64,000 nt of DNA, from the NCBI GenBank assembly GCA_903824665.1, contig CAIJXT010000009.1, positions 62,001-126,000 of the forward strand, given 5' to 3'. Below are positions 1 to 64,000 of the stretch, one piece after another; the first letter of the stretch is position 1; each line of letters starts with the position of its first letter. A program made the position numbers and the translations under genes. The stretch is from an uncultured Bacteroidota bacterium. Its GTDB lineage: Bacteria > Bacteroidota > Bacteroidia > Chitinophagales > Chitinophagaceae. Below the pieces are notes generated by a model that did no database searches, was not told the origin of the DNA, and worked only from the letters and a program-made list of their open reading frames with translations.

Positions 1-510
<510 letters not shown>

Positions 511-568
511 GATTACTGCTGTTCGCATTGATTAATATTATTGCGATAGTAATTGTAAATTAAAATAC

Positions 569-604
569 AATCAAAGCCGCCTTTTTTAAGGGCGGCTTTG
601 ATTT
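569..604 (+). terminator. Intrinsic terminator after rpoC
   Basis: A perfect 13-bp stem (569-581 with 591-603) encloses a 9-base loop rich in T and is followed by a short T stretch. It lies just after the rpoC stop and before an unrelated gene, so it probably ends rpoBC transcription. Confidence 0.8.
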
Positions 605-628
605 AACAGCCAATCCCCCACCACTTAG

Positions 629-1549
629 ATGAAAAAGCTATTTGCCCTGATACCGATGTTTTTTTTCTTTCATTGCAGCGCACAATCAGTGTGCAAAATT
701 TACCAATACCCTGCCGGCGAACAATCATCCAAGAAGCTCGTTGCCACCATATCTTACGATCCGGCAGGACGGGTCACAAAAGAGGTTATCAGAGGGTATA
801 TCCGCTTTCTCAACAACGTTAATACCATGTATTGCCACAAGGAAGACGGAGTATACCAATACTATTATGATGATTCTATTTTGTACAAAACGGTGATAAC
901 GATTAATGATGACCGCACCAATAAACCAATAGATTCCAACAAGATTTTCTACTATTACGATAGCGTCACAAACTGCCTTACCAGCGAGGTAACAGTAATG
1001 CACCTGAATAAGAGACTACCCGGCAAAAAGCCCGGCAGTTTCCGCAAAACAGTTGAATTCATATACGATTCACGTGGCAGACTGAGCAAAAAATGCGGAA
1101 CCTACAATCGCAACACCGTTGAGCACCTCTGTTATGACGAAGAAGGCCGCATCGTTACAGACAGCATGGTAAGTATCGACCCTACCGACGGCTTCTCGGT
1201 AATGACAAAGTACGAGTATAGCAAAGGGGGTTACAAAGAATATACCTGGATGTCCGAACGTAAATACCCCTCAATCACAGAATACAAGCTCGATAGTCTG
1301 GGTAGGGTTATCGAACAGGCATTGTGGTTTCATAAAGACGACGAAAACGGCGGTTGCAAGAGTACGTTGCATACAGACTGGAAGCCATTCCTAAACAACG
1401 ACTTTAAACAATACAAGCAATACGAAAAAGCCGTGACCAATTTTGATGCAGCCGGGCGAATAGCAATGACCTTCTACTACTTTGAAGGCATACACACTAC
1501 AACGCACGAGTTTGTATACGAATCTGCTGCAAGCACAAATAATCATTAA
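629..1549 (+). CDS. Secreted YD/RHS-like repeat protein, function unknown
   Basis: A 306-residue protein with an N-terminal signal peptide (MKKLFALIPM, then an F-rich core), probably cleaved after CSAQ near residue 19. The Cys in the core does not sit in a good lipobox, so a soluble periplasmic or outer-surface product is favoured over a lipoprotein. At least five short repeats of the type YDxxGRxxxx are spaced along the chain (YDPAGRVTK, YDSRGRLSK, YDEEGRIVT, LDSLGRVIE, FDAAGRIAM). They resemble the YD repeats of RHS proteins but are few and lack the RHS core. Such repeat proteins are common in Bacteroidota. No catalytic motif was seen and its partner is unknown. Confidence 0.75.
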   Translation: MKKLFALIPMFFFFHCSAQSVCKIYQYPAGEQSSKKLVATISYDPAGRVTKEVIRGYIRFLNNVNTMYCHKEDGVYQYYYDDSILYKTVITINDDRTNKPIDSNKIFYYYDSVTNCLTSEVTVMHLNKRLPGKKPGSFRKTVEFIYDSRGRLSKKCGTYNRNTVEHLCYDEEGRIVTDSMVSIDPTDGFSVMTKYEYSKGGYKEYTWMSERKYPSITEYKLDSLGRVIEQALWFHKDDENGGCKSTLHTDWKPFLNNDFKQYKQYEKAVTNFDAAGRIAMTFYYFEGIHTTTHEFVYESAASTNNH

Positions 1550-1563
1550 TACCCGGATAGCAC

Positions 1564-1571
1564 TATTTTTG
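1564..1571 (+). promoter_or_regulatory. Bacteroidota -7 promoter box (TATTTTTG)
   Basis: A perfect match to TANNTTTG lies 5 bases before the ATG of the DUF2132 gene. Transcription would then start at or within a few bases of the ATG, giving an almost leaderless mRNA. No clear -33 TTTG is seen. Confidence 0.5.
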
Positions 1572-1575
1572 CGAT

Positions 1576-1806
1576 ATGACTGATATACAAAAGAACAATC
1601 CATTACATGGCATAACGCTTGAAGCTATTCTCAGATACCTGGTCGAAAATATGGGATGGGAGGAAATGAATGAGCGCGTACGTATCAATTGTTTTTACGA
1701 AAACCCAAGTATTTCTTCCAGCCTTAAATTCCTGCGGAAAACAGAATGGGCCCGCAAAAAAGTAGAATTGCTCTACATCGACGTCATTTCACAGGAGCGA
1801 AAATGA
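1576..1806 (+). CDS. VF530/DUF2132 family small protein
   Basis: A 76-residue cytoplasmic protein matching the VF530 (DUF2132) family almost end to end: NPLHGITLE at residues 8-16, then [15 protein letters not shown] and [16 protein letters not shown]. The family is small, helical and widespread, and has been described as DNA-binding-like; its exact role is not established. The length is normal for the family. A TANNTTTG box lies immediately before the ATG, so this start is well supported. It sits between a secreted repeat protein and a small lipoprotein, and no operon partner is evident. Confidence 0.88.
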
Positions 1807-1920
1807 TATCATCTCTTGAGGATGTAGCTATACTTCATTAATACATTTAAATTATTCTTTTGTTACAATAATAAATATAAAGCTTTTTAACTGCCTATCT
1901 ATTTTTTCTCGGAAAAATTT

Positions 1921-1928
1921 TATTTTTG
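1921..1928 (+). promoter_or_regulatory. -7 promoter box (TATTTTTG) for the small lipoprotein gene
   Basis: A perfect TANNTTTG match 22 bases before the ATG at 1951, in an AT-rich stretch. No obvious -33 element was found. Confidence 0.55.
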
Positions 1929-1950
1929 AGGTACACAAAACAAAAACAAT

Positions 1951-2184
1951 ATGAAAAATCTAATCCCGGTAGCGGCAGTAGTAGTACTCGCAATGATGTT
2001 CACATCCTGCAAAAAAGAATACACTTGCACATGCACCACATCAATGACAGGTGTCCCTTCAACAACAGTTTCAGGTAAAACTGATAAAATGTCGAAGAAA
2101 GATGCCAAATCAAAATGCGAAGCAGGAAACACATCTACAACTGTAGCTGGTATTACTACTTCTGTTAATTGCAAAATCGACTAA
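1951..2184 (+). CDS. Small Cys-rich predicted lipoprotein
   Basis: A 77-residue protein with a short basic start, a hydrophobic core (AAVVVLAMM) and a good lipobox (FTSC, lipidated Cys at residue 20), so it should be anchored to a membrane after signal peptidase II cleavage. The Cys is followed by KKEYTCTCTT, and two more Cys residues occur later, allowing disulfide bonds. The mature part is rich in Thr, Ser and Lys and has no recognised domain. A similar short lipoprotein with the same KxCxCxT style lies at 61314-61559. It has its own promoter box and a strong terminator. Function is unknown. Confidence 0.8.
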   Translation: MKNLIPVAAVVVLAMMFTSCKKEYTCTCTTSMTGVPSTTVSGKTDKMSKKDAKSKCEAGNTSTTVAGITTSVNCKID

Positions 2185-2202
2185 TTAATTTCCACAAAAT
2201 TG

Positions 2203-2240
2203 AAGCCTGCTTCACATTTCGTGAAGCAGGCTTTCTTTAT
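2203..2240. terminator. Bidirectional terminator between convergent genes
   Basis: A perfect 13-bp stem (2203-2215 with 2221-2233) with a 5-base loop and a T-rich tail lies between the small lipoprotein gene and the convergent cyclase gene, and can serve both strands. Confidence 0.8.
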
Positions 2241-2264
2241 TTAGATCAGCACTGATAAACGCTC

Positions 2265-4445
2265 TTATTCCGACACGAAGTACATTTTCAGCGCGCCTTT
2301 ATTTTTCGCTACTATCTCTCCTCTGTATTCACAACTGAATTTGCCTTTCACCAGGTCATAAGTTGCTCCGGATATATTTATCTTGCCCGGCTCACCATGT
2401 TGCTCTATTCTCGCAGCTGTATTCACTGTATCGCCCCATATGTCGTAGGCAAACTTCTTTACACCTACAATACCAGCTACAACATTCCCGCTGTGAATCC
2501 CGATGCGCACCTCAAAAGTCCGCTCACCCAGTTTTGCACGGCGGTCCTGCATGAATGCATTGATCTCCCTGGCCGCCAGCACGGTCTTTAGTGCATGGTC
2601 GGCATCTGCTGCCGGTAACCCGCACACTGCAAGGTAGGCATCGCCTATTGTCTTTATTTTCTCAATGTTATACTTCTGGGTTATCTCATCAAACCTCTTG
2701 AAACAGGTATGCAATTCATCTATCAATGCCTGAGCACTCATTTGCTCAGCCGCAGATGTAAAGTTCACAAAGTCAGTGAAGATGACCGTAACATTATCAA
2801 AATGTCTGGCAGCCGTACTTCCCGTCATTTTTAGTTCATTTGCTACTTCCTCAGGCAATATGTTCCGCAACAGCGCGTCTGACTTACCGCGCTCCATTTC
2901 AGACTTCCGTCGCTCGCGCGCTATGAAGAACGAGAAACAAAGCAACAGACCAATCCCGGCTATTCCCATATAGGTATAGCTGCGCTGCCGTTGCAGCTTC
3001 AGCGCAGTGATCTTTTCTTTTTCGTCACTCTTCAAACTATCAGATAGCCGCTGCCGGTCATATTCATGCTGCATACCCATTCTCACAATCTTCTCATTAT
3101 TCTCCTTCGAAAAAATCGAGTCTTTAATAGCACGGAAGTTATCAGAGGCGTTCAGCGCTTTCCTATAATCCCCTTTCAGGCGGTAAGCCGCCGCCAGCGA
3201 CTCATATATCGTTTTCATCCCGCCTGGCTCTCCTGCTTCGGTAGACAGGGCAAGTCCTTGCTCCAGAAAACTGATCGCGTCACTAAGCAACACACCTTTG
3301 TTGCTGGGCAAAGACCACAATGGCACGCCATACTGTTTTCTACCCTGCTTTTCCTCTGCCTGTCCTATCGAGCCACGCTGTGCCGCTTTGCTGCCCACTC
3401 CGGAAAACAAAACTGTATCTCTGTAAATATCCAGATAAACTGTGCCCAATGCTTCCAGTATGGATGCCAGCTGACTCTTCAGCCCGGTTTCAACTGCTAT
3501 CTTTTTGGCCTGTTGAAAATAGGACAGCGCCATCGTATAATTCTTCTGTTTGGCATATACACGGCCTATCGAGCAGGTGTTCATCGCTACGCCACGCTTG
3601 TTTCCGAGCGTGTCATAAATAGCAAGAGCATTCTTAAACTGCTCCAACGCCAGTTCCTGATTTCCCTGCAGCTGATAGATCGACCCTATATTACTCGCAA
3701 TCGATGCCACTCCTGTTCTGTCTCCAATTTCCTCATTAATCTTCGATGCCTTAAAATAATATTCAAGTGCCTTTGCATGATCGCCCATCTCCACATACAC
3801 ATTCCCAATGTTCTCTGTCACAATATTCAGGCCGCCTTTCCCTTCTATCTGCTCTACCGCCTTCAGCGCGCTGAAGTAGTACTCCAGCGCTTTCGAAAAA
3901 TCACTGAGGTTAAAATAGACAGCACCAATATTGATGTTGCACGAGGCTACATTCTTGTATTCACCGGCCGACTCACTCATTTTCAACGACCTTTTGTAGT
4001 ATTCCAGCGCATTGGGATAGTCATTCAGGAAGTAATAAATATTGCCAATATTACCCGTACCATCAGCAATACCCTTTTTATCGCCTGTTACTTCATGCGT
4101 ATGTACCGCTGCTTTGTAATACGCAAGAGCTTTGGGATAATCCGACTTGCTTTGATAGTTCGTGCCGATAACATTATTCAGCCGGGCTATGCCTAAAGTC
4201 CACTTCAGGGTCTGGGCCAGCCGCATACCTTCAAATCCATAAATTAATCCCGTATCCGGATTGAAAAACGAATACCCGCGAGACAGGTTGTACAGTACTA
4301 TTACCTTATTGGTATCCTCCTTCTGCCTTGCCAGCTCTACAAGCAGCGAATCTATTTTCTCATGCCCCTTTAGCCGCCCGAAAACAGATACAGGACACAA
4401 AAACAACACTGCAAAAACGAAAAAAAGAAATGATTGACGTATCAT
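2265..4445 (-). CDS. TPR-repeat class III adenylate cyclase, membrane-anchored
   Basis: A 726-residue protein predicted to make cyclic AMP from ATP. It starts with a signal-like hydrophobic segment (residues 1-23), followed by about eight TPR units (about 60-400, such as ALEYYKRSLK and ALEYYFKASK). A transmembrane helix at about 485-505 (YMGIAGIGLLLCFSFF) is followed by a short linker (LLRNILPEEVANELK), then a class III cyclase domain. Metal-binding Asp558 (FTDF) and Asp602 (IGDAY) are present. The base-selecting pair is Lys598 (KTIGD) and Asp668 (YDIWG), the adenylate rather than guanylate type. TPRs would lie outside the cytoplasm and the cyclase inside. The substrate call follows from these residues; the TPR ligand is unknown. 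Confidence 0.9.
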   Translation of the reverse strand: MIRQSFLFFVFAVLFLCPVSVFGRLKGHEKIDSLLVELARQKEDTNKVIVLYNLSRGYSFFNPDTGLIYGFEGMRLAQTLKWTLGIARLNNVIGTNYQSKSDYPKALAYYKAAVHTHEVTGDKKGIADGTGNIGNIYYFLNDYPNALEYYKRSLKMSESAGEYKNVASCNINIGAVYFNLSDFSKALEYYFSALKAVEQIEGKGGLNIVTENIGNVYVEMGDHAKALEYYFKASKINEEIGDRTGVASIASNIGSIYQLQGNQELALEQFKNALAIYDTLGNKRGVAMNTCSIGRVYAKQKNYTMALSYFQQAKKIAVETGLKSQLASILEALGTVYLDIYRDTVLFSGVGSKAAQRGSIGQAEEKQGRKQYGVPLWSLPSNKGVLLSDAISFLEQGLALSTEAGEPGGMKTIYESLAAAYRLKGDYRKALNASDNFRAIKDSIFSKENNEKIVRMGMQHEYDRQRLSDSLKSDEKEKITALKLQRQRSYTYMGIAGIGLLLCFSFFIARERRKSEMERGKSDALLRNILPEEVANELKMTGSTAARHFDNVTVIFTDFVNFTSAAEQMSAQALIDELHTCFKRFDEITQKYNIEKIKTIGDAYLAVCGLPAADADHALKTVLAAREINAFMQDRRAKLGERTFEVRIGIHSGNVVAGIVGVKKFAYDIWGDTVNTAARIEQHGEPGKINISGATYDLVKGKFSCEYRGEIVAKNKGALKMYFVSE

Positions 4446-4709
4446 GCAAAATAAAATTGCTATTAATCTGAATAGCCCGACACCAAACGCGAAAAATGAT
4501 ATCCGCTAATTCAAGTGCCTGTAAATATAGTAAAATACAATTGATAGCAATTTTAATTTCCACTATTGTAACCTCGAATTAAAATCCTGTAATTGCAGTA
4601 AACCAAGATAGAATACAATGCAAAAGCAAACAATGATTTTTCGCTGGAAAGACACATGCACGCAAAAAAATTTGTGACAGTTCAGTGATTATCTAAACCA
4701 ATTTTTAAG

Positions 4710-4717
4710 TATATTTG
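4710..4717 (+). promoter_or_regulatory. -7 promoter box (TATATTTG)
   Basis: A perfect TANNTTTG match 17 bases before the ATG at 4735. No TTTG at the usual -33 spacing was seen. The 289-base gap to the divergent cyclase gene otherwise shows only AT-rich sequence. Confidence 0.5.
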
Positions 4718-4734
4718 TTATCTAAATCTCACCT

Positions 4735-5187
4735 ATGATCCGCTCTATATCTGCAGTTCTGCTGCTGCTCGCACTATTTACTTCATCATGCTGCAAAAAA
4801 ACCTTTTGCACTACCCCTGCTGGCCTTGGGGTCGGATTAGTAGGTTTTGACCTTGCTGAAATTGACACAATCTATACTACCGGGTATGCGCTGGGCTCCG
4901 GACTCACAACCGTAAAACGGGAACAACAGCTCGATACCGTTACGGTAGAATATAACAGTGATAGCGTGTTTTTTGTTAAGCCTAAATCAAATGGAATTTT
5001 GTCCGAGGCGTACGAATGGAAAATTTTCATTCCGGCGGTGAACAAAACCTACACCATAACCGACTATGGTTATAAGTCTTACAAATGCGGTGGTTGCGGC
5101 CACAAAAAAGAAGAAACTCGGACTTTATCCACTTGCCTGCTAAATGGCGTTCGTACCCATGTCGGAGCACTACGTATCAGAAAATAA
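4735..5187 (+). CDS. Predicted lipoprotein, hypothetical
   Basis: A 150-residue protein with a signal peptide (MIRSISAVLLLLALF) and a lipobox TSSC with the lipidated Cys at residue 19, directly followed by a second Cys and KK. The mature region has no recognised domain. Near the end, CGGCGHKKEE holds a CxxC pair that could bind a metal or form a disulfide. It stands alone between a divergent cyclase gene and a convergent receiver gene. Its promoter box is just upstream. Function is unknown. Confidence 0.75.
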   Translation: MIRSISAVLLLLALFTSSCCKKTFCTTPAGLGVGLVGFDLAEIDTIYTTGYALGSGLTTVKREQQLDTVTVEYNSDSVFFVKPKSNGILSEAYEWKIFIPAVNKTYTITDYGYKSYKCGGCGHKKEETRTLSTCLLNGVRTHVGALRIRK

Positions 5188-5258
5188 CCCACCAGACCGT
5201 CACCATATTCATATTGGTGGTTAGCGTCTTCTGCTATTTTGTTTGAACCCCTGAAGCA

Positions 5259-5777
5259 TTATGGTCGTGGCAGAGACACATCAAGTTTCCGCACCAGATA
5301 TACCGAGAAGATGCATATACCCACTATAGCCGCTACAAGCATTCGGGTGATGTTCTTATAGGCTTTATTGGATGCCTTGAGGTTGCGCAGAATGATAATG
5401 TTGTTCAGTATGTTTTCCGTACGCGAGAATGCTGTTTCGCTTTTGATCACGTAGTCGAATGCACCATATTTCATGATATCAACAGCAACCGCCAGGTCGT
5501 CCTGCCCTGTCAGCATGATCACGTGTGTGTCAGGTGCCAGCCGTTTCAAATCTTTCAGAATATCTACTCCGTTCTTGGCATCATTGATGTTGGAGTTCAG
5601 ATGGTAATCAAGCACTACCACATCCGGAACCAACGACAGATCCCTGATCGCATCCTCGCCATTGGTGTAAGACTTGATCGTATACTCAAAACGTTCACTG
5701 ATATAGTTCTTCAGCATTTCATTCTGCAGCGGCTCATCGTCTACCAGAAAAATGTACTTATCCATTTTAGATGCCAT
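5259..5777 (-). CDS. Receiver-domain protein with a C-terminal membrane helix
   Basis: A 172-residue protein. Residues 6-125 form a CheY-like receiver: acidic pair Asp13-Asp14, phospho-acceptor Asp57 (VVLDYHL), Thr90 (MLTGQ) and Lys112 (YVIKSE). Instead of an output domain it ends in one hydrophobic helix at about 145-163 (MLVAAIVGICIFSVYLV) with basic flanks. Phosphorylation could thus control something at the inner membrane. Met5 (5765) is an alternative start. It lies 113 bases downstream of, and on the same strand as, the hybrid kinase at 5891-8515, a likely partner. A receiver tethered this way is unusual. Confidence 0.85.
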   Translation of the reverse strand: MASKMDKYIFLVDDEPLQNEMLKNYISERFEYTIKSYTNGEDAIRDLSLVPDVVVLDYHLNSNINDAKNGVDILKDLKRLAPDTHVIMLTGQDDLAVAVDIMKYGAFDYVIKSETAFSRTENILNNIIILRNLKASNKAYKNITRMLVAAIVGICIFSVYLVRKLDVSLPRP

Positions 5778-5890
5778 AAATAAGATGTTTCCATAAAAAT
5801 ATAGTTAAATCCTAATAAAGCAAATAAATTTCAATTCAACCCCAAATATTTAGTCTGGGGTGAATGGGTTCTCCAATAATGTGATGTTGC

Positions 5891-8515
5891 TTAATGCTGC
5901 TCTCTGATCTCTCTGAACGCCTGCTCACATACAGTCTTCAGCGTACCGATCATCTTGCCTATAACCGCAAAATCATCCTTACGATCGGCCGCATGCTCTA
6001 TCCCGGCTATATTGCTGTGCTCCTCTTTTATCCCCATATAGGTCATTTGCGGTTTCAGCGAGTGCGATGCTATTTTTATCGTACCATGATCTGCTGCCGC
6101 CAGACCGGCGTCCAGCTGGGCCAGCAGCTTTGGGGCATTGTCCAGAAATATGGTGGTATATTTCTTCATTTTATCGGGATTGCCTCCCGTAAACTGTTTT
6201 ATGAAATCCATGCTCGTTACCCTCACTGGTGGTGCAGCCACCTCTGGTACTATCGGCTCGTTGGCTATATCCCCGCCTACCGGCATTGTGTCTGTCATAA
6301 CTTCGCTCATCTTTTTCAGTAATTCCTGTGGGTGAAAAGGCTTGGAAACATACGCATCCATTCCGGCCGCAAGATACTCTTTTACATCTTCCTGCAAAAC
6401 GTTTGCTGTCATAGCTATTATCTTCACCTGCTGTGCTTGTCCCGTTAGCTCTTTACGTATTACCTTGGTCGCTGTCAGCCCATCCATTACGGGCATCTGT
6501 ATATCCATCAGCACCACATCAAATGCCTCCTGCTGCAGCTGGTCTATCGCATCCTGTCCGTTTACAGCCATCGTTATGCTGATACCCGGCAGATACTCCT
6601 GTAGCGTATCTTCTGCCACCATGCGGTTAAACTCATTGTCTTCAACCAGCAGTATCTTCAGCTTCCTCAGCTTCTGTATCTTTTCATCGTCCAGCGTTTC
6701 TTCTTTTCTATCCTCCAGCTGCACCGCCGACCTGCCAAATACGATCACCGCAGAGAAGGTACTGCCCTTATTCAGCTCGCTCTCTATCAGTATATCACCG
6801 CCCATCAGCGTCGCCAGTTGCTTAGATATGCTCAATCCCAGCCCGGTACCACCGAATTTACGTGTGATGTCAGAACCCGCCTGCGTAAAACTGTCAAATA
6901 TCGTTCCCAGATATTCCGGGGCAATACCAATGCCCGAATCCTTTACATCAAACCTGATTACTATCTGCTCATCGTCTGCACGCTGCAGCACCGCCCGTAT
7001 CTCTACAGAACCCTTTTCTGTAAACTTGATCGCATTACCTGCCAGATTGATCAATATCTGATTCACCTTTGTAGGATCGCCAACCACCATTTGTGGTATT
7101 GCCGCATCGGTTTCCGTGATCAGTGCTATACCCTTCTCCTCCACCTTGGTATAAAGCATATCGTGCAATCCCTGCATCACCTCACGCACATTGAAGTCTA
7201 TATGCTCTATCGTCACCTTACCGGCCTCTATCTTCGAGAAGTCCAGTATATCATTGATGATCACCAGCAGGTTGTCCGCACTCATCCTTATGGCATTCAG
7301 GTACCGCAAATGTTCCGGCCTCGGGTCCTTGGCCAGTATCAGCCGGGTCATACCCACTATCGCATTCATAGGTGTGCGTATCTCATGGCTCATATTGGCC
7401 ATAAACTTGTGCTTCAGTTGTGCAGCACGCTCAGCCACTTCCTTTTCCTTTCTTGCCAGCTCTATCTGCTGCCGCGCCTGCAGGTTGTTCAGCTCATTAA
7501 ACACATTCTGCTTAAACACCTCATCCTTCAGCTTCTCAAACGACTTTATGTACTTGAACGCCGTGTGTATGTCACCCATCTTTTCGTACAGATCAGATAG
7601 CTTTTCATGTATGCTCATCAGGTCCTGCCGGCGTTTATATTCTGTAGCTACGTCCAGCGCGGTCAGCATATACTGCAGTGCTGTGTCGTAGTCGCCTCGG
7701 TCCATGTACAGATTACCCAGGTAATAGGTGCAGATAACCCTCACCTCCACACCACCCTGCTCATTCGCCTTTTCCAGCGCATTCAGCAGGTGCGTAGCTG
7801 CAGCTTCATGATGCTGCATTTTGTAATACACCTTTCCCACCCCGCTCTCCGCGTTTACATAGGCTGTAGTACCAGGCTCCGACCGTTTCAGATTCTCCTG
7901 AAACGATTTCAGCGCATCATCAAACTGCTCCTTTTTAAAGTAAATATTACCAAGCGTATTGTGAATATTCAGCAGACTGTTTACATTATTCACCCGCTCA
8001 AAAATAGGCAGGCATTTCAGTGCATACTCCAGCGCACCATCATAATCGTTGCAGTCAAACAGCAGATTCGAAATATTCGACAGTATCACAGACTGGTAGT
8101 ATTCATCCCCCATTTCCTGATTGATCACCAGCGCCCTGTCGTAGTTGGTCAGTACATTGGCCAGATCGCCCAACTCGCGATAAATGCTACCCAGATAATA
8201 ATGCCCTACGGCCTCTATCGTCTGATTATTGAGCTTGCGTGCTATCGTCAGTGCCTCCTTCAGCACATCAATACCCTCATTATACTTCCCCATCAGCCTG
8301 AAGCAGAACCCCCTCAGGCAAAGTCCATGCCCCACTCCAGCCACATATCCTATAGCCTGCGATCTCGTTATCACCTCGTCCGATAGGGCCAGTGCTTTAT
8401 CTACTTCGAAGTTCTTTACCTCTTCGGCCATCTTCAGCAATATCGATATCTTCTTCTCCTCGTCCTGCTGCATTTCCAGCTCACCCTGTAGCACTGCGTA
8501 TCTTTCCGTGTTCAT
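5891..8515 (-). CDS. TPR hybrid histidine kinase with receiver and Hpt domains
   Basis: An 874-residue cytoplasmic sensor without signal peptide or membrane helix. Residues 1-340 hold about eight TPR units (for example YNEGIDVLKEALTIAR). A short coiled coil leads to the HisKA domain with His377 (MSHEIRTPMN), then a HATPase domain with N (LAGNAIKF), G1 (DSGIGI) and G2 (GTGLGLSISK) boxes. A receiver follows with Asp671 (LMDIQMPVMDG), and an Hpt domain near the end carries His818 (ASHSLKPQ). All steps of a His-Asp-His relay are therefore in one chain. The final receiver may be the neighbouring membrane-anchored protein. The signal is unknown but should be cytoplasmic. Confidence 0.93.
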   Translation of the reverse strand: MNTERYAVLQGELEMQQDEEKKISILLKMAEEVKNFEVDKALALSDEVITRSQAIGYVAGVGHGLCLRGFCFRLMGKYNEGIDVLKEALTIARKLNNQTIEAVGHYYLGSIYRELGDLANVLTNYDRALVINQEMGDEYYQSVILSNISNLLFDCNDYDGALEYALKCLPIFERVNNVNSLLNIHNTLGNIYFKKEQFDDALKSFQENLKRSEPGTTAYVNAESGVGKVYYKMQHHEAAATHLLNALEKANEQGGVEVRVICTYYLGNLYMDRGDYDTALQYMLTALDVATEYKRRQDLMSIHEKLSDLYEKMGDIHTAFKYIKSFEKLKDEVFKQNVFNELNNLQARQQIELARKEKEVAERAAQLKHKFMANMSHEIRTPMNAIVGMTRLILAKDPRPEHLRYLNAIRMSADNLLVIINDILDFSKIEAGKVTIEHIDFNVREVMQGLHDMLYTKVEEKGIALITETDAAIPQMVVGDPTKVNQILINLAGNAIKFTEKGSVEIRAVLQRADDEQIVIRFDVKDSGIGIAPEYLGTIFDSFTQAGSDITRKFGGTGLGLSISKQLATLMGGDILIESELNKGSTFSAVIVFGRSAVQLEDRKEETLDDEKIQKLRKLKILLVEDNEFNRMVAEDTLQEYLPGISITMAVNGQDAIDQLQQEAFDVVLMDIQMPVMDGLTATKVIRKELTGQAQQVKIIAMTANVLQEDVKEYLAAGMDAYVSKPFHPQELLKKMSEVMTDTMPVGGDIANEPIVPEVAAPPVRVTSMDFIKQFTGGNPDKMKKYTTIFLDNAPKLLAQLDAGLAAADHGTIKIASHSLKPQMTYMGIKEEHSNIAGIEHAADRKDDFAVIGKMIGTLKTVCEQAFREIREQH

Positions 8516-8578
8516 CTTCTGTATGATTTGGGATGGTAAGATAAAAGGAATTTAAAAAATAATATGAAATTACGGGAA

Positions 8579-8586
8579 CAAAAATA
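8579..8586 (-). promoter_or_regulatory. -7 promoter box for the hybrid kinase gene
   Basis: Read on the minus strand this is TATTTTTG, a perfect TANNTTTG match, 63 bases upstream of the kinase ATG. No -33 TTTG at standard spacing. Confidence 0.45.
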
Positions 8587-8760
8587 CAAGTAAAGGTTTT
8601 CATAATATGCTTGCATCAAAATGTAAACCCTGTTTTACCGGCTCACTGCATGCGCCGAGTTATGCAAACAATATCGGGTGAAAAAAGAAAATATATCTCG
8701 CAGCAGGCATTAATACAATAATTTATTCTATACTTTTAGTGCGTTATCAATCCCGATGAT

Positions 8761-9345
8761 ATGCAGTTTGAAAAGGTGAAAAAATTTATTCTGGATAAGC
8801 TTAAGAAAGATTTGCCAAAAAATCTTACTTATCACAGCCTCGGACACATTAAAGATGTGTACAAGGCAGCAGAAGATCTGGCAAAGCTGGAAAAAGTAAC
8901 CGGTGACGACCTCACTATTCTGCTCACTGCCGTGCTCTTTCACGATTCAGGGTTCCTGATTCAGCAAAAAGAGCATGAGCGTGTCGGCTGCGAACTCGCT
9001 GCCCTCTACCTGCCAGACTTTGGCTACAGCGACGAGCAGATCATCAGGATCAGTGGGCTCATAATGGCGACCCGTATCCCACAAACACCCAACAACAAAC
9101 TCGAAAAGATCATCTGCGACGCCGACCTCGACTACCTCGGTCGCGACGACTTTTTCAAAATCGGCAACTACCTCTTCGATGAGCTCTGCATGTATGGCAT
9201 CATTAGTACCGAAAACGAGTGGAACAAGCTGCAGGTTCGCTTTCTTGAGAGCCACCGCTACTTCACCACCTCTGCCAAAAAACTACGCAAGGCCAAGAAA
9301 GACGAACACCTGGCACTCATAAAATCGAAGATCAAAAACCACTGA
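8761..9345 (+). CDS. HD-domain phosphohydrolase family protein
   Basis: A 194-residue protein with the HD metal-binding pattern in order: His at residue 26 (YHSLGHI), the His-Asp pair in LFHDSGF (about 60-66), a later His in KEHERVG (about 72), and Asp in DADLDYLGRDD (about 121-131). This is the set expected for HD phosphohydrolases that cleave nucleotides, cyclic dinucleotides or related phosphates. There is no signal peptide or membrane segment, so it should be cytoplasmic. The substrate cannot be named. It lies 113 bases before glyA on the same strand, without clear functional linkage. A near-consensus box (TACTTTTA, 8731) precedes it. Confidence 0.85.
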   Translation: MQFEKVKKFILDKLKKDLPKNLTYHSLGHIKDVYKAAEDLAKLEKVTGDDLTILLTAVLFHDSGFLIQQKEHERVGCELAALYLPDFGYSDEQIIRISGLIMATRIPQTPNNKLEKIICDADLDYLGRDDFFKIGNYLFDELCMYGIISTENEWNKLQVRFLESHRYFTTSAKKLRKAKKDEHLALIKSKIKNH

Positions 9346-9458
9346 TACTGCCTGCGCACTGCCGGCATTACTACCGGTACACCATTCGCACCGGCAGTAT
9401 ACCAATACCTGTATTACCCACCCATACCAATAGCACACAATAAAACGATCGATACAAT

Positions 9459-10739
9459 ATGCAACGCGATACAGCGATATTCGGACTGATAAATGACGAG
9501 CTGCAGCGGCAGCGCCACGGACTGGAACTGATAGCCTCAGAAAACTTCACCAGCATGCAGGTAATGCAGGCTATGGGCAGTGTAATGACCAACAAGTATG
9601 CTGAGGGCTACCCCGGCAAGCGCTACTATGGCGGCTGCGAGGTAGTAGACAAAAGCGAACAACTGGCCATAGACCGTGCCAAAGAGATGTTTGGCGTAGA
9701 ATATGCCAATGTGCAGCCACATAGCGGCGCCCAGGCCAATGCCGCACTCATGCTTGCCGTACTGCGCCCCGGCGACACCATACTGGGCCTCGACCTCAGT
9801 ATGGGCGGTCACCTCACACACGGCTCGCCCGTCAACTTCTCCGGTAAGCTTTATAATGCTGTACACTATGGTGTGCACAAAGACAGTGGCCTCGTAGACT
9901 ACGATATGATGGAGCAGCAGGCACACACCCACAAGCCCCGCCTCATCATCTGTGGCGCATCGGCATACAGCCGCGACTGGGACTATCCACGCATCCGTGC
10001 CATCGCCGACAGCGTCGGCGCACTCGTCATGGCCGACATATCGCATCCCGCAGGGCTTATAGCCAAGGGACTGCTCAGCAGCCCCTTCGACCATTGCCAT
10101 TTTGTTACCACCACCACACACAAGACACTTCGCGGCCCGCGTGGTGGACTCATACTCGTCAAAAAAGACTTCGAAAACCCCTTTGGCATCACCGGCCCCA
10201 AGGGCGAGATACGCATGATGAGCCAGCTCATAGACCTCGCCGTATTCCCCGGCACACAGGGCGGCCCACTCGAGCATGTTATCGCTGCCAAGGCTGTCGC
10301 TTTCTACGAGATACTGCAACCAGAGTTTGCCGACTATGCCCGCCAGATCATCGCCAACGCGCAAACCATGGCCAGCTGCTTCACCGCAAAGGGCTACAAC
10401 ATAGTATCCGGTGGCACAGACAACCACCTGCTGCTGATAGACCTCCGCAACAAGAACATCAGTGGCAAAAAAGCCGAGAACGCACTCGTTAAGGCCGACA
10501 TCACCATCAACAAAAACATGGTACCCTTCGACGACAAGTCGCCATTCATCACCTCTGGCATACGCGTAGGCGTACCCGCCATTACCACCCGTGGCCTCAA
10601 AGAAGCCGATATGCAGCAGGTAGTCAACTGGCTCGACCGTGTGCTCATGGCTGCCGACGATGATACTGTTATAGGCGCCGTCCGTGGCGAGGTCAACGAA
10701 TTCATGAAAGGCTTCCCGCTCTATCCCGAATACGCGTGA
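9459..10739 (+). CDS. glyA: Serine hydroxymethyltransferase
   Basis: A 426-residue PLP enzyme that interconverts serine plus tetrahydrofolate with glycine plus 5,10-methylene-tetrahydrofolate, the main one-carbon entry point. The signatures are full: LIASENF (residues 24-30), [20 protein letters not shown] (45-64), the PLP-ring residues in [11 protein letters not shown] (Asp193, His196), and the Schiff-base Lys222 in [14 protein letters not shown]. The C-terminal domain contains [14 protein letters not shown]. Length is normal for the bacterial family. The tRNA-Phe gene follows, but it has its own promoter. Identity is certain. Confidence 0.98.
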
Positions 10740-10775
10740 TGATGGTTATTATATGAAATAAACACCGAAATACAT

Positions 10776-10806
10776 TTTGTACTTTCAAGCCTGCATATTA
10801 CCTTTG
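10776..10806 (+). promoter_or_regulatory. Full Bacteroidota promoter for tRNA-Phe (TTTG-N19-TANNTTTG)
   Basis: TTTG at 10776-10779 and TACCTTTG at 10799-10806 are separated by exactly 19 bases, the consensus -33/-7 arrangement of the primary sigma factor in this phylum. Expected start is about 10812, some 12 bases before the mature tRNA. It is the best promoter in the window. Confidence 0.8.
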
Positions 10807-10823
10807 CAATCCCAAATCGGGCT

Positions 10824-10899
10824 GGTGTGGTAGCTCAGTTGGTAGAGCAAAGGACTGAAAATCCTTGTGTCGGGGGTTCAATTCCCTCCCACACCACCA
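10824..10899 (+). tRNA. tRNA-Phe (GAA)
   Basis: A complete cloverleaf of 73 bases plus encoded CCA. The acceptor stem pairs 10824-10830 with 10889-10895, and the discriminator base is A at 10896. The D-arm is GCTC...GAGC. The anticodon arm AAGGA/TCCTT encloses loop CTGAAAA, giving anticodon GAA for phenylalanine. The T-arm has loop TTCAATT. CCA is encoded at 10897-10899. Repeat-rich accessory DNA begins downstream. Confidence 0.97.
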
Positions 10900-10906
10900 A
10901 AAACAT

Positions 10907-10940
10907 AAAGCCTTTCAGTGTATAACTGGAGGGCTTTTTT
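10907..10940 (+). terminator. Terminator after tRNA-Phe
   Basis: An imperfect hairpin (AAAGCCTTTCAGT against ACTGGAGGGCTTT, with one or two wobble pairs) runs into six T residues directly after the tRNA. Confidence 0.7.
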
Positions 10941-11032
10941 GTTTGGTGTTAAATCACTCCACAAATTCGGGTTTCTGCTTTGGTGGTATCCATCAGTTTA
11001 ATGATATTCCTCAGCCTGATTTTTATCCCGAC

Positions 11033-11662
11033 CCCACTGGCGCGAGTTTGTAGCACAGCCTTGCGTGCGAGCTAACTCGTGACTCACATAAATTAGCCAG
11101 TTTATAACTGGCCCCACTTGCACCCAGTTTACAGCATCGAGCCCAACCAACAAAACCCACACAACCCAAACCCTGTTTTCACTAACTTTATTACAGAATG
11201 TATAACAGTATGACAAAGCTACTTACATTACTCATTTCCATTACTATATGTCATAACGCCATTGGCCAATCCATCTCCCGCGCCATGCAGGAAAAAGCAT
11301 ACGCTCAGGCAATAAAAGAATTCCTGACAGCCACACACAAACGCGACGCTTCCGTTTTCGACACATTATTGGTAGGCAGGCACCCCGATTTCCCTGCCAT
11401 TTCCTTGCCCGCCCGTATAGGTAACACCACCATCCTGCTGTGCACCACACAACAAGCCGACTCGATCCGGAAGCGAAACGAAAAATTGGCTTTTGTAAAT
11501 ATCGTTGGCACTGTCGCTGCTGATAATTCCCGGTTTCTGCTTGTAACCTTCTACCCCGGCTATGTGCATCAATACGACTGCAAAATTGATCTCAGATACA
11601 ATTCCCGCAACCACACCTATCAATCCGTCTTTGTTGATTTCAAAAACTACGCCTACAAATAA
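11033..11662 (+). repeat. Segmental duplication, copy 1 (about 630 bp)
   Basis: This segment recurs at 13935-14565 in the same orientation with a near-constant offset (2902, then 2903 after one extra A). It holds a 165-bp leader and a complete 154-codon gene. Similarity stops at the stop codon in both copies and begins abruptly at CCCACTGG. The leader contains small inverted repeats such as CCAGTT-TAT-AACTGG. Confidence 0.9.
11198..11662 (+). CDS. Small secreted protein, paralogue 1, function unknown
   Basis: A 154-residue protein with a signal peptide (MTKLLTLLISITICHNAIGQ) starting at the second Met (11210); the ATG at 11198 is only four codons upstream. The predicted cleavage after GQ leaves a mature part of about 130 residues without a recognised domain. 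It is almost the same as the product of 14101-14565: most differences are conservative single changes such as I/V, A/T and R/Q, and the frame is intact in both, suggesting both copies are or were expressed. The last 20 or so residues differ most. Function is unknown. Confidence 0.75.
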   Translation: MYNSMTKLLTLLISITICHNAIGQSISRAMQEKAYAQAIKEFLTATHKRDASVFDTLLVGRHPDFPAISLPARIGNTTILLCTTQQADSIRKRNEKLAFVNIVGTVAADNSRFLLVTFYPGYVHQYDCKIDLRYNSRNHTYQSVFVDFKNYAYK

Positions 11663-11789
11663 GTATCAGTTTTAGTGCTTTGTAGCCCCCCGCCCCTATC
11701 TTCCGCCTTTGCCAGCTTCACCCGCCACCAAATACTTCTTGGCCTTGGCTTGCGACACTCCATTGGCACAGATGTTGCAATCTCACGCG

Positions 11790-13388
11790 CTATATCTTTA
11801 CAAATCTACTTGCAACGCTGTTGTTCACCACTACCTGGTATACCCCTGCAGCAATGCCTTTGGTATTGATGCGAACTTCTTTGCCATTTACGGTATTGCT
11901 GCATACCTCCCTGCCCCACACATCAATAATCGACACCTTGTCCATTTGCTCGCCATAGGTTATCACCAGCTCATCACCCACCGGATTCGGGTATATCTTT
12001 ATCCCGGTTGCCTCCCTGGCTATTGTTGGCACGCCATTGGTCCCGCTCAGTTTCGCTACAACATAATCACCAAAAAACGCACCTGTTCTGTTAAGCACCG
12101 TAGCACCCATTGTTAGGGTCGGGCTCACCGTTACCCCGCAAATGTAGATGCTACCCGCATTGTCTGCCACCACCGCCAGCGCCGCCTCTCCATTCGTTCC
12201 TCCCACATTTACAGCCCATTGTTCAGTGCCGTTAGTGGTGTATCGGGCCACCATCCCGTTGCGCCCCCATTCGGCAAAAGCGGCGTTAGTCAACGTATCA
12301 GGCCCAAATGTCAGCGTCGCGTCTCCATAGGTATTCGTCACATATACATTGCCTGCATTGTCAGCATCAATACTGAGGCTCTCGTCAAACCCCGCACAGC
12401 CTATCCGTCTCGCCCACCGTTCGGTGCCGCCTCCGCTGTAAGATAGCACAAAGACATCTGCTGTACCGCTTGCCGACGCGTTTGCTAGTGTATACATGCC
12501 TATCTGCATGGTGATACCCTGAAATGTACCGGTTACATAGCAATTCCCAGCCGCGTCTGTCGCTATTTCATAGGCCACATCATAACCTCCACTGCTTCCA
12601 CTCCTCGCCCACATCACGGTGCCAGCTGCATTGTACTTTGCCACATACACCTCTCCTCTTTGCGGACCACCGGTGCCTGTCAGTGTTGTAGTCCCTACTG
12701 TCATGGCCGTTCCGGTAAATTCTCCCGTCACAAATACATCCCCGCCACCGTCTGTGGCGATAGCACTTGCTCTGCAATAATTTGGCCAGCTGCCACTGCT
12801 GCTTAGCGCCCTCCCCCACTGCACGCTGCCTCCCGGCGAATACTTTACCAGAAACATACTGGCATCCGATGTACCTGTCAACGTGGTTGCATCAAAGTCT
12901 ATGCTACTACCTGGAAACCATCCCGCAACAAATACATTACCCGTGGTGTCGGCAGCCACAGAGCTTACTTCATCTATCCCTGCTGAGCCACCCTTCTTTA
13001 CCCACAAAACATTACCTGCACCGTCATACTTTACAACAAAAATGTCTGTGAGCCCGGTGCCGTAAACTTTAACTGTACCAAAGCTCACCGAATCTTCAAA
13101 AGTACCGGCCACTATAATATTGCCTGACGCATCAAAACATACATCCATCACCCTTGCCAGAAAACCAGTCAGTTCGTCTTTGCGCCACAGCAGAGTACCC
13201 GCGGCATTATATTTTGCCAAAAACGGAAAGCCGCCTACTACTACGTTTCCGGCTGCGTCGTAGTCCATTGTCGGAGGCTTACCTTCATCATTTTTGCCAA
13301 AATTGTGGGCCCAAACCCAACTCTGAGATCGTGATTGATAGCTTATGCACATGCACGCTATGACAAGACCAAATAATAGCTTTTTCAT
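11790..13388 (-). CDS. Secreted beta-propeller (SBBP-type) protein with T9SS sorting domain
   Basis: A 532-residue exported protein. A signal peptide (MKKLLFGLVIACMCI) precedes about eight repeats of roughly 55 residues with the pattern DAAGNVxVxG and then FVxKYxxxGxxxWA, typical of SBBP (seven-bladed propeller-like) units. The final 75 residues form a T9SS type A sorting domain: IYPNPVGDELVI, then IIDVWGREV, then GIAAGVYQVVV and the last residues RFVKI. The protein should cross the outer membrane by the type IX system and be attached or released at the surface. No catalytic motif was seen. It lies inverted between the two copies of the duplicated segment. Confidence 0.88.
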   Translation of the reverse strand: MKKLLFGLVIACMCISYQSRSQSWVWAHNFGKNDEGKPPTMDYDAAGNVVVGGFPFLAKYNAAGTLLWRKDELTGFLARVMDVCFDASGNIIVAGTFEDSVSFGTVKVYGTGLTDIFVVKYDGAGNVLWVKKGGSAGIDEVSSVAADTTGNVFVAGWFPGSSIDFDATTLTGTSDASMFLVKYSPGGSVQWGRALSSSGSWPNYCRASAIATDGGGDVFVTGEFTGTAMTVGTTTLTGTGGPQRGEVYVAKYNAAGTVMWARSGSSGGYDVAYEIATDAAGNCYVTGTFQGITMQIGMYTLANASASGTADVFVLSYSGGGTERWARRIGCAGFDESLSIDADNAGNVYVTNTYGDATLTFGPDTLTNAAFAEWGRNGMVARYTTNGTEQWAVNVGGTNGEAALAVVADNAGSIYICGVTVSPTLTMGATVLNRTGAFFGDYVVAKLSGTNGVPTIAREATGIKIYPNPVGDELVITYGEQMDKVSIIDVWGREVCSNTVNGKEVRINTKGIAAGVYQVVVNNSVASRFVKI

Positions 13389-13578
13389 AAGGAGGCGTAT
13401 TTAATAAGGCGGTTAATTAAATGAATTCCTACTTATGATAGACGTATATTGGATGTTATAGCTTGGATAGCTGCTATATATATTTTCGCATTATAGAACT
13501 ACCCCACTAAGCCTGGGCCACACAAAAATCATATTTTTATAGTGCCCGGTGTAGAAACCTTTGCATCTCTGTAGTTAC

Positions 13579-13937
13579 CGGTCTCCTGACAGGCAGCAAC
13601 AAACAAAAACAACCAATAACAACAAAACACCCTGCTGACAATAGAAAAGAAGCCCAGCCAGTGATGGCACCTTTTGCTGTCGTAGCTGTAGATCCGGATG
13701 CTCCAAAACGCATACAGCCGAACAACCCTTCACAGCCGCCCATTAGCAGCACCACATAAGCAGCAAACCAGTGCCATGCCGCCCCATAGCGCCGAAGGAA
13801 AACAGCGTAGAGCTAACCCTTTGCCCGCGGAGCGATTGGGCAAAGGGCGGCGCTTTTTTGGTACTTTTTTTCGCTGTAGAAAAAAAGTACGAGCGGATGG
13901 GCACATATCACCTGATCAAAACACAATGAAACAACCC
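13579..13937 (+). repeat. Two-hairpin repeat element, copy A
   Basis: First of four related copies (also 16238-16570, 16841-17209, 17240-17523). Shared landmarks in order are a GGTCTCC-type start, GATGGCACCTTTTGCTGT, GCAGCAAACCAGTGCCA, a 10-bp inverted repeat CCCTTTGCCC/GGGCAAAGGG (13817-13847), and a second hairpin starting GTAC and ending GTAC (13861-13890, 11-bp arms). It abuts copy 2 of the duplication. On the minus strand a peptide reading TTAKGAI followed by FLLSAGC is kept across copies. The preceding 13389-13578 shows nothing recognisable. Confidence 0.85.
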
Positions 13938-14565
13938 ACTGGCGCGAGTTTGTAGCACAGCCTTGCGCGCGAGCTAACTCGTGCCTCACATAAATTAGCT
14001 AGTTTATAACTGGCCCCACTTGCACCCAGTTTACAGCATCGAGCCCAACCAACAAAAACCCACACAACCCAAACCCTGTTTTCACTAACTTTATTAAAGA
14101 ATGTATAACAGTATGACAAAGCTCCTTACATTACTCATTTCCATTACTATATGTCATAACGCCATTGGCCAATCCGTCTCCCGCGCCCTGCAGGAAAAAG
14201 CATACACACAGGCACTAAAAGAATTCCTGACAGTCACACACAAACGCGACGCCTCCGTTTTCGACACATTATTGGTAGGCAGGCACCCCGATTTCCCTGC
14301 CATTTCCTTGCCCGCCCGCATAGGTAACACCACCATCCTGCTGTGCACCACACAACAGGCCGACTCAATCCGGAAGCAAAATGAAAAATTGGTTTTTGTA
14401 AATATTGTTGGCACTGTCACAGCAGACGATTCCCAATTTCTGTTTGTCACCTTCTACCCCGGCTACATCCATCAATACGACTGCACCATCGACCTCACCC
14501 GCAACCCACACACCCATGCCTATCAAACCACCAATGTCGATTTCAAAAACTTCGCCTACAGGTAA
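13935..14565 (+). repeat. Segmental duplication, copy 2
   Basis: The second copy of the segment at 11033-11662, same orientation, including leader and gene. It begins exactly where repeat element copy A ends and diverges from copy 1 at the stop codon. Confidence 0.9.
14101..14565 (+). CDS. Small secreted protein, paralogue 2, function unknown
   Basis: A 154-residue protein, a close duplicate of the product at 11198-11662. Signal peptide MTKLLTLLISITICHNAIGQ starts at the second Met (14113). The mature parts share long identical blocks (KRDASVFDTLLVGRHPDFPA and ARIGNTTILLCTTQQADS); changes cluster near the C-terminus (TRNPHTHAYQTTNVDFKNFA here). The frame is intact, so it is not an obvious pseudogene. 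No domain is recognised. It is flanked by a dispersed repeat on the left and a convergent tail-fibre-like gene on the right. Confidence 0.75.
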   Translation: MYNSMTKLLTLLISITICHNAIGQSVSRALQEKAYTQALKEFLTVTHKRDASVFDTLLVGRHPDFPAISLPARIGNTTILLCTTQQADSIRKQNEKLVFVNIVGTVTADDSQFLFVTFYPGYIHQYDCTIDLTRNPHTHAYQTTNVDFKNFAYR

Positions 14566-14698
14566 ACGTCACCCTCCTGAGCATAGCCGTCGTTTCAAAA
14601 AAACGAAGACCTGCCTTTGTTTCAGAATACATCACTGCAGCGGCAAATCTTCGGATTTGAAAAAACGAAGAAAATCAATGCACAAAACCGAGCCACAG

Positions 14699-15868
14699 CT
14701 ATAATTTCACAATAGTTAATCTCGTCGTGCCATTAGTAGACAGTGCTCCGGAATTTGATGATGCGAAATTGAACGTATTCACATTCACAGTACTACCCGA
14801 TGTAATGGGAACAACAATGTTGTATCCGGTCCTGCTGTTTGGCGATTGAGAAGTGCTTCCCGTACCGGTTGGGCCATAATAGGTTACCCCACCTACGGTA
14901 ATAGTCACCCCGAGTGCTGTTGATGTGGAAGAACTACTCACTAAAACCACATTTATAGAATAAATACCTGTCGCACCAGCGGTGTAAGTTGTGCCATTAA
15001 AACTACCTATTGTTGGTGTAGTCACCACGCTACCAAAACTCACCAACACATTGGTAGTAGTCGAAAGCGCCGTTCCTGCATTATGGGTGGCAACCAGATC
15101 GATAGTAGCCGTACTGGCACCACCACCACTACTGGTTGGAGTCACTGTCGACACGCCGGTTACTCTGCCCTTTGTGTCTACCGTCACCACCGGTATCGCA
15201 CTGGCACTCCCATAGGTACCTGCTGCCACGCCCGATGTTGCCAGCGTAGGGTTAGGGTAAGTGCCGGTAAGGTCACCACCTGCCGATCCCGATGGCGTAG
15301 CCGTTGGGGTAGCCCACGTATTATCGCCCCTCAGGAAGGTAGTACTATTAGCCGTACCCGAGCCCAACCGGGCTGCCGCAACAGTGCCCGATGTAATTGC
15401 AGCACCTGCAAGCGCAATGCTCACGTTACCAGCCGCTGTTAGGCGACCTTTGATATCAACTGTGTATGCTGGCACCTGTGTTGCACTTCCATAGCTGCCC
15501 GCCGTCAATCCTCCTTGTGTTACCAAAGTAGGGTTTGGATAGGTACCTGCAAGGTCTCCGCCGGCAGCGCCGGTGGGTGCCGCTCCGCTCAACGAAGTCC
15601 AGGCAGTGCCGTTATAAAAGTAAAATCCCGCAGTACCATCTGTCTGGTATACCAATAGCCCCGTCGCTGGTGTCGAGATAGCCGCACGTTGTGTCGCAGT
15701 CATCCTTGGTACCAGCACACCCTGAGTGGTGCTGCTCACGTCCAGCATTGCCGATGCATCGGCTGTTGCTCCGGTACTATTAACGCCCATTCCCTGAGCT
15801 TTTGCTTTGTTTGTGCCAAAGGCAAATGCCAATACCATTACAAAATAAACTATAGCTACCCTTTTCAT
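14699..15868 (-). CDS. Secreted tail-fibre-like protein with C1q/TNF-like C-terminal domain
   Basis: A 389-residue secreted protein. The ATG at 15868 (MKRVAIVYFVMVLAFAFG) gives a clean signal peptide ending KAQ; the frame stays open for 25 more codons upstream but these look unsuitable. Residues after the signal read GVNSTGATADASAMLDV and GVLVPRMTATQRAAI, common at the N-terminus of Bacteroidota surface proteins. Two GGDLxGTYPNPTL motifs, each followed by TYGSA and VDxKGRxT, resemble phage tail-fibre repeats. The last 135 residues look like a beta-rich C1q/TNF jelly roll (FNGTTYTAGATGIYSINV). Role: probably a surface fibre or adhesin; ligand unknown. Confidence 0.75.
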   Translation of the reverse strand: MKRVAIVYFVMVLAFAFGTNKAKAQGMGVNSTGATADASAMLDVSSTTQGVLVPRMTATQRAAISTPATGLLVYQTDGTAGFYFYNGTAWTSLSGAAPTGAAGGDLAGTYPNPTLVTQGGLTAGSYGSATQVPAYTVDIKGRLTAAGNVSIALAGAAITSGTVAAARLGSGTANSTTFLRGDNTWATPTATPSGSAGGDLTGTYPNPTLATSGVAAGTYGSASAIPVVTVDTKGRVTGVSTVTPTSSGGGASTATIDLVATHNAGTALSTTTNVLVSFGSVVTTPTIGSFNGTTYTAGATGIYSINVVLVSSSSTSTALGVTITVGGVTYYGPTGTGSTSQSPNSRTGYNIVVPITSGSTVNVNTFNFASSNSGALSTNGTTRLTIVKL

Positions 15869-16237
15869 GTCGGTTATTTTTTTAATTATTTTGTATAAAA
15901 AGTACTGATACAAAACAGTACATAAACAATAAATGTAAAACAAACATTCTGGTAAAAAAAATCATTTCTGTCCGGCAAGAAAAGAGCGGATAACCAAATC
16001 AGCCGCCTTACATTGGCGCGTGTCCCTGTTTTCCGTATTCAGCGTCTGCTCACTGCCCGGCCACCCGTTTCCGACGTGCGAAAAATCCCCCTTTTTCCCC
16101 CCACTCTCGCGCACGTGTTTTTCACTCGTATTTAAGCTTGTGCCAATGTTCCTCACTGGCTAAGCCAACAGCCCTCCACCTAAATGTAGTTGCCCCCCGT
16201 TGCTCGGCGTAGACTCTTTCTGCGTCACTGCGGCTCC
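15869..16237. other. Intergenic stretch, no gene recognised
   Basis: The first 90 bases are AT-rich and probably hold the promoter of the divergent tail-fibre-like gene. The rest is richer in GC. Short minus-strand frames run through it, but none has a supported start or a recognised product. Confidence 0.5.
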
Positions 16238-16570
16238 CGGTCTCCCCACTGGCGGCACCAAACGAAAAACAACCAGTAACAACACAACACCCAGCTGATA
16301 AAAGAAACATAGCCCAGCCGATGATGGCACCTTTTGCTGTGGTAGATGTGGATCCGGCAGCACTAAAACAATACCGACGACCAGCCCTTCACAGCCGCCC
16401 ATTAGCAGCACCACACAGGCAGCAAACCAGTGCCATGTAGCCCCATAGCGCCGAAGGAAAACAGCGTAGGGCGACCCCTTTGCCCGCGGAACGATTGGGC
16501 AAAGGGCAGCGCTTTCTTTTGGTACTTTTCTTTTCGCTGTAGAAAAGAAAAGTACGAGCGGATGGGCAGA
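16238..16570 (+). repeat. Two-hairpin repeat element, copy B
   Basis: The same element as copy A, with GATGGCACCTTTTGCTGT at 16323 and GCAGCAAACCAGTGCCA at 16418. The first hairpin (CCCTTTGCCC/GGGCAAAGGG) and a 14-bp second hairpin with TTTTCTTTTC/GAAAAGAAAA arms are present. In this copy the minus-strand peptide frame is shifted relative to copies A, C and D, and the TAG found before it elsewhere is changed to a sense codon. Confidence 0.85.
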
Positions 16571-16840
16571 ACACACTCAGATAAACACCAGTAGTCCGCG
16601 TCTGCAGCGTTTGTAAAATTTCCTTCCTCCGGATGCGCTGAAGCGCCAGGCAGTATCACTCGTTCTTTGTCATTTTGAGCCAGCGCATAGCCCTGTGCGT
16701 AGCCGCGCCGCGAAAAATCTTGCGCCACACCGGGCTTCAGCACAGGGGTATTGGCAAGGATTGTGTGTAGTCCGCTAAACGTAGCGAACAAGAAAATATG
16801 CGTTGGGCATTACTCTCCAATTAAATCAACTTCGGTGCTC
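16571..16840. other. Spacer between repeat copies B and C
   Basis: No gene is recognised. At about 16674 it contains TTGTCATTTTGAG and then GCGAAAAATCTTGCG, resembling the dispersed TTGTCATCCCGAC-type intergenic repeat seen at 18609-18674. Confidence 0.4.
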
Positions 16841-17209
16841 GGTCTCCTGACCGGCGGCAAAAAACTAAAAAACAGTAACACAAAACACCCAGCCTAACTG
16901 CTGATAAAAGAAACAAAGCCCAGCACCTGATGGCACCTTTTGCTGTCGTAGATTTGGATCCGGTAGCATCACAATACCTGCTGATGTATAGCCATGTACC
17001 GCAGTCCATAAGCAGCACCGCATAGGCAGCAAACCAGTGCCACGCAGCCTAATAGCGCCGAAGGACAACAGCGTAGAGCTAACCCTTTGCCCGCGGAGCG
17101 ATTGGGCAAAGGGCGGCGCTTTCTTTTGGTACTTTTCTTTTCGCTGTAGAAAAGAAAAGTACGAGGCGATGGGCAGATACCGCCTGATCAAAACACAATA
17201 AAACAACCC
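16841..17209 (+). repeat. Two-hairpin repeat element, copy C
   Basis: Full-length copy from GGTCTCCTGACC to CTGATCAAAACACAATAAA, matching copy A at both ends. Both hairpins are intact; the second has 14-bp arms. It shares with copy D a middle block (CAATACCTGCTGATGTATAG) that differs from copies A and B, so C and D are sister copies. Confidence 0.85.
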
Positions 17210-17239
17210 TCTTTCGGCCTCACCAAAACATATCAAACA

Positions 17240-17523
17240 ATACCCTGCTGATAAAAGAATCATAGCCAAGCCCATGATGGCACCTTTTGCTGTCGTAGAT
17301 GTGGATACGGTAGCATCACAATACCTGCTGATGTATAGCCATGTACAGCAGTTCATAAGCAGCACCGCATAGGCAGCAAACCAGTGCCATGCAGCCCCAT
17401 AGCGCCGAAGGAAAACAGCGTAGAGCTAACCCTTTGCCCGCGGAGCGATTGGGCAAAGGGCGGCGTTTTCTTTTGGTACTTTTCTTTTCGCTGTAGAAAA
17501 GAAAAGTACGAGCGGATGGGCAG
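17240..17523 (+). repeat. Two-hairpin repeat element, copy D
   Basis: Nearest copy to the HTH gene. It lacks the GGTCTCC-type start and begins at CCCTGCTGATAAAAG, but keeps the middle block of copy C and both hairpins. It ends in AGCGGATGGGCAG about 200 bases before the HTH protein start. Confidence 0.85.
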
Positions 17524-17614
17524 AAAACACCCCTGTTTGCCAAACGAAAATTTACCCTAACCAAAAAAAGTGCTTTTTACCCCAAAACCCGCACCCACAG
17601 CGAAAAGAACTTTT

Positions 17615-17663
17615 TATCATATCGCGTATACGTCTTATGATATGCAGCTGGCTGCATATCATA
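17615..17663. promoter_or_regulatory. Palindromic operator-like sequence upstream of the HTH gene
   Basis: A perfect inverted repeat with 13-bp arms (17636-17648 and 17651-17663) and a 2-base centre, core ATATGCAGC-TG-GCTGCATAT. The octamer TATCATAT occurs at 17615 and again at 17657, and its near inverse TATGATAT at 17636. It is 66 bases before the ATG of a predicted DNA-binding protein, so autoregulation or element recognition is possible; this is inference. Confidence 0.55.
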
Positions 17664-17728
17664 TACACCCCTTTTGCCCACCACAAAAACCCACACGACC
17701 TTTAACCCCAAAACCTAAAATCAACTCC

Positions 17729-18607
17729 ATGAATACCGAAAAAAAGCAGCAAGCCCGCAATCTCTATTTCCAGACCGGTCTCAACAAAACCCAGATTGCC
17801 GCCATACTAGAGATCAGCCGGCGCAGCCTCTCCTACTGGGTCAGAGAAGGCGACTGGGACCGCCTCAAAAAATCAGCAGAGCACCTGCCGGCTATATTGG
17901 TAGAGAACTGTTACCACATCTTCGGCAATCTTACAGAGCGATACCTGTCAGAGCGGCGAGTCACAGACCCGGTCAAACCCGTTGAGATCGATGCGCTCTA
18001 CAAACTCACCCGCACCATCAAGAACCTTAAAAGCCGGGCCGCGCTCAACGAATCCATCGAGCTATGCGGCCACTTTATGGATATGCTCCATGCAAAGAAC
18101 CCCGAGCTTGCGCAAGCTGTCATGCCCTACCTCGATGAGTACATGACCTCCCGTGCCAACATCAACCGGGACACCCTCCTCCCAGCCCACTTCACAGGCC
18201 TCTCCGGCACCATCCCCTTCCCCGACCCCGACAGAACCGAAACGCTGATCGACCATCGCGAGGCATTCTTCTCCGACCCCGAAACCGTAGAAACCTACGA
18301 GCGCTGGGGCATTCCCTTCCCCTCCGAAGAAGAGATCAGCACCCTCCCGGGCACTCCTAAACAACCATCAGAGACTGACTCCATCCACAACGAAAACGAA
18401 CCGGATGAAACCCAAACTACTGGTCCAGAGGCGACAACTCCTGCTTCCGCTACCAACGCCTTCAGTGGGAAGCAAGTGCGCAAAAACTGCGCAAAAAGTA
18501 AAGGCAGAAAAATTCGTAAACAACAGATAATCAACGCATACCGCTACAAAACAAACAAACACAAAAAACCAAACAAAATTGCGCAAAACCCTGAAAACCA
18601 CTATTAA
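17729..18607 (+). CDS. Terminase-small-subunit-like HTH DNA-binding protein
   Basis: A 292-residue protein starting at the ATG 17729 (MNTEKKQQARNLYFQTGLNK); the frame is open further upstream but runs through palindromic DNA with unlikely composition. Residues 5-45 form a helix-turn-helix of the phage terminase gpP/DUF1804 kind: LYFQTGLNKTQIAAILEIS, then RRSLSYWVREGDW. Residues 50-150 are helical (NLTERYLSERR, ALYKLTRTIKNLKSRAALN). The tail from about 190 is Pro/Thr/Glu-rich and ends very basic (KNCAKSKGRKIRKQQ). No large terminase subunit or capsid gene is near, so it is probably a stand-alone DNA-binding protein. Palindromes and three repeat copies lie upstream. Confidence 0.75.
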   Translation: MNTEKKQQARNLYFQTGLNKTQIAAILEISRRSLSYWVREGDWDRLKKSAEHLPAILVENCYHIFGNLTERYLSERRVTDPVKPVEIDALYKLTRTIKNLKSRAALNESIELCGHFMDMLHAKNPELAQAVMPYLDEYMTSRANINRDTLLPAHFTGLSGTIPFPDPDRTETLIDHREAFFSDPETVETYERWGIPFPSEEEISTLPGTPKQPSETDSIHNENEPDETQTTGPEATTPASATNAFSGKQVRKNCAKSKGRKIRKQQIINAYRYKTNKHKKPNKIAQNPENHY

Positions 18608-18608
18608 C

Positions 18609-18674
18609 TTGTCATCTCGACGAAGGAAGACCCTCCCACCATTTTGTCATCCCGACACAGGAGGGACCTCCCGG
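18609..18674 (+). repeat. Two tandem copies of a TTGTCATCYCGAC intergenic repeat
   Basis: Units of about 30 bases at 18609-18637 and 18644-18674 share TTGTCATC, CGAC and AGGA followed by GACC or GACCT. Similar dispersed repeats are frequent between genes in Bacteroidota. They directly follow the HTH gene stop. Confidence 0.6.
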
Positions 18675-18683
18675 AAAAATATA

Positions 18684-18944
18684 TTATTCCTTATCGTAGC
18701 CCAGTTGTTTCACAAGTGCTACCACCTCCGGGTTGCCAGAGCTTTTGGCAAACCCCAGTGATCTGCGCTGTACTGCCATCATTGTTCATCGCGTCCAGGT
18801 CTGTCCCGGGTATCAGTTCGATTGCCTTATCTTCCTCCCCTGCTACAATTGCTTTGATTAGTACTTCTGGCGTCCCGGCAAACAATGCTGAACAGGGAGT
18901 AATATTGCCACACAGGCAAAGAGAACTTCAATAACATTTTTCAT
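18684..18944 (-). pseudogene. Frameshifted secreted ankyrin-repeat remnant
   Basis: On the minus strand, an ATG at 18944 opens a signal peptide (MKNVIEVLFACVAILLPVQ). Ankyrin-like text continues only in another frame (PEVLIKAIVAGEEDKAIELI, then NNDGSTA, 18885 to about 18765). It then returns to the first frame (SLGFAKSSGNPEVVALVKQL) and stops at 18684-18686. Two compensating frameshifts are needed to read it through. The intact ancestor would be a short secreted protein with about two ankyrin units. Sequencing error cannot be excluded but would require two separate indels. Confidence 0.6.
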
Positions 18945-19265
18945 TGATTGCTGTTTTAAATATCGAGAAATGAAACACCTTCCGGAGGGCAGAATTATAC
19001 TACTGCAAACTTCTCAATAACGAAATGGTTGCACAATAACACAATTGAGCTATTTTTATGATTACTGAATATTAGTGTTCTGAGCACACCTCGTCATATA
19101 ATTGGTTGTCTTTACAGGTGTGCGCTCAGGTGCGCCTGCATACTCATCGTTTGTTTAGTTACCTTTTCACCATCCGGCGCTCAGGACCGGTTCGGTCGTT
19201 TCCAGCACTACGACGTCAATGACGGGCTGTCGCAAAATTCAGTTTGGAAGATCTTTCAGGATAAA

Positions 19266-22118
19266 ATGGGCTTTATCTGGATGCTAACATCAGATGGCAT
19301 CAATCGGTTCGATGGCGAAAACTTCAAAACATTCCGCTGCGACCCCGACGATACAAACTCGCTCGGCAGCAATAGGGTTTACAACTTTATTGGCGGCACC
19401 AATAACGACCTCTGGATTGGCGATCTCGTAGGCATCGACCGGTATAACGGTACACTCGGCAAGATGGAACGCTTCTTTACCTTCCATACCGATATCGCAT
19501 ACACCATAATTAGTGTCGACAATAAAAACCTCTGGTTCTGGACCACCGACAACAAAGTCTATTCACTAGACCTGGCTACACGAAAAATCACCACCACTAT
19601 CGATATGAACACCTTGCTTCCCGCGCATCATCAAACCGATGCGTGTGTGAAAATAATAGAACATGGCACAGACGAACTGTGGTTGCTATTTTCAGAAAGA
19701 GGCCTCATACGTTACAACAAAAAAACCAGAAATGCCGGTCTCGTTAGCAGTGTCTCCCTCATAAAGGACGAAATGACATTGCTCAATTCGATCAATGATA
19801 GTATTGTACTGTTCGGCATACACAACGCCGCTAATGCCCTGAATGTTGTAAACACACGAACTGGTAAAATATACCGGCATGCTCTGAAAACTGATGTTGT
19901 TAAGGATGCGATTATTTCAGGCGATAATGTATTGATTGCATTCAAGGAAAACACCATTATCTCCGTCCCCTACAGTTGCTTGCAGCAAGACACACAACCA
20001 CTCATCACAAATGCAGAGATAAACCTTACCGGCTTTTTCCTTGACTTACACCTAGACAGGTCGGGCGTATTGTGGGCAGGCACCGACGGGGCCGGATTTT
20101 ATAAGAGCATACCTAACTACCGAATGTTCAGGCATCTGAAACTATCGCCACCAAGACCTAAACTACCCAAATCAATCTTTACACAAGACAGTCTCGTATA
20201 TGCATGCTCGTACAACAACTATATTGATGTAGTTACTAAACATGGGCGATTTGTAAAACAAATCAAAGGAGCCGGACAAACAAACTTCATCAGCATTGCT
20301 GCCAATACAAGGGAAAGTGAAACTGCCTACTGGCTTATGGGGGAGGAGTGTTTTGGTATCTTTGATCTGGCTACCGGCCGTTACACCGATGTGCTTCCTT
20401 CAGTGCGCAAGTTGGATAGTACAGCAACAATTGTGCAACATTACTGCGCAGTGCATAAAACCATTAATGGCGATGTGTATGCAGGCTTCAAAAACTCGCT
20501 TTACCGCCTCATCAAAGACCAGAACACTCAATACAACCCACATTTGATTAAGAGCTTTGGCACCAACCGCATCACTTTCATCACCTCCCGCGGTAAATCA
20601 GTGGCCTTTTGCACTGTGTACAACCTGTACATCTATCATCCGGATACAGACAAAATAGATTCGATATTCGGTATGCGAACAGACCTGATGAAATGTCTGG
20701 AGTACCAGAACGACACCATACTATGGGCAGGGACAGAAAATGGCCTGTATCGCTGCGACCTGAAAAACCGAGCAATCAGACGGTATGATGAGAAAGACGG
20801 TTTGCCAAACGCCTTTATATACGGCATCATCCTGCAAAATGGTCACTTGTGGATGAGCACCAACAAAGGACTGTCGTGCTATTCTATCAAGGACAACAGC
20901 TTTAGAAACTATACAATAGAAGATGGGTTGCAATCGAACGAATTCAATACCCGTGCATTCCATCTCAGCAGCGATGGCAACATGTACTTTGGCGGTCCGT
21001 ATGGTCTGAATGGATTTCACGACACAGACATTAAAGACAATCCATTTACGCCACAGATCCAGATTACTGGTATCAAACTGTTTGATGAACCACTAAAAGC
21101 CGATTCTGCAGTCGAAGTGCTTTCTGTAATCAATTTGCCCTATAACCGCAACACACTGAGTTTCGAGTTTGCCGCGCTCGAATTCAGCAATCAGAAACTG
21201 AACAGATACGCTTACATGATGGAAGGACTCGATGAATCATGGATTGTATCTGGCAATCGTAGATTTGCAAGGTATGCCAACCTTGCGCCTGGTACTTACC
21301 ACTTTCTCGTCAAAGCCAGCAACAATAATGATGTATGGACCACCACACCCAAAAGTATTACGGTCATTATTTCCCCACCCTTCTGGCAAAACAAATTGTT
21401 CATCGCCGGCTGTTTGCTTGCGCTGATAAGCATCATTATTGCATTGGTTACATTCATTCAGAAACGCAGGTTTGCAAAGAAACTTAGACAGATAGAGTTG
21501 CAGCAAAAAATTCAGCATGAACGGGAACGTATTTCCAGAGATCTCCATGATAATGTTGGCGCACAGATCAGTTACCTTGTATCTAATATTGATTGGATAA
21601 CACAACACGAAATTGCTGAAAACGAGAAGCGCCAGAGAATGAGTTCGCTGAGCAGTACAGCAAAAAACCTGATGAGTGATATGCGGGAAACCATTTGGGC
21701 ACTAAACAAACCTGAAATTTCGTTCGAAGAATTTACAGACAAACTAAAATCATTCGCACTCCGGATGGTACAATTCGACCCGGGCATCAAATTTCAATCT
21801 GATGAAAATCTTGCCGGCGATTTTCATTTTGCACCCGGTGAAGCACTTAATATCTTCAGAATATGTCAGGAAGCCATAACCAACGCCATCAAACACTCCG
21901 GCGCATCTTCGATCAATTTGAAAACAGAATCGGGCAAACACGGCAGGTTTTCAATCACCATCGCAGATAATGGCATCGGGTTCCCGGAAAATAGCCCCGG
22001 AAAAGAAGGACACTACGGACTGGAAAATATGAAACAACGTGCCCTGGAAAGCGGGGTGGATCTGACAATAACCTCAAAAATGGGTAGTGGCACACAAATA
22101 GTCATCAGCAGGCAGTAG
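19266..22118 (+). CDS. Propeller and Y_Y_Y sensor histidine kinase (HisKA_3 type)
   Basis: 950 residues from the first in-frame ATG. The N-terminal 600 residues are two-component-regulator propeller repeats (FIWMLTSDGINRFDG, LWAGTENGLYRCD, LWMSTNKGLSCY). A Y_Y_Y domain follows (about 615-700, YAYMMEGLDESWI, APGTYHFLVKASN), one membrane helix (about 712-735), then HisKA_3 with His761 (SRDLHDNVGAQ) and a HATPase domain (NAIKHSGAS, DNGIGF, GHYGLENM). The partner is the regulator 64 bases downstream. The frame is open back to 19062 and encodes a likely signal peptide (ILIVCLVTFSPSGAQ, 19143 on) plus the first repeat (YDVNDGLSQNSVW), but no ATG, GTG or TTG is in frame there. The true start is therefore uncertain. 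Confidence 0.88.
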   Translation: MGFIWMLTSDGINRFDGENFKTFRCDPDDTNSLGSNRVYNFIGGTNNDLWIGDLVGIDRYNGTLGKMERFFTFHTDIAYTIISVDNKNLWFWTTDNKVYSLDLATRKITTTIDMNTLLPAHHQTDACVKIIEHGTDELWLLFSERGLIRYNKKTRNAGLVSSVSLIKDEMTLLNSINDSIVLFGIHNAANALNVVNTRTGKIYRHALKTDVVKDAIISGDNVLIAFKENTIISVPYSCLQQDTQPLITNAEINLTGFFLDLHLDRSGVLWAGTDGAGFYKSIPNYRMFRHLKLSPPRPKLPKSIFTQDSLVYACSYNNYIDVVTKHGRFVKQIKGAGQTNFISIAANTRESETAYWLMGEECFGIFDLATGRYTDVLPSVRKLDSTATIVQHYCAVHKTINGDVYAGFKNSLYRLIKDQNTQYNPHLIKSFGTNRITFITSRGKSVAFCTVYNLYIYHPDTDKIDSIFGMRTDLMKCLEYQNDTILWAGTENGLYRCDLKNRAIRRYDEKDGLPNAFIYGIILQNGHLWMSTNKGLSCYSIKDNSFRNYTIEDGLQSNEFNTRAFHLSSDGNMYFGGPYGLNGFHDTDIKDNPFTPQIQITGIKLFDEPLKADSAVEVLSVINLPYNRNTLSFEFAALEFSNQKLNRYAYMMEGLDESWIVSGNRRFARYANLAPGTYHFLVKASNNNDVWTTTPKSITVIISPPFWQNKLFIAGCLLALISIIIALVTFIQKRRFAKKLRQIELQQKIQHERERISRDLHDNVGAQISYLVSNIDWITQHEIAENEKRQRMSSLSSTAKNLMSDMRETIWALNKPEISFEEFTDKLKSFALRMVQFDPGIKFQSDENLAGDFHFAPGEALNIFRICQEAITNAIKHSGASSINLKTESGKHGRFSITIADNGIGFPENSPGKEGHYGLENMKQRALESGVDLTITSKMGSGTQIVISRQ

Positions 22119-22182
22119 GCCAAGGTACTTTTAATCCAAATGAGTTATTGTATATTTAGTACTCGCAGATGACCTTTGTAAT

Positions 22183-22863
22183 ATGATAAAAGTCGCAATT
22201 GTTGATGACAGGCCTCAAAACCGGTACTCTATAAAAGAGCGGCTCCTGCATACCGGAGAAGCCGAGGTGATATTTATGGCCCAAAACGGCAAGGACTTCC
22301 TGGAACAAATGGCTGCCTTAAAAACACCCTCCCTGCCACAAGTCGTGCTCATGGACATAGAGATGCCTGTTATGGATGGAATTGCTGCCGTGGGCACAGC
22401 AAGCATTACTTACCCGGACACCCGCTACCTCATGCTAACCGTTTTTGATGACGATGACAAAATCTTTGATGCTATAAAGGCTGGCGCTGCCGGTTACCTG
22501 CTGAAAGACGAAAGTGTAGAAAAAATACTCAATGCGCTAAAGCACATTGTAGAGGACGGCGGCGCACCTATGAGCCCTCGCATAGCACGAAAAGCACTCA
22601 ATATGCTTATGAACAGTAGTGTTCCTGAAACTATTGCAAAGGCACCACAGGACGACGTACTCAAAATGCTCAGCGACCGAGAGGCTGAAATATTGAAACA
22701 TCTGGTAGACGGCATGGACCATATTGAGGTTGCTGAAAAACTGTTCCTGTCACCACACACTGTCCGCAAGCACATTGCCAATATCTATGCCAAACTGCAT
22801 GTGAAAAATCGCAGTCAAGTAGTAAAAATGGCCATGAAACGAAAGTGGTTCATGCTTTTCTAA
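22183..22863 (+). CDS. LuxR/NarL-family response regulator
   Basis: A 226-residue DNA-binding regulator. The receiver (residues 1-125) has the acidic pair near residue 8 (IVDDRP), phospho-acceptor Asp58 (LMDIEMPVMDG), the switch Thr (MLTVFD) and Lys (YLLKDES). A linker leads to a LuxR-type HTH at about 160-220 (LSDREAEILKHLVDGM, then HTVRKHIANIYAKLHVKNR). It follows the propeller kinase by 64 bases on the same strand, so the pair form a two-component system. Target genes are unknown; in this phylum such pairs often act on neighbouring uptake or surface genes, but none is obvious here. Confidence 0.95.
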   Translation: MIKVAIVDDRPQNRYSIKERLLHTGEAEVIFMAQNGKDFLEQMAALKTPSLPQVVLMDIEMPVMDGIAAVGTASITYPDTRYLMLTVFDDDDKIFDAIKAGAAGYLLKDESVEKILNALKHIVEDGGAPMSPRIARKALNMLMNSSVPETIAKAPQDDVLKMLSDREAEILKHLVDGMDHIEVAEKLFLSPHTVRKHIANIYAKLHVKNRSQVVKMAMKRKWFMLF

Positions 22864-23039
22864 ACAGCTTTACGCAAAAAGCAACGTCCAGTAACACTCT
22901 TCCATGTTCATAAATCCGGAAACAGCCTTAAAAAAATGAGATTTCAAGAGTACTTTTAAGTTTGCTAAAGTACATTAAGAGAAAGACTGTATGCGGTCCA
23001 AATTTAAGGATTGAATCAATATAGCGCGCACAGTTCCTT

Positions 23040-23717
23040 CTATGCAAACTCTGGCTTACGCCTTGTAAGCTTCACTTCCATAATTCCCTGAAAAAGGTAC
23101 ATCTTCCCGTTGCTGATATTGCGGCACTTGGTGCGCGTACGCAATTTTTCCAACTTCTGATAAATGTCGCCATCCTCGGTTTCAAAGTATTGATTGATAC
23201 CAATATCATCAACCAGTCTGAAGCCCGGCTTGTGCTCGTCGTAACGATATAGCGCCTTGAAAAGTTCGGCATCTGTACAGGTACTGGCAGCCGGATTGTG
23301 CAGATAATTGAACAGTGCTTTTTCGACGTCGGAAGGAAAAAACCGCTTACCTAGAAACGGTATAAGTATGTGCCTGAATTGTGTCTTCCATTCATTACCG
23401 TGGGGTGGCGCCTTATGTTGAAAATGAACGTATGTAAACAAGTGAGCCAGCTCGTGTAAAAGCGTTATCAGAAAACTGTATGGATTGAGGTTGGCATTGA
23501 TACTGATGCGATGAAAAGGCGCATCAGGCACAGGATGCCGGTAATCGCCCAATACCGACTTACGCTCATTGGTTAGCGCGAGGTGAATGGTATGCGATTT
23601 AAAAAAGGGAGCCACCTGCTCAAAAGCACCTTCCGGCAAAAACTGCTCCAAAAAGCTGATCGATTTTTCCTGCTTCTTCATTGTATCAACATATTTTTTC
23701 GTTTCAATGTCCAACAC
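23040..23717 (-). CDS. SprT-like zinc metalloprotease-family protein
   Basis: A 225-residue cytoplasmic protein with the gluzincin motif HELAH (residues 88-92) and a downstream HGNEW (106-110) like the SprT third-ligand region. The sequence before it (LNPYSFLITLL) fits the SprT active-site helix. A start at Met13 (23681) is possible. SprT-like proteins are related to Spartan, a DNA-protein crosslink protease, but the bacterial role is poorly defined. It lies 21 bases after the AtpI-like gene on the same strand, perhaps cotranscribed. No zinc-ribbon is evident at the C-terminus. Confidence 0.85.
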   Translation of the reverse strand: MLDIETKKYVDTMKKQEKSISFLEQFLPEGAFEQVAPFFKSHTIHLALTNERKSVLGDYRHPVPDAPFHRISINANLNPYSFLITLLHELAHLFTYVHFQHKAPPHGNEWKTQFRHILIPFLGKRFFPSDVEKALFNYLHNPAASTCTDAELFKALYRYDEHKPGFRLVDDIGINQYFETEDGDIYQKLEKLRTRTKCRNISNGKMYLFQGIMEVKLTRRKPEFA

Positions 23718-23738
23718 ATCGTTTACCCTTTACTAGCA

Positions 23739-24119
23739 TCACTGCTCGGTCTTTTTTGCGGTGCGTGACAGTATTATGGTCTCTACGGCTGAATAAACAG
23801 CATAAACCCCCATTAGCAAAAAAACAGTGGGCTTGTGTATCGTGCTGCGATTTACCACAACATATCCCAGCATTGCAAACATGCACACCATAAGTTTGAG
23901 CAACGACGCACTCATCACACCCCGAACAAATGCTTGCGGGTTGCCCACCTTGCGATTGTTGACAAGTGCATATGCGGCCATCGACAGCAATGCCATCAGA
24001 ATGTTGGCAATTTGCAACGCCGAGGTATGAAATTCTGACGCGTAAATCTTTAATACGCGAAAAGAAACATCTAATACCAACAATACTATGATCATTGCAA
24101 CAACAAACTGCCTCCTCAT
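23739..24119 (-). CDS. AtpI-like four-helix membrane protein
   Basis: A 126-residue integral membrane protein with about four hydrophobic segments (residues 5-20, 38-53, 68-88, 98-115) and a basic tail (SRTAKKTEQ). Its start overlaps the AtpZ-like gene by 4 bases, a typical translational-coupling arrangement. Pairs of this kind usually precede the F-type ATP synthase A subunit and help assembly of the membrane ring. Here no ATP synthase gene follows; a SprT-like gene does. Assignment as AtpI-like rests on position, size and topology more than on a clear motif. Confidence 0.6.
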   Translation of the reverse strand: MRRQFVVAMIIVLLVLDVSFRVLKIYASEFHTSALQIANILMALLSMAAYALVNNRKVGNPQAFVRGVMSASLLKLMVCMFAMLGYVVVNRSTIHKPTVFLLMGVYAVYSAVETIILSRTAKKTEQ

Positions 24120-24328
24120 TTTTTCTGTTTATTTAGCTCTTTCACCAGGTACCATAGGGAAAGGGACAATGAAATTAAGGGGAATAAAATTAAAAACAAA
24201 GGTATTTTCCATTTTGTAAGTGTGTCAATCTTATGCCCTGCCCACACTGCTATCAGCAGCATTACCATCCATTGGGTGGCCAGTCCGGCATAACGTGCCA
24301 TGCTGGGTTGTTTAGAAAAATCACTCAT
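24116..24328 (-). CDS. AtpZ/AtpI-family small membrane protein
   Basis: A 70-residue protein (start at MSDFSKQPSM, 24328; an upstream start at 24346 is less likely) with two membrane helices (about 16-33 and 41-60). It matches the AtpZ pattern: MARYAGLATQWMVM, then the short AGHKIDTL hairpin and PLFLILFPLISL. AtpZ proteins are encoded ahead of the F-ATPase operon and are proposed to support its assembly or Mg2+ uptake. It is divergent from the PorW/SprE-like gene with a 246-base gap and coupled to the next membrane gene by a 4-base overlap. Confidence 0.78.
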   Translation of the reverse strand: MSDFSKQPSMARYAGLATQWMVMLLIAVWAGHKIDTLTKWKIPLFLILFPLISLSLSLWYLVKELNKQKK

Positions 24329-24475
24329 ATAAAGAAAACCAACCACTGCAGAAGTACAGAGGCTGAAATTACGGGTAAAAGTGATGCATAAGGTCGACTT
24401 ATCGCATTAAATTATTATTAATCACACAACATCCTAAAGATGCATGAATAAACCCGATTACTTTCATTTTTTGCC

Positions 24476-24483
24476 TATTTTTG
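24476..24483 (+). promoter_or_regulatory. -7 promoter box (TATTTTTG) for the PorW/SprE-like gene
   Basis: A perfect TANNTTTG match about 92 bases before the proposed TTG start. No standard -33 TTTG. The gap also holds the divergent AtpZ-like gene's promoter region. Confidence 0.45.
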
Positions 24484-24574
24484 AAAATTGACGTCAATCA
24501 ACGGTTTTAGGTGAATTTCATATACTACCGATGGGATAATTGCGTTAATACACTGGCCGAAAACCATATTCGTT

Positions 24575-27500
24575 TTGAGGTTTAGCATAATATATTTTTT
24601 TGTATTAGTTTTTTTCATTTTTACTAACGTCGGCGCCGGGTACGCGCAAACAGATAAAAAGAACAGTGCTGCGAGCGCTAAGGCTGCCCGTGCCCGTACG
24701 GATAGTATCGCAAAAGCAAGAGAAAAGGCAACCAAAAACCTGGCCAAAGCACGCAAACAGAAACTGGACAGCACGCGGAAAGCGCGCGAGTTTAAAATGG
24801 ATAGTGCCACCAACGCCCGAAAACACATTACCGATAGCATTAAGGCATCGAGAGCAACAAAAACAGATAGCGCCACAAAGGCAAGAAAACACAAAACAGA
24901 CAGTGCAATAAATGCACGGAAGTATAAAGAGAGCAAAAAATACCGGGACAGCGTTACCAAATCAAAAACCAAAAAGGCGAAATCATTGCAGAATGCGCGA
25001 CAGGCGCGGATGGACTCCCTGACTGAAGCTCGTAAACACACGACCGACAGTATAACCAGCATGCGCACCTCGCGCACCGATAGTGTAAAGAAAATACAGA
25101 AAAAACGAACCGACAGTCTTGCCAGGGTAAAAAAATACAAAGCTAGCAAACGCTATGCCGATAGTGTAACGCTGACCAGGCGCCACCGCTCAGATAGCAT
25201 AAAAGCGGTACAAAAAAATTTCCGCGACAGTATTGCAGCAATTCGCAAACACTCCATGGATAGTGCTAAGCTTTCGCGAACAAAAAAACTGGATAGCACA
25301 AAGGCCGTACGTACAAAGTACATGGACAGCATAAAGCTGGTGCGCAAACATAAAACCGACAGCCTGCTGAAAAAGAAAGAACATAAAGATAAAGTAGCAA
25401 AGGCCAACGAAAAGAAAAAGCAGGAAGCACTCAAAATGAAATTTGAGATAAAGCTGAAACAAAAAAGGGAGGAATGGTCTAATACGACAATGCTGAAAAA
25501 GCGTTGGGGACCAGTACGCCGGGTCACCCAAAATTCGTTTACCCACTACAACTATTACTTTAACGCCAACCGGAAAATGGAAGAGGCGGAGCAAAACATG
25601 TTGCGGGTAAATAGGGAAAATTATGATTCGCTTGTTGGCATTTTCCCTTTTAATCCAAACAAAGACTCATCACTGCTGGCGGCAGACATGGACAGTATTG
25701 TTCATAAGGTGTCCGTAGGCATCCAGATTCACGACCCCAGGGTAAAATGGTCGGACGATATGTACCTGTTGCTCGGCGAGGCTTATTACTATAAAGGCGG
25801 CTATGAAAACGCTTCGATCGCATTCAGATACATAATAGCTAACAAACAAAAGTCTAAAAAGAAAAAAGGCAAAAGCAACTACAGCCAGACAAGATCAAAA
25901 AGCAGCCCCTCTATTGTAGAAAAGAAAAAGAAATCCAAGCTACGTTTTATGCAACATAAGTCTGTACACAATGATGCTATATTGTGGCTGGCTCGCACCT
26001 ATACGACATCGGGAAATGTTGAGAATGCTGAATCAATACTGTCGCTGCTGGAATATGATGAAAACCTACCAGACAATCTGGTGGGCCGCCTCGCTGTAGA
26101 AAAAGCCTTTGCATACCTGGAACTGAAAAACTATCCTGAAGCATCAAAACAATTGACAATAGCTGCTGAAGACAATAATTTGCCGGAATGGTTACGGCTC
26201 CGTGTCGCATTTCTGAACGGACAACTACTACAAAATATGGGCAACCATGTAGCCGCTGCCGCCAGCTTTGAAGAGGTACTGGAACACTTCCCAAAAATAG
26301 AAATGGACTTCTACGCGCGCAAGTACATAGCCCACAACAAACTCATGGCCGGCAACGATGTAGCCGATGCAATGGCGCCGCTCAAAAAACTGCTAAAAGA
26401 CAACAAATACTCCGGCTACTACGATCAGGTATACTTTGTATTGGGAAAAATGGCTGCCAAAGCCAACAAGCCGGGAGAGGCAATCACGTATCTTACCAAA
26501 AGCACAAAAACTCCAAAGGCTACTAAAAAGCAAAAAGCATTGTCATTTGCCGAGATGGGGGATGTGTATTACACAACAGCGAAGTATGCCTATGCCAAGA
26601 TTGCATATGATAGTGCTGCCAAGTACTCCTCATCCGCATCTAAAGACAAAAATGTGGCTGCAGCGGTGCAGCGTAGCACCGGCCTTAACGAAATATCGGG
26701 ACCAGCCAATACAATTCACGATATAGACAGCCTGCTGCGTCTGGCTGCACTCAGCAAAAAAGATCAACAAGGAGTAGTGCGCAGGTACCTGCGCGATATG
26801 GAAAAGAAGCTGCAGGACAGCATAACGAATGCGGAAAGCGCTGCAATTGCTGGAATAGAACCTGTAGAATCCGATCCTAATAAACCAACATCATCTGGTT
26901 GGTATTTCTCCAACCCTACGCTTATGGCTGCGGGTAGTGCCGATTTCAAACGCAAGTGGGGCACACGCCCACTCACCGACAACTGGAGAAGATCTGCCTC
27001 AGTACCACTGGCCGGTGGCACAAAAAGTGAAGGAGCAGCTACTGACGATACAGACGAAGATGATGGAGTAGCAAAACAGGAAAACGGGTTACCAACAGAA
27101 GAAAGCCTGCTGTCGAAAATACCTAATACACAACAGCAGAAAGAACAAATGGCTAAAACACAACAAAAAGCCTACATTCTGCTGGCAAAAGCCTACATAA
27201 AACAACTGGAAGATTATACACAGGCACAGAACACACTTGATTCGCTGAATCTGCGCCACCCCGCTCATGGTCAGAAAGAAGAAGAACTTTTTCTGCGTTA
27301 CCAGATCGCTGTAAAACAAAACCGGCTTGACAAAGCGCAGGAATATGCCAATGAACTAATCGCCAAGTTTCCAAAGTCGCAATATGCGAGTATGCTGCGA
27401 CCCAACAAAAGCGAAAGTAAACCAATGAACGAAAATGTATCAGAGGTGTCTTCATACTTTGACGAAACGTATGCACTGCTCATGAGGCACCAGTATACTG

Positions 27501-28216
27501 AAGCCCTGATGCGTGCTGAGTTGGGCAAACAAAAGTACGACCACCCGGTATATGGAAAACGGTTTGAGGTAGTAGCCGCAATGGCACATGCAGGGGCTGG
27601 CAACTATGCTTTGGCCGACTCGACCATAAACGGTTTTATTGCCAAGCATCCGGCAGACTCGCTCACTCCCTGGGCAAAAAGTGTAAAAAACTACATCTCC
27701 GATATGCGCACCAATGGCAAACCTGCCTGGTATAAGGAAGGTGCGTACACAAGTGTAAAAAAAGATACAAAAGCACCAGGAAGCGAACCAGACAAAAAAC
27801 CGACAGAACCCCTACCCCCAACCACCCCGGTAATGCCACAGGTACCGGCAACGTATGCCTACCATGCCGATAGTGAACACTACTGCGTGGTAGTACTTCC
27901 GGGACTTGACTCCAGAACAGGTCGACTGAAACAGGCGATAAGAAGTTTTGATTCAGCAAAGTACTCGGCTGGCAATCTGGAGTTGCTCATAGACCAGTAC
28001 AGTATGTCGCAATGCATTTTTCTGGTACGGAAATTTGGCAATGCAGCACAGGCCGGCGAATATATGGCTGCACTGGCAGCATCTGCCACGGGTAATACAT
28101 ACACTGCTGACGAACTTAGCTATTACACAATCTCCGCCAGCAACTACAAGAAAATGTTTGCTGACAAAAAGATCGACGAATACAAATCGTTCTACAATAT
28201 GTACTACAAAAAATAA
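24575..28216 (+). CDS. PorW/SprE-like TPR protein of the type IX secretion system
   Basis: A 1213-residue exported protein, with a signal peptide right after a TTG start (MRFSIIYFFVLVFFIF, cleavage near GAGYAQ). No lipobox Cys is present, unlike classic PorW/SprE lipoproteins. Residues 30-280 are a highly basic repeat with units like KxDSxxxARKHxTDS. The rest matches PorW/SprE architecture: KKRWGPVRRV and HYNYYFNANRKMEEAE (about 305-345), DDMYLLLGEAYYYKGGY, many TPRs, and a final domain of about 120 residues (YHADSEHYCVVVLPG to NMYYKK). PorW/SprE is needed for type IX secretion in Bacteroidota. The divergent AtpZ-like neighbour agrees with a gene order often seen in this phylum. Confidence 0.8.
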   Translation: MRFSIIYFFVLVFFIFTNVGAGYAQTDKKNSAASAKAARARTDSIAKAREKATKNLAKARKQKLDSTRKAREFKMDSATNARKHITDSIKASRATKTDSATKARKHKTDSAINARKYKESKKYRDSVTKSKTKKAKSLQNARQARMDSLTEARKHTTDSITSMRTSRTDSVKKIQKKRTDSLARVKKYKASKRYADSVTLTRRHRSDSIKAVQKNFRDSIAAIRKHSMDSAKLSRTKKLDSTKAVRTKYMDSIKLVRKHKTDSLLKKKEHKDKVAKANEKKKQEALKMKFEIKLKQKREEWSNTTMLKKRWGPVRRVTQNSFTHYNYYFNANRKMEEAEQNMLRVNRENYDSLVGIFPFNPNKDSSLLAADMDSIVHKVSVGIQIHDPRVKWSDDMYLLLGEAYYYKGGYENASIAFRYIIANKQKSKKKKGKSNYSQTRSKSSPSIVEKKKKSKLRFMQHKSVHNDAILWLARTYTTSGNVENAESILSLLEYDENLPDNLVGRLAVEKAFAYLELKNYPEASKQLTIAAEDNNLPEWLRLRVAFLNGQLLQNMGNHVAAAASFEEVLEHFPKIEMDFYARKYIAHNKLMAGNDVADAMAPLKKLLKDNKYSGYYDQVYFVLGKMAAKANKPGEAITYLTKSTKTPKATKKQKALSFAEMGDVYYTTAKYAYAKIAYDSAAKYSSSASKDKNVAAAVQRSTGLNEISGPANTIHDIDSLLRLAALSKKDQQGVVRRYLRDMEKKLQDSITNAESAAIAGIEPVESDPNKPTSSGWYFSNPTLMAAGSADFKRKWGTRPLTDNWRRSASVPLAGGTKSEGAATDDTDEDDGVAKQENGLPTEESLLSKIPNTQQQKEQMAKTQQKAYILLAKAYIKQLEDYTQAQNTLDSLNLRHPAHGQKEEELFLRYQIAVKQNRLDKAQEYANELIAKFPKSQYASMLRPNKSESKPMNENVSEVSSYFDETYALLMRHQYTEALMRAELGKQKYDHPVYGKRFEVVAAMAHAGAGNYALADSTINGFIAKHPADSLTPWAKSVKNYISDMRTNGKPAWYKEGAYTSVKKDTKAPGSEPDKKPTEPLPPTTPVMPQVPATYAYHADSEHYCVVVLPGLDSRTGRLKQAIRSFDSAKYSAGNLELLIDQYSMSQCIFLVRKFGNAAQAGEYMAALAASATGNTYTADELSYYTISASNYKKMFADKKIDEYKSFYNMYYKK

Positions 28217-28257
28217 GTTAGCTGATTACCCGTTACGTCAGCGTCAATATCAAACTC

Positions 28258-29490
28258 ATGCGCACTCTTCTTACCAATATCAAACAACTTCATCAGGTTG
28301 AGCAACCCGGAACCAAAAACCCGTTGCTGAAAAGTGCCGGTCAAATGATGGGCACCATTCCGTTCATTGACAATGCATGGTTGATTATTGAAGAAGGCAG
28401 GATACATAGTTTTGGGGAAATGAGCAACATCCCCGACGGCGATGCTGATGAGGTTATTGATGTTACCGGGCGTATGGTGCTTCCGGCTTGGTGCGACAGC
28501 CATACCCATTTGGTTTTCGCCGCTCCCAGAGAAGGTGAATTTGTGGATAGAATAAAAGGCGTAAGCTATGAGGAGATCGCAAAGCGGGGCGGCGGCATAC
28601 TGAACTCGGCAAGGCGCCTGAATGAAATGAATGAAGAAGACTTATGCCGGCAAAGTATGGATCGGCTACAGCGTGTAATGGAAACAGGTACCGGAGCTAT
28701 AGAAATAAAAAGCGGATATGGTTTGTGTCTGGAAGGAGAACTGAAGATGCTGCGGGTAATACGCAGGCTGCGCGATAATGTGACAATACCCGTAAAAGCA
28801 AGTTTTTTGGCAGCACATGCCTACCCCCTTGAATACAGAGAAAACAAAGACGGATACATAAAACTGATCATAGACAAAATGCTGCCGGCAGTAGCGGCCG
28901 AGGGGCTTGCAGACTATATGGATGTCTTTTGTGAAGATGGTTTTTTTGGCATTCCGGAAACAGAACGCTTGCTGGAAGCCGGGTGGAAATACGGGCTAAA
29001 ACCAAAAATTCATGCCAACCAATTGCACTACTCAGGTGGGGTACAGACGGGCGTGAAACATGGTGCACTCAGTGTAGACCATCTGGAATATGTGGGTGAT
29101 GTCGAAATAGCCGCCCTGAATGGGAGTAACACAATGCCCACTCTGCTGCCCGGTGCAGCGTTCTTTCTGGGCATTCAATACCAGCCTGCACGAAAAATGA
29201 TCGACGCTGGCTTACCGGTATGTCTGGCAACAGATTATAACCCGGGCTCCTGCCCATCTGGCAATGTCCCATTGCTGCTGTCTATTGCCTGTACACAACT
29301 CAAAATGACTCCTGAAGAAGCAATCAATGCAGTCACGATCAATGGCGCAGCGGCTATGGAGTTGGAACATGAATTGGGAACAATAAAAGCCGGTAAACGT
29401 GCAAATCTGATCATCACACACAAGATCACGTCGCTTGCACACATACCCTACGATTTTGGCAATAATCCGGTTTATCGCATGATCTGCTGA
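28258..29490 (+). CDS. hutI: Imidazolonepropionase
   Basis: A 410-residue amidohydrolase that opens 4-imidazolone-5-propionate to N-formimino-glutamate, the third step of histidine breakdown. Metal ligands His82 and His84 (DSHTHLVFAAPRE) and the substrate-binding stretch GAIEIKSGYGL are present, as are HAYPLEY, HANQLHYSGG, SVDHLEY and the catalytic Asp region CLATDYNPGSCPS. Length is normal. No hutH, hutU or hutG is adjacent; the neighbours are a T9SS-related gene and a secreted protein, so it is an isolated hut gene. It begins 41 bases after the PorW/SprE-like gene and may be cotranscribed with it. Confidence 0.95.
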   Translation: MRTLLTNIKQLHQVEQPGTKNPLLKSAGQMMGTIPFIDNAWLIIEEGRIHSFGEMSNIPDGDADEVIDVTGRMVLPAWCDSHTHLVFAAPREGEFVDRIKGVSYEEIAKRGGGILNSARRLNEMNEEDLCRQSMDRLQRVMETGTGAIEIKSGYGLCLEGELKMLRVIRRLRDNVTIPVKASFLAAHAYPLEYRENKDGYIKLIIDKMLPAVAAEGLADYMDVFCEDGFFGIPETERLLEAGWKYGLKPKIHANQLHYSGGVQTGVKHGALSVDHLEYVGDVEIAALNGSNTMPTLLPGAAFFLGIQYQPARKMIDAGLPVCLATDYNPGSCPSGNVPLLLSIACTQLKMTPEEAINAVTINGAAAMELEHELGTIKAGKRANLIITHKITSLAHIPYDFGNNPVYRMIC

Positions 29491-29677
29491 TTGTACAAGC
29501 CTCATCCAAACCTGCATATCTGCGGAAACTATAACTAAAAGCAATATTATAGAAGGGCACTTTCCTCCTTGTGCCCAATTGAAAAAAATTGTTGCACGTT
29601 TGAAAAAATAGTTTTTTTATTGGCATCATATTTTGTTACCTTTATTTTATCGCAATATTTAAGGAACTACAAAAACC

Positions 29678-30199
29678 ATGCTTATGAAACCAAACTTAAT
29701 CTTATCATGTTTTCTGGGAATGCTGGCCGGACTACCTGTTGTGAGTGCGCAAAGTATTACACCCAAGGTCATAAACGCAACCGGCGGATCAGGCACCATC
29801 GGAACAAATACTTTTGAATGGTCTGTGGGTGAGGTGATGGTTGCTACACTCACCGGATCGTCTGTTATTGTTACTCAGGGTGTATTACAACCCAACAACG
29901 GCTCGGCCGCTATAACCGATCAGGTGCTGACATCAAGGCTCGACGTGTTTCCAAACCCCACCAGCTCGGTAGTTAACATTCAATTCAATGCTCCCTCCAG
30001 CGGCAGACTTTCTTACCGCCTGATGGATGTTACTGGCAGAATGATACTGGAAAATGTTGCTAATGTGAAACCTGGTTCAACCACCCAACAAATTGATATT
30101 AAAGCGCTGGCATCTGCCAACTATATGCTGAATGTCTTCTTCAAACCAGAGGGCGCTGCAGAACAGACTACTACTTATAAGATACAAAAACTGAATTAA
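29678..30199 (+). CDS. Small secreted protein with T9SS type A sorting domain
   Basis: A 173-residue protein. A signal peptide (start at the ATG 29678 or at Met3, MKPNLILSCFLGMLAG) ends at VSAQ. The next 60 residues (NATGGSGTIG, FEWSVGEVMVATL, VTQGVLQP) are a motif often seen at the start of small Bacteroidota surface proteins. The last 85 residues are a T9SS type A sorting domain: LDVFPNPTSSVVNIQF, then LMDVTGRMIL and ANYMLNVFF. It is followed 42 bases later by a collagen-like surface protein, probably in the same transcript, suggesting the two act together at the cell surface. Confidence 0.85.
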   Translation: MLMKPNLILSCFLGMLAGLPVVSAQSITPKVINATGGSGTIGTNTFEWSVGEVMVATLTGSSVIVTQGVLQPNNGSAAITDQVLTSRLDVFPNPTSSVVNIQFNAPSSGRLSYRLMDVTGRMILENVANVKPGSTTQQIDIKALASANYMLNVFFKPEGAAEQTTTYKIQKLN

Positions 30200-30241
30200 T
30201 AACATAGACCATAACATTAGTTAACCTACCAAACAAACTAT

Positions 30242-32152
30242 ATGAAAAAATTACTTCTATCCGCTGCCATCATCCTCGCATGCATGCCGGCATGGGCGCA
30301 ACCCGCGCAAAAATTCAATTATCAGGGCGTTGCCCGTAATGGATCAGGCGCACCACTGGCCACTACAAATGTGAGTCTGCGGCTTACTATCCGCGACGGT
30401 TCGGCAACTGGTACTACAGTGTACCAGGAAACACAGTCGGCAACAACAAATGCATATGGTCTTTTCAATGTTGCTGTTGGGGCAGGTACAGTTGTTAGCG
30501 GCACCTTCTCGAGCATACCATGGGGTACAGGTGATAAATATATGCAGGTTGAGATAGACCCAGCTGGCGGTACATCCTACACCAGCCTCGGCGCAAATCA
30601 ACTGTTGAGTGTACCATTTGCGTTGAATGCATTGAATGGCCCGGGCCTTACCGGACCAGCAGGTCCCGCGGGTCCAGCAGGCCCGGCAGGCCCAGCTGGC
30701 GCAACGGGTGCTACCGGAGCCACAGGCCCGGCGGGCCCGGCAGGTGGTGGCCTCAGCTCCATCACAGCCACTGCCCCACTGACCGGTGGTACTATCACCA
30801 CTTCCGGCTCTATAGGTTTGGGTACAGTAGGTACCGCAGGTACCTACGGCTCTGCAACTCAGGTACCGGTTTTCAGCACAGATGCATATGGTCGTGTTAC
30901 CGGCGTGGTTAACACACCTATTACGGTGCCAACGCCAACAGTAACATTGGGTGGCGATGCTACAGGCCCCAGCGGAGCAAACACAGTTATACGTATTCAG
31001 AATCGCAACGTGAATTCTATCGCACCAACCAGCGGTCAGGTACTGCAATGGGACGGAGCGCAGTGGACACCAACAACTCCTGCAGGCGGCGGCGGTATCA
31101 CCAGTACCGGCACAGCCAACTATATTACCAAGTTTACAACCAGTGGTACAGCAATCGGCAACTCACTGATGTATGAAAATGCAGGAAGCATTGGCGTAGG
31201 TACGCTGGCACCAACAGCATCTATGCATGTTGCTTCCAGTGCTGCTCAGGCTGGTTTGTTCAGTACAAATGCAATCGCTTCGAACGGTGTATTGGAAGGT
31301 GTATACTTGGGTACATCTACAGCGGCAACGAGTTTAGGTGTATTCGGTAAATCAGTTCCTTCTTTAACCGTAACAGAGGGTATCGGTGTGTTGGGCGAAG
31401 GTGGTATGAGGGGTGTATTTGGATATGGATATTCACAATCATCTGCCGTAGGGTCCGAAACACATGGTCTAACCGGCTCTTCTGAGTCTGATGCAGACTA
31501 CTCAATAGGTGTTGCCGGCTTTGCAGATCGTTACAGTGCTGCATCTGGTGGTAGTCTGAATAGCTATGGTGTCTATGGATTTGGTACTGGTGCCGTGTCA
31601 ACCCTCGATGATTGGGCGGGATGGTTTGCAGGCGATGTTAATATAACCGGTTTCCTTGTAAAAGGTGGTGGTACATTCAAAATTGATCATCCACTCGATC
31701 CTGAAAACAAATACCTTTCTCATAGCTTCGTTGAAAGCCCAGATATGATGAATATTTACAACGGGAATATTACTACCGATGCATCAGGCGTAGCTACGGT
31801 AACCATGCCTGCTTATTTCGATGCACTGAACAAAGATTTCCGCTATCAGCTCACTGCTATCGGAACTTTTGCGCAGCTGATCGTATCAAAAGAAATAACT
31901 GGCAACACCTTTGAAATCAAATCAAACATTCCGAATGTAAAAGTGAGCTGGCAGGTAACCGGTGTTCGTAAAGACGTTTGGGCAAATGCCCATCGTGTAG
32001 TGCCTGAAACAGAAAAAGCAACGAAAGACAAAGGAAAATACTTCCATGCAAAAGAATATGGAAAAGACGATTCCTTCCAGATCGGACTTGTTAAGAAAAA
32101 AGACATAGGTAGAAAAAAACCAGAAGTAATACAAGGGTCTACAAGAAAATAG
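30242..32152 (+). CDS. Secreted surface protein with collagen-like and tail-fibre-like segments
   Basis: A 636-residue secreted protein. Signal peptide MKKLLLSAAIILACMPAWAQ is followed by a domain common in Bacteroidota surface proteins (KFNYQGVARNGSG to LLSVPFALNA, about 24-130). A collagen-like Gly-X-Y tract of about 13 triplets (GPAGPAGPAGATGATG) follows, then a tail-fibre-like part (YGSATQVP, DAYGRVTG, LGGDATGP, SGQVLQWDG). The C-terminal 150 residues (LDPENKYLSHSFVESPDMMNIYNG onwards, ending in a basic tail) resemble a conserved, mostly beta domain of the same family. No sorting domain is seen. It probably forms a trimeric fibre at the surface; the partner may be the T9SS protein 42 bases upstream. 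Confidence 0.8.
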   Translation: MKKLLLSAAIILACMPAWAQPAQKFNYQGVARNGSGAPLATTNVSLRLTIRDGSATGTTVYQETQSATTNAYGLFNVAVGAGTVVSGTFSSIPWGTGDKYMQVEIDPAGGTSYTSLGANQLLSVPFALNALNGPGLTGPAGPAGPAGPAGPAGATGATGATGPAGPAGGGLSSITATAPLTGGTITTSGSIGLGTVGTAGTYGSATQVPVFSTDAYGRVTGVVNTPITVPTPTVTLGGDATGPSGANTVIRIQNRNVNSIAPTSGQVLQWDGAQWTPTTPAGGGGITSTGTANYITKFTTSGTAIGNSLMYENAGSIGVGTLAPTASMHVASSAAQAGLFSTNAIASNGVLEGVYLGTSTAATSLGVFGKSVPSLTVTEGIGVLGEGGMRGVFGYGYSQSSAVGSETHGLTGSSESDADYSIGVAGFADRYSAASGGSLNSYGVYGFGTGAVSTLDDWAGWFAGDVNITGFLVKGGGTFKIDHPLDPENKYLSHSFVESPDMMNIYNGNITTDASGVATVTMPAYFDALNKDFRYQLTAIGTFAQLIVSKEITGNTFEIKSNIPNVKVSWQVTGVRKDVWANAHRVVPETEKATKDKGKYFHAKEYGKDDSFQIGLVKKKDIGRKKPEVIQGSTRK

Positions 32153-32174
32153 AGGCAAAATAAGATTAGCAAAC

Positions 32175-32216
32175 AAAGGACAGGCATTTCCGTTGCGATC
32201 TGCCTGTCTTTTGTTT
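32175..32216 (+). terminator. Terminator after the collagen-like protein gene
   Basis: An 8-bp perfect stem GACAGGCA/TGCCTGTC (32179-32186 with 32201-32208) with a 14-base loop is followed by TTTTGTTTT. Confidence 0.65.
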
Positions 32217-32350
32217 TAAAGCGGTTCACCGCCTATATCAATTACTAAGCCACAGCACAACAAAACGGAACTATGGTAGCACTTCCCGGTTTTCGTCATT
32301 AACTATTCGAACAATTAAGTATCTTAGCCCTTTAGCATCAAACCAACCAT

Positions 32351-33832
32351 ATGGGTTTATTTACAAAAAAACCGATCGGCAAACTTATACTTGACTCCTC
32401 TGATGGGGAAAAAACACTGAAGCGTACCCTTAGCGCCACCAATCTGGTGGCTTTAGGTATCGGGGCTATTATAGGTGCAGGTCTGTTTGTGCGCACCGCC
32501 GCCGCCGCTGCCAATAATGCCGGACCTTCAGTAACCATAGGTTTTGTTGTTGCGGCCATAGGCTGTGCACTTGCTGGCCTATGCTATGCCGAATTCGCGT
32601 CTATGATTCCTATTGCTGGTAGCGCTTACACCTATTCTTATGCTACTATGGGCGAGTTTGTGGCCTGGATTATAGGCTGGGATCTGGTGTTGGAGTACGC
32701 TGTTGGTGCTGCCACAGTGGGCATAGCCTGGAGCGAATACCTCAACAAGCTTTTGGAACTGTTTGGTATGCATATTCCCTATCGATGGTCGCACTCACCA
32801 TTTGAGGTCTGCGACGGGTTAGGCACTTTTGCCGGCGAGGCAGGTGCACATGGTATCATGAATATTCCGGCATTGTTTATCATTCTCATGCTCACCATGC
32901 TGCTCATACGCGGCACTAAAGAATCGGCCTTTGTAAATGGTATCATCGTTATATCAAAGGTTGCAATTGTAGTACTTTTCATTGTATTGGGCTGGAGTTA
33001 TATGGCCCCTGAAAACCATGCTAACTACATACCTGAAGCAACAAAATTCACCGATAGTCAGGGCGTAACCCACAATTATGGTGGTATTTGGGGTATACTG
33101 GGTGCAGCCGGGGTGGTTTTCTTCGCATTCATCGGTTTTGATGCCGTATCTACGGCAGCACAGGAAGCCAAGAATCCCAAAAGAGATATGCCTATCGGCA
33201 TTCTCGGATCGCTCGTGATCTGTACTATACTTTATATACTGTTTGCCCACGTCCTTACTGGCGTAGCACCGGTGAACGACTTCAGAACACAAGGCAAAGA
33301 AGCTTCTGTAGCTTATGCAATCAAAACTTACATGGCAGGATACGGCTGGCTGGCAAATATGGTGACTGTCGCCATTTTATTTGGTTTCTCATCTGTAATA
33401 CTGGTAATGCTCATGGGTCAGTCCAGAGTATTCTACTCAATGAGCCGCGACGGTTTGGTACCAAAAGTTTTCTCTGACCTTCATCCAAAATACCATACCC
33501 CTTACAAATCCAACTGGATATTCTTCGTTTTGGTTGGTGGGTTTGCTGCTTTTGTACCCGGCGATATAGTAGGTGACATGACCAGCATCGGCACATTATT
33601 CGCTTTCATGCTGGTATGTGCCGGCGTCTGGATTCTCCGGATAACCAACCCCGAAATTCAACGGCAGTTCAGGGTGCCTATGGTACCTGTTGTATCTATT
33701 CTGGGAATAGTAGTTTGTGGCGCCATGGTGGCCGGTCTCGGCTGGACAAACTGGGCACGTCTTGGTGGGTGGCTGGCTTTAGGATTGATTATCTATTTTG
33801 GCTATAGCAGAAAAAACAGCAAATTAAAATAA
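32351..33832 (+). CDS. APC-family amino acid permease (CAT type)
   Basis: A 493-residue inner-membrane transporter with about 12 helices. The signature of helix 1, LGIGAIIGAGLFV (about 34-46), and the conserved helix 3-4 segment (PIAGSAYTYSYATMGEFVAWIIGWDLVLEY) point to the cationic amino acid transporter branch of the APC superfamily. FFAFIGFDAVSTAAQEAKNPKRDMP (about 258-282) and VFYSMSRDGL are further family motifs. The substrate is probably an amino acid, but which one cannot be told. The gene stands alone: a terminator precedes it and a receiver gene follows. Confidence 0.93.
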   Translation: MGLFTKKPIGKLILDSSDGEKTLKRTLSATNLVALGIGAIIGAGLFVRTAAAAANNAGPSVTIGFVVAAIGCALAGLCYAEFASMIPIAGSAYTYSYATMGEFVAWIIGWDLVLEYAVGAATVGIAWSEYLNKLLELFGMHIPYRWSHSPFEVCDGLGTFAGEAGAHGIMNIPALFIILMLTMLLIRGTKESAFVNGIIVISKVAIVVLFIVLGWSYMAPENHANYIPEATKFTDSQGVTHNYGGIWGILGAAGVVFFAFIGFDAVSTAAQEAKNPKRDMPIGILGSLVICTILYILFAHVLTGVAPVNDFRTQGKEASVAYAIKTYMAGYGWLANMVTVAILFGFSSVILVMLMGQSRVFYSMSRDGLVPKVFSDLHPKYHTPYKSNWIFFVLVGGFAAFVPGDIVGDMTSIGTLFAFMLVCAGVWILRITNPEIQRQFRVPMVPVVSILGIVVCGAMVAGLGWTNWARLGGWLALGLIIYFGYSRKNSKLK

Positions 33833-33888
33833 AGCAGTCTATCTTTAGGGGAACAGAATGCCTTTCAACCCTTTACACAACTAACTAA

Positions 33889-34299
33889 TTGTTAATAAAA
33901 ACAACACACTGTTTGCTTACCGGATACAAAATACTTGTTGCTGAAGATAATTCGCTCAACCAAAAGATCGCTACTTTTCTCTTGCAGAAGGATGGCGCAC
34001 AAGTAACTATGGTAGCTAACGGCAGAGAGGCTGTAATACAGCTGGCTCAGGATGCTTTTGATGTGGTACTGATGGATCTGCAGATGCCCGAGATGGACGG
34101 ATTTGAGACAACACGCCATATCAGAAATATAATGAAGAGCAACGTGCCCATAATTGCATTGTCGGCAAGCAATTATGACGGGGAAATGGAAAAATGCCGC
34201 GAAGTGGGCATGAATGCTTGCATTACCAAACCTATTGATATTCAAAAACTCAACAACCTGATATTAGAACTGAAAAAGGATAATAGAATCATAGCCTGA
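33889..34299 (+). CDS. Stand-alone receiver domain protein
   Basis: A single CheY-like receiver with phospho-acceptor Asp63 (VVLMDLQMPEMDG), acidic pair near residues 19-20 (VAEDNSLNQ), Ser/Thr position in IALSAS and Lys114 (ITKPID). No ATG is available: the frame opens with TTG at 33889, with another TTG at 33913 just before TGYKILVAED. The sequence is closest to receivers fused to hybrid kinases, so it might be a separated piece of one. The Hpt gene 11 bases downstream is the probable phosphotransfer partner. Confidence 0.85.
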   Translation: MLIKTTHCLLTGYKILVAEDNSLNQKIATFLLQKDGAQVTMVANGREAVIQLAQDAFDVVLMDLQMPEMDGFETTRHIRNIMKSNVPIIALSASNYDGEMEKCREVGMNACITKPIDIQKLNNLILELKKDNRIIA

Positions 34300-34310
34300 A
34301 CCATACTCAT

Positions 34311-34679
34311 ATGAATCCGCCATTATTAGACCTTAGCTATTTATTTGACATTTCCTGCGGCGACCCAAAGTACGTATTTGAGGTATTGACCCTTTTCGTC
34401 GAAACTTTCCCAAACGGGCTCGCAAATCTCGAAAAGCTCATTCGGGAGACCGATGACTACGAAGCCATTCATAAGCAGGCTCACACACTAAAATCGAGTG
34501 CCGGAATCATCAGAATCAGGCAGGTATATGACGACATTTCGAGAATCGACTCGTTGGCAAGGTCGCGTGGAAATAAAGCAGAGATTATTGCAAAGATGGA
34601 GAACATCCTGTTTAACTTCAACAAAGCACTACCGCTCATACAATCTGAACGCGGAAAACACAGACCATCATCACTGTAG
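34311..34679 (+). CDS. Stand-alone Hpt (histidine phosphotransfer) protein
   Basis: A 122-residue helical protein with the Hpt signature AHTLKSSAGII, phospho-acceptor His58. The preceding helix (DPKYVFEVLTLFVETFPNGLA) is typical of the four-helix Hpt fold. It lies 11 bases after the receiver gene, and the two are probably cotranscribed, together resembling the C-terminal half of a phosphorelay kinase split into two proteins. No kinase is adjacent; the TPR hybrid kinase at 5891-8515 has its own receiver and Hpt. The kinase feeding this pair is unknown. Confidence 0.85.
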   Translation: MNPPLLDLSYLFDISCGDPKYVFEVLTLFVETFPNGLANLEKLIRETDDYEAIHKQAHTLKSSAGIIRIRQVYDDISRIDSLARSRGNKAEIIAKMENILFNFNKALPLIQSERGKHRPSSL

Positions 34680-34693
34680 CAGTTAAACACACT

Positions 34694-36367
34694 TTAGCGT
34701 GTATTTCGCAGCTGCCGCTTTTGTTCCAGAAAAGCCTCCAGTGCGGGCAGTGAAAAACTGCTGAGATTCGATGCAGCTGTAAGGCCTCCTTTCTGTGCCA
34801 CCATAACGCCATAGTAAGTATCCCTGTACCCTGCTATGCTGTGCGCATCAGGGTCTACAGAAAGCAAAACACCTTTTTCCAGAGCATACTCAATCCAGCG
34901 CCAATCCATATCCAGCCTGCGCGGGTGTGCATTGATCTCAATAACTACATTGTGAGCAGCACAGGTGTCAATCACCAGTTTATGATCTAGTGGATACCCC
35001 TTACGCGAAAGCAGCAAGCGCCCTGTGGGGTGGCCAAGTATAGTGGTAAACGGATTGCGCACCGCGTTCAGCACCCGTTCCATTGCTTTTTCCTGGCTCA
35101 TCTTCAGATTGCTGTGCACACTTGCTATTACCAGGTCAAAGGTCGCTAACACCTGCGGACTATAGTCAAGACTACCATCACCCAAAATGTCGGACTCTAT
35201 GCTTTTAAAAATCTTAAATGGTGCCAGCCTGTCGTTGAGCAAATCGATCTCATGGTGCTGTGCGGCCACACTTTCGGGTTTCAAACCTCCGGCATATACA
35301 GCAGTCTGAGAGTGATCACTGATCACCAGATATTCAAGACCAGCATCTCTGGCGGCAACAGCCATTTCTTCCAGCGTATTTACTCCATCACTCCATTTCG
35401 AATGGGAATGTATGATACCCCTTATGGATGATGGCTGGATAATGTTTTTAAAATAGGACGCAGGCTTGGTCAGTACCGAAGCCGATTCCCTCATGGCTGG
35501 CGGAACATATGGGAGTTCGTTGACTGTAAAGATATCCTCTTCCGAACCCGGACTAACAGGTAGTGACCACTTTTCCTGAAAAGCACTTATGAAATCGGCA
35601 TTGCCGGTTGTAAGAAACAAGGTCCGATAAAAATCGCCGCCTGCAGCATGGTGAAAACGCAATGTAGGTTGACCGGAAAGTGTAACCAACAACTGACCAT
35701 CCACGCGTTCTGTTGTTGATCCGCTCACGGTATCAAATTGCCGAACCAATTCACTGTGATCGAGGTCTGTCACAATCTCTACAACTTCCAGCGTTTCGCA
35801 CTGCCGGCGCACATCACCGGTAAGCTCAAACCTATGAGCAGGAAATTGCTGCCGTAACTGACCGATAATCGCATTGCCAAAGGCCTCTGCTTCTGCCCAT
35901 AGATAAAATCCTATATTTTGCTTGAAATAGGCAATATTCTGCAATACACTCTCCTGTGTTTTAGCGCCAAAACCCTTCAGAGCCACGAGCCGGTTTTCGT
36001 TGCAGGCATACTCGAGCTCGCCCAGCGATTCTATGTTCAGCTCATTCCATATTACCGCAATCTTCTTAGGTCCAAGACCCTTAATCTGCAGCATATCCAG
36101 TATACCCGCTGGCGTTTTGCTTATTATTTCTACCAATGCTTGCAGGCTGCCAGTAGTAAGCAGCTCCCTTATTTTCTTACCTGTCGAATCACCAATCCCT
36201 TTCATGCTAAAGAGCGTTGCATCGTCCATTGTCGCTGCCTCCGATGGAAGCTTTTCAATGTTGAATGCAGCTACGCTGTAGGATTTGGACTTGAAGCTAT
36301 TTTCGCCATGTATATCCATCAACTTGCTCAGCAGCGAAAACTGGTCGGCTATTTCGTAATTAGTCAT
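34694..36367 (-). CDS. polX: PolX-type DNA polymerase/PHP exonuclease, polymerase site altered
   Basis: A 557-residue PolX family protein: an 8-kDa-like domain (residues 1-75), helix-hairpin-helix motifs (KGIGDSTGKKI, KGLGPKKI, KGFGAKTQ), the palm, and a C-terminal PHP domain (about 316-557). In the palm the usual AGSxRRxxETxxDxDIL is replaced by TGDVRRQCETLEVVEIVT (183-200), so both metal-binding Asp positions are changed (Val and Glu). The PHP site looks intact: HSHSKWSDG, ISDHS, ESDIL, SVHS, GHPTGRLL, EINAHP and DPDAHS. It may thus keep nuclease but not polymerase activity. A promoter box lies 24 bases upstream. Confidence 0.9.
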   Translation of the reverse strand: MTNYEIADQFSLLSKLMDIHGENSFKSKSYSVAAFNIEKLPSEAATMDDATLFSMKGIGDSTGKKIRELLTTGSLQALVEIISKTPAGILDMLQIKGLGPKKIAVIWNELNIESLGELEYACNENRLVALKGFGAKTQESVLQNIAYFKQNIGFYLWAEAEAFGNAIIGQLRQQFPAHRFELTGDVRRQCETLEVVEIVTDLDHSELVRQFDTVSGSTTERVDGQLLVTLSGQPTLRFHHAAGGDFYRTLFLTTGNADFISAFQEKWSLPVSPGSEEDIFTVNELPYVPPAMRESASVLTKPASYFKNIIQPSSIRGIIHSHSKWSDGVNTLEEMAVAARDAGLEYLVISDHSQTAVYAGGLKPESVAAQHHEIDLLNDRLAPFKIFKSIESDILGDGSLDYSPQVLATFDLVIASVHSNLKMSQEKAMERVLNAVRNPFTTILGHPTGRLLLSRKGYPLDHKLVIDTCAAHNVVIEINAHPRRLDMDWRWIEYALEKGVLLSVDPDAHSIAGYRDTYYGVMVAQKGGLTAASNLSSFSLPALEAFLEQKRQLRNTR

Positions 36368-36390
36368 CTTGAAAAATTGTAGAGTATGGT

Positions 36391-36398
36391 CAAAAATA
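36391..36398 (-). promoter_or_regulatory. -7 promoter box for polX
   Basis: Reads TATTTTTG on the minus strand, 24 bases before the polX ATG. No clear -33. Confidence 0.5.
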
Positions 36399-36504
36399 CT
36401 CAGGAAACGGCAATGGATAGCTGTATTGCAATAAAGAAATGGGCAAAGACAAAAAAGAAAAACTACACACTGTTAAAAACCACCCATATTGGCGCCAAAA
36501 TAAT

Positions 36505-36512
36505 TATTTTTG
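36505..36512 (+). promoter_or_regulatory. -7 promoter box (TATTTTTG), near-leaderless gene
   Basis: A perfect TANNTTTG match ending 6 bases before the ATG at 36519. The mRNA would start at or near that ATG, so the upstream TTG at 36510 is unlikely to be the start. Confidence 0.5.
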
Positions 36513-36518
36513 AAGATC

Positions 36519-37031
36519 ATGATCCGGATATTCTGCGTTTTATTGTCTATTGCCGCACTTGTTTCAGGCATGAATGTATCGGCACAGGTACATGCCGAAC
36601 AACATAAAACATCAAAAAGCAAAGCTAAAAAAGTGCTTTTGCCACAGGCATACCTCGGCAAATCTGAATTTAAAGGAGGCCCGATCAAAAGGGAACTGCT
36701 CAATGACCTATTGAAGCAGGGGATAACATCGCGCGACTCTGCGGGAAAACAATACAAGGTTGCAGGTTTTGAATTCGGTTACGCAGAACGGATGCTGTAT
36801 GAGGATTCCGCTGGAAATCTGGTGGTTATGGTCGATTACCTTACCGAATATTGTCCCGGCACTGTACTTACACCTGGCATACAAGCCAGCATCTACGATC
36901 GCTTCAAACCCGGCGATACGGTATATATTGAACGCGTAAGCGTAATAAGACCCCGGCAAATTGATGGTAATGATGAAGCGACAGATGAAGTGATCGCCGG
37001 CAAGGGCATGAAAATTGTAATCACGAGGTAG
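36519..37031 (+). CDS. Secreted hypothetical protein
   Basis: A 170-residue protein with a signal peptide MIRIFCVLLSIAALVSGMNV cleaved near SAQ. The mature part begins with a Lys/His-rich stretch (HAEQHKTSKSKAKK) and then a compact region with KGGPIKRELLNDLL, FEFGYAERML and FKPGDTVYIERV, ending KGMKIVITR. The pattern suggests a small beta-rich domain, possibly related to the GldM-type C-terminal repeats of the T9SS motor, but this is a weak resemblance. No catalytic residues are clear. It is followed 86 bases later by the copper ATPase on the same strand. Confidence 0.65.
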   Translation: MIRIFCVLLSIAALVSGMNVSAQVHAEQHKTSKSKAKKVLLPQAYLGKSEFKGGPIKRELLNDLLKQGITSRDSAGKQYKVAGFEFGYAERMLYEDSAGNLVVMVDYLTEYCPGTVLTPGIQASIYDRFKPGDTVYIERVSVIRPRQIDGNDEATDEVIAGKGMKIVITR

Positions 37032-37117
37032 CTTCCTTTTACAGCTAGTTCAATGCATGTCTATAAAATCCCCTTTAGTCGGGCAATAAAGCCGAACTTT
37101 ACAGTCAAATTGCTGTT

Positions 37118-39328
37118 ATGAAAGTGGTAAAACAAGTCTTTCCGGTAACCGGAATGAGTTGTGCCTCGTGCGCGGTGAGTATAGAAAAACTGATGAACGC
37201 TCAGAAGGGCATTATTCATGCTGCAGTGAATTATGCCAACAGCAATGTACTCGTAGAATATGACAGTACAGCCGCCAACCTGCCACAGATCACCAAAGTT
37301 GTGCAGGCATCAGGCTATACGCTGATAACCCAAACCGATACTTATGATGCAGAACAGGTATCGGCCGACAACTACAAATTGCTGAAACAAAAAACTATTG
37401 TGGCGGTGGTTTGCTCCGCTCCGCTGGCTTATATTGGCATGTTTGCAATGAATATGCCTGGTGCAAACTACATTATGTGGGCACTTGCCACACCCGTGCT
37501 GTTTTTTTCGGGTGCGCGGTTCTTTACTGGCGCATGGCAACAGGCACACCACAGAATTGTAGGCATGGATATGCTGGTAGCGCTGAGCACAGGTGTTGCC
37601 TATATCTTCAGCATCTTCAACACGTTGCTACCGCATTTCTGGATGAATAGGGGCATGCATGGCCATGTCTATTTTGAGGCCTCTGCAGTGGTGATTACAT
37701 TTATTCTGCTGGGCAAGTTACTGGAAGACAGAGCAAAAGCATCAACAACTACCGCGATCAAAAAATTGGCTGGGCTACAGCCCAAAACGGTAACCCGTAT
37801 AATGCCAAACGACCGGCAGGAAATTGTGGACATAACACAGGTAGTGCCGGGCGATGTGCTGTTGGTAAAACCCGGCGAAAGAGTTGCAGCAGATGGGCGG
37901 GTCCAGCAAGGAACCTCTTTTGTGGATGAAAGCATGATGACCGGAGAGCCGGTTCCGGTTGAAAAAAAGGAAGGTTCAAATGTATTTTCCGGCACTATCA
38001 ACCAGACCGGCAGTTTCAGATATGTCGCAGTACGTGTGGGTGAAGACACGATGCTGGCCAACATAATTAAGATGGTGCAGGAAGCACAGGGCAGCAAGGC
38101 ACCGATACAGCAGCTCACCGATAAGATTGCTGCAATATTTGTACCGGTGGTTTTGGGTATCGCGGCACTAACGTTTGGGGTCTGGGCTATATGGGGAGGA
38201 GCAAACGGTATATCGATGGGTTTTTCTGCTTTCGTTACAGTATTGGTTATTGCCTGTCCATGCGCCCTGGGTCTGGCAACCCCAACTGCATTGGTAGCCG
38301 GCATAGGCAAAGGTGCCGAACAGGGCATACTGATAAAAGATGCGCAGAGCCTGGAAATGGCATGCAAAGTAACCGCCGTGGCGATGGACAAGACTGGCAC
38401 GCTTACCTACGGACTTCCAGAGGTGGCAGAATTGGTTTGGGCTGCAACAGCAGACCCCAAACAGTTGGAAGGTATACTCATGGGAATGGAACAAATGTCA
38501 GAGCACCCCCTTGCTGCCGCACTTGTGAAGCATCTCGACAACAAGGGCGTGACAGCGTTACCCATCAAGTCGTTTTGCAACATTCCCGGCGGGGGAATTA
38601 CTGGTCTAAACGGACATACAATATATTTCGCCGGTAGCGAACCATTGATGCGATCTATGAACATTGTGCTGCCTGATGAGCTTTTGGCAGGAGCAGAACA
38701 GTTTGCGGCGTCAGCACATACCGTTATCTGGCTCAGTGACCATAGTAAGGCACTGGGATTGGCCGCACTTGCAGATAAGATCAAACCAACCAGCACAGAC
38801 ACAGTGAGAAGCTTGCAGGAGATGGGCGTAACCGTATACATGCTTACAGGTGACAACGAACATACTGCAAAAGCTGTAGCACGAAAAACGGGCATAACCC
38901 ATTATGAGGCAGGAGCAATGCCGGCAGACAAGGCAAAATTCATCAGGTCGCTTCAGGCAAAAGGTGAAATAGTTGCTATGGTAGGCGATGGCATTAACGA
39001 CAGCGAGGCCCTTGCTCAGGCTGACGTTAGTATTGCCATGGGCAAAGGTGCTGACATAGCCAGAGATGTAGCCGGAATAACAATCATTTCGTCTGACCCT
39101 GCAAAGATCAGCAAGGCGATACGCCTTTCGCAACGCACCAATGCACTGATCAGGCAAAATCTTTTCTGGGCATTTGTTTATAATGTTATTGGTATCCCGG
39201 TAGCAGCCGGAATACTCTATCCGGTCAATGGCTTTCTGCTCAACCCAATGATAGCCGGCGCAGCCATGGCAATGAGTTCGGTATCTGTAGTACTTAACAG
39301 CTTACGTTTGAAATGGGCTAAAATCTGA
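37118..39328 (+). CDS. copA: Copper-transporting P1B-type ATPase
   Basis: A 736-residue ATP-driven exporter of Cu(I). A heavy-metal-associated domain at residues 5-70 carries the metal site TGMSCASC (Cys15, Cys18). Eight membrane helices follow, with the Cu site CPC at 380-382 (VIACPCALG). The actuator motif TGEP and the phosphorylated Asp424 (DKTGTLTYG) are present, with HP of SEHPLA in the nucleotide domain and VGDGIND (Asp624). Near the end, Tyr-Asn (FVYNVIGIP) and Met-Ser-Ser residues (AMSSVSVV) match the CopA copper-binding set. There is no copper chaperone or regulator next to it. Confidence 0.95.
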   Translation: MKVVKQVFPVTGMSCASCAVSIEKLMNAQKGIIHAAVNYANSNVLVEYDSTAANLPQITKVVQASGYTLITQTDTYDAEQVSADNYKLLKQKTIVAVVCSAPLAYIGMFAMNMPGANYIMWALATPVLFFSGARFFTGAWQQAHHRIVGMDMLVALSTGVAYIFSIFNTLLPHFWMNRGMHGHVYFEASAVVITFILLGKLLEDRAKASTTTAIKKLAGLQPKTVTRIMPNDRQEIVDITQVVPGDVLLVKPGERVAADGRVQQGTSFVDESMMTGEPVPVEKKEGSNVFSGTINQTGSFRYVAVRVGEDTMLANIIKMVQEAQGSKAPIQQLTDKIAAIFVPVVLGIAALTFGVWAIWGGANGISMGFSAFVTVLVIACPCALGLATPTALVAGIGKGAEQGILIKDAQSLEMACKVTAVAMDKTGTLTYGLPEVAELVWAATADPKQLEGILMGMEQMSEHPLAAALVKHLDNKGVTALPIKSFCNIPGGGITGLNGHTIYFAGSEPLMRSMNIVLPDELLAGAEQFAASAHTVIWLSDHSKALGLAALADKIKPTSTDTVRSLQEMGVTVYMLTGDNEHTAKAVARKTGITHYEAGAMPADKAKFIRSLQAKGEIVAMVGDGINDSEALAQADVSIAMGKGADIARDVAGITIISSDPAKISKAIRLSQRTNALIRQNLFWAFVYNVIGIPVAAGILYPVNGFLLNPMIAGAAMAMSSVSVVLNSLRLKWAKI

Positions 39329-39386
39329 CCCAGCTTTCTGAACCATTTATTTTAAGCCAACACATCAGTTATTAGTTATTTTTATC

Positions 39387-39394
39387 TATTTTTG
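39387..39394 (+). promoter_or_regulatory. -7 promoter box (TATTTTTG) before the giant gene
   Basis: A perfect TANNTTTG match 79 bases before the ATG of the 3908-codon gene. No -33 TTTG at normal spacing. Confidence 0.5.
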
Positions 39395-39472
39395 CTGAGA
39401 TATTATTGTGTACCGCCACACAGAGCATTCAGTGTGGTGCCGGAGAAGGTATTGGCGTAAAACAAGCAATGC

Positions 39473-42400
39473 ATGGAGAATGTTTTTTTGCGTGCGGCGC
39501 ATACAGTCAAAAACTGTATTGCTGTATGTAAAACAGGCTGGAAGTTGATAGGAATACTTGTACTGATGTTCGGCTGCCTGCCTGCAGCGCGGAGTGCTGT
39601 ATCTGTTACTGCCGGAACGGGGGGAACACTGATCTGTAATGTGAAAGCACTTACCGGCAGTGCACCGGCATTCACCAGTCTTGGTTCAATTGTCATTTCA
39701 GAAGGAACAGTTGCCGATTTTAGCGCTGGTACCTGCACACTCATTTTGCAGCCGGCTGCCGGCTGGCAGTTTGGCACCACCCTACCCACCATATCATACG
39801 TTACAGGATCCAATATCACTGGAATAGCAGGAACTGTGACCGCCACCGGGTTAACGGTCAATATAACAGTAAGTGGCATTGCTGCGCCCGACCAGATCAC
39901 GATCACCGGTCTGCAGGTACAGCCGCTTACTACAACAGCAACTACAGGGAATGTGTATGCGAATGTGGCAAGTGGTATTACGGGCATCGCCACAGGTAGT
40001 TCGGGTAGCAATTTCGCAACACTATCTGTAACAGCACCGGTCACACCATCCCTTACGATATCAGCCACTCCTTCCGGATCATTTTGTCCGGGCACTAATG
40101 TCACCTTTACCCCGACATCAGTAAATGGGGGTTCTCCAACTTATACATGGTCGCTGAATGGTGTGGACGTTTGGATAGGAGGGTCATACACCAACAATAC
40201 GCTAGTAAATGGCAATACAGTAAGCTGTAAAATGGGCAGCAGCCTGGGTTGCGTTACAGCCAATCCGGTGTTCTCAAATACCATAAGTCCTACTGTACTG
40301 GCGGCGCCAGCAGCGGTAACAGGTGGCAATACGATTTGCCCCGGCACCACTACAGCACTGAGCACAATAACGACAGGCGGTGCCTGGAGCAGCACGAACC
40401 CTGCAAATGCAACCATAAACACAGCAGGAATTGTGACCGGCATTGCAGCCGGCACCACCACTGTATCTTATATGGCAGCTGGCTGTGCATCTACCCGTAC
40501 CATATTTATAAACAACCCTCCACTCAATCCGGTACTCACGCCCACAGTTTCAGTGATCTGTAACGAAACCACGCTGGCGATAACTGCCTCCGGGTCTCCG
40601 GCACCTGCCACTATACTTTCTCAAAATTTCAATTCGGGCATTGGCCCATGGATCGTAGACGTATCTGGCAGCATAGGAATACTATCAGGAGCAGAATGGA
40701 AAGCATGCGCCGACAGCTACCTGAATGAACAGGGATGGTACCGGAGTCCTGATTTTTCTACATTCGCAATGGCCAATGCAGACACATCAGGGTCAGCATC
40801 TACACTCTCAGCCAAGCTCACGTCACCGGCATTTTCGCTTGCCGAATATGTGTCCGCAACCCTTTCCTTCCAGCACGCATACGACTACTGGCCGGCTGGC
40901 GACGTATTTGTAAATCTGGAAATCTCTACAAATGGCGGTTCCACCTGGACCACAATAGTAAACTTCAAAGGAGCCAGTATAGGATCCAAAATGAGCTTCT
41001 TCCCACAATCCTTTTCACTCAACGCCTATTTGGGTAACCCCAACGTAAAAATACGCTTCTACTATTATGCCACCTTCGGATATTACTGGGCAATAGATAA
41101 TGTATTGATAACCGGTGTGCCGGGGCATGTAACACCTACCTGGTCGCCACCAACATACCTCTATACCGATGCCGCAGCAACAGTACCGTACGTACCCGGA
41201 ACACCGGCAGGCACCGTATATATGCACCCCTCCGGTATATTCACCCCTACTTATGTTACCTATACAGCACTAGCATCTATGGGTGCCTGCACCTCGAATG
41301 CAACCAGTGCTGTCACAGTTAATCCCTCACCGGGAGTAACCTCTGGTGCCTTGAATTTATGCGTTGCAACCAGCACTACACTGACCAACAGTGCACCAGG
41401 AGGCACATGGGTGAGTGGCAATTTGGCTGTAACCACGGTAAATGCCACAAGTGGCATGATCACCGGTATCGCGCCTGGCACAGCCGTGATCAGCTATATT
41501 CTGGGCACCAGCTGTGCCGCAATTTCCGTAGTTACTGTCAGCTCTATACCACCTGCCATTACTGGCAATAGCAATGTGTGCCTCGGGTATACTTCAAACC
41601 TTGCAAATGCATCGCCGGGTGGTATCTGGAGCAGTAGCAATACCGCAATAGCAACCGTAAACAGCACCACAGGACTCGTCTACGGCTTGGCCACCGGCAC
41701 AGCCAACATCACTTATAGTCTAGCTGTCGGGTGTACTGCGGTGAAACTGGTTACAGTTCAACCGCTGCCTGATGCTATCTCTGGGTTGAGCACTATTTGT
41801 GCCACACAGCAGGCTACAATGAGCAGCACAACAGCTGGCGGAACATGGAGCAGCGGCAATACCGTGATAGCCACCATAGGTACTACATCAGGTATTGCTG
41901 AAGGAATCTCTGCCGGCAGCACAACGATATCTTATACCGTCTCTGCTACTGGCTGTTTTACAACAAAAAGCCTTTCTGTAAACCCATTGGGCCTGATTGC
42001 CGGACCAGCAAATGCATGTGTAGGGTTCAATAGCATGTATACCAATAGTGCGCCTGGTGGCACATGGAGCAGCAGCAGCCCGGGAATTGCTACGATTAGT
42101 GCAACAACCGGTGAACTGAGCGGCATTGCTGCCGGTACTACTGTTATCTCCTATTTTTTACCAACCGGATGCACTGCTTACAGAACCATCACTGTTAATG
42201 CACTACCGCCGGACATTACAGGACCGGTAGCTATTTGCGCCAATAGCTCAGCTACACTCACAAATCCGGTTCCGGGTGGTACATGGAGCAGCGGCAACAC
42301 ACTTGTTGCCGACGTTACACCCGCTACAGGCGAAGTATCCGGGCTGACTGCTGGGCCGGTTATCATAACTTACACAGCACCCACCGGGTGTTTCAAAACC

Positions 42401-45400
42401 CATTTATTGACTATTAACCCCTTGCCTGCTTTGATTATAGGCACCTCAACAATCTGCAATGGGCTGACTACAAACCTTTCAAATGCTACATCTAGCGGAA
42501 CATGGTCAAGCAGCAACAATGCCGTCGCGACAGTAGTCCCTTCAGGATCGGGTATTGGCGTGGTAACTGGAGTGGCAGCAGGTACAGTATACATCTCCTA
42601 TACGCTTAGTACCGGTTGCTATATGGTGAAGGGCATGCTGATCAATCCACTCCCTGCTATTCCGGTCGGCCCGTTAAACGTGTGTCCGGGCTTTTCCGTC
42701 ACACTTACTAATCCTACACCGGACGGGGTCTGGAGCTCGGGAACTACTGCTGTAGCCATAGCAGGAAGTACAACTGGTGTAATTACCGGTGGTATTCCCG
42801 GCACATCCATCATCTCTTATACGCTACCTACAAGTTGTTTATCTACCGTGGTAGTAACTGTGAATCCATTGCCAGCCGCAATAACAGGGAGTGATGAGGT
42901 ATGCACCGGTAGCACCATCACTGTTACAAATAGCAATACAGGTGGTACATGGTCTTCATCTGCACCGGCAATCGCCACAGTCACTCCGTTGATACCTGGT
43001 ACTGGTATTGTTACCGGCATTTCCTTCGGACCTGTTCTGATCTCTTATACGCTGGGCACAGGTTGTTTTGCCACAAGGGCAATTACGGTAAACGAATCAC
43101 CGGCACCAATCACCGGTACCGCAGAAGTATGTCAGGGGCTCACAACTACATTGGCAACAATCATACCCTTCGGAACATGGAGTAGCAGCAATATTGCCGT
43201 TGCCACTGTACATCCGGTATCAGGCATTGTGGCTGGGCTTGTTTTCGGCACATCAACAATCAGCTACACTGTCTCAACCGGGTGTACTACCACAACTATA
43301 CTCACAGTACATCCATTGCCGATGGCCATCTCTGGCTTATTGAGCCTTTGTCCCGGCATACCGTCCGCATTGAGCAACCCTACACCCGGTGGCTTCTGGA
43401 GCAGTACAAATTCAGCAGTGGCAACGATAGGCACAGCATCCGGTATCATTACCGGGCTTACAACCGGCTTCACAACAGTAAGTTATACATTACCAACGGG
43501 TTGTGCTGCTGCAGCTGTTGCCGTAGTCAATCCGCTGCCTGCGCCAATAACCGGAGCAGCCAATGTCTGTGTCGCTGCAACTACTGCTTACATCAATACC
43601 ACTCCAGGTGGCACCTGGAGCAGCAGCAATAATACCATAGCATCAGCAGGTGCCGTTACAGGGGTGATTTCTGGCATAGCTGCAGGAACGGCAACTATAA
43701 GCTATACCCTAAGTACAGGTTGCTATTCAACAAAAACGATCACCGTAAATCCCCTGCCCGACCCTATCAGTGGAGCTAACAATATTTGCCAGAATGCCAG
43801 CACGCTACTTTCCAATGCAACACCTGGCGGCACTTGGTCAGTCAGTAACATTGCCATTGCAACAACCGGCAGTTCCACCGGCATTGTGCAAGGCATATCG
43901 GGAGGTGCAACCAATATTTCATATACACTACCCACAGGATGTTATACGCTGCATACCATGAGCGTAACAGCATTACCCGCCAACATATCAGGACCAGGCA
44001 ATGTCTGCGAGAGCAGCACCATTTCGCTTACAGATGCTACACCGGGTGGAAGCTGGAGCTCCGGCGCACCGGCAGTTGCAACAATTAACGCGGCAGGAAT
44101 ACTCACTGGATTGAGTGCAGGCACTACAAGCATAACCTACATGCTACCGCTCGGGTGCATTGCAGCAAGAACAATTACCGTGCATCCGCTGCCCGCAGCT
44201 ATCGTTGGGCCAACGGTGGTATGTACTTCGATACCTGCAACAATGACCAATGCGTCACCTTCTGGTTTCTGGACAAGCAGTACGCCTGGTGTTGCAGCTA
44301 TCAATAGCAGCACCGGCGTCATGACTGGTATTGTCCCGGGCACGGCCACCATTACTTATACCCTGCCAACCGGATGCTTCAAAACAGCAAATGTTACCGT
44401 CAACCAGAATCCATCAGCCATAACTGGCCTCACCCCAGTTTGCACGGGAACATCTGCAACATACACCAACACCATATCCGGCGGAACATGGAGCAGCGCT
44501 GACGCAGGCGTTGCCTCTGTGCATGCTTCTACGGGATTGATGACCGGTGTTGCCGCTGGAAATACCACGATAACCTACCAATTGTCAACAGGTTGTCTTA
44601 CCACAAAGGCGGTAAGTGTCCATCCCTTGCCTGCTGCCATCACCGGACCTGCTGCCCTTTGTCAGGGCTTGTCGTCGACATTCATTTGTGCACCTGCCGG
44701 CGGTTCCTGGACGAGTGGCAACACAGCTGTTGCACTACTAGGTAGCTCCTCGGGGTTTGTTGTGGGGGCAGCAGCAGGTACAGCTGGCATCACGTACACG
44801 CTCAGCACGGGCTGCAAATCAGCAACTTTACTTACAGTACATGCCCTACCGGCTGCAATCACAGGCTCAGGAAATATTTGCCTCGGATTGACTTCTGTAT
44901 TGGCATCGGCTACCGGAGGTGGTAGCTGGAGCAGCAGCAATGCCACTATAGCAACAGTAGGCACAAGCGGCGGCGTTACAGGAATTGCATTAGGCACAGC
45001 GATCATAACTTATACCATAGGAGGGACGTGTTATGTTACAAGGCCTATCACAGTCAATCCACTGCCCTCACCAATCACCGGCAACGTCCCTACCTGCCCC
45101 GGACCAACGTTCACATTGGGAAACCCGGTTACCGGTGGCTCCTGGAGCAGCTCTGTTCCCTTGGTGGCAACCGTGGGCAGCTCTACAGGTATTGTAGCGC
45201 CTATTAGCAACGGCACAACAACAATCACGTACACTCTTATTACCGGCTGCTATGCTACAACGGTAGTATCTGTTATCCCCGCAGCCCCTATCATTGGCAA
45301 TACGTCTATTTGTGTTGGCGCAATATCGACATTGAGTCATGCTACACCGGGTGGTACATGGAGTAGCAGTAGCCCCCTTACAATCGGAATTGGTGCTGCT

Positions 45401-48400
45401 TCCGGCATTACAGTAGGTTATGCCGCTACAATAGCCACAATATCCTATACTTTACCTGGCGGGTGCGTAGCCACCAGAGGGGCTACAGTAAGCATTACGC
45501 CTGCTGCTATTTCGGGCACCGGCAGTATATGCCCCGGCTTCTCGGCAACACTTACAAACACAACGCCCGGCGGTACGTGGAGCAGTTCTAACTCCAGTAT
45601 CGGCAGTACCGGGTCATCATCCGGGGTTGTCACCGGTGTGTCACCAGGCACTTTCACAGTTTCCTATACTGTCGCGGGTGGCTGCAGTGTTATAAAGGCG
45701 ATGACCACAAATGCGGTACCTGCACCCATTACTGGTGCAACCAGCATTTGTGTGGGTTCTTCGTCACCTTTTTCCATTGCTGCTACAGGTGGCATCTGGA
45801 GTAGCGGAAACACTGCCATCGCAAGCGTAAATTCTTCTGGTCTTGTCACCGGAATCAGCTCCGGAACCACACAAATATCTTACACCCCTGTTTCAGGCTG
45901 CACTGTACTTCAGTCTGTAACCATCAATGATATACCAGCCCCCATCGTGGGCCTGGCTACCTATTGCACCGGTGTAGCGGGTGCCCTGACAAACAGCAGC
46001 CCCGGCGGTTCGTGGAGCAGTACAGACCCTTCGGTAGCCACTATTGGCAGCCTGGCTGGCAATGTCAGCCCGCTATCTGCAGGAACCACCATTATCTCCT
46101 ACACAACCGGCATCGGATGCGGCGTTAGCCGAACTATTACCGTAAATCAAACACCGGCACCCTTGGCAGGCCTCACCAGCGTTTGCACGGGTCACACTTC
46201 CACCCTCAGCAGCGCACCTGCCGGCGGAAACTGGACAAGCAGTAACAACGTCACCGCTACCATTTCCACATCCGGAATTGTTGCCGGCATTGCAGCAGGA
46301 ACCACAATCATATCCTATACTTTCCCCACTGGTTGCAGTGCCCGAACAATAGTAACGGTAAGCAATACGCCTTCAACCATTATGGGCACAATGTCGATGT
46401 GTGCAGGAGCCAGCACTACACTGTCCGATCCGTCTGCCGGTGGTGGGATTTGGACCAGCGGCACACCCGCTGTGGCCTTAGCGGGCACATCTTCAGGAGT
46501 TATTACCGGCATTACCGCGGGTACAGCCGATATCACTTACACCATTGGTGCTGCCTGCAGCATTACCGCTGTTGTCACTGTTTACCCCTTACCCGCACCC
46601 ATATCTGGACCATCCACGGCTTGTACTGGCACCAATGCAGCGCTGACCAATTCTTCGCCTGGCGGCACCTGGAGTTCGTCTGCCGGTACAATAGCAACCA
46701 TAGGCACTGCATCAGGGACAGTGGCGGGAATATCAGCAGGCACTGTACAGATCACTTACACCCTGCCTTCGGGTTGTATTGCGACAAAATTTTTCACAGT
46801 CAATCCCTCGCCAGGCCCAATTGCGGGCGTTCTGTCCGTGTGTGAAAACGCATCTACACCCCTCACTAATACTGTTGCCGGCGGCAACTGGTCTGCTGCC
46901 GCCATCGGTGTCGCAACTGTAAATGCATTTACTGGAGTAGTAACTGGTATTGCCGGTGGCACAGCTGCAATAACCTACACGCTCGCTGCAGGGTGCAGTA
47001 CCTACACGGTTGTGACCGTAAATAATTTACCCCTCCCGATCACTGGCCCATCAATGGTATGCGCGGGGCTTACTATCCCACTATCGAGTGCGTCAGCCGG
47101 TGGCACATGGATTTCGGGTTCCGCGGCTATCGCGGCAATCAACTCCACTACTGGTACCTTGAGCGGCCTCATGCCCGGCAGCAGCCGCATTACCTACACA
47201 TTGCCCACCGGTTGCAGCACAAATAGGACTACCACAGTAAATCCACTTTCCCCCAACACCGGCATAGGAAGCACCTGTACCGGGTTTACGACCACACTGG
47301 CCAACATCGGAACAAGTGGCACATGGACCAGCGGCGACCTTTCTGTGGCTACAGTGAATGCATCCGGCACTGTTTCCGGTATCACACCGGGAACAGTCGC
47401 CGTTTCGTATACATTGAGTACTGGCTGCATCGCAACAACTTTGGTCACCGTTATCTCCACTCCACCAGTTACAGGCAGCCTTGCATTATGCACCGGCGGC
47501 ACCACCCTGCTTGCCAATTCTGCCACCGGCGGCACCTGGACTAGCAGTGCCACATCTGTAGCAACTATTAGTTCTGGCGGTGTTGTTTCCGGTATATCTA
47601 CCGGCACGGCCGCAATATCTTACCATTTCGGTAATGGTTGCATATCGGCCGCTACAGCCACCATCAACCCTTTGCCTTCTGTGATCACCGGTCCGGCAAA
47701 TATGTGCGCCGGATCGCAGATTACACTTACGTCCGCGACAGCCAGCGGCAGTTGGAGCAGCAGCAATACTGCAATAGCAACCGTCGGACCAATCACTGGT
47801 TTTGTCACCGGCATAGCATCGGGTACCGCAACAATTACATACCAGCTCCCTACTGGCTGTTTCCGCACTTCCGCTGTCACCGTCAATCCAAATCCGCCAT
47901 CTATCACCGGACCATTACAATTATGTGCAGGTGGCACAGGCATACTTACCAACAGTACCGCTGGTGGCACCTGGGCCTCTGGCGATGCCGCTGTTACCAG
48001 CATCGTTTCCACAACTGGCTTCGTATCTGGTTTAGCGCCGGGCACAACAACGGTTACATACACATTACCAACCGGTTGCAGCACTACTGTAATTTCTACG
48101 GTCAACCCGCTGCCGCTACCGGTCACGGGTACCGCCAGCGTGTGCGTAGGGTCAACAACTTTACTCTCCAACCCGACCACAGGCGGCACTTGGTCTGCTT
48201 TTTCGGGTAGTTTATCGGTTGGCTCTGCAAGTGGCATTGTTACCGGAGTGGCTGCAGGCACAGGTACTGTTACTTATACACTTCCCACCGGCTGCAAAAC
48301 CACAATCGTTGTTACCGCACACGCTTTACCGGCAGCTATATCAGGTACCGCTCAGCTCTGTGCCGGACAAAGTGCAGGCCTTTCCACTTCCCCGGCTGGT

Positions 48401-51199
48401 GGTACCTGGATGAGCTCAGCTGTAAGTGTAGCCACAATTGGCACTTCTGGTCTATGGTCTGCAATGATTGCTGGCAACACCACAATAACCTACACTTTGC
48501 CTACTGGTTGTTTCGCAACTAGGTTGGTCTCTGTCAACGCACTGCCCGGAACAATAACAGGATCCCCTGGTGTCTGTCAGGGTGGCACAACAATGCTCAG
48601 TTCATTGCCTTCCGGCGGCACATGGGCCAGCGGCCTTAGTGCCATCGCTACAGTATCAGGAGCCGGATTAGTGACAGGGGTAGCACCCGGGTTGGTAGCC
48701 GTGACCTATACGCTGCCCAGTGGTTGCGCTATAGCTACACTTATCACCGTAAACCCCTTACCGGCAACCATAACCGGTACCGGCGGGGTTTGTATCGGGC
48801 AAAGCGGCTCGCTTACCAGTGTTCCGGCCGGTGGCACATGGGCCAGCAGTTTGCCCACAATAGCAACTGTAGATGCCGCCACGGGTCTGGCAGGTGGTAT
48901 ATCTGCAGGCTCCGCTGTTATTACCTATACCTTACCTACAGGTTGCACTACCACAACAACCATAAACATATACCCCCCACCCGCTGCAATAACCGGCACT
49001 GCAGCAATCTGCGAAGGCACCACAACTGCCCTTACCAGTGCTACGCCGGGAGGCACATGGCTATCTGCCAATAGCGCAATAGCATCAGTAGTTGCCGGTA
49101 CAGGCGTCACCTACGGCGTCACACCAGGCACCACTACCATTAGTTATATTTTGCCTACAGGCTGTGCAATATCCAGAACAGTCACTGTAAACCCGCTGCC
49201 ACCAACGATAACTGGTGCGACCTCGGCCTGCCTGAGCACGTCCATGGCGTTGATCAACACCACCCCCGGCGGCACCTGGACCAGCAGCAACACTGCCATT
49301 GCACCGGTAGATGGCACCACAGGCATCGTTACCGGCGCGGCTCTTGGCACGGCTAATATCACCTACACACTGCCCACAGGCTGTAAGACTTCTACCACAA
49401 TCACTATCAACACAATACCCGCATCAATCTCCGGGCCACTATCGGTTTGCAACGGTAGCCCTGCCTACTTTACTAATAGTACCCCGGGCGGAATATGGAG
49501 TAGCAGCAACATGTCCGTAGCCACGATCACGCCCGTGTCGGGCATCAGTTCATCGCTTTCTGCAGGTACAACAGTTGTTTCCTATACCCTGACTACTGGC
49601 TGCTACAGGGTGCACACGCTAAATGTGCTTGCTTTGCAGCCCATTGCTGGCAGTAGCAATATTTGTGCCGGCGATACTACAACGTTTACCAATGGCGTTA
49701 CGGGTGGCGCCTGGTCTAGCAGTACCGTCAGTGTTGCCACTGTATCAACCTCGGGCAGGGTGCATGCTGTAGCTCCGGGAGTAGCCGTCATCAGTTATAC
49801 GCTTAGCTCCGGTTGCATAGCCACTAAAGCCATCACGGTCAATCAATTGCCTGTTGCTTATCTGGTGACCGGCGGTGGCAGCTTCTGTGTAGGTGGCGCA
49901 GGTATGCCGGTTGCTCTCAACGGATCGGCTATCGGATACGGCTACCAATTATACACCGGCAGCACACCTGCTTCCTACCTCACCGGTACCGGCAGCACAC
50001 TGAATTTTGGCCTGCAAACGACTGGTGGTTTCTATACTGTGCGGGCCATCAATCTTACCACTGGCTGTTCCCGCAATATGTTGGGGTCCGTAGCAGTAAC
50101 ACCGGTTACCGTAGGACCCGCCGCTGTTACAATCTTGACAGGCACCGGCGATACCGTTTGCAGCGGTACTACCCTGAATTTTGTACCGGCGCCCTACCTT
50201 GGTGGCAGTACTCCGGCCTACCAGTGGCGCGTCAATGGCGTATTGGTAAGCAGCGGCACTACTTATTCTTACACACCTGCCACAGGCGATCTGGTTACCT
50301 GCAAACTCACCAGTAATGCATCTTGCGCATCGCCCAATATTGCAACCGCTTCACGTATTTTTACAGTATTACCAAACGTCATACCGGCAGCCGGCATCAC
50401 TGCTACTCCCGATGATACCATCTGCGCTGGAAACAATATCACGTTTATCGCTTACGCTACACACGGTGGTACACATCCGGTATTTACATGGACCAAAAAT
50501 GGTGTCTTTGCCGATACCGGTAGCACATTCATCACCACACCTGCAAATGGAGATCTGATTCAATGCATACTGGAAAGCAATGCCACCTGCCGCACCACTG
50601 ATACTGCATGGAGCAATACTATAAAAGCGACAGTACTACCGAACCTTGTTCCAGCTGTAACTGTGAATGCAACTCCGGGCTTCTCAACTATACCCGGTGG
50701 TGAGATTCTGTTCAGTGTAGTAGTCTCAAATACAGGCGCATCTCCTGGTTACCAGTGGTATATCAACAGCTCGCCTCTTCCGGGCGCTACGAATTCATCA
50801 TTGGTATGGAACAGTTTTAACAACGGCGATAGCGTAAGTTGCGCTGTCACCAGCGTTGGTCAGTGTGGTGGCCTCACCACGCGCACCGGCGGCCTTATCA
50901 GTGTGCAGAATGTTGGTATCAATGGCACTGCCAATGTGCCTTCCGGATTGCAACTGGTACCTAATCCCAATAATGGCCATTTCACCATAGCCGGGTTGGT
51001 ATATAGTACCGACGGTGCAGCAAACATCTTTGTTACAAATGTTCTTGGCCAGATAGTTCATCAGCAGGCGATCGTTATTAGGTCCGGCAGGGTAAAATCC
51101 GAGGTAACAGTTTCAGAAACGTTAGCCAATGGGTACTACCTGCTTTCCTTGCAGACCGGCAATCATTTATTCAACTTGCCCTTTATTATTCGCAGGTAG
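39473..51199 (+). CDS. Giant secreted Ig-like (BIG2-type) repeat protein with T9SS sorting domain
   Basis: A 3908-residue surface protein. A long signal peptide ends near AARSA (about residue 43). After a 240-residue N-terminal part with a PKD/Ig-like unit comes one Ig-like unit (about 283-345), then a jelly-roll domain like cleaved adhesin/MAM (about 380-548, FNSGIGPWIVD to YYWAIDNVLITG). Thirty-nine more Ig-like units of about 73 residues follow. Each has CxG, then GGTWSSSN, IATV, G(I/V)VTG, GTTTISY, then TGC and NPLP. Three Ig/PKD-like units precede a T9SS type A tail (LVPNPNNGHFTI, NVLGQIV, ANGYYLLSL). Role: probably adhesion or matrix formation. The frame is unbroken over 11.7 kb. Confidence 0.9.
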   Translation: MENVFLRAAHTVKNCIAVCKTGWKLIGILVLMFGCLPAARSAVSVTAGTGGTLICNVKALTGSAPAFTSLGSIVISEGTVADFSAGTCTLILQPAAGWQFGTTLPTISYVTGSNITGIAGTVTATGLTVNITVSGIAAPDQITITGLQVQPLTTTATTGNVYANVASGITGIATGSSGSNFATLSVTAPVTPSLTISATPSGSFCPGTNVTFTPTSVNGGSPTYTWSLNGVDVWIGGSYTNNTLVNGNTVSCKMGSSLGCVTANPVFSNTISPTVLAAPAAVTGGNTICPGTTTALSTITTGGAWSSTNPANATINTAGIVTGIAAGTTTVSYMAAGCASTRTIFINNPPLNPVLTPTVSVICNETTLAITASGSPAPATILSQNFNSGIGPWIVDVSGSIGILSGAEWKACADSYLNEQGWYRSPDFSTFAMANADTSGSASTLSAKLTSPAFSLAEYVSATLSFQHAYDYWPAGDVFVNLEISTNGGSTWTTIVNFKGASIGSKMSFFPQSFSLNAYLGNPNVKIRFYYYATFGYYWAIDNVLITGVPGHVTPTWSPPTYLYTDAAATVPYVPGTPAGTVYMHPSGIFTPTYVTYTALASMGACTSNATSAVTVNPSPGVTSGALNLCVATSTTLTNSAPGGTWVSGNLAVTTVNATSGMITGIAPGTAVISYILGTSCAAISVVTVSSIPPAITGNSNVCLGYTSNLANASPGGIWSSSNTAIATVNSTTGLVYGLATGTANITYSLAVGCTAVKLVTVQPLPDAISGLSTICATQQATMSSTTAGGTWSSGNTVIATIGTTSGIAEGISAGSTTISYTVSATGCFTTKSLSVNPLGLIAGPANACVGFNSMYTNSAPGGTWSSSSPGIATISATTGELSGIAAGTTVISYFLPTGCTAYRTITVNALPPDITGPVAICANSSATLTNPVPGGTWSSGNTLVADVTPATGEVSGLTAGPVIITYTAPTGCFKTHLLTINPLPALIIGTSTICNGLTTNLSNATSSGTWSSSNNAVATVVPSGSGIGVVTGVAAGTVYISYTLSTGCYMVKGMLINPLPAIPVGPLNVCPGFSVTLTNPTPDGVWSSGTTAVAIAGSTTGVITGGIPGTSIISYTLPTSCLSTVVVTVNPLPAAITGSDEVCTGSTITVTNSNTGGTWSSSAPAIATVTPLIPGTGIVTGISFGPVLISYTLGTGCFATRAITVNESPAPITGTAEVCQGLTTTLATIIPFGTWSSSNIAVATVHPVSGIVAGLVFGTSTISYTVSTGCTTTTILTVHPLPMAISGLLSLCPGIPSALSNPTPGGFWSSTNSAVATIGTASGIITGLTTGFTTVSYTLPTGCAAAAVAVVNPLPAPITGAANVCVAATTAYINTTPGGTWSSSNNTIASAGAVTGVISGIAAGTATISYTLSTGCYSTKTITVNPLPDPISGANNICQNASTLLSNATPGGTWSVSNIAIATTGSSTGIVQGISGGATNISYTLPTGCYTLHTMSVTALPANISGPGNVCESSTISLTDATPGGSWSSGAPAVATINAAGILTGLSAGTTSITYMLPLGCIAARTITVHPLPAAIVGPTVVCTSIPATMTNASPSGFWTSSTPGVAAINSSTGVMTGIVPGTATITYTLPTGCFKTANVTVNQNPSAITGLTPVCTGTSATYTNTISGGTWSSADAGVASVHASTGLMTGVAAGNTTITYQLSTGCLTTKAVSVHPLPAAITGPAALCQGLSSTFICAPAGGSWTSGNTAVALLGSSSGFVVGAAAGTAGITYTLSTGCKSATLLTVHALPAAITGSGNICLGLTSVLASATGGGSWSSSNATIATVGTSGGVTGIALGTAIITYTIGGTCYVTRPITVNPLPSPITGNVPTCPGPTFTLGNPVTGGSWSSSVPLVATVGSSTGIVAPISNGTTTITYTLITGCYATTVVSVIPAAPIIGNTSICVGAISTLSHATPGGTWSSSSPLTIGIGAASGITVGYAATIATISYTLPGGCVATRGATVSITPAAISGTGSICPGFSATLTNTTPGGTWSSSNSSIGSTGSSSGVVTGVSPGTFTVSYTVAGGCSVIKAMTTNAVPAPITGATSICVGSSSPFSIAATGGIWSSGNTAIASVNSSGLVTGISSGTTQISYTPVSGCTVLQSVTINDIPAPIVGLATYCTGVAGALTNSSPGGSWSSTDPSVATIGSLAGNVSPLSAGTTIISYTTGIGCGVSRTITVNQTPAPLAGLTSVCTGHTSTLSSAPAGGNWTSSNNVTATISTSGIVAGIAAGTTIISYTFPTGCSARTIVTVSNTPSTIMGTMSMCAGASTTLSDPSAGGGIWTSGTPAVALAGTSSGVITGITAGTADITYTIGAACSITAVVTVYPLPAPISGPSTACTGTNAALTNSSPGGTWSSSAGTIATIGTASGTVAGISAGTVQITYTLPSGCIATKFFTVNPSPGPIAGVLSVCENASTPLTNTVAGGNWSAAAIGVATVNAFTGVVTGIAGGTAAITYTLAAGCSTYTVVTVNNLPLPITGPSMVCAGLTIPLSSASAGGTWISGSAAIAAINSTTGTLSGLMPGSSRITYTLPTGCSTNRTTTVNPLSPNTGIGSTCTGFTTTLANIGTSGTWTSGDLSVATVNASGTVSGITPGTVAVSYTLSTGCIATTLVTVISTPPVTGSLALCTGGTTLLANSATGGTWTSSATSVATISSGGVVSGISTGTAAISYHFGNGCISAATATINPLPSVITGPANMCAGSQITLTSATASGSWSSSNTAIATVGPITGFVTGIASGTATITYQLPTGCFRTSAVTVNPNPPSITGPLQLCAGGTGILTNSTAGGTWASGDAAVTSIVSTTGFVSGLAPGTTTVTYTLPTGCSTTVISTVNPLPLPVTGTASVCVGSTTLLSNPTTGGTWSAFSGSLSVGSASGIVTGVAAGTGTVTYTLPTGCKTTIVVTAHALPAAISGTAQLCAGQSAGLSTSPAGGTWMSSAVSVATIGTSGLWSAMIAGNTTITYTLPTGCFATRLVSVNALPGTITGSPGVCQGGTTMLSSLPSGGTWASGLSAIATVSGAGLVTGVAPGLVAVTYTLPSGCAIATLITVNPLPATITGTGGVCIGQSGSLTSVPAGGTWASSLPTIATVDAATGLAGGISAGSAVITYTLPTGCTTTTTINIYPPPAAITGTAAICEGTTTALTSATPGGTWLSANSAIASVVAGTGVTYGVTPGTTTISYILPTGCAISRTVTVNPLPPTITGATSACLSTSMALINTTPGGTWTSSNTAIAPVDGTTGIVTGAALGTANITYTLPTGCKTSTTITINTIPASISGPLSVCNGSPAYFTNSTPGGIWSSSNMSVATITPVSGISSSLSAGTTVVSYTLTTGCYRVHTLNVLALQPIAGSSNICAGDTTTFTNGVTGGAWSSSTVSVATVSTSGRVHAVAPGVAVISYTLSSGCIATKAITVNQLPVAYLVTGGGSFCVGGAGMPVALNGSAIGYGYQLYTGSTPASYLTGTGSTLNFGLQTTGGFYTVRAINLTTGCSRNMLGSVAVTPVTVGPAAVTILTGTGDTVCSGTTLNFVPAPYLGGSTPAYQWRVNGVLVSSGTTYSYTPATGDLVTCKLTSNASCASPNIATASRIFTVLPNVIPAAGITATPDDTICAGNNITFIAYATHGGTHPVFTWTKNGVFADTGSTFITTPANGDLIQCILESNATCRTTDTAWSNTIKATVLPNLVPAVTVNATPGFSTIPGGEILFSVVVSNTGASPGYQWYINSSPLPGATNSSLVWNSFNNGDSVSCAVTSVGQCGGLTTRTGGLISVQNVGINGTANVPSGLQLVPNPNNGHFTIAGLVYSTDGAANIFVTNVLGQIVHQQAIVIRSGRVKSEVTVSETLANGYYLLSLQTGNHLFNLPFIIRR
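41330..49860 (+). repeat. 39 tandem Ig-like coding repeats of about 218 bp
   Basis: The tandem part of the giant gene. Counted by the GGTW-type motif there are 39 consecutive units here plus one at about 40320-40510. Units keep the Cys pair, Trp, IATV and GTTTISY positions but differ at many codons, so the array is old or diversified rather than freshly amplified. Confidence 0.85.
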
Positions 51200-51331
51200 C
51201 GTATTGCAGCAAAAGAACGGTCCCAAAAAGGCAAAAACCGTTTGCACCATAGCATTAACAAAATTTTAAACCGTCTGGCTGTGGATAGTCCGTTACTATT
51301 GCGTCTTGATATACAAACCAAAAACAACTAT

Positions 51332-52945
51332 ATGCACAAAACACGCATAGCCATTATCACCGTTCTGACCGGGCTCAGCACGATCTCTTATGCACAGACA
51401 CAACAAAAACTGGACATAGAATTAGCCACCGTATTCCTTCATGGTGCACAACTCACCAGCACCGCCAAAGTAAAACTGTTGAAAGGAGAAAACGAAATCC
51501 TGTTTACAAATGTGGCTGGAGATATCAACAGCCAAAGCCTTACGGTGAATGCCGGTAGCGGCGTGGTTGTCGAATCGGCCGTTTTTCAGAATAACTACCT
51601 CATATCAGACAACCTCTCTCCAAGAGCCAAAGAAATAAAAGACAGTATCGATATACTTACCGATGCCCGAAGTCTTATTGCCGATAAGATTGCCGTGCTG
51701 TCAGAACAGCTTACCGTGCTGCAAACAAACAGAAAAGCCGGTGGCGACAATACAGGCCTTTCTGTGGCAGAACTTACCAAACTGCTTGACCTGATCAATA
51801 ACAGAATGGAGACTTTTCTGAACCAGAAACACAAACAGGAAACGCTGCAAAAGAAAACAGATGAGCGCATTGCGCAGCTAGCCAAACAGCTCGATGAAGA
51901 ACGTAAAAAAGGTTTTCAGCCAGGCGGACAACTTCTCGTGAAATTTTATGCAAAAGAAGCAACTTCAAATCCTGTTGTGATCAGTTATACTGTTCCCAAC
52001 GCTGGCTGGACACCATCTTACGACATACGTGTAGAAGATATCAACAAACCTGCCAACCTGTTCTACAAGGCCAATGTGTATCAGAATAGCGGTGTGAAGT
52101 GGGATAATGTCCGGCTTTCACTATCTACCGGCAACCCGCAGGAAGGTGTGCAGGCTCCTGTTATGGCACCATGGAATCTGTCTTTCTACAACCCCGTTAT
52201 GTACAAGAGCCGCAACAACAATATGTTGACCAAAAATGCACCTCAGGCAGCTGGTGTAATGTACGATGCAGGTGCTGACCTCAAAGCAGAAGAAACATCT
52301 TCAATGAACGAATACGTGACGGTAGACAATTCCGGGATCAGTACTTCTTTCGATATAGAGTTGCCCTATACCATACCTAACGACGGCAAGCAGCACATGG
52401 TAGCTATCAAAAAATACGACCTGCCAGCTACCTATCGCTACTATGCAGCACCAAAACTGGATAAAGACGCATTTCTGCAGGCACAGGTCACCAACTGGGA
52501 AGACCTGAACCTAATGGCTGGTGAAACAAACATTTTTTACGAAGGCACCTATGTGGGACAAGGGTATATAGATGTACGCAACACCTCAGATACGCTCACC
52601 TTCTCACTGGGTAGAGATAAGAAAATAGTTGTGCGTCGCGAGCAGGATAAAAAATTGCGCAGTGTAAAAACAATCGGATCAAGCATCCGCGAAACATTTG
52701 CCTATACCATCACAGTACGCAACACCCGAAAAGACGCCATCAATATTGTTATTCAGGATCAGGTGCCTGTCAGCAACGACAAGGACATTGTGGTGGAAGA
52801 CAAAGAGACTGGCAATGCTGAGTACGAAGAAGCGACAGGGATGCTAAAATGGACACTAAACCTCAAAGCAAACGAATCGCAGAATGTGAAGTTGGGCTAC
52901 ACAGTAAAGTATCCCAAGGGAAAGAAAATAGACAACCTGCGGTAA
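51332..52945 (+). CDS. DUF4139 (mucoidy-inhibitor MuiA-like) secreted protein
   Basis: A 537-residue protein from the ATG at 51332 (MHKTRIAIITVLTGLSTISYAQ, a clear signal peptide); the frame is open for 30 more codons upstream from a TTG. After an N-terminal beta domain comes a coiled coil (about 110-190), then the DUF4139 domain with SYTVPNAGWTPSYDIR, YKANVYQNSGVKWDN and LSLSTGNP. The end (YTITVRNTRKDAI to LGYTVKYPKGKK) is the matching Ig-like closure. The family is named after a mucoidy inhibitor but its activity is unknown. It lies 132 bases after the giant gene; a shared transcript is possible. Confidence 0.87.
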   Translation: MHKTRIAIITVLTGLSTISYAQTQQKLDIELATVFLHGAQLTSTAKVKLLKGENEILFTNVAGDINSQSLTVNAGSGVVVESAVFQNNYLISDNLSPRAKEIKDSIDILTDARSLIADKIAVLSEQLTVLQTNRKAGGDNTGLSVAELTKLLDLINNRMETFLNQKHKQETLQKKTDERIAQLAKQLDEERKKGFQPGGQLLVKFYAKEATSNPVVISYTVPNAGWTPSYDIRVEDINKPANLFYKANVYQNSGVKWDNVRLSLSTGNPQEGVQAPVMAPWNLSFYNPVMYKSRNNNMLTKNAPQAAGVMYDAGADLKAEETSSMNEYVTVDNSGISTSFDIELPYTIPNDGKQHMVAIKKYDLPATYRYYAAPKLDKDAFLQAQVTNWEDLNLMAGETNIFYEGTYVGQGYIDVRNTSDTLTFSLGRDKKIVVRREQDKKLRSVKTIGSSIRETFAYTITVRNTRKDAINIVIQDQVPVSNDKDIVVEDKETGNAEYEEATGMLKWTLNLKANESQNVKLGYTVKYPKGKKIDNLR

Positions 52946-52964
52946 CACCCGCTTACTACAATAG

Positions 52965-53001
52965 AAAAGAGACTGCCAATACCCGGCAGTCTCTTTTTTT
53001 T
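52965..53001. terminator. Bidirectional terminator between convergent genes
   Basis: A 13-bp perfect stem (52965-52977 with 52985-52997) with a 7-base loop runs into a T tract. A-rich and T-rich arms allow use on both strands. Confidence 0.8.
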
Positions 53002-53013
53002 GCGCTTCAGCTA

Positions 53014-54387
53014 CTACTTGACGTATACAGACTTGATATTCACAAATTCACGGATCCCGAAAGAACTGAGCTCACGACCATATCCGCTCTGTTTTATACC
53101 ACCAAATGGCAACATAGGGTCAGAATGCACAAAATCGTTCACAAAGCAGTTGCCTGCTTGCAGCTCCCGCGCCGCAAGCTGTTCAGCACGCTTGCGGTCT
53201 TTCGAGATAATGCCCCCTCCAAGGCCATACTCGGTATCGTTGGCAATGGAGAGTGCTTGTACATCATCCTTCGCTTCGATGATGGCTGCAACCGGGCCAA
53301 AGAGCTCTTCATCATATGCCGGCATGCCCTTTTTTACATTGGTAAGGACAGTTGCAGGATAAAAAGCCCCTGGAGCATCTGGTATATAACCGCCGCACAA
53401 TAGCTTTGCCCCCATGGCTATACTATCTACAACCTGCTGATGCAGTTGATCCCTCAGGTCGTGTCGGGCCATCGGGCCCATTCTGTTTGCCGGATCGGCC
53501 GGATCGCCAAATGTAACCGCCTTCATCTGTTCGGTATACCTGCGCTCAAACTCCTTCCTAAGCGACTTATGCACCACAAAACGCTTGGCAGCTATGCAGC
53601 TTTGCCCGGTATTAACGAGCCGTCCGCGCAGTGCAATCTCTATTGCCTTGTCCATATCAGCATCAGCAAGTACAATATATGGATCACTTCCGCCCAACTC
53701 GAGTACCACCTTTTTCAGATTGCGTCCCGCAGCTTCCGCTACCCTGCGCCCCGCTTCAGTGCTGCCTGTCAGTGTTACCGCAGCTATCCTGCGGTCATCA
53801 ATCAGAGCACTTACCTCCCGCGACGGCAGCAGCAGTGTCTGCAACAAACCTGCAGGAGCACCCGCTTTCAAAATAATGCGCTCTATGGCCAGCGCGCAGC
53901 CACTTACATTGGAAGCATGCTTAAGTACCATTACATTTCCTGCCATCACCGTAGGTGCAAAAGCACGAAACACCTGCCAATAGGGAAAATTCCACGGCAT
54001 AATTGCCAGCACCGCGCCCAAAGGCTGAAAAGTAACATAGCTTTTCAACGCATCTGTCTTCACAGGCTCATCTTTCAAAAATCGTGCACCCTCACGTGCA
54101 TAAAACTCCAGAGTCGTCGCGCACTTTTCTACTTCATAATGCCCCTGCGAGTACGGCTTGCCCATTTCTTCGGCAGCCAGGCGCACCAGAGCATCCTTTT
54201 CTTTGCGTATTTCTTTCGCTATCTTCCTGAGTAAAGTTGCCCGTTGCGCAAATGTATACCCGCGCCAGTCGTCAAACGTGGCAACGGCGGCATTAAGTGC
54301 GGCATTTACCTGCTGTGCTGTATGTGTGGCATAAGTCGCGATTTTTATACCGGTGGCTGGATTGACCGAGTTGATTGATTCCTGCAT
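53014..54387 (-). CDS. Succinate-semialdehyde dehydrogenase-type aldehyde dehydrogenase
   Basis: A 457-residue NAD(P)-dependent aldehyde dehydrogenase, closest to the YneI/SSADH branch that oxidises succinate semialdehyde to succinate. Start at MQESINSVNPATG (54387) gives the usual length; the frame continues 32 codons upstream but a promoter box sits in that part. Motifs: PWNFPYWQ (Asn of the active site), LKHASNV, GSTEAGRRV, Glu in LELGGSDPYIV, catalytic Cys in NTGQSCIAAKR, and ELFGPVA. The C-terminus has PFGGIKQSGYGRELS. No GABA pathway gene is adjacent. The exact aldehyde is inferred from family similarity. Confidence 0.88.
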   Translation of the reverse strand: MQESINSVNPATGIKIATYATHTAQQVNAALNAAVATFDDWRGYTFAQRATLLRKIAKEIRKEKDALVRLAAEEMGKPYSQGHYEVEKCATTLEFYAREGARFLKDEPVKTDALKSYVTFQPLGAVLAIMPWNFPYWQVFRAFAPTVMAGNVMVLKHASNVSGCALAIERIILKAGAPAGLLQTLLLPSREVSALIDDRRIAAVTLTGSTEAGRRVAEAAGRNLKKVVLELGGSDPYIVLADADMDKAIEIALRGRLVNTGQSCIAAKRFVVHKSLRKEFERRYTEQMKAVTFGDPADPANRMGPMARHDLRDQLHQQVVDSIAMGAKLLCGGYIPDAPGAFYPATVLTNVKKGMPAYDEELFGPVAAIIEAKDDVQALSIANDTEYGLGGGIISKDRKRAEQLAARELQAGNCFVNDFVHSDPMLPFGGIKQSGYGRELSSFGIREFVNIKSVYVK

Positions 54388-54405
54388 TGGGTTGATTTGA
54401 GGTGA

Positions 54406-54413
54406 CAAATTTA
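54406..54413 (-). promoter_or_regulatory. -7 promoter box for the aldehyde dehydrogenase gene
   Basis: Reads TAAATTTG on the minus strand, 18 bases before the ATG at 54387, which supports that start. The rest of the 309-base gap to the next gene shows nothing else recognisable except the divergent promoter. Confidence 0.5.
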
Positions 54414-54650
54414 GACACCTTAACGCTACAACAGTGCTATTCGATGTATACACGTTCATATTTAAGAGAATGACAACAATCATTACGCCCTGCGTTCACT
54501 TAGTGTTTACCGGGCATACATTGTCTATCGTACATACGCGTCGTTGCACTATTAATCGCCTGTTAGTGTCGCCCTGCACATTCACAGTACCATCCCACGG
54601 AATCGTCTCATTGTTCAAATTATAATAACGGGGGTACAAAACGTTTTTTA

Positions 54651-54658
54651 TACTTTTG
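54651..54658 (+). promoter_or_regulatory. -7 promoter box (TACTTTTG) for the phosphohexomutase gene
   Basis: A perfect TANNTTTG match 38 bases before the ATG at 54697. No clear -33. Confidence 0.55.
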
Positions 54659-54696
54659 CGCTGCATTTATTAAAACATTTACATTTTCAGAACGAT

Positions 54697-56100
54697 ATGG
54701 TTACGGAAAAAATAAAATTCGGCACCGACGGGTGGCGTGCAATTATAGCGAAGGATTTTACAGTATACAATGTGGGCCGTGTAAGCAAGGGCCTCGCAGA
54801 CTGGCTGCATAAAAAGGAAGAGAACCCGGTAGTATTGATTGGCCATGATTGCCGCTTCGGTGGAAAACTGTTTGCTGAGACCGCTGCCGACGTACTGTGT
54901 GCCAATGGCGTAAAAGTACTGCTCGCCGATGGTTTCGTAAGTACTCCTATGATATCGTTGGGTGTGCTGAAACTGGGTGCGCATCAGGGTGTGGTCATCA
55001 CCGCGTCACACAACCCACCCACTTATAACGGTTACAAGCTCAAGGGCCCGCATGGCGGCCCGTCCAGTCCTACCGTTATTGCCGAGGTAGAGTCGATGAT
55101 ACCTGATGAGGTAGCCATACAGGGCAAGTCACCTGAATACTGGAAAGAAAAAGGTATGCTCGAATATGTGGCACTCGAAGACTTATACATCGACTATCTT
55201 AAGGGGTTGTTTGATTTCGATGCTCTATCACGCTCTCCCTTCAAGCTGGCTTATGATGCAATGTATGGTGCTGGCCAGAATGTTGTCCGCAGACTGCTTC
55301 CCGGTGCCGTATTGCTGCATTGCGACGACAATCCCGGTTTTCATGGGCAGGCGCCCGAGCCGCTCGATAAAAACCTGCAGGAGCTGGCAAAAACAGTAGC
55401 TACTACGCCGGAGATAAAAATAGGACTTGCCACCGATGGCGATGCAGATAGAATAGGATTGTATGATGGAGAGGGCAATTTCGTTGATGCACACAATATC
55501 ATTCTCTTACTCATTCACTACCTGCACAAATACAAAGGCATGAACGGCAAGGTGGTGATCGCCTTCTCGGTTACAGACCGTGTAAAGAAACTTTGTGCAC
55601 ACTATGGTCTTGAGGTAGAGGTTACCCAGATCGGCTTTAAGTATATTAGCGAGATCATGGTACACGACGATGTGCTGGTTGGAGGCGAAGAAAGCGGTGG
55701 CATCGCCGTTAAAGGCCATATACCCGAAAGAGATGGCATTTACGATGGTCTGGCGTTATACGAATTCATGACTGTATCGGGCAAAACCCTGAAGGAGCTT
55801 TGCGAAGAAGTGTACGAGATCACCGGAAGGTTTGTATACGACAGGAACGACCTGCATATAGACAACGATAAGAAGAATGCCATTATCAAAAAAGCAGCAG
55901 ACGGCGGTTACACCCGTTTCGGCAAATATGGATTCAACAGGGTAGAAACTATCGACGGTGTAAAATACCACCTCGACAACGGAGGTTGGATCATGCTGCG
56001 CGCATCAGGCACAGAACCATTGCTCAGGATCTATGCCGAGGGCAACAGCAAGGAAGAAACACAAGACATATTGAATGATGTGAAGGCTACCATTCTTTAG
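54697..56100 (+). CDS. Phosphoglucomutase/phosphomannomutase-family enzyme
   Basis: A 467-residue alpha-D-phosphohexomutase that moves a phosphate between C1 and C6 of a sugar phosphate. It has the phosphoserine loop TASHNPPTYNGYK (Ser104), the metal loop DGDADR (Asp247 to Arg252), the sugar-binding loop GGEESGG and the phosphate-binding loop RASGTEPLLRIYAE near the C-terminus. N-terminal KFGTDGWRAII is typical of the branch found in Bacteroidota. The substrate could be glucose, mannose or glucosamine phosphate; sequence alone does not settle it. It is flanked by a promoter box and a strong terminator and forms a single-gene unit. Confidence 0.9.
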   Translation: MVTEKIKFGTDGWRAIIAKDFTVYNVGRVSKGLADWLHKKEENPVVLIGHDCRFGGKLFAETAADVLCANGVKVLLADGFVSTPMISLGVLKLGAHQGVVITASHNPPTYNGYKLKGPHGGPSSPTVIAEVESMIPDEVAIQGKSPEYWKEKGMLEYVALEDLYIDYLKGLFDFDALSRSPFKLAYDAMYGAGQNVVRRLLPGAVLLHCDDNPGFHGQAPEPLDKNLQELAKTVATTPEIKIGLATDGDADRIGLYDGEGNFVDAHNIILLLIHYLHKYKGMNGKVVIAFSVTDRVKKLCAHYGLEVEVTQIGFKYISEIMVHDDVLVGGEESGGIAVKGHIPERDGIYDGLALYEFMTVSGKTLKELCEEVYEITGRFVYDRNDLHIDNDKKNAIIKKAADGGYTRFGKYGFNRVETIDGVKYHLDNGGWIMLRASGTEPLLRIYAEGNSKEETQDILNDVKATIL

Positions 56101-56114
56101 TGCTACAGAAAATC

Positions 56115-56150
56115 AAAGGGGAAAGCTGATCGGATCAGCTTTCCCCTTTT
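56115..56150. terminator. Bidirectional terminator between phosphohexomutase and trpS
   Basis: A 15-bp stem (56115-56129 with 56135-56149) with a 5-base loop and A/T-rich ends lies between convergent genes. Confidence 0.82.
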
Positions 56151-56203
56151 TATGTCAGATTGGTTCATGATCCCGGTCTAACCCGGGGAACAAATCAATA
56201 ATG

Positions 56204-57205
56204 CTAATAATAGTTAATACCGATCAGCTTACGGGCACCGGCTATCGTAGCCGCACTGCTGGCCCGGGCTTTTTCAGCACCGGCTTTCAATATTTTCCTG
56301 ATCGCATCCTCATCCCGCTGTAGTTCGGCGGCACGTTCCCGTATCGGGCGCACAAATGTCACCATATCTTCAGCCAGTTGCTTTTTCATATCACCATAAC
56401 GAATGTTGCAGTTGTTGTAAGCACCGGTGAATTGTGCTGTGACCTCAGGAGTAGCTGTTAGCTGCAGCAATAAAAACAGATTCTGGATATAGTCAGGCAT
56501 AGCAGCATTCGGCTCTGCCGGACCCTGGTCTGTTTTTGCCTTCATGATCTTTTTACGAATCGTATCATCATCGTCACTTAGGTATATAGTCGCACTCACA
56601 TTCTCACTCTTGCTCATCTTACCATTGCCATCCAGACTCATGATTTTCACCGTATCCTGATTAAACCTGAACACCTGCGGCTCCGGAAAGAAATCCACAC
56701 CATACCGTGTGTTAAACCGGCTGGCAAAGTTACGGGCCATTTCCAGGTGCTGCTCCTGATCCTTGCCCACCGGCACCTTTACTGCACGGTGAATCAATAT
56801 ATCCGCAGCCATCAACACCGGATAGGTGAGTAATCCCGCATTTACATTTTCAGGCTGCATACGCACCTTATCTTTAAATGTAGGCACCTTTTCCAGCTCA
56901 CCTTTGTAGGCCAGCATATTCAGCATCAGGTACAGCTCCGGTATCTCTATCAGATCGCTCTGCGCATACAGCGCTACCTTCTCTGGATCCAGGCCACTGG
57001 CAATGTTCTCGGCCACTACTCTGAATACATTGGGCTTCAGCTCTTTTGGATCCGGATGTGTGGTAAGCGCATGATAGTCTGCCACGAAGAAATAACATTC
57101 ATGCGTATCCTGCATTTTTACATAATTCTGTATCGCACCGAAATAATTCCCCAGATGCAGATACCCCGTAGAGCGGATTCCGCTCACTACTACTTCCCTG
57201 TTCAT
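56204..57205 (-). CDS. trpS: Tryptophanyl-tRNA synthetase
   Basis: A 333-residue class I aminoacyl-tRNA synthetase that charges tRNA-Trp. The HIGH-type motif is YLHLGNYFG (residues 15-23) and the KMSKS loop is GKMSKSENVSATI (about 204-216). LMAADIL, PVGKDQEQHLE and TDQGPAEP are further TrpRS markers. Length is normal for the bacterial enzyme. A TATATTTG box on the minus strand ends 8 bases before the ATG, so the transcript is probably near leaderless. Identity is certain. Confidence 0.97.
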   Translation of the reverse strand: MNREVVVSGIRSTGYLHLGNYFGAIQNYVKMQDTHECYFFVADYHALTTHPDPKELKPNVFRVVAENIASGLDPEKVALYAQSDLIEIPELYLMLNMLAYKGELEKVPTFKDKVRMQPENVNAGLLTYPVLMAADILIHRAVKVPVGKDQEQHLEMARNFASRFNTRYGVDFFPEPQVFRFNQDTVKIMSLDGNGKMSKSENVSATIYLSDDDDTIRKKIMKAKTDQGPAEPNAAMPDYIQNLFLLLQLTATPEVTAQFTGAYNNCNIRYGDMKKQLAEDMVTFVRPIRERAAELQRDEDAIRKILKAGAEKARASSAATIAGARKLIGINYY

Positions 57206-57213
57206 AACGAGCG

Positions 57214-57221
57214 CAAATATA
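57214..57221 (-). promoter_or_regulatory. -7 promoter box for trpS
   Basis: Reads TATATTTG on the minus strand, 8 bases from the trpS ATG. No -33 TTTG at normal spacing. Confidence 0.5.
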
Positions 57222-57361
57222 ACTAATCGATCGGAGCCTTAGACAGTGATGAGAACAATAACCAACAGGCAATTTTCTGTCAGTGGCTTAGATAAAACAA
57301 AATGATATTAAATTTTGAAGGCAATTTTTATTAAACTTGTAGCATACTCAACATCATACTT

Positions 57362-57784
57362 ATGGACTACCTCGACAGTTTTATCATTATAGATGACGAT
57401 AGAATAAATAACAAACTCTGCCGCAAAGTAATTGAGAAAACCTATTCTGATGCAGGCATAATGGACTTTACAGATCCGGTGTTGGGTTTTGAATATATAA
57501 ACGATACCTATTCCCAACCCGATTTCCACAAGACTGCCCTTCTGCTACTCGATATCAGTATGCCGGTTATGAACGCATGGGATTTCCTGGAACGCTTTGA
57601 AAACTGTAGTGACCTGGTGAAAACCAGAATAAAAATCTATGTTTTGTCTTCGTCGATAGACAAAGAAGATATGGCCAGAGCGCAGTCTAACAAACACGTG
57701 GAATATTACCTGATCAAGCCACTAACACAGGAGTCAATAAAGCTTATTGTTCATGTACTGCAAAAAAGGGCAGGACTTATTTAA
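57362..57784 (+). CDS. Single-domain response regulator (receiver only)
   Basis: A 140-residue CheY-like protein: acidic pair at residues 11-13 (IIDDDR), phospho-acceptor Asp64 (LLLDISMPVM), Ser97 region (VLSSSID) and Lys119 (LIKPL). The usual MPxMDG is MPVMNAW here, a variant common in Bacteroidota single receivers. No output domain and no kinase adjacent, so it probably relays phosphate to another protein or works by protein contact. It is divergent from trpS and followed by the two MORN/TonB-C genes. Confidence 0.9.
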   Translation: MDYLDSFIIIDDDRINNKLCRKVIEKTYSDAGIMDFTDPVLGFEYINDTYSQPDFHKTALLLLDISMPVMNAWDFLERFENCSDLVKTRIKIYVLSSSIDKEDMARAQSNKHVEYYLIKPLTQESIKLIVHVLQKRAGLI

Positions 57785-57839
57785 AATGGTCCCCCTACCG
57801 GTTACATAAATAGGTAAATTGCAGGCAAAACGCCCTCCA

Positions 57840-58637
57840 ATGCATAAACCCATTTTGTTTTTCCTTGCAATACTGGTGTGCACTGATTGTTTTGCTCAAT
57901 CAGACACCGTATACCTGACACTCGACCATGAGTTTTGCGACAAGTCAAAGGCACTGTATTCACGGGCCTACACCAAAATCGCCGATGGCAAATACAAGGT
58001 CGAAACGTTCTATACAATTGGCAATGGAAAGGTATCATCAGGTTTTTGCCTCACCAAAGATTCCACGTCACTCGATGGGCCTTTTGTAAGTTACTACGAC
58101 AACGGGCAGAAGAGGTGGGAAGGTGTGTACTCCAACAATGACGAAATTGGCGAATGGAAACATTATTATGAGGAAAGCGGAAACATCTGGTATACCTGCC
58201 ATTACAACAATGGCGTGCTCGATGGTGAACTGAAAAGCTTCTACAAATCCGGCGAACTAAAGCGGGTGGAAGAACACAAAAACAACAACAAGTCGGTTAA
58301 AGGCAAGTGCTTTGACAAAACCGGCAAGGAAATTGATTTTACCCCCTTTCAGATAATGCCAAAACCCGACTATGATCTGAATCGTTACCTGAGCAAAAAT
58401 CTGAAGTACCCCAAAGCATCGTTGGAAAACAATATTGAAGGAAGGGCTATCATCCGGTTTGTAGTGAACAAACAAGGCAAGATCACGGGCGCTATCGCAG
58501 TAAAAAATGTCAGCCCGGAATTAGATGCCGAGGCGCTGCGAATTGTGTCCCAGATGCCCGACTGGGAACCCGGAATGGAAGACGATGAACCAATCCCGGT
58601 TTTCTTTAATCTACCCATAGTTTTTAAGCTAAAGTAA
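57840..58637 (+). CDS. Secreted MORN-repeat protein with TonB C-terminal domain, paralogue 1
   Basis: A 265-residue protein from the ATG at 57840 (signal peptide MHKPILFFLAILVCTDCFAQ). The middle holds MORN-type (toxin-antitoxin YwqK-like) repeats: DGPFVSYYDNGQKRWEG, IGEWKHYYEESGNIW, DGELKSFYKSGELKR. The last 90 residues resemble the TonB C-terminal domain (YPKASLENNIEGRAIIRFVVNKQ, then NVSPELDAEALRIVSQMPDWEPG). There is no membrane anchor, so it is a periplasmic or surface protein, not a classical TonB. It is followed 76 bases later by a close paralogue, evidence of tandem duplication. Confidence 0.85.
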   Translation: MHKPILFFLAILVCTDCFAQSDTVYLTLDHEFCDKSKALYSRAYTKIADGKYKVETFYTIGNGKVSSGFCLTKDSTSLDGPFVSYYDNGQKRWEGVYSNNDEIGEWKHYYEESGNIWYTCHYNNGVLDGELKSFYKSGELKRVEEHKNNNKSVKGKCFDKTGKEIDFTPFQIMPKPDYDLNRYLSKNLKYPKASLENNIEGRAIIRFVVNKQGKITGAIAVKNVSPELDAEALRIVSQMPDWEPGMEDDEPIPVFFNLPIVFKLK

Positions 58638-58713
58638 TGGACTCCGGTTGCCGCTCACTTGTATTTTCCACCCGTTTAAGGATCAAATTGCAATCAAAAA
58701 ACAAAACACTTTT

Positions 58714-59511
58714 ATGAAATTCCGCTTCCTGATGTTCATGCTGCTAATGATTGCTCTACGCTTAGCAGCCCAAAAAGACACCGTGTACCTTAACAAATTT
58801 GGCGATAAATGCTACCCGGCCGAGGCAACAGCTCTTCAGTGCTTCACCAGAATTGCCGATAAAAAATACAAGGTAGAGACGTACAAATACAGCACCGGCA
58901 AGCTGGCGTCCATAGGGTACTGCCTCACACCCGACTCAGCCTCTTTGGAGGGTCCGTTTGAGACCTTTCATGAAAATGGCCAAAAAGCAAGTGAGGGAAA
59001 CTATGCCTTCAACAAACTGATCGGTGAATGGAAACACTACTACGAAAGCAATGGGAAACTATGGTATGTAGAACATTTCAACGGCGGATTCAAGGATGGC
59101 GAGCTAAAAAGCTACTATGAAACCGGCGAGTTGAAACGCGAAGAGATCCGTAAATTCTTTGGCAAAATGGTGGAGGGTAAATGCTTCAACAAAAAAGGCA
59201 AGGAAATTAAATTTACACCCTTCGAGATCATGCCCAAACCCGATTATGAACTTCCCGCATACCTTGCAAAGAATATCAATTACCCCGATGCTGCCCGTGA
59301 AAACAATTTGGAAGGCCGAGTTTTGTTGAAGTTTTATGTCGACGAAAACGGCAGAATCAAAGATGTGGAAGTAAAAAGACACGTAAGCCCCGAAATAGAT
59401 GCCGAGGCCATTCGGGTAGTATCTGAAATGCCCCGGTGGGAACCCGGGCAGATAGACGACAAAGTTGTTAACACCTATTTTTACCTGCCAATCGTTTTTG
59501 CACTGGAGTAA
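58714..59511 (+). CDS. Secreted MORN-repeat protein with TonB C-terminal domain, paralogue 2
   Basis: A 265-residue paralogue of the preceding gene, with the same length and architecture. Signal peptide MKFRFLMFMLLMIALRLAAQ starts at the ATG 58714; an upstream in-frame ATG at 58648 would place 22 unlikely residues before it. MORN-type repeats: EGPFETFHENGQKAS, IGEWKHYYESNGKLW, DGELKSYYETGELKR. TonB-C part: YPDAARENNLEGRVLLKFYV, VSPEIDAEAIRVVSEMPRWEPG. The two diverge across the whole length, so the duplication is old. Function is unknown. Confidence 0.85.
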   Translation: MKFRFLMFMLLMIALRLAAQKDTVYLNKFGDKCYPAEATALQCFTRIADKKYKVETYKYSTGKLASIGYCLTPDSASLEGPFETFHENGQKASEGNYAFNKLIGEWKHYYESNGKLWYVEHFNGGFKDGELKSYYETGELKREEIRKFFGKMVEGKCFNKKGKEIKFTPFEIMPKPDYELPAYLAKNINYPDAARENNLEGRVLLKFYVDENGRIKDVEVKRHVSPEIDAEAIRVVSEMPRWEPGQIDDKVVNTYFYLPIVFALE

Positions 59512-59569
59512 ATTCACTTTTTACTGTCTTTAATGTTTCCTCCGTTTTCAGATTGGCGCGGGCAATTCC

Positions 59570-59577
59570 TATTTTTG
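59570..59577 (+). promoter_or_regulatory. -7 promoter box (TATTTTTG) for anmK, near-leaderless
   Basis: A perfect TANNTTTG match ending 4 bases before the anmK ATG at 59582. The transcript would start at or just after the ATG, unless translation uses a later codon. Confidence 0.5.
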
Positions 59578-59581
59578 CGCC

Positions 59582-60667
59582 ATGGTTTACAAAGTTATCG
59601 GGCTTATGTCCGGCAGTTCCCTCGACGGACTCGATATTGCTTATGTGCAGCTCGAAGAAGTGAGAGGCAAATGGAGTTTTGAAATCCTGCATACCGACTG
59701 TATCAGCTATACCGCAGAATGGACTACTAACCTGCGCAATGCTGCGGATATGTCCGTACCAGCGTTTCTGAAATTGCACACAGCCTATGGCAAACTGATC
59801 GGGAACGCTGTAAATGCATTTATCAACCGGCACGACCTTGGCCACAAGGTGCACTTTATCGCATCACATGGGCATACAGTTTTCCATGAGCCTGCCCAAC
59901 AAACCACCTTCCAGATTGGCGATGGTGCTTCCATAGCTGCTTTGACAGGCCTGCCGGTAATCAGCGACCTCCGTATGATGGATGTTGCTTTGGGTGGGCA
60001 GGGAGCACCTATCGTACCCATCGGCGACAGGCTGCTTTTTGGCAACTACGATTACCTGCTCAATCTGGGCGGCATTGCCAATATAACGGTTCAGGCAGGC
60101 GACAACAATTCCATCGCATTTGATGTATGCCCGGCCAATCAGATACTAAACGCGCTCGCACTGCGCGAAGGAAAACCTATGGATGAGAATGGCGCTATGG
60201 CCGCAAAAGGGTCATTACTGTTCGATGTGAAAGATCAACTTGCAAACAACGCCTATTACCACACCACGGCCCCGAAATCCCTCAGCAACGAAGCCGCACA
60301 AAACATAGCGGAGGCTGTGCTTCATGACTCAACAAATACCACTCAGGATCTGCTGCATACCTTTTGTAATCACATAGCGGACCAAGTTGCAGCAGCAGTT
60401 CACCAATGCCCCGTAAGTAGCGAAAGCAAAACAATGCTGATCACAGGCGGCGGAGCGCTAAACACCCACCTTATAGCAGAAATAAAGAAAAGGCTGGAGC
60501 CAGCACAGGTAACCATAGACGTTCCGTCAATACCTGTAGTGCAGTACAAAGAGGCATTGGTAATGGCCCTGATTGGCGCCCTCAGGTGGCGCGAAGAAAT
60601 AAATGTTTTGGGCAGCGTCACCGGCGCATCCCGCGACAGCGCCGGCGGAGCATTATGGCTACCCTGA
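59582..60667 (+). CDS. anmK: Anhydro-N-acetylmuramic acid kinase
   Basis: A 361-residue sugar kinase that turns 1,6-anhydro-MurNAc into MurNAc-6-phosphate, a step in peptidoglycan recycling. Family markers: GLMSGSSLDGLDIA at residues 6-19, HGHTVFHEP, QIGDGASIAALTGLPVISDLRMMDVALGGQGAPIVPIGD, LNLGGIANIT, FDVCPANQ and, near the end, ITGGGALNT. Length is normal. No murQ or other recycling gene is adjacent. A -7 box is directly upstream. Confidence 0.96.
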   Translation: MVYKVIGLMSGSSLDGLDIAYVQLEEVRGKWSFEILHTDCISYTAEWTTNLRNAADMSVPAFLKLHTAYGKLIGNAVNAFINRHDLGHKVHFIASHGHTVFHEPAQQTTFQIGDGASIAALTGLPVISDLRMMDVALGGQGAPIVPIGDRLLFGNYDYLLNLGGIANITVQAGDNNSIAFDVCPANQILNALALREGKPMDENGAMAAKGSLLFDVKDQLANNAYYHTTAPKSLSNEAAQNIAEAVLHDSTNTTQDLLHTFCNHIADQVAAAVHQCPVSSESKTMLITGGGALNTHLIAEIKKRLEPAQVTIDVPSIPVVQYKEALVMALIGALRWREEINVLGSVTGASRDSAGGALWLP

Positions 60668-60833
60668 TCTGCAAAGTTTGCAGTAGCAGGTCGTTTTGTA
60701 CAGAAATTAATCGGATCATACGCGTTAATAACTTTGGATTAATATTTGAAAATATCCATAAAGCACTGTATATTACCATGTAAACCATATGGTTTCCAAC
60801 TATACTTTTCTTACACCTGCCAATATTTCCTGT

Positions 60834-61265
60834 ATGAGAAAACACTGCTACATAGTGCTGCTCACCATCCTGTTATCCTTTAGTGGTGTACAGGCATTTG
60901 CTGGCTTTGTTGTACTAAAGCACACTAGTGTACACCGTCAGGAAAACTCAGCAACCCAGACGATCTACACTATACAAAACACAATATTAAAAAACAGAGT
61001 GCAGCCTTCCTCTGCACTACCCCAATTGCTTTACAACAAATACAAACAGAACCAATGGTACGGTATAGCCGCGATTATATCGGGCGTGTTGGGTTTGTTT
61101 GTTCCGGGTATGTATTTGCTGGCTATACTGTTTGGGCTGCTGGGTATTGGCCGCAAGAGCAAAGCACCCGGGCTGGCCATCGCAGGGCTGGCCATCGGCA
61201 TCATGGAACTCGCCCTGTTTTTGATCACTTCGTCGGTTTTTATCAGCCTAATCCTGTTTGGTTAA
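60834..61265 (+). CDS. Small membrane protein with signal peptide (DUF4190-like)
   Basis: A 143-residue protein. The start at the ATG 60834 (MRKHCYIVLLTILLSFSGVQ) gives a signal peptide; the frame is open 15 codons further to 60789. After a polar stretch come two hydrophobic helices with a short basic loop: WYGIAAIISGVLGLFVPG and MYLLAILFGLLGIGRKSKAPGLAIAGLAIGIMELALFLI, resembling the DUF4190 membrane hairpin. Function is unknown. It lies between anmK and a small lipoprotein gene. Confidence 0.75.
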   Translation: MRKHCYIVLLTILLSFSGVQAFAGFVVLKHTSVHRQENSATQTIYTIQNTILKNRVQPSSALPQLLYNKYKQNQWYGIAAIISGVLGLFVPGMYLLAILFGLLGIGRKSKAPGLAIAGLAIGIMELALFLITSSVFISLILFG

Positions 61266-61286
61266 GCATATTGACAAAATGCTGCT

Positions 61287-61294
61287 TATATTTG
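61287..61294 (+). promoter_or_regulatory. -7 promoter box (TATATTTG) for the small lipoprotein gene
   Basis: A perfect TANNTTTG match 19 bases before the ATG at 61314. A TTTG at 61257 is rather far (26 bases) to be the -33. Confidence 0.5.
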
Positions 61295-61313
61295 CAATAT
61301 AAAAGTCGGTAAA

Positions 61314-61559
61314 ATGAATAAGGTTTTCAAAAAAGGGACATTGCTGGTATTACTGTTTTCCCTTGCTACAGCTATCATTTTTGCCTCTTGTGGTAAGGGC
61401 GACACCATGTGCAATTGCCGCACCTACGTTCCATATGCAAAAAATCACTTCATTCTCGGCAACGGCAAAAGGATCAAGTGGGACGACGCCTACAAAAAAT
61501 GTCAGGAAATACAGCGCAACACCAGGTGGGATACCTGCGAAGTTGTAGAAATGAGATAA
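61314..61559 (+). CDS. Small predicted lipoprotein
   Basis: An 81-residue protein with a signal peptide (MNKVFKKGTLLVLLFSLATA) and lipobox FASC (lipidated Cys at residue 26). The mature part has a CNC pair, then RTYVPYAKNH and two more Cys (KKCQEIQ and DTCEVVE), which could pair as disulfides. Its style resembles the lipoprotein at 1951-2184 (lipobox, short Cys-rich mature part, closing Cys), but the sequences are not clearly homologous. Function is unknown. Promoter box upstream and terminator downstream make it a single-gene unit. Confidence 0.8.
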   Translation: MNKVFKKGTLLVLLFSLATAIIFASCGKGDTMCNCRTYVPYAKNHFILGNGKRIKWDDAYKKCQEIQRNTRWDTCEVVEMR

Positions 61560-61577
61560 TCTTCTGAAAAAGATAAC

Positions 61578-61611
61578 AATAAAAAAGGACCCTCGCAGGT
61601 CCTTTTTTTAT
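61578..61611. terminator. Bidirectional terminator before the SulP gene end
   Basis: An 11-bp stem (61581-61591 with 61598-61608) with loop CTCGCA, A-run before and T-run after, between convergent genes. Confidence 0.82.
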
Positions 61612-61644
61612 TGTTTTAATACTCTTTATGCTCCTGAGCACCTA

Positions 61645-63219
61645 TCAATGTTCAGCAGCATCCTGATCACCGTCTGCAGGAATATTGTATTCTGCTTTGA
61701 AACCCTTAAGAGACAGATTAATATTACGGTCATTGGCCCCGTTGTAGTAAAAATCACGGATGATATCCAGAACGTCAAAATCAATATACTGTGTCTCGCT
61801 TGCGTCAATGATTACATAGCTGTTTTCAGGCAATGTGTTCAGCGTATCCTTGATACTTGCTTTATTGAGAAACGACACTTCCTGGGCAAGAGTAAGCTTT
61901 ATCACCTCGTCATCGCTCACTGTCTTCTTCTGAATAAAATAGGAAACACGGGCATTGTGCCTGAGTATAAAGAATATGCTGATCACAATACCGATACCCA
62001 CACCCTTCAGCAGATCCAGTCCCACAACGCCTATCGTTGTAGCCACAAACGGAATGAACTGCGAATAACCGCCCTTCCACATATGGATGAAAAAAGAGGG
62101 CTTGCACAGGCGATAGCCGGTAAACAACAGTATCGCTGCAAGTGCAGATTTGGGTATCAGATTAAGTAAGGCAGGTATCGACGCCGCACATACCAGCAAC
62201 AGCACTCCATGTATGATCGCTGATGCCTTCGACTTTGCACCTGCATTCAGGTTGGCCGACGACCTCACAATTACCGATGTAATCGGCAAACCACCCAGAA
62301 AACCACTCACCATATTGCCAATACCCTGCGCTTTCAGTTCACGGTCTGTAGAGGTGTACCGTTTCAGCGGATCCAGTTTATCAGTAGCTTCAATACACAG
62401 CAATGTCTCTATCGATGCTACAATGGCAATCACTATGCCCGTCTCCCAAACCTTCACATTCTTGAAACCCTCCAGATTAGGAAAAGTAAACTGCTTCAGA
62501 AAATCAGATGCCGATTCTGCAACAGGCAGCCTCACCAGGTGCGAGCTGTCCAGCGCCAGTGCAGGGCTTGTATTCCGGAACAATTCGTTGATCAGTGTTC
62601 CCAGAAGCACCACAATAAGCCCTGCAGGTATCATCTGCATACGCTTGAAAGCCTTGGTGCTCCACAAGATAAGCACCGCCAACCCTACCACCGAGATGAT
62701 AACCGCACCTTTTTCTATGTGCTGAATAGCAGTAGAGATTGTGTTGTACACAAATCCATCGTCGGCGTCTTCCATTACTGCAGCAGCATCCTTTGCATAC
62801 CCTACCGCGTCTGGCAGTTGTTTGATAATGATCGTAAGACCTATACCTGCCAGCATGCCTTCTATAACGCTCGAGGGTATGTAGTTGGCAATACCACCCG
62901 CCCTCAAAAAACCAAGTATCAGTTGAAACACCCCGGCAATGATCACACAGCACAGAAAAATATCAAACTCCTTCAGCTGCGTTATGGCCAGCATTACAAT
63001 GGCCGTAAGCCCTGCTGCCGGACCGGTCACACTCAGGTGCGACCCGCTGAGCGCACCTACCACTATACCACCTACCACTCCAGCTACCACTCCCGCAAAA
63101 AGCGGCGCGTGCGACGCCTGAGCGATACCCAGACACAGCGGCAGCGCAATAAGAAATACGATCAGCCCTGATAAAAAATCCTTCCTGAAAAAATCGAATG
63201 AATATCGTTTTGGTTCCAT
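61645..63219 (-). CDS. SulP-family anion transporter with STAS domain
   Basis: A 524-residue inner-membrane transporter. About 10-14 helices include the SulP signature near the start (GLIVFLIALPLCLGIAQASHAP, with GSHLSVTGPAAGLT) and ITSVIVRSSANLNAGAKSKASAI. A cytoplasmic STAS domain (about 445-515, NSYVIIDASETQYIDFDVLDI) follows. SulP proteins carry sulfate, bicarbonate or other anions. The next gene upstream encodes a carbonic anhydrase, which makes bicarbonate the more likely substrate; this is inference from context. It lies 100 bases after the carbonic anhydrase gene. Confidence 0.93.
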   Translation of the reverse strand: MEPKRYSFDFFRKDFLSGLIVFLIALPLCLGIAQASHAPLFAGVVAGVVGGIVVGALSGSHLSVTGPAAGLTAIVMLAITQLKEFDIFLCCVIIAGVFQLILGFLRAGGIANYIPSSVIEGMLAGIGLTIIIKQLPDAVGYAKDAAAVMEDADDGFVYNTISTAIQHIEKGAVIISVVGLAVLILWSTKAFKRMQMIPAGLIVVLLGTLINELFRNTSPALALDSSHLVRLPVAESASDFLKQFTFPNLEGFKNVKVWETGIVIAIVASIETLLCIEATDKLDPLKRYTSTDRELKAQGIGNMVSGFLGGLPITSVIVRSSANLNAGAKSKASAIIHGVLLLVCAASIPALLNLIPKSALAAILLFTGYRLCKPSFFIHMWKGGYSQFIPFVATTIGVVGLDLLKGVGIGIVISIFFILRHNARVSYFIQKKTVSDDEVIKLTLAQEVSFLNKASIKDTLNTLPENSYVIIDASETQYIDFDVLDIIRDFYYNGANDRNINLSLKGFKAEYNIPADGDQDAAEH

Positions 63220-63319
63220 AACAGCTTAAAAGATAGTGCGGCACACCGCAGGTATTATTTTGTTTGAACAATGGGTAAGCAATTGCGGTCAGCAATGCCT
63301 TGCCACCTGATTTCCCGCT

Positions 63320-63934
63320 TTAAAAGGTAAAACTCACTTTCCCGGTAGCCACATCGTAAATGGCGGGCTCAATACCTACCGATCCTTTGTCTACCAGTTC
63401 CTTTATGATGGGGCTGCGCTTCAGTATCTGATCTATAGAGTTGCGTATATTCTCCCTTGTAACCGCCAGCACATATTCCTTGTTCTTCGAGTTATGCTCA
63501 TCAAATTTCGGATTGCATTGCTGTATGGCAGGCTCCACCAGATCCAGCAGACTGGTGATGTGACCTAGTTTCACATGGTCGCATGCGCCTTTTATGGCGC
63601 CACAGTTAGTGTGCCCCAGTACCAGTATCAGTTTCGATCCTGCTACTGCTGTCGCATACTCCAAACTTCCCAATATTCCGTCTGTTACCACATTGCCTGC
63701 AATCCGTATACTGAAAATATCGCCCACACCCTGATCAAACACCAGCTCGGCCGACGTTCTCGAATCCATGCAGCTCAGTATTGCCGCATAGGGCAACTGC
63801 TCATCCTTTGTTTCACTTACCGCTGTCAACAGATCTTTGTTGATCAGCATATTATTTATAAACCGGAAATTGCCCTCCTTCAGTAAGAGTAAGGCTTCTG
63901 CCGGGGTAATACCTGGTGCTACTGATGTTCCCAT
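63320..63934 (-). CDS. Beta-class carbonic anhydrase
   Basis: A 204-residue zinc enzyme for CO2/bicarbonate interconversion. The zinc ligands and dyad are all present: Cys55, Asp57 and Arg59 in ILSCMDSRT, His108 and Cys111 in LGHTNCGAIKGA. Length is typical for the bacterial beta class. It is encoded on the same strand as and upstream of a SulP transporter, a frequent pairing in which bicarbonate made or used by the enzyme is moved by the transporter. There is no signal peptide, so it is cytoplasmic. Its start is 1 base after the stop of a partial frame at the window edge. Confidence 0.96.
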   Translation of the reverse strand: MGTSVAPGITPAEALLLLKEGNFRFINNMLINKDLLTAVSETKDEQLPYAAILSCMDSRTSAELVFDQGVGDIFSIRIAGNVVTDGILGSLEYATAVAGSKLILVLGHTNCGAIKGACDHVKLGHITSLLDLVEPAIQQCNPKFDEHNSKNKEYVLAVTRENIRNSIDQILKRSPIIKELVDKGSVGIEPAIYDVATGKVSFTF

Positions 63935-63935
63935 A

Positions 63936-64000
63936 TTATTGTTTTGGACTTGGTTTGTACATACCTTTTCTCAACTGATTCAACAGATTGCCGGGACTCC
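63936..64000 (-). CDS. Partial C-terminus of an upstream gene (window edge)
   Basis: On the minus strand the last 21 codons of a possible gene read SPGNLLNQLRKGMYKPSPKQ and stop at 63936-63938, 1 base before the carbonic anhydrase ATG. The short spacing would fit an operon. The basic tail could belong to a second transporter-type protein, but 20 residues are too few to assign a family. Confidence 0.4.
   Translation of the reverse strand, partial: SPGNLLNQLRKGMYKPSPKQ

What the first reader, a model, noticed from the sequence alone, without database searches (positions are those of the whole stretch)
13579..17523. Four copies of a repeat element with two strong hairpins
Copies at 13579-13937, 16238-16570, 16841-17209 and 17240-17523 share the same order of blocks, a 10-bp CCCTTTGCCC inverted repeat and a second hairpin with GTAC ends and up to 14-bp arms. 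Three lie in a row before an HTH gene; one abuts a duplicated segment. C and D share a middle block not in A and B. Compensatory differences in the second hairpin (T-only in A, TTTTCTTTTC in B-D) suggest the structure, not just the sequence, is kept. It may be a non-autonomous mobile or RNA-processing element.
Basis: seen in the sequence. Interest (0 to 1): 0.6.

Follow-up and report, generated by a model that had tools for sequence, protein, structure and literature searches.

The report
Scattered repeats folding into triple helix
The four copies belong to a family of scattered non-coding repeats whose last part looks built to fold into a knotted three-stranded helix; the same folding plan turns up in distant bacteria, so it probably does something useful that is not yet known.

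Summary
Confirmed, and much larger than four copies. The own genome (named hits point to Flavipsychrobacter/Taibaiella-like Chitinophagaceae MAGs) gives 29 DNA matches; 29 of 35 congeneric genomes match. The element is about 290 nt, with a long-range helix, the CCCTTTGCCC hairpin and the GTAC hairpin. Covariation shows more than hairpins. The pyrimidine tract before the GTAC hairpin matches the hairpin's purine arm in parallel, as a Py.Pu-Py triple helix requires. The stretch before that tract pairs with the hairpin loop, making an H-type pseudoknot. The same module, with many different loop/partner sequences, occurs in 43 of 298 genomes of the order and in Caballeronia, Paraburkholderia, Variovorax, Pseudoalteromonas and Ilyobacter. 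At shared sites in Paraburkholderia it diverges 1.1% against 24% around it. Prior art exists: "class IV" intrastrand triplexes in bacteria (PMC4666352, parts read); that paper characterises the G/C-rich BoxC motif, and I saw no description of this family in it. Best reading: a dispersed, probably mobile element with a 3' triple-helix pseudoknot, somewhat more likely acting as RNA than as DNA. Neither mobiliser nor function was found.

The parts
13578..13907 (+). Copy A of the element (5' CCGGTCTCC block to tail)
13817..13826 (+). Copy A hairpin 1 (H1), 5' arm CCCTTTGCCC
13838..13847 (+). Copy A H1, 3' arm
13861..13872 (+). Copy A hairpin 2 (H2), 5' pyrimidine arm, T-only
13879..13890 (+). Copy A H2, 3' purine arm, A-only
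16237..16570 (+). Copy B of the element
16476..16506 (+). Copy B H1 (arms 16476-16485 and 16497-16506)
16522..16555 (+). Copy B H2 (arms 16522-16535 and 16542-16555)
16840..17177 (+). Copy C of the element (5' block to H2 tail; a further shared tail runs to about 17209)
17083..17113 (+). Copy C H1 (arms 17083-17092 and 17104-17113)
17129..17162 (+). Copy C H2 (arms 17129-17142 and 17149-17162)
17240..17524 (+). Copy D of the element (5' block missing)
17277..17294 (+). Copy D long-range helix P1, 5' side (ATGGCAC 17277-17283 and TTTGCTGTC 17286-17294)
   Evidence: covarying pairs 43-158, 44-157, 54-146, 56-144; read by eye in copy D
17372..17390 (+). Copy D P1, 3' side (GGCAGCAAA 17372-17380 and GTGCCAT 17384-17390)
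   Evidence: as above
17430..17460 (+). Copy D H1 (arms 17430-17439 and 17451-17460; loop region GCGGAGC nearly invariant across A1)
17461..17464 (+). Copy D S1a (CGGC), pseudoknot partner of the H2 loop
17466..17474 (+). Copy D tract 1 (TTTTCTTTT), proposed third (Hoogsteen) strand, parallel to the purine arm
17476..17489 (+). Copy D H2, 5' pyrimidine arm (GTACTTTTCTTTTC)
17490..17493 (+). Copy D S1b (GCTG) in the H2 loop
17496..17509 (+). Copy D H2, 3' purine arm (GAAAAGAAAAGTAC)

Best explanation
The four copies are members of a dispersed, non-coding element of about 290 nt. SHOWN by covariation: a long-range helix (P1), hairpin H1, hairpin H2, a pyrimidine tract that matches H2's purine arm in parallel register, and a short helix S1 between the bases before that tract and the H2 loop. 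INFERRED from these: the 3' end folds as an H-type pseudoknot whose first loop lies in the major groove of the A-rich stem as a U.A-U / C+.G-C triple helix, the strand order known from telomerase RNA and SAM-II (recalled). INFERRED: the fold works in a transcript, where it caps the 3' end of the element RNA against 3'-to-5' decay or serves as the handle for a binding protein, while the 5' domain, which differs between lineages, does the specific job. INFERRED: copies spread as a non-autonomous mobile element using an enzyme not identified here.
For: Structure: 20 of 30 pairs with two-sided changes in 58 copies; A2: 92.1% of cells paired, 141 two-sided cells against 49 shuffled, covariation 0.303 against 0.116, H2 99.3% paired. 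Triple strand: parallel column couplings 249-306, 252-307, 253-308 beside antiparallel 269-306, 268-307, 267-308; of 98 unique genus modules 84 could be parsed, 47 of them with an asymmetric purine arm: 42 fit parallel better, 2 antiparallel, 3 tie, 25 fit parallel fully, 0 antiparallel fully; 32 modules from other families and phyla: 23 parallel only, 9 symmetric, 0 antiparallel (tract ends set by hand). Pseudoknot: 37 of 41 genus sequences 4-of-4; 31 of 43 wider modules with at least 4 perfect Watson-Crick pairs, loops shuffled among sequences mean 10.5, maximum 20 of 2000 shuffles. Spread: 29 of 35 in the genus, 43 of 298 in the order, 11 of 395 in the phylum, plus Betaproteobacteria, Gammaproteobacteria and Fusobacteriota. 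Constraint: module 19 of 1800 compared positions differ (1.1%) against 2839 of 11847 (24%) for the rest of element plus flanks at four shared sites. RNA rather than DNA: G-T 40 against A-C 17 among non-Watson-Crick cells on the element strand; Rfam RF02421, an RT-PCR-detected Burkholderia sRNA, matches from the last 10 or so bases of H2 onward in Caballeronia on the same strand (PMC3521395, passages).
Against: No transcript of this element was seen; RF02421 covers only the 3' tail and was not tied to an element in its own genome. The G-T excess is modest and copies are related. The reverse strand also folds (z -6.5 for copy D). 12 of 43 wider modules lack a 4-bp Watson-Crick S1, and L288 and L303 (family f3) have loops too short for it. 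No triplex was measured. Reverse transcriptase (RVT_1) is seen in only 5 of 14 element-bearing genomes, TnpB in 1 of 14, Y1 transposase in 12 of 14 but not in the own genome: no mobiliser fits. The Paraburkholderia gap is not a clean empty site. The 1.1% divergence could reflect gene conversion between copies rather than selection at each site.
Confidence: 0.55

Rival explanations
1. The fold acts in DNA. It is an A/T-rich, pyrimidine-type (class IV) intrastrand triplex repeat, like the BoxC/PIT repeats of E. coli: when single-stranded, during replication, repair or transfer, the strand folds back twice and either stalls the fork and raises local rearrangement or is recognised by a single-strand nuclease such as a HUH enzyme.
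For: Strand order Y-Y-R, stems of 7-12 and loops of about 5-6 match the class IV definition (PMC4666352). BoxC motifs, too, are intergenic, vary between strains and sit as inverted pairs at some sites (Table 1 and text); elements here sit as head-to-head pairs in Paraburkholderia. The H2 stretch is broken by an IS5-type insertion in one strain and broken in both copies of L346, as expected of an unstable site. 12 of 14 element-bearing genomes have a Y1 (HUH) transposase.
Against: The own genome, with over 20 copies, and G557 have no Y1 match. C+.G-C triplets need acid pH in DNA. An S1 pseudoknot and a roughly 290-nt fixed-length structured body are not part of that class. Conservation of 1.1% against 24% is unexpected for a mere instability site. 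The G-T over A-C excess leans to RNA, weakly.
Confidence: 0.3
2. A cis-acting leader, terminator or 3'-UTR stabiliser of the neighbouring genes, for instance of the HTH gene.
For: In the own genome 8 of the 11 HTH copies of 82-100% identity have an H2-bearing repeat upstream on the same strand.
Against: In 55 congeneric copies the next ORF downstream is on the same strand 21 times and opposite 19 times, upstream 22 and 14 (crude ORF calls). In Paraburkholderia one pair lies between converging, one between diverging and one between co-directional genes. Most HTH homologues in other congeners have no adjacent element in the coordinates. No U run follows H2.
Confidence: 0.1
3. A recently amplified repeat with no selected fold; the stems are inherited from one palindromic ancestor.
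For: Copies C and D are 93% identical and adjacent.
Against: Compensatory changes in H1, H2, P1, S1 and the third strand across species and phyla; 61% mean column identity with H2 99.3% paired.
Confidence: 0.03

Closest known systems
Intrastrand triplex repeats of bacteria: BoxC / PIT / TM_ECO (Holder et al. 2015, PMC4666352; abstract, text parts 2-3, sections 15, 16, first part of 20, and passages read)
   Same: Single-strand triplex potential, short loops, intergenic, high copy, strain-variable, sometimes inverted pairs. The strand order here is their class IV.
   Different: BoxC is a G/C-rich class II motif of about 36 nt; here the motif is A/T-rich class IV, sits at the 3' end of a roughly 290-nt structured element, has a covarying pseudoknot and a second hairpin, and occurs in Bacteroidota, Proteobacteria and a fusobacterium. 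The words pseudoknot, covariation and Burkholderia do not occur in that paper's text.
Triple-helix pseudoknot RNAs (telomerase RNA, SAM-II; recalled; SAM-V seen in a listing)
   Same: Order pyrimidine loop 1, pyrimidine 5' arm, purine 3' arm, with an S1 helix formed by the hairpin loop.
   Different: No sequence relation shown; no ligand or template; many copies per genome.
ENE triple helices in transposon RNAs (PMC12501189; abstract and start of introduction seen)
   Same: A triple helix near the 3' end of a mobile element's RNA, proposed to protect it.
   Different: Eukaryotic, uses a poly(A) tail; here the purine strand is the hairpin's own arm.
Rfam RF02421 Bp1_684 (Khoo et al. 2012, PMC3521395; passages seen)
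   Same: Matches Caballeronia copies from the end of H2 onward at 49.5 bits (cut-off 44) and 38 bits (below it); the paper reports it RT-PCR-detected and, by Infernal search, in several phyla.
   Different: Covers only the 3' tail; no triplex, pseudoknot or repeat family described in the passages seen; no match in the window.
REP / REPIN elements with RAYT transposases (recalled; listings)
   Same: Dispersed intergenic palindromes, often in inverted pairs.
   Different: REPs are 20-40 bp; these are about 290 nt with a pseudoknot; no Y1 transposase in the own genome.

Membership tests
Class IV intrastrand triplex motif (PMC4666352) | Order 5' Hoogsteen pyrimidine strand, pyrimidine strand, purine strand 3' | tested here: met
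Class IV intrastrand triplex motif (PMC4666352) | Stems 6-15 nt, loops 1-6 nt | tested here: met
   read on the modules listed; most have stems of 7-12 and loops of about 5-6, a few have longer or shorter H2 loops
Class IV intrastrand triplex motif (PMC4666352) | Triplex forms in vitro (CD, NMR) | not testable with these tools
   needs bench work
BoxC / PIT / TM_ECO | Consensus CCCTCNCCC N3-6 GGGNGAGGG N3 GGGNGAGGG | tested here: not met
   the tracts are T-rich/A-rich
REP/RAYT | RAYT-type Y1 transposase in the same genome | tested here: not met
   PF01797: 0 matches in the own genome; 12 of 14 element-bearing genomes do have one
REP/RAYT | 20-40 bp palindrome with GTAG/GGAG tag | not tested
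   the length differs; the tag was not tested
Stand-alone omega RNA of TnpB | TnpB in the genome | tested here: not met
   PF07282 in 1 of 14 genomes
Stand-alone omega RNA of IscB | IscB in the genome | tested here: inconclusive
   PF14239 0 of 14, but the control genomes did not ring either
Retroelement (RT-mobilised) | Reverse transcriptase in the genome | tested here: not met
   RVT_1 in 5 of 14 genomes, not in the own one
MITE | Terminal inverted repeats and target-site duplication | tested here: inconclusive
   no terminal inverted repeat seen by eye in the alignments; no clean empty site found
Triple-helix pseudoknot RNA (works like) | S1 between upstream strand and hairpin loop plus loop-1 triple strand | tested here: met
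   by covariation only:
Rfam families | Match above a gathering score in the window | tested here: not met
   only a tRNA in the window

The most novel reading that the evidence does not exclude
A previously undescribed family of bacterial RNAs, encoded by dispersed mobile-like elements in at least three phyla, whose transcripts end in a telomerase-like triple-helix pseudoknot under strong structural selection; this would be a bacterial parallel of the triple-helix caps of eukaryotic transposon RNAs.
Probability: 0.35. Interest if true: 0.9.

Novelty: new variant of a known kind. Interest (0 to 1): 0.72.

Why it matters
Triple helices in bacterial repeats have been proposed from single sequences. 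Here three strands and a pseudoknot covary, so selection on a three-stranded fold can be tested directly, and it recurs in Bacteroidota, Proteobacteria and a fusobacterium with free choice of sequence. If it is RNA, a large non-coding RNA family with a triple-helix 3' end has been overlooked because it looks like low-complexity intergenic repeats. If it is DNA, it gives the intrastrand-triplex idea its first covariation evidence that I know of. Either way it suggests a structure-specific partner to look for.

Tried and rejected
Rfam on the window and the copies gave nothing usable: one tRNA and chance-level matches. BTnc060 matches L290 weakly, antisense to the element and far below its cut-off (43.5 of 228.9 bits), and was not pursued.

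The HTH gene as the element's partner was followed and set aside as general explanation: strong in the own genome, rare elsewhere. An integron-like array was considered for the G231 cluster (15 copies on one strand in about 57 kb); genes between run both ways and I saw no attC-like order, so it was dropped, by eye only. Mobilisers: Y1, TnpB, RVT_1 and RRXRR searched, none fits; IS110 was not searched. Literature: ten searches; only the last found the intrastrand-triplex paper. 'Not described' rests on these ten searches of an open-access library and on no wider search.

Limits: overlapping ORFs of 110 aa or more exist in 10 of 17 own copies and no coding test was run. My first cross-phylum triplex script mis-read the C of S1a: it gave 19 parallel, 7 both, 4 neither, 1 antiparallel, 2 unscored of 33; one search repeats it with tract ends set by hand on 32 (L315 dropped, no C or G). 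In one search, 15 modules had no readable tract 1 and 14 had no readable arm and were dropped. A1 holds 58 of the 101 copies listed, chosen as nearly full length. The phylum search scored few candidates per genome and undercounts. BLAST with one 103-base query found nothing in E. coli, and none was found in named phages with two queries. Of 8 viral contigs with the core string, 5 show the module or a broken one (L343, L344, L346, L347, L348) and 3 do not.
Full report
Observation. In the own genome the DNA of copy D finds 29 places. With the 131-base 3' part, 20 of 40 relatives ring; all 20 are among the 25 genomes of the genus and none among 15 from other families of the order. With a congeneric copy, 29 of 35 genus genomes ring. 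A pattern scan of named genomes finds 51 stretches, all in Bacteroidota MAGs titled Flavipsychrobacter, Taibaiella, Chitinophagaceae, Sphingobacteriales or Bacteroidetes.

Anatomy. In 58 nearly full-length copies (A1) the distance from the ATGGCGCC block to the ACAGCG block is about 133-141 nt where measured, although the stretch between varies. RNAalifold keeps a long-range helix P1, H1 and H2; 20 of 30 pairs have two-sided changes. On the 3' module (A2, 41 sequences) 92.1% of cells pair, with 141 two-sided cells against 49 in shuffles. Two hairpin subtypes occur in the own genome and always go together.

Triple strand. A column-coupling scan shows that the pyrimidine tract before H2 co-varies with the H2 purine arm in parallel order (249-306, 252-307, 253-308), while the H2 arms couple antiparallel. 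A tract T5CT3 goes with an arm A5GA3, and T3CT5 with A3GA5; T-only goes with A-only (copy A). Watson-Crick pairing of the tract would need the opposite order. Of 98 unique modules, 47 are asymmetric and readable: 42 favour parallel, 2 antiparallel, 3 tie; 25 fit parallel in full and none antiparallel in full. The five exceptions have all-pyrimidine basal stretches, which my parser includes in the tract; that is my reading. In 32 modules from other families, other phyla and two viral contigs, 23 are parallel only, 9 symmetric and none antiparallel (tract ends set by hand).

Pseudoknot. The four bases before the tract are complementary to the H2 loop in 37 of 41 genus sequences, allowing G-T, in classes TCGC/GCGA, CGGC/GCTG, CAGC/GCTG, TTTC/GAAA, CGGG/CCTG and CGGT/GCTG. 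In 43 wider modules 31 have at least four perfect pairs, against a mean of 10.5 and a maximum of 20 when loops are shuffled; 16 different partner sequences occur. Two f3 modules with tiny loops lack it. Together these give the H-type pseudoknot with a loop-1 triple helix.

Distribution. A covariance model of the 3' module (R1) rings in 43 of 298 genomes of the order, 27 of 141 genera, and in 11 of 395 of the phylum, 9 of 171 genera (capped). BLAST of one module finds 5 plasmid records: four Caballeronia and Ilyobacter polytropus. With the Caballeronia module, 17 records and at least 333 places ring: Paraburkholderia 9, Caballeronia 6, Variovorax 1, Ilyobacter 1. The Ilyobacter module adds two Pseudoalteromonas records. 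The modules I read have the tract and arm in register and a matching S1, except that the Caballeronia grimmiae hit (L331) shows a broken H2. 'At least three phyla' means Bacteroidota, Pseudomonadota and Fusobacteriota.

Evolution. Within a genome, copies become unlike one another just 3' of H2 and a few hundred bases upstream (groups G199, G178, G128 and G231 read; the middle of that output was cut, and the two G026 copies stay alike beyond the element). The 5' domain differs between lineages. At four shared Paraburkholderia sites (19 sequences from five replicons) the 50-column module differs at 19 of 1800 compared positions, the rest at 2839 of 11847. Elements there form head-to-head pairs. 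One site occupied in three replicons is vacant in P. phymatum, with ragged edges.

Strand and expression. On the element strand G-T cells outnumber A-C 40 to 17, a modest sign for RNA. Rfam RF02421 matches the 3' tail in Caballeronia, and its founding paper reports RT-PCR detection (passages). No expression data were available for this genome.

Partners. Y1 transposase: 12 of 14 genomes, absent in the own and in G557. TnpB: 1 of 14. RVT_1: 5 of 14, one of them below the curated cut-off. RRXRR: 0 of 14 with a silent control. So neither a reverse transcriptase nor TnpB is the resident mobiliser, and Y1 is not required to be present now.

Context. In the genus, neighbouring gene direction is not fixed. 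In the own genome the element sits upstream of a multicopy HTH gene in 8 of 11 closely related copies, which looks like joint amplification of the two rather than the element's general role.

Known and new. Class IV intrastrand triplexes are a defined category (PMC4666352). The described BoxC family differs in class, composition, size and lack of a described pseudoknot. I therefore rate this a new variant of a known kind, with the RNA reading as the bolder case.

Noticed in passing
17729-18607 (+): HTH gene (292 aa; Pfam Terminase_5 E 7e-6, PHROG 4151 DNA-binding protein E 1e-16) is a multicopy family: 20 matches in the own genome, 11 of them 82-100% identical; the shared unit runs from about -154 to just past the stop codon.
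   Followed up: partly
17637-17662: Perfect 12-bp inverted repeat ATGATATGCAGC-TG-GCTGCATATCAT upstream of the HTH gene, largely kept in other copies; a possible operator.
   Followed up: no
16840-16856 and similar stretches at 13578 and 16237: CGGTCTCCTGACCGG hairpin block at the element's 5' side, in several own copies preceded by a GTAGTC/GACTAC hairpin block; these look like separate repeat modules.
   Followed up: partly
L042 4068-4310, L044 15-253: A separate roughly 68-nt repeat (TTTGTCATGTTGATCAAGCGCAT...) alternates with solitary H2 hairpins in tandem before HTH genes.
   Followed up: no
3' end of the HTH gene, about 18477-18590; L019, L022: GTGCGCAA..TGCGCAA motifs with a TGATAATCA-like centre end HTH copies and flank two solitary element remnants.
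   Followed up: no
   Followed up: partly
L336 10286-11778; L346: Elements split inside the tract/hairpin stretch, once with an IS5-family transposase between the pieces; both L346 copies are broken in H2. The hairpin may be an insertion hot spot.
   Followed up: no
11033-11662 and 13935-14565: Duplicated segment with a 154-aa ORF, 97% identical over its first 300-nt block, flanking a 532-aa ORF on the other strand.
   Followed up: no
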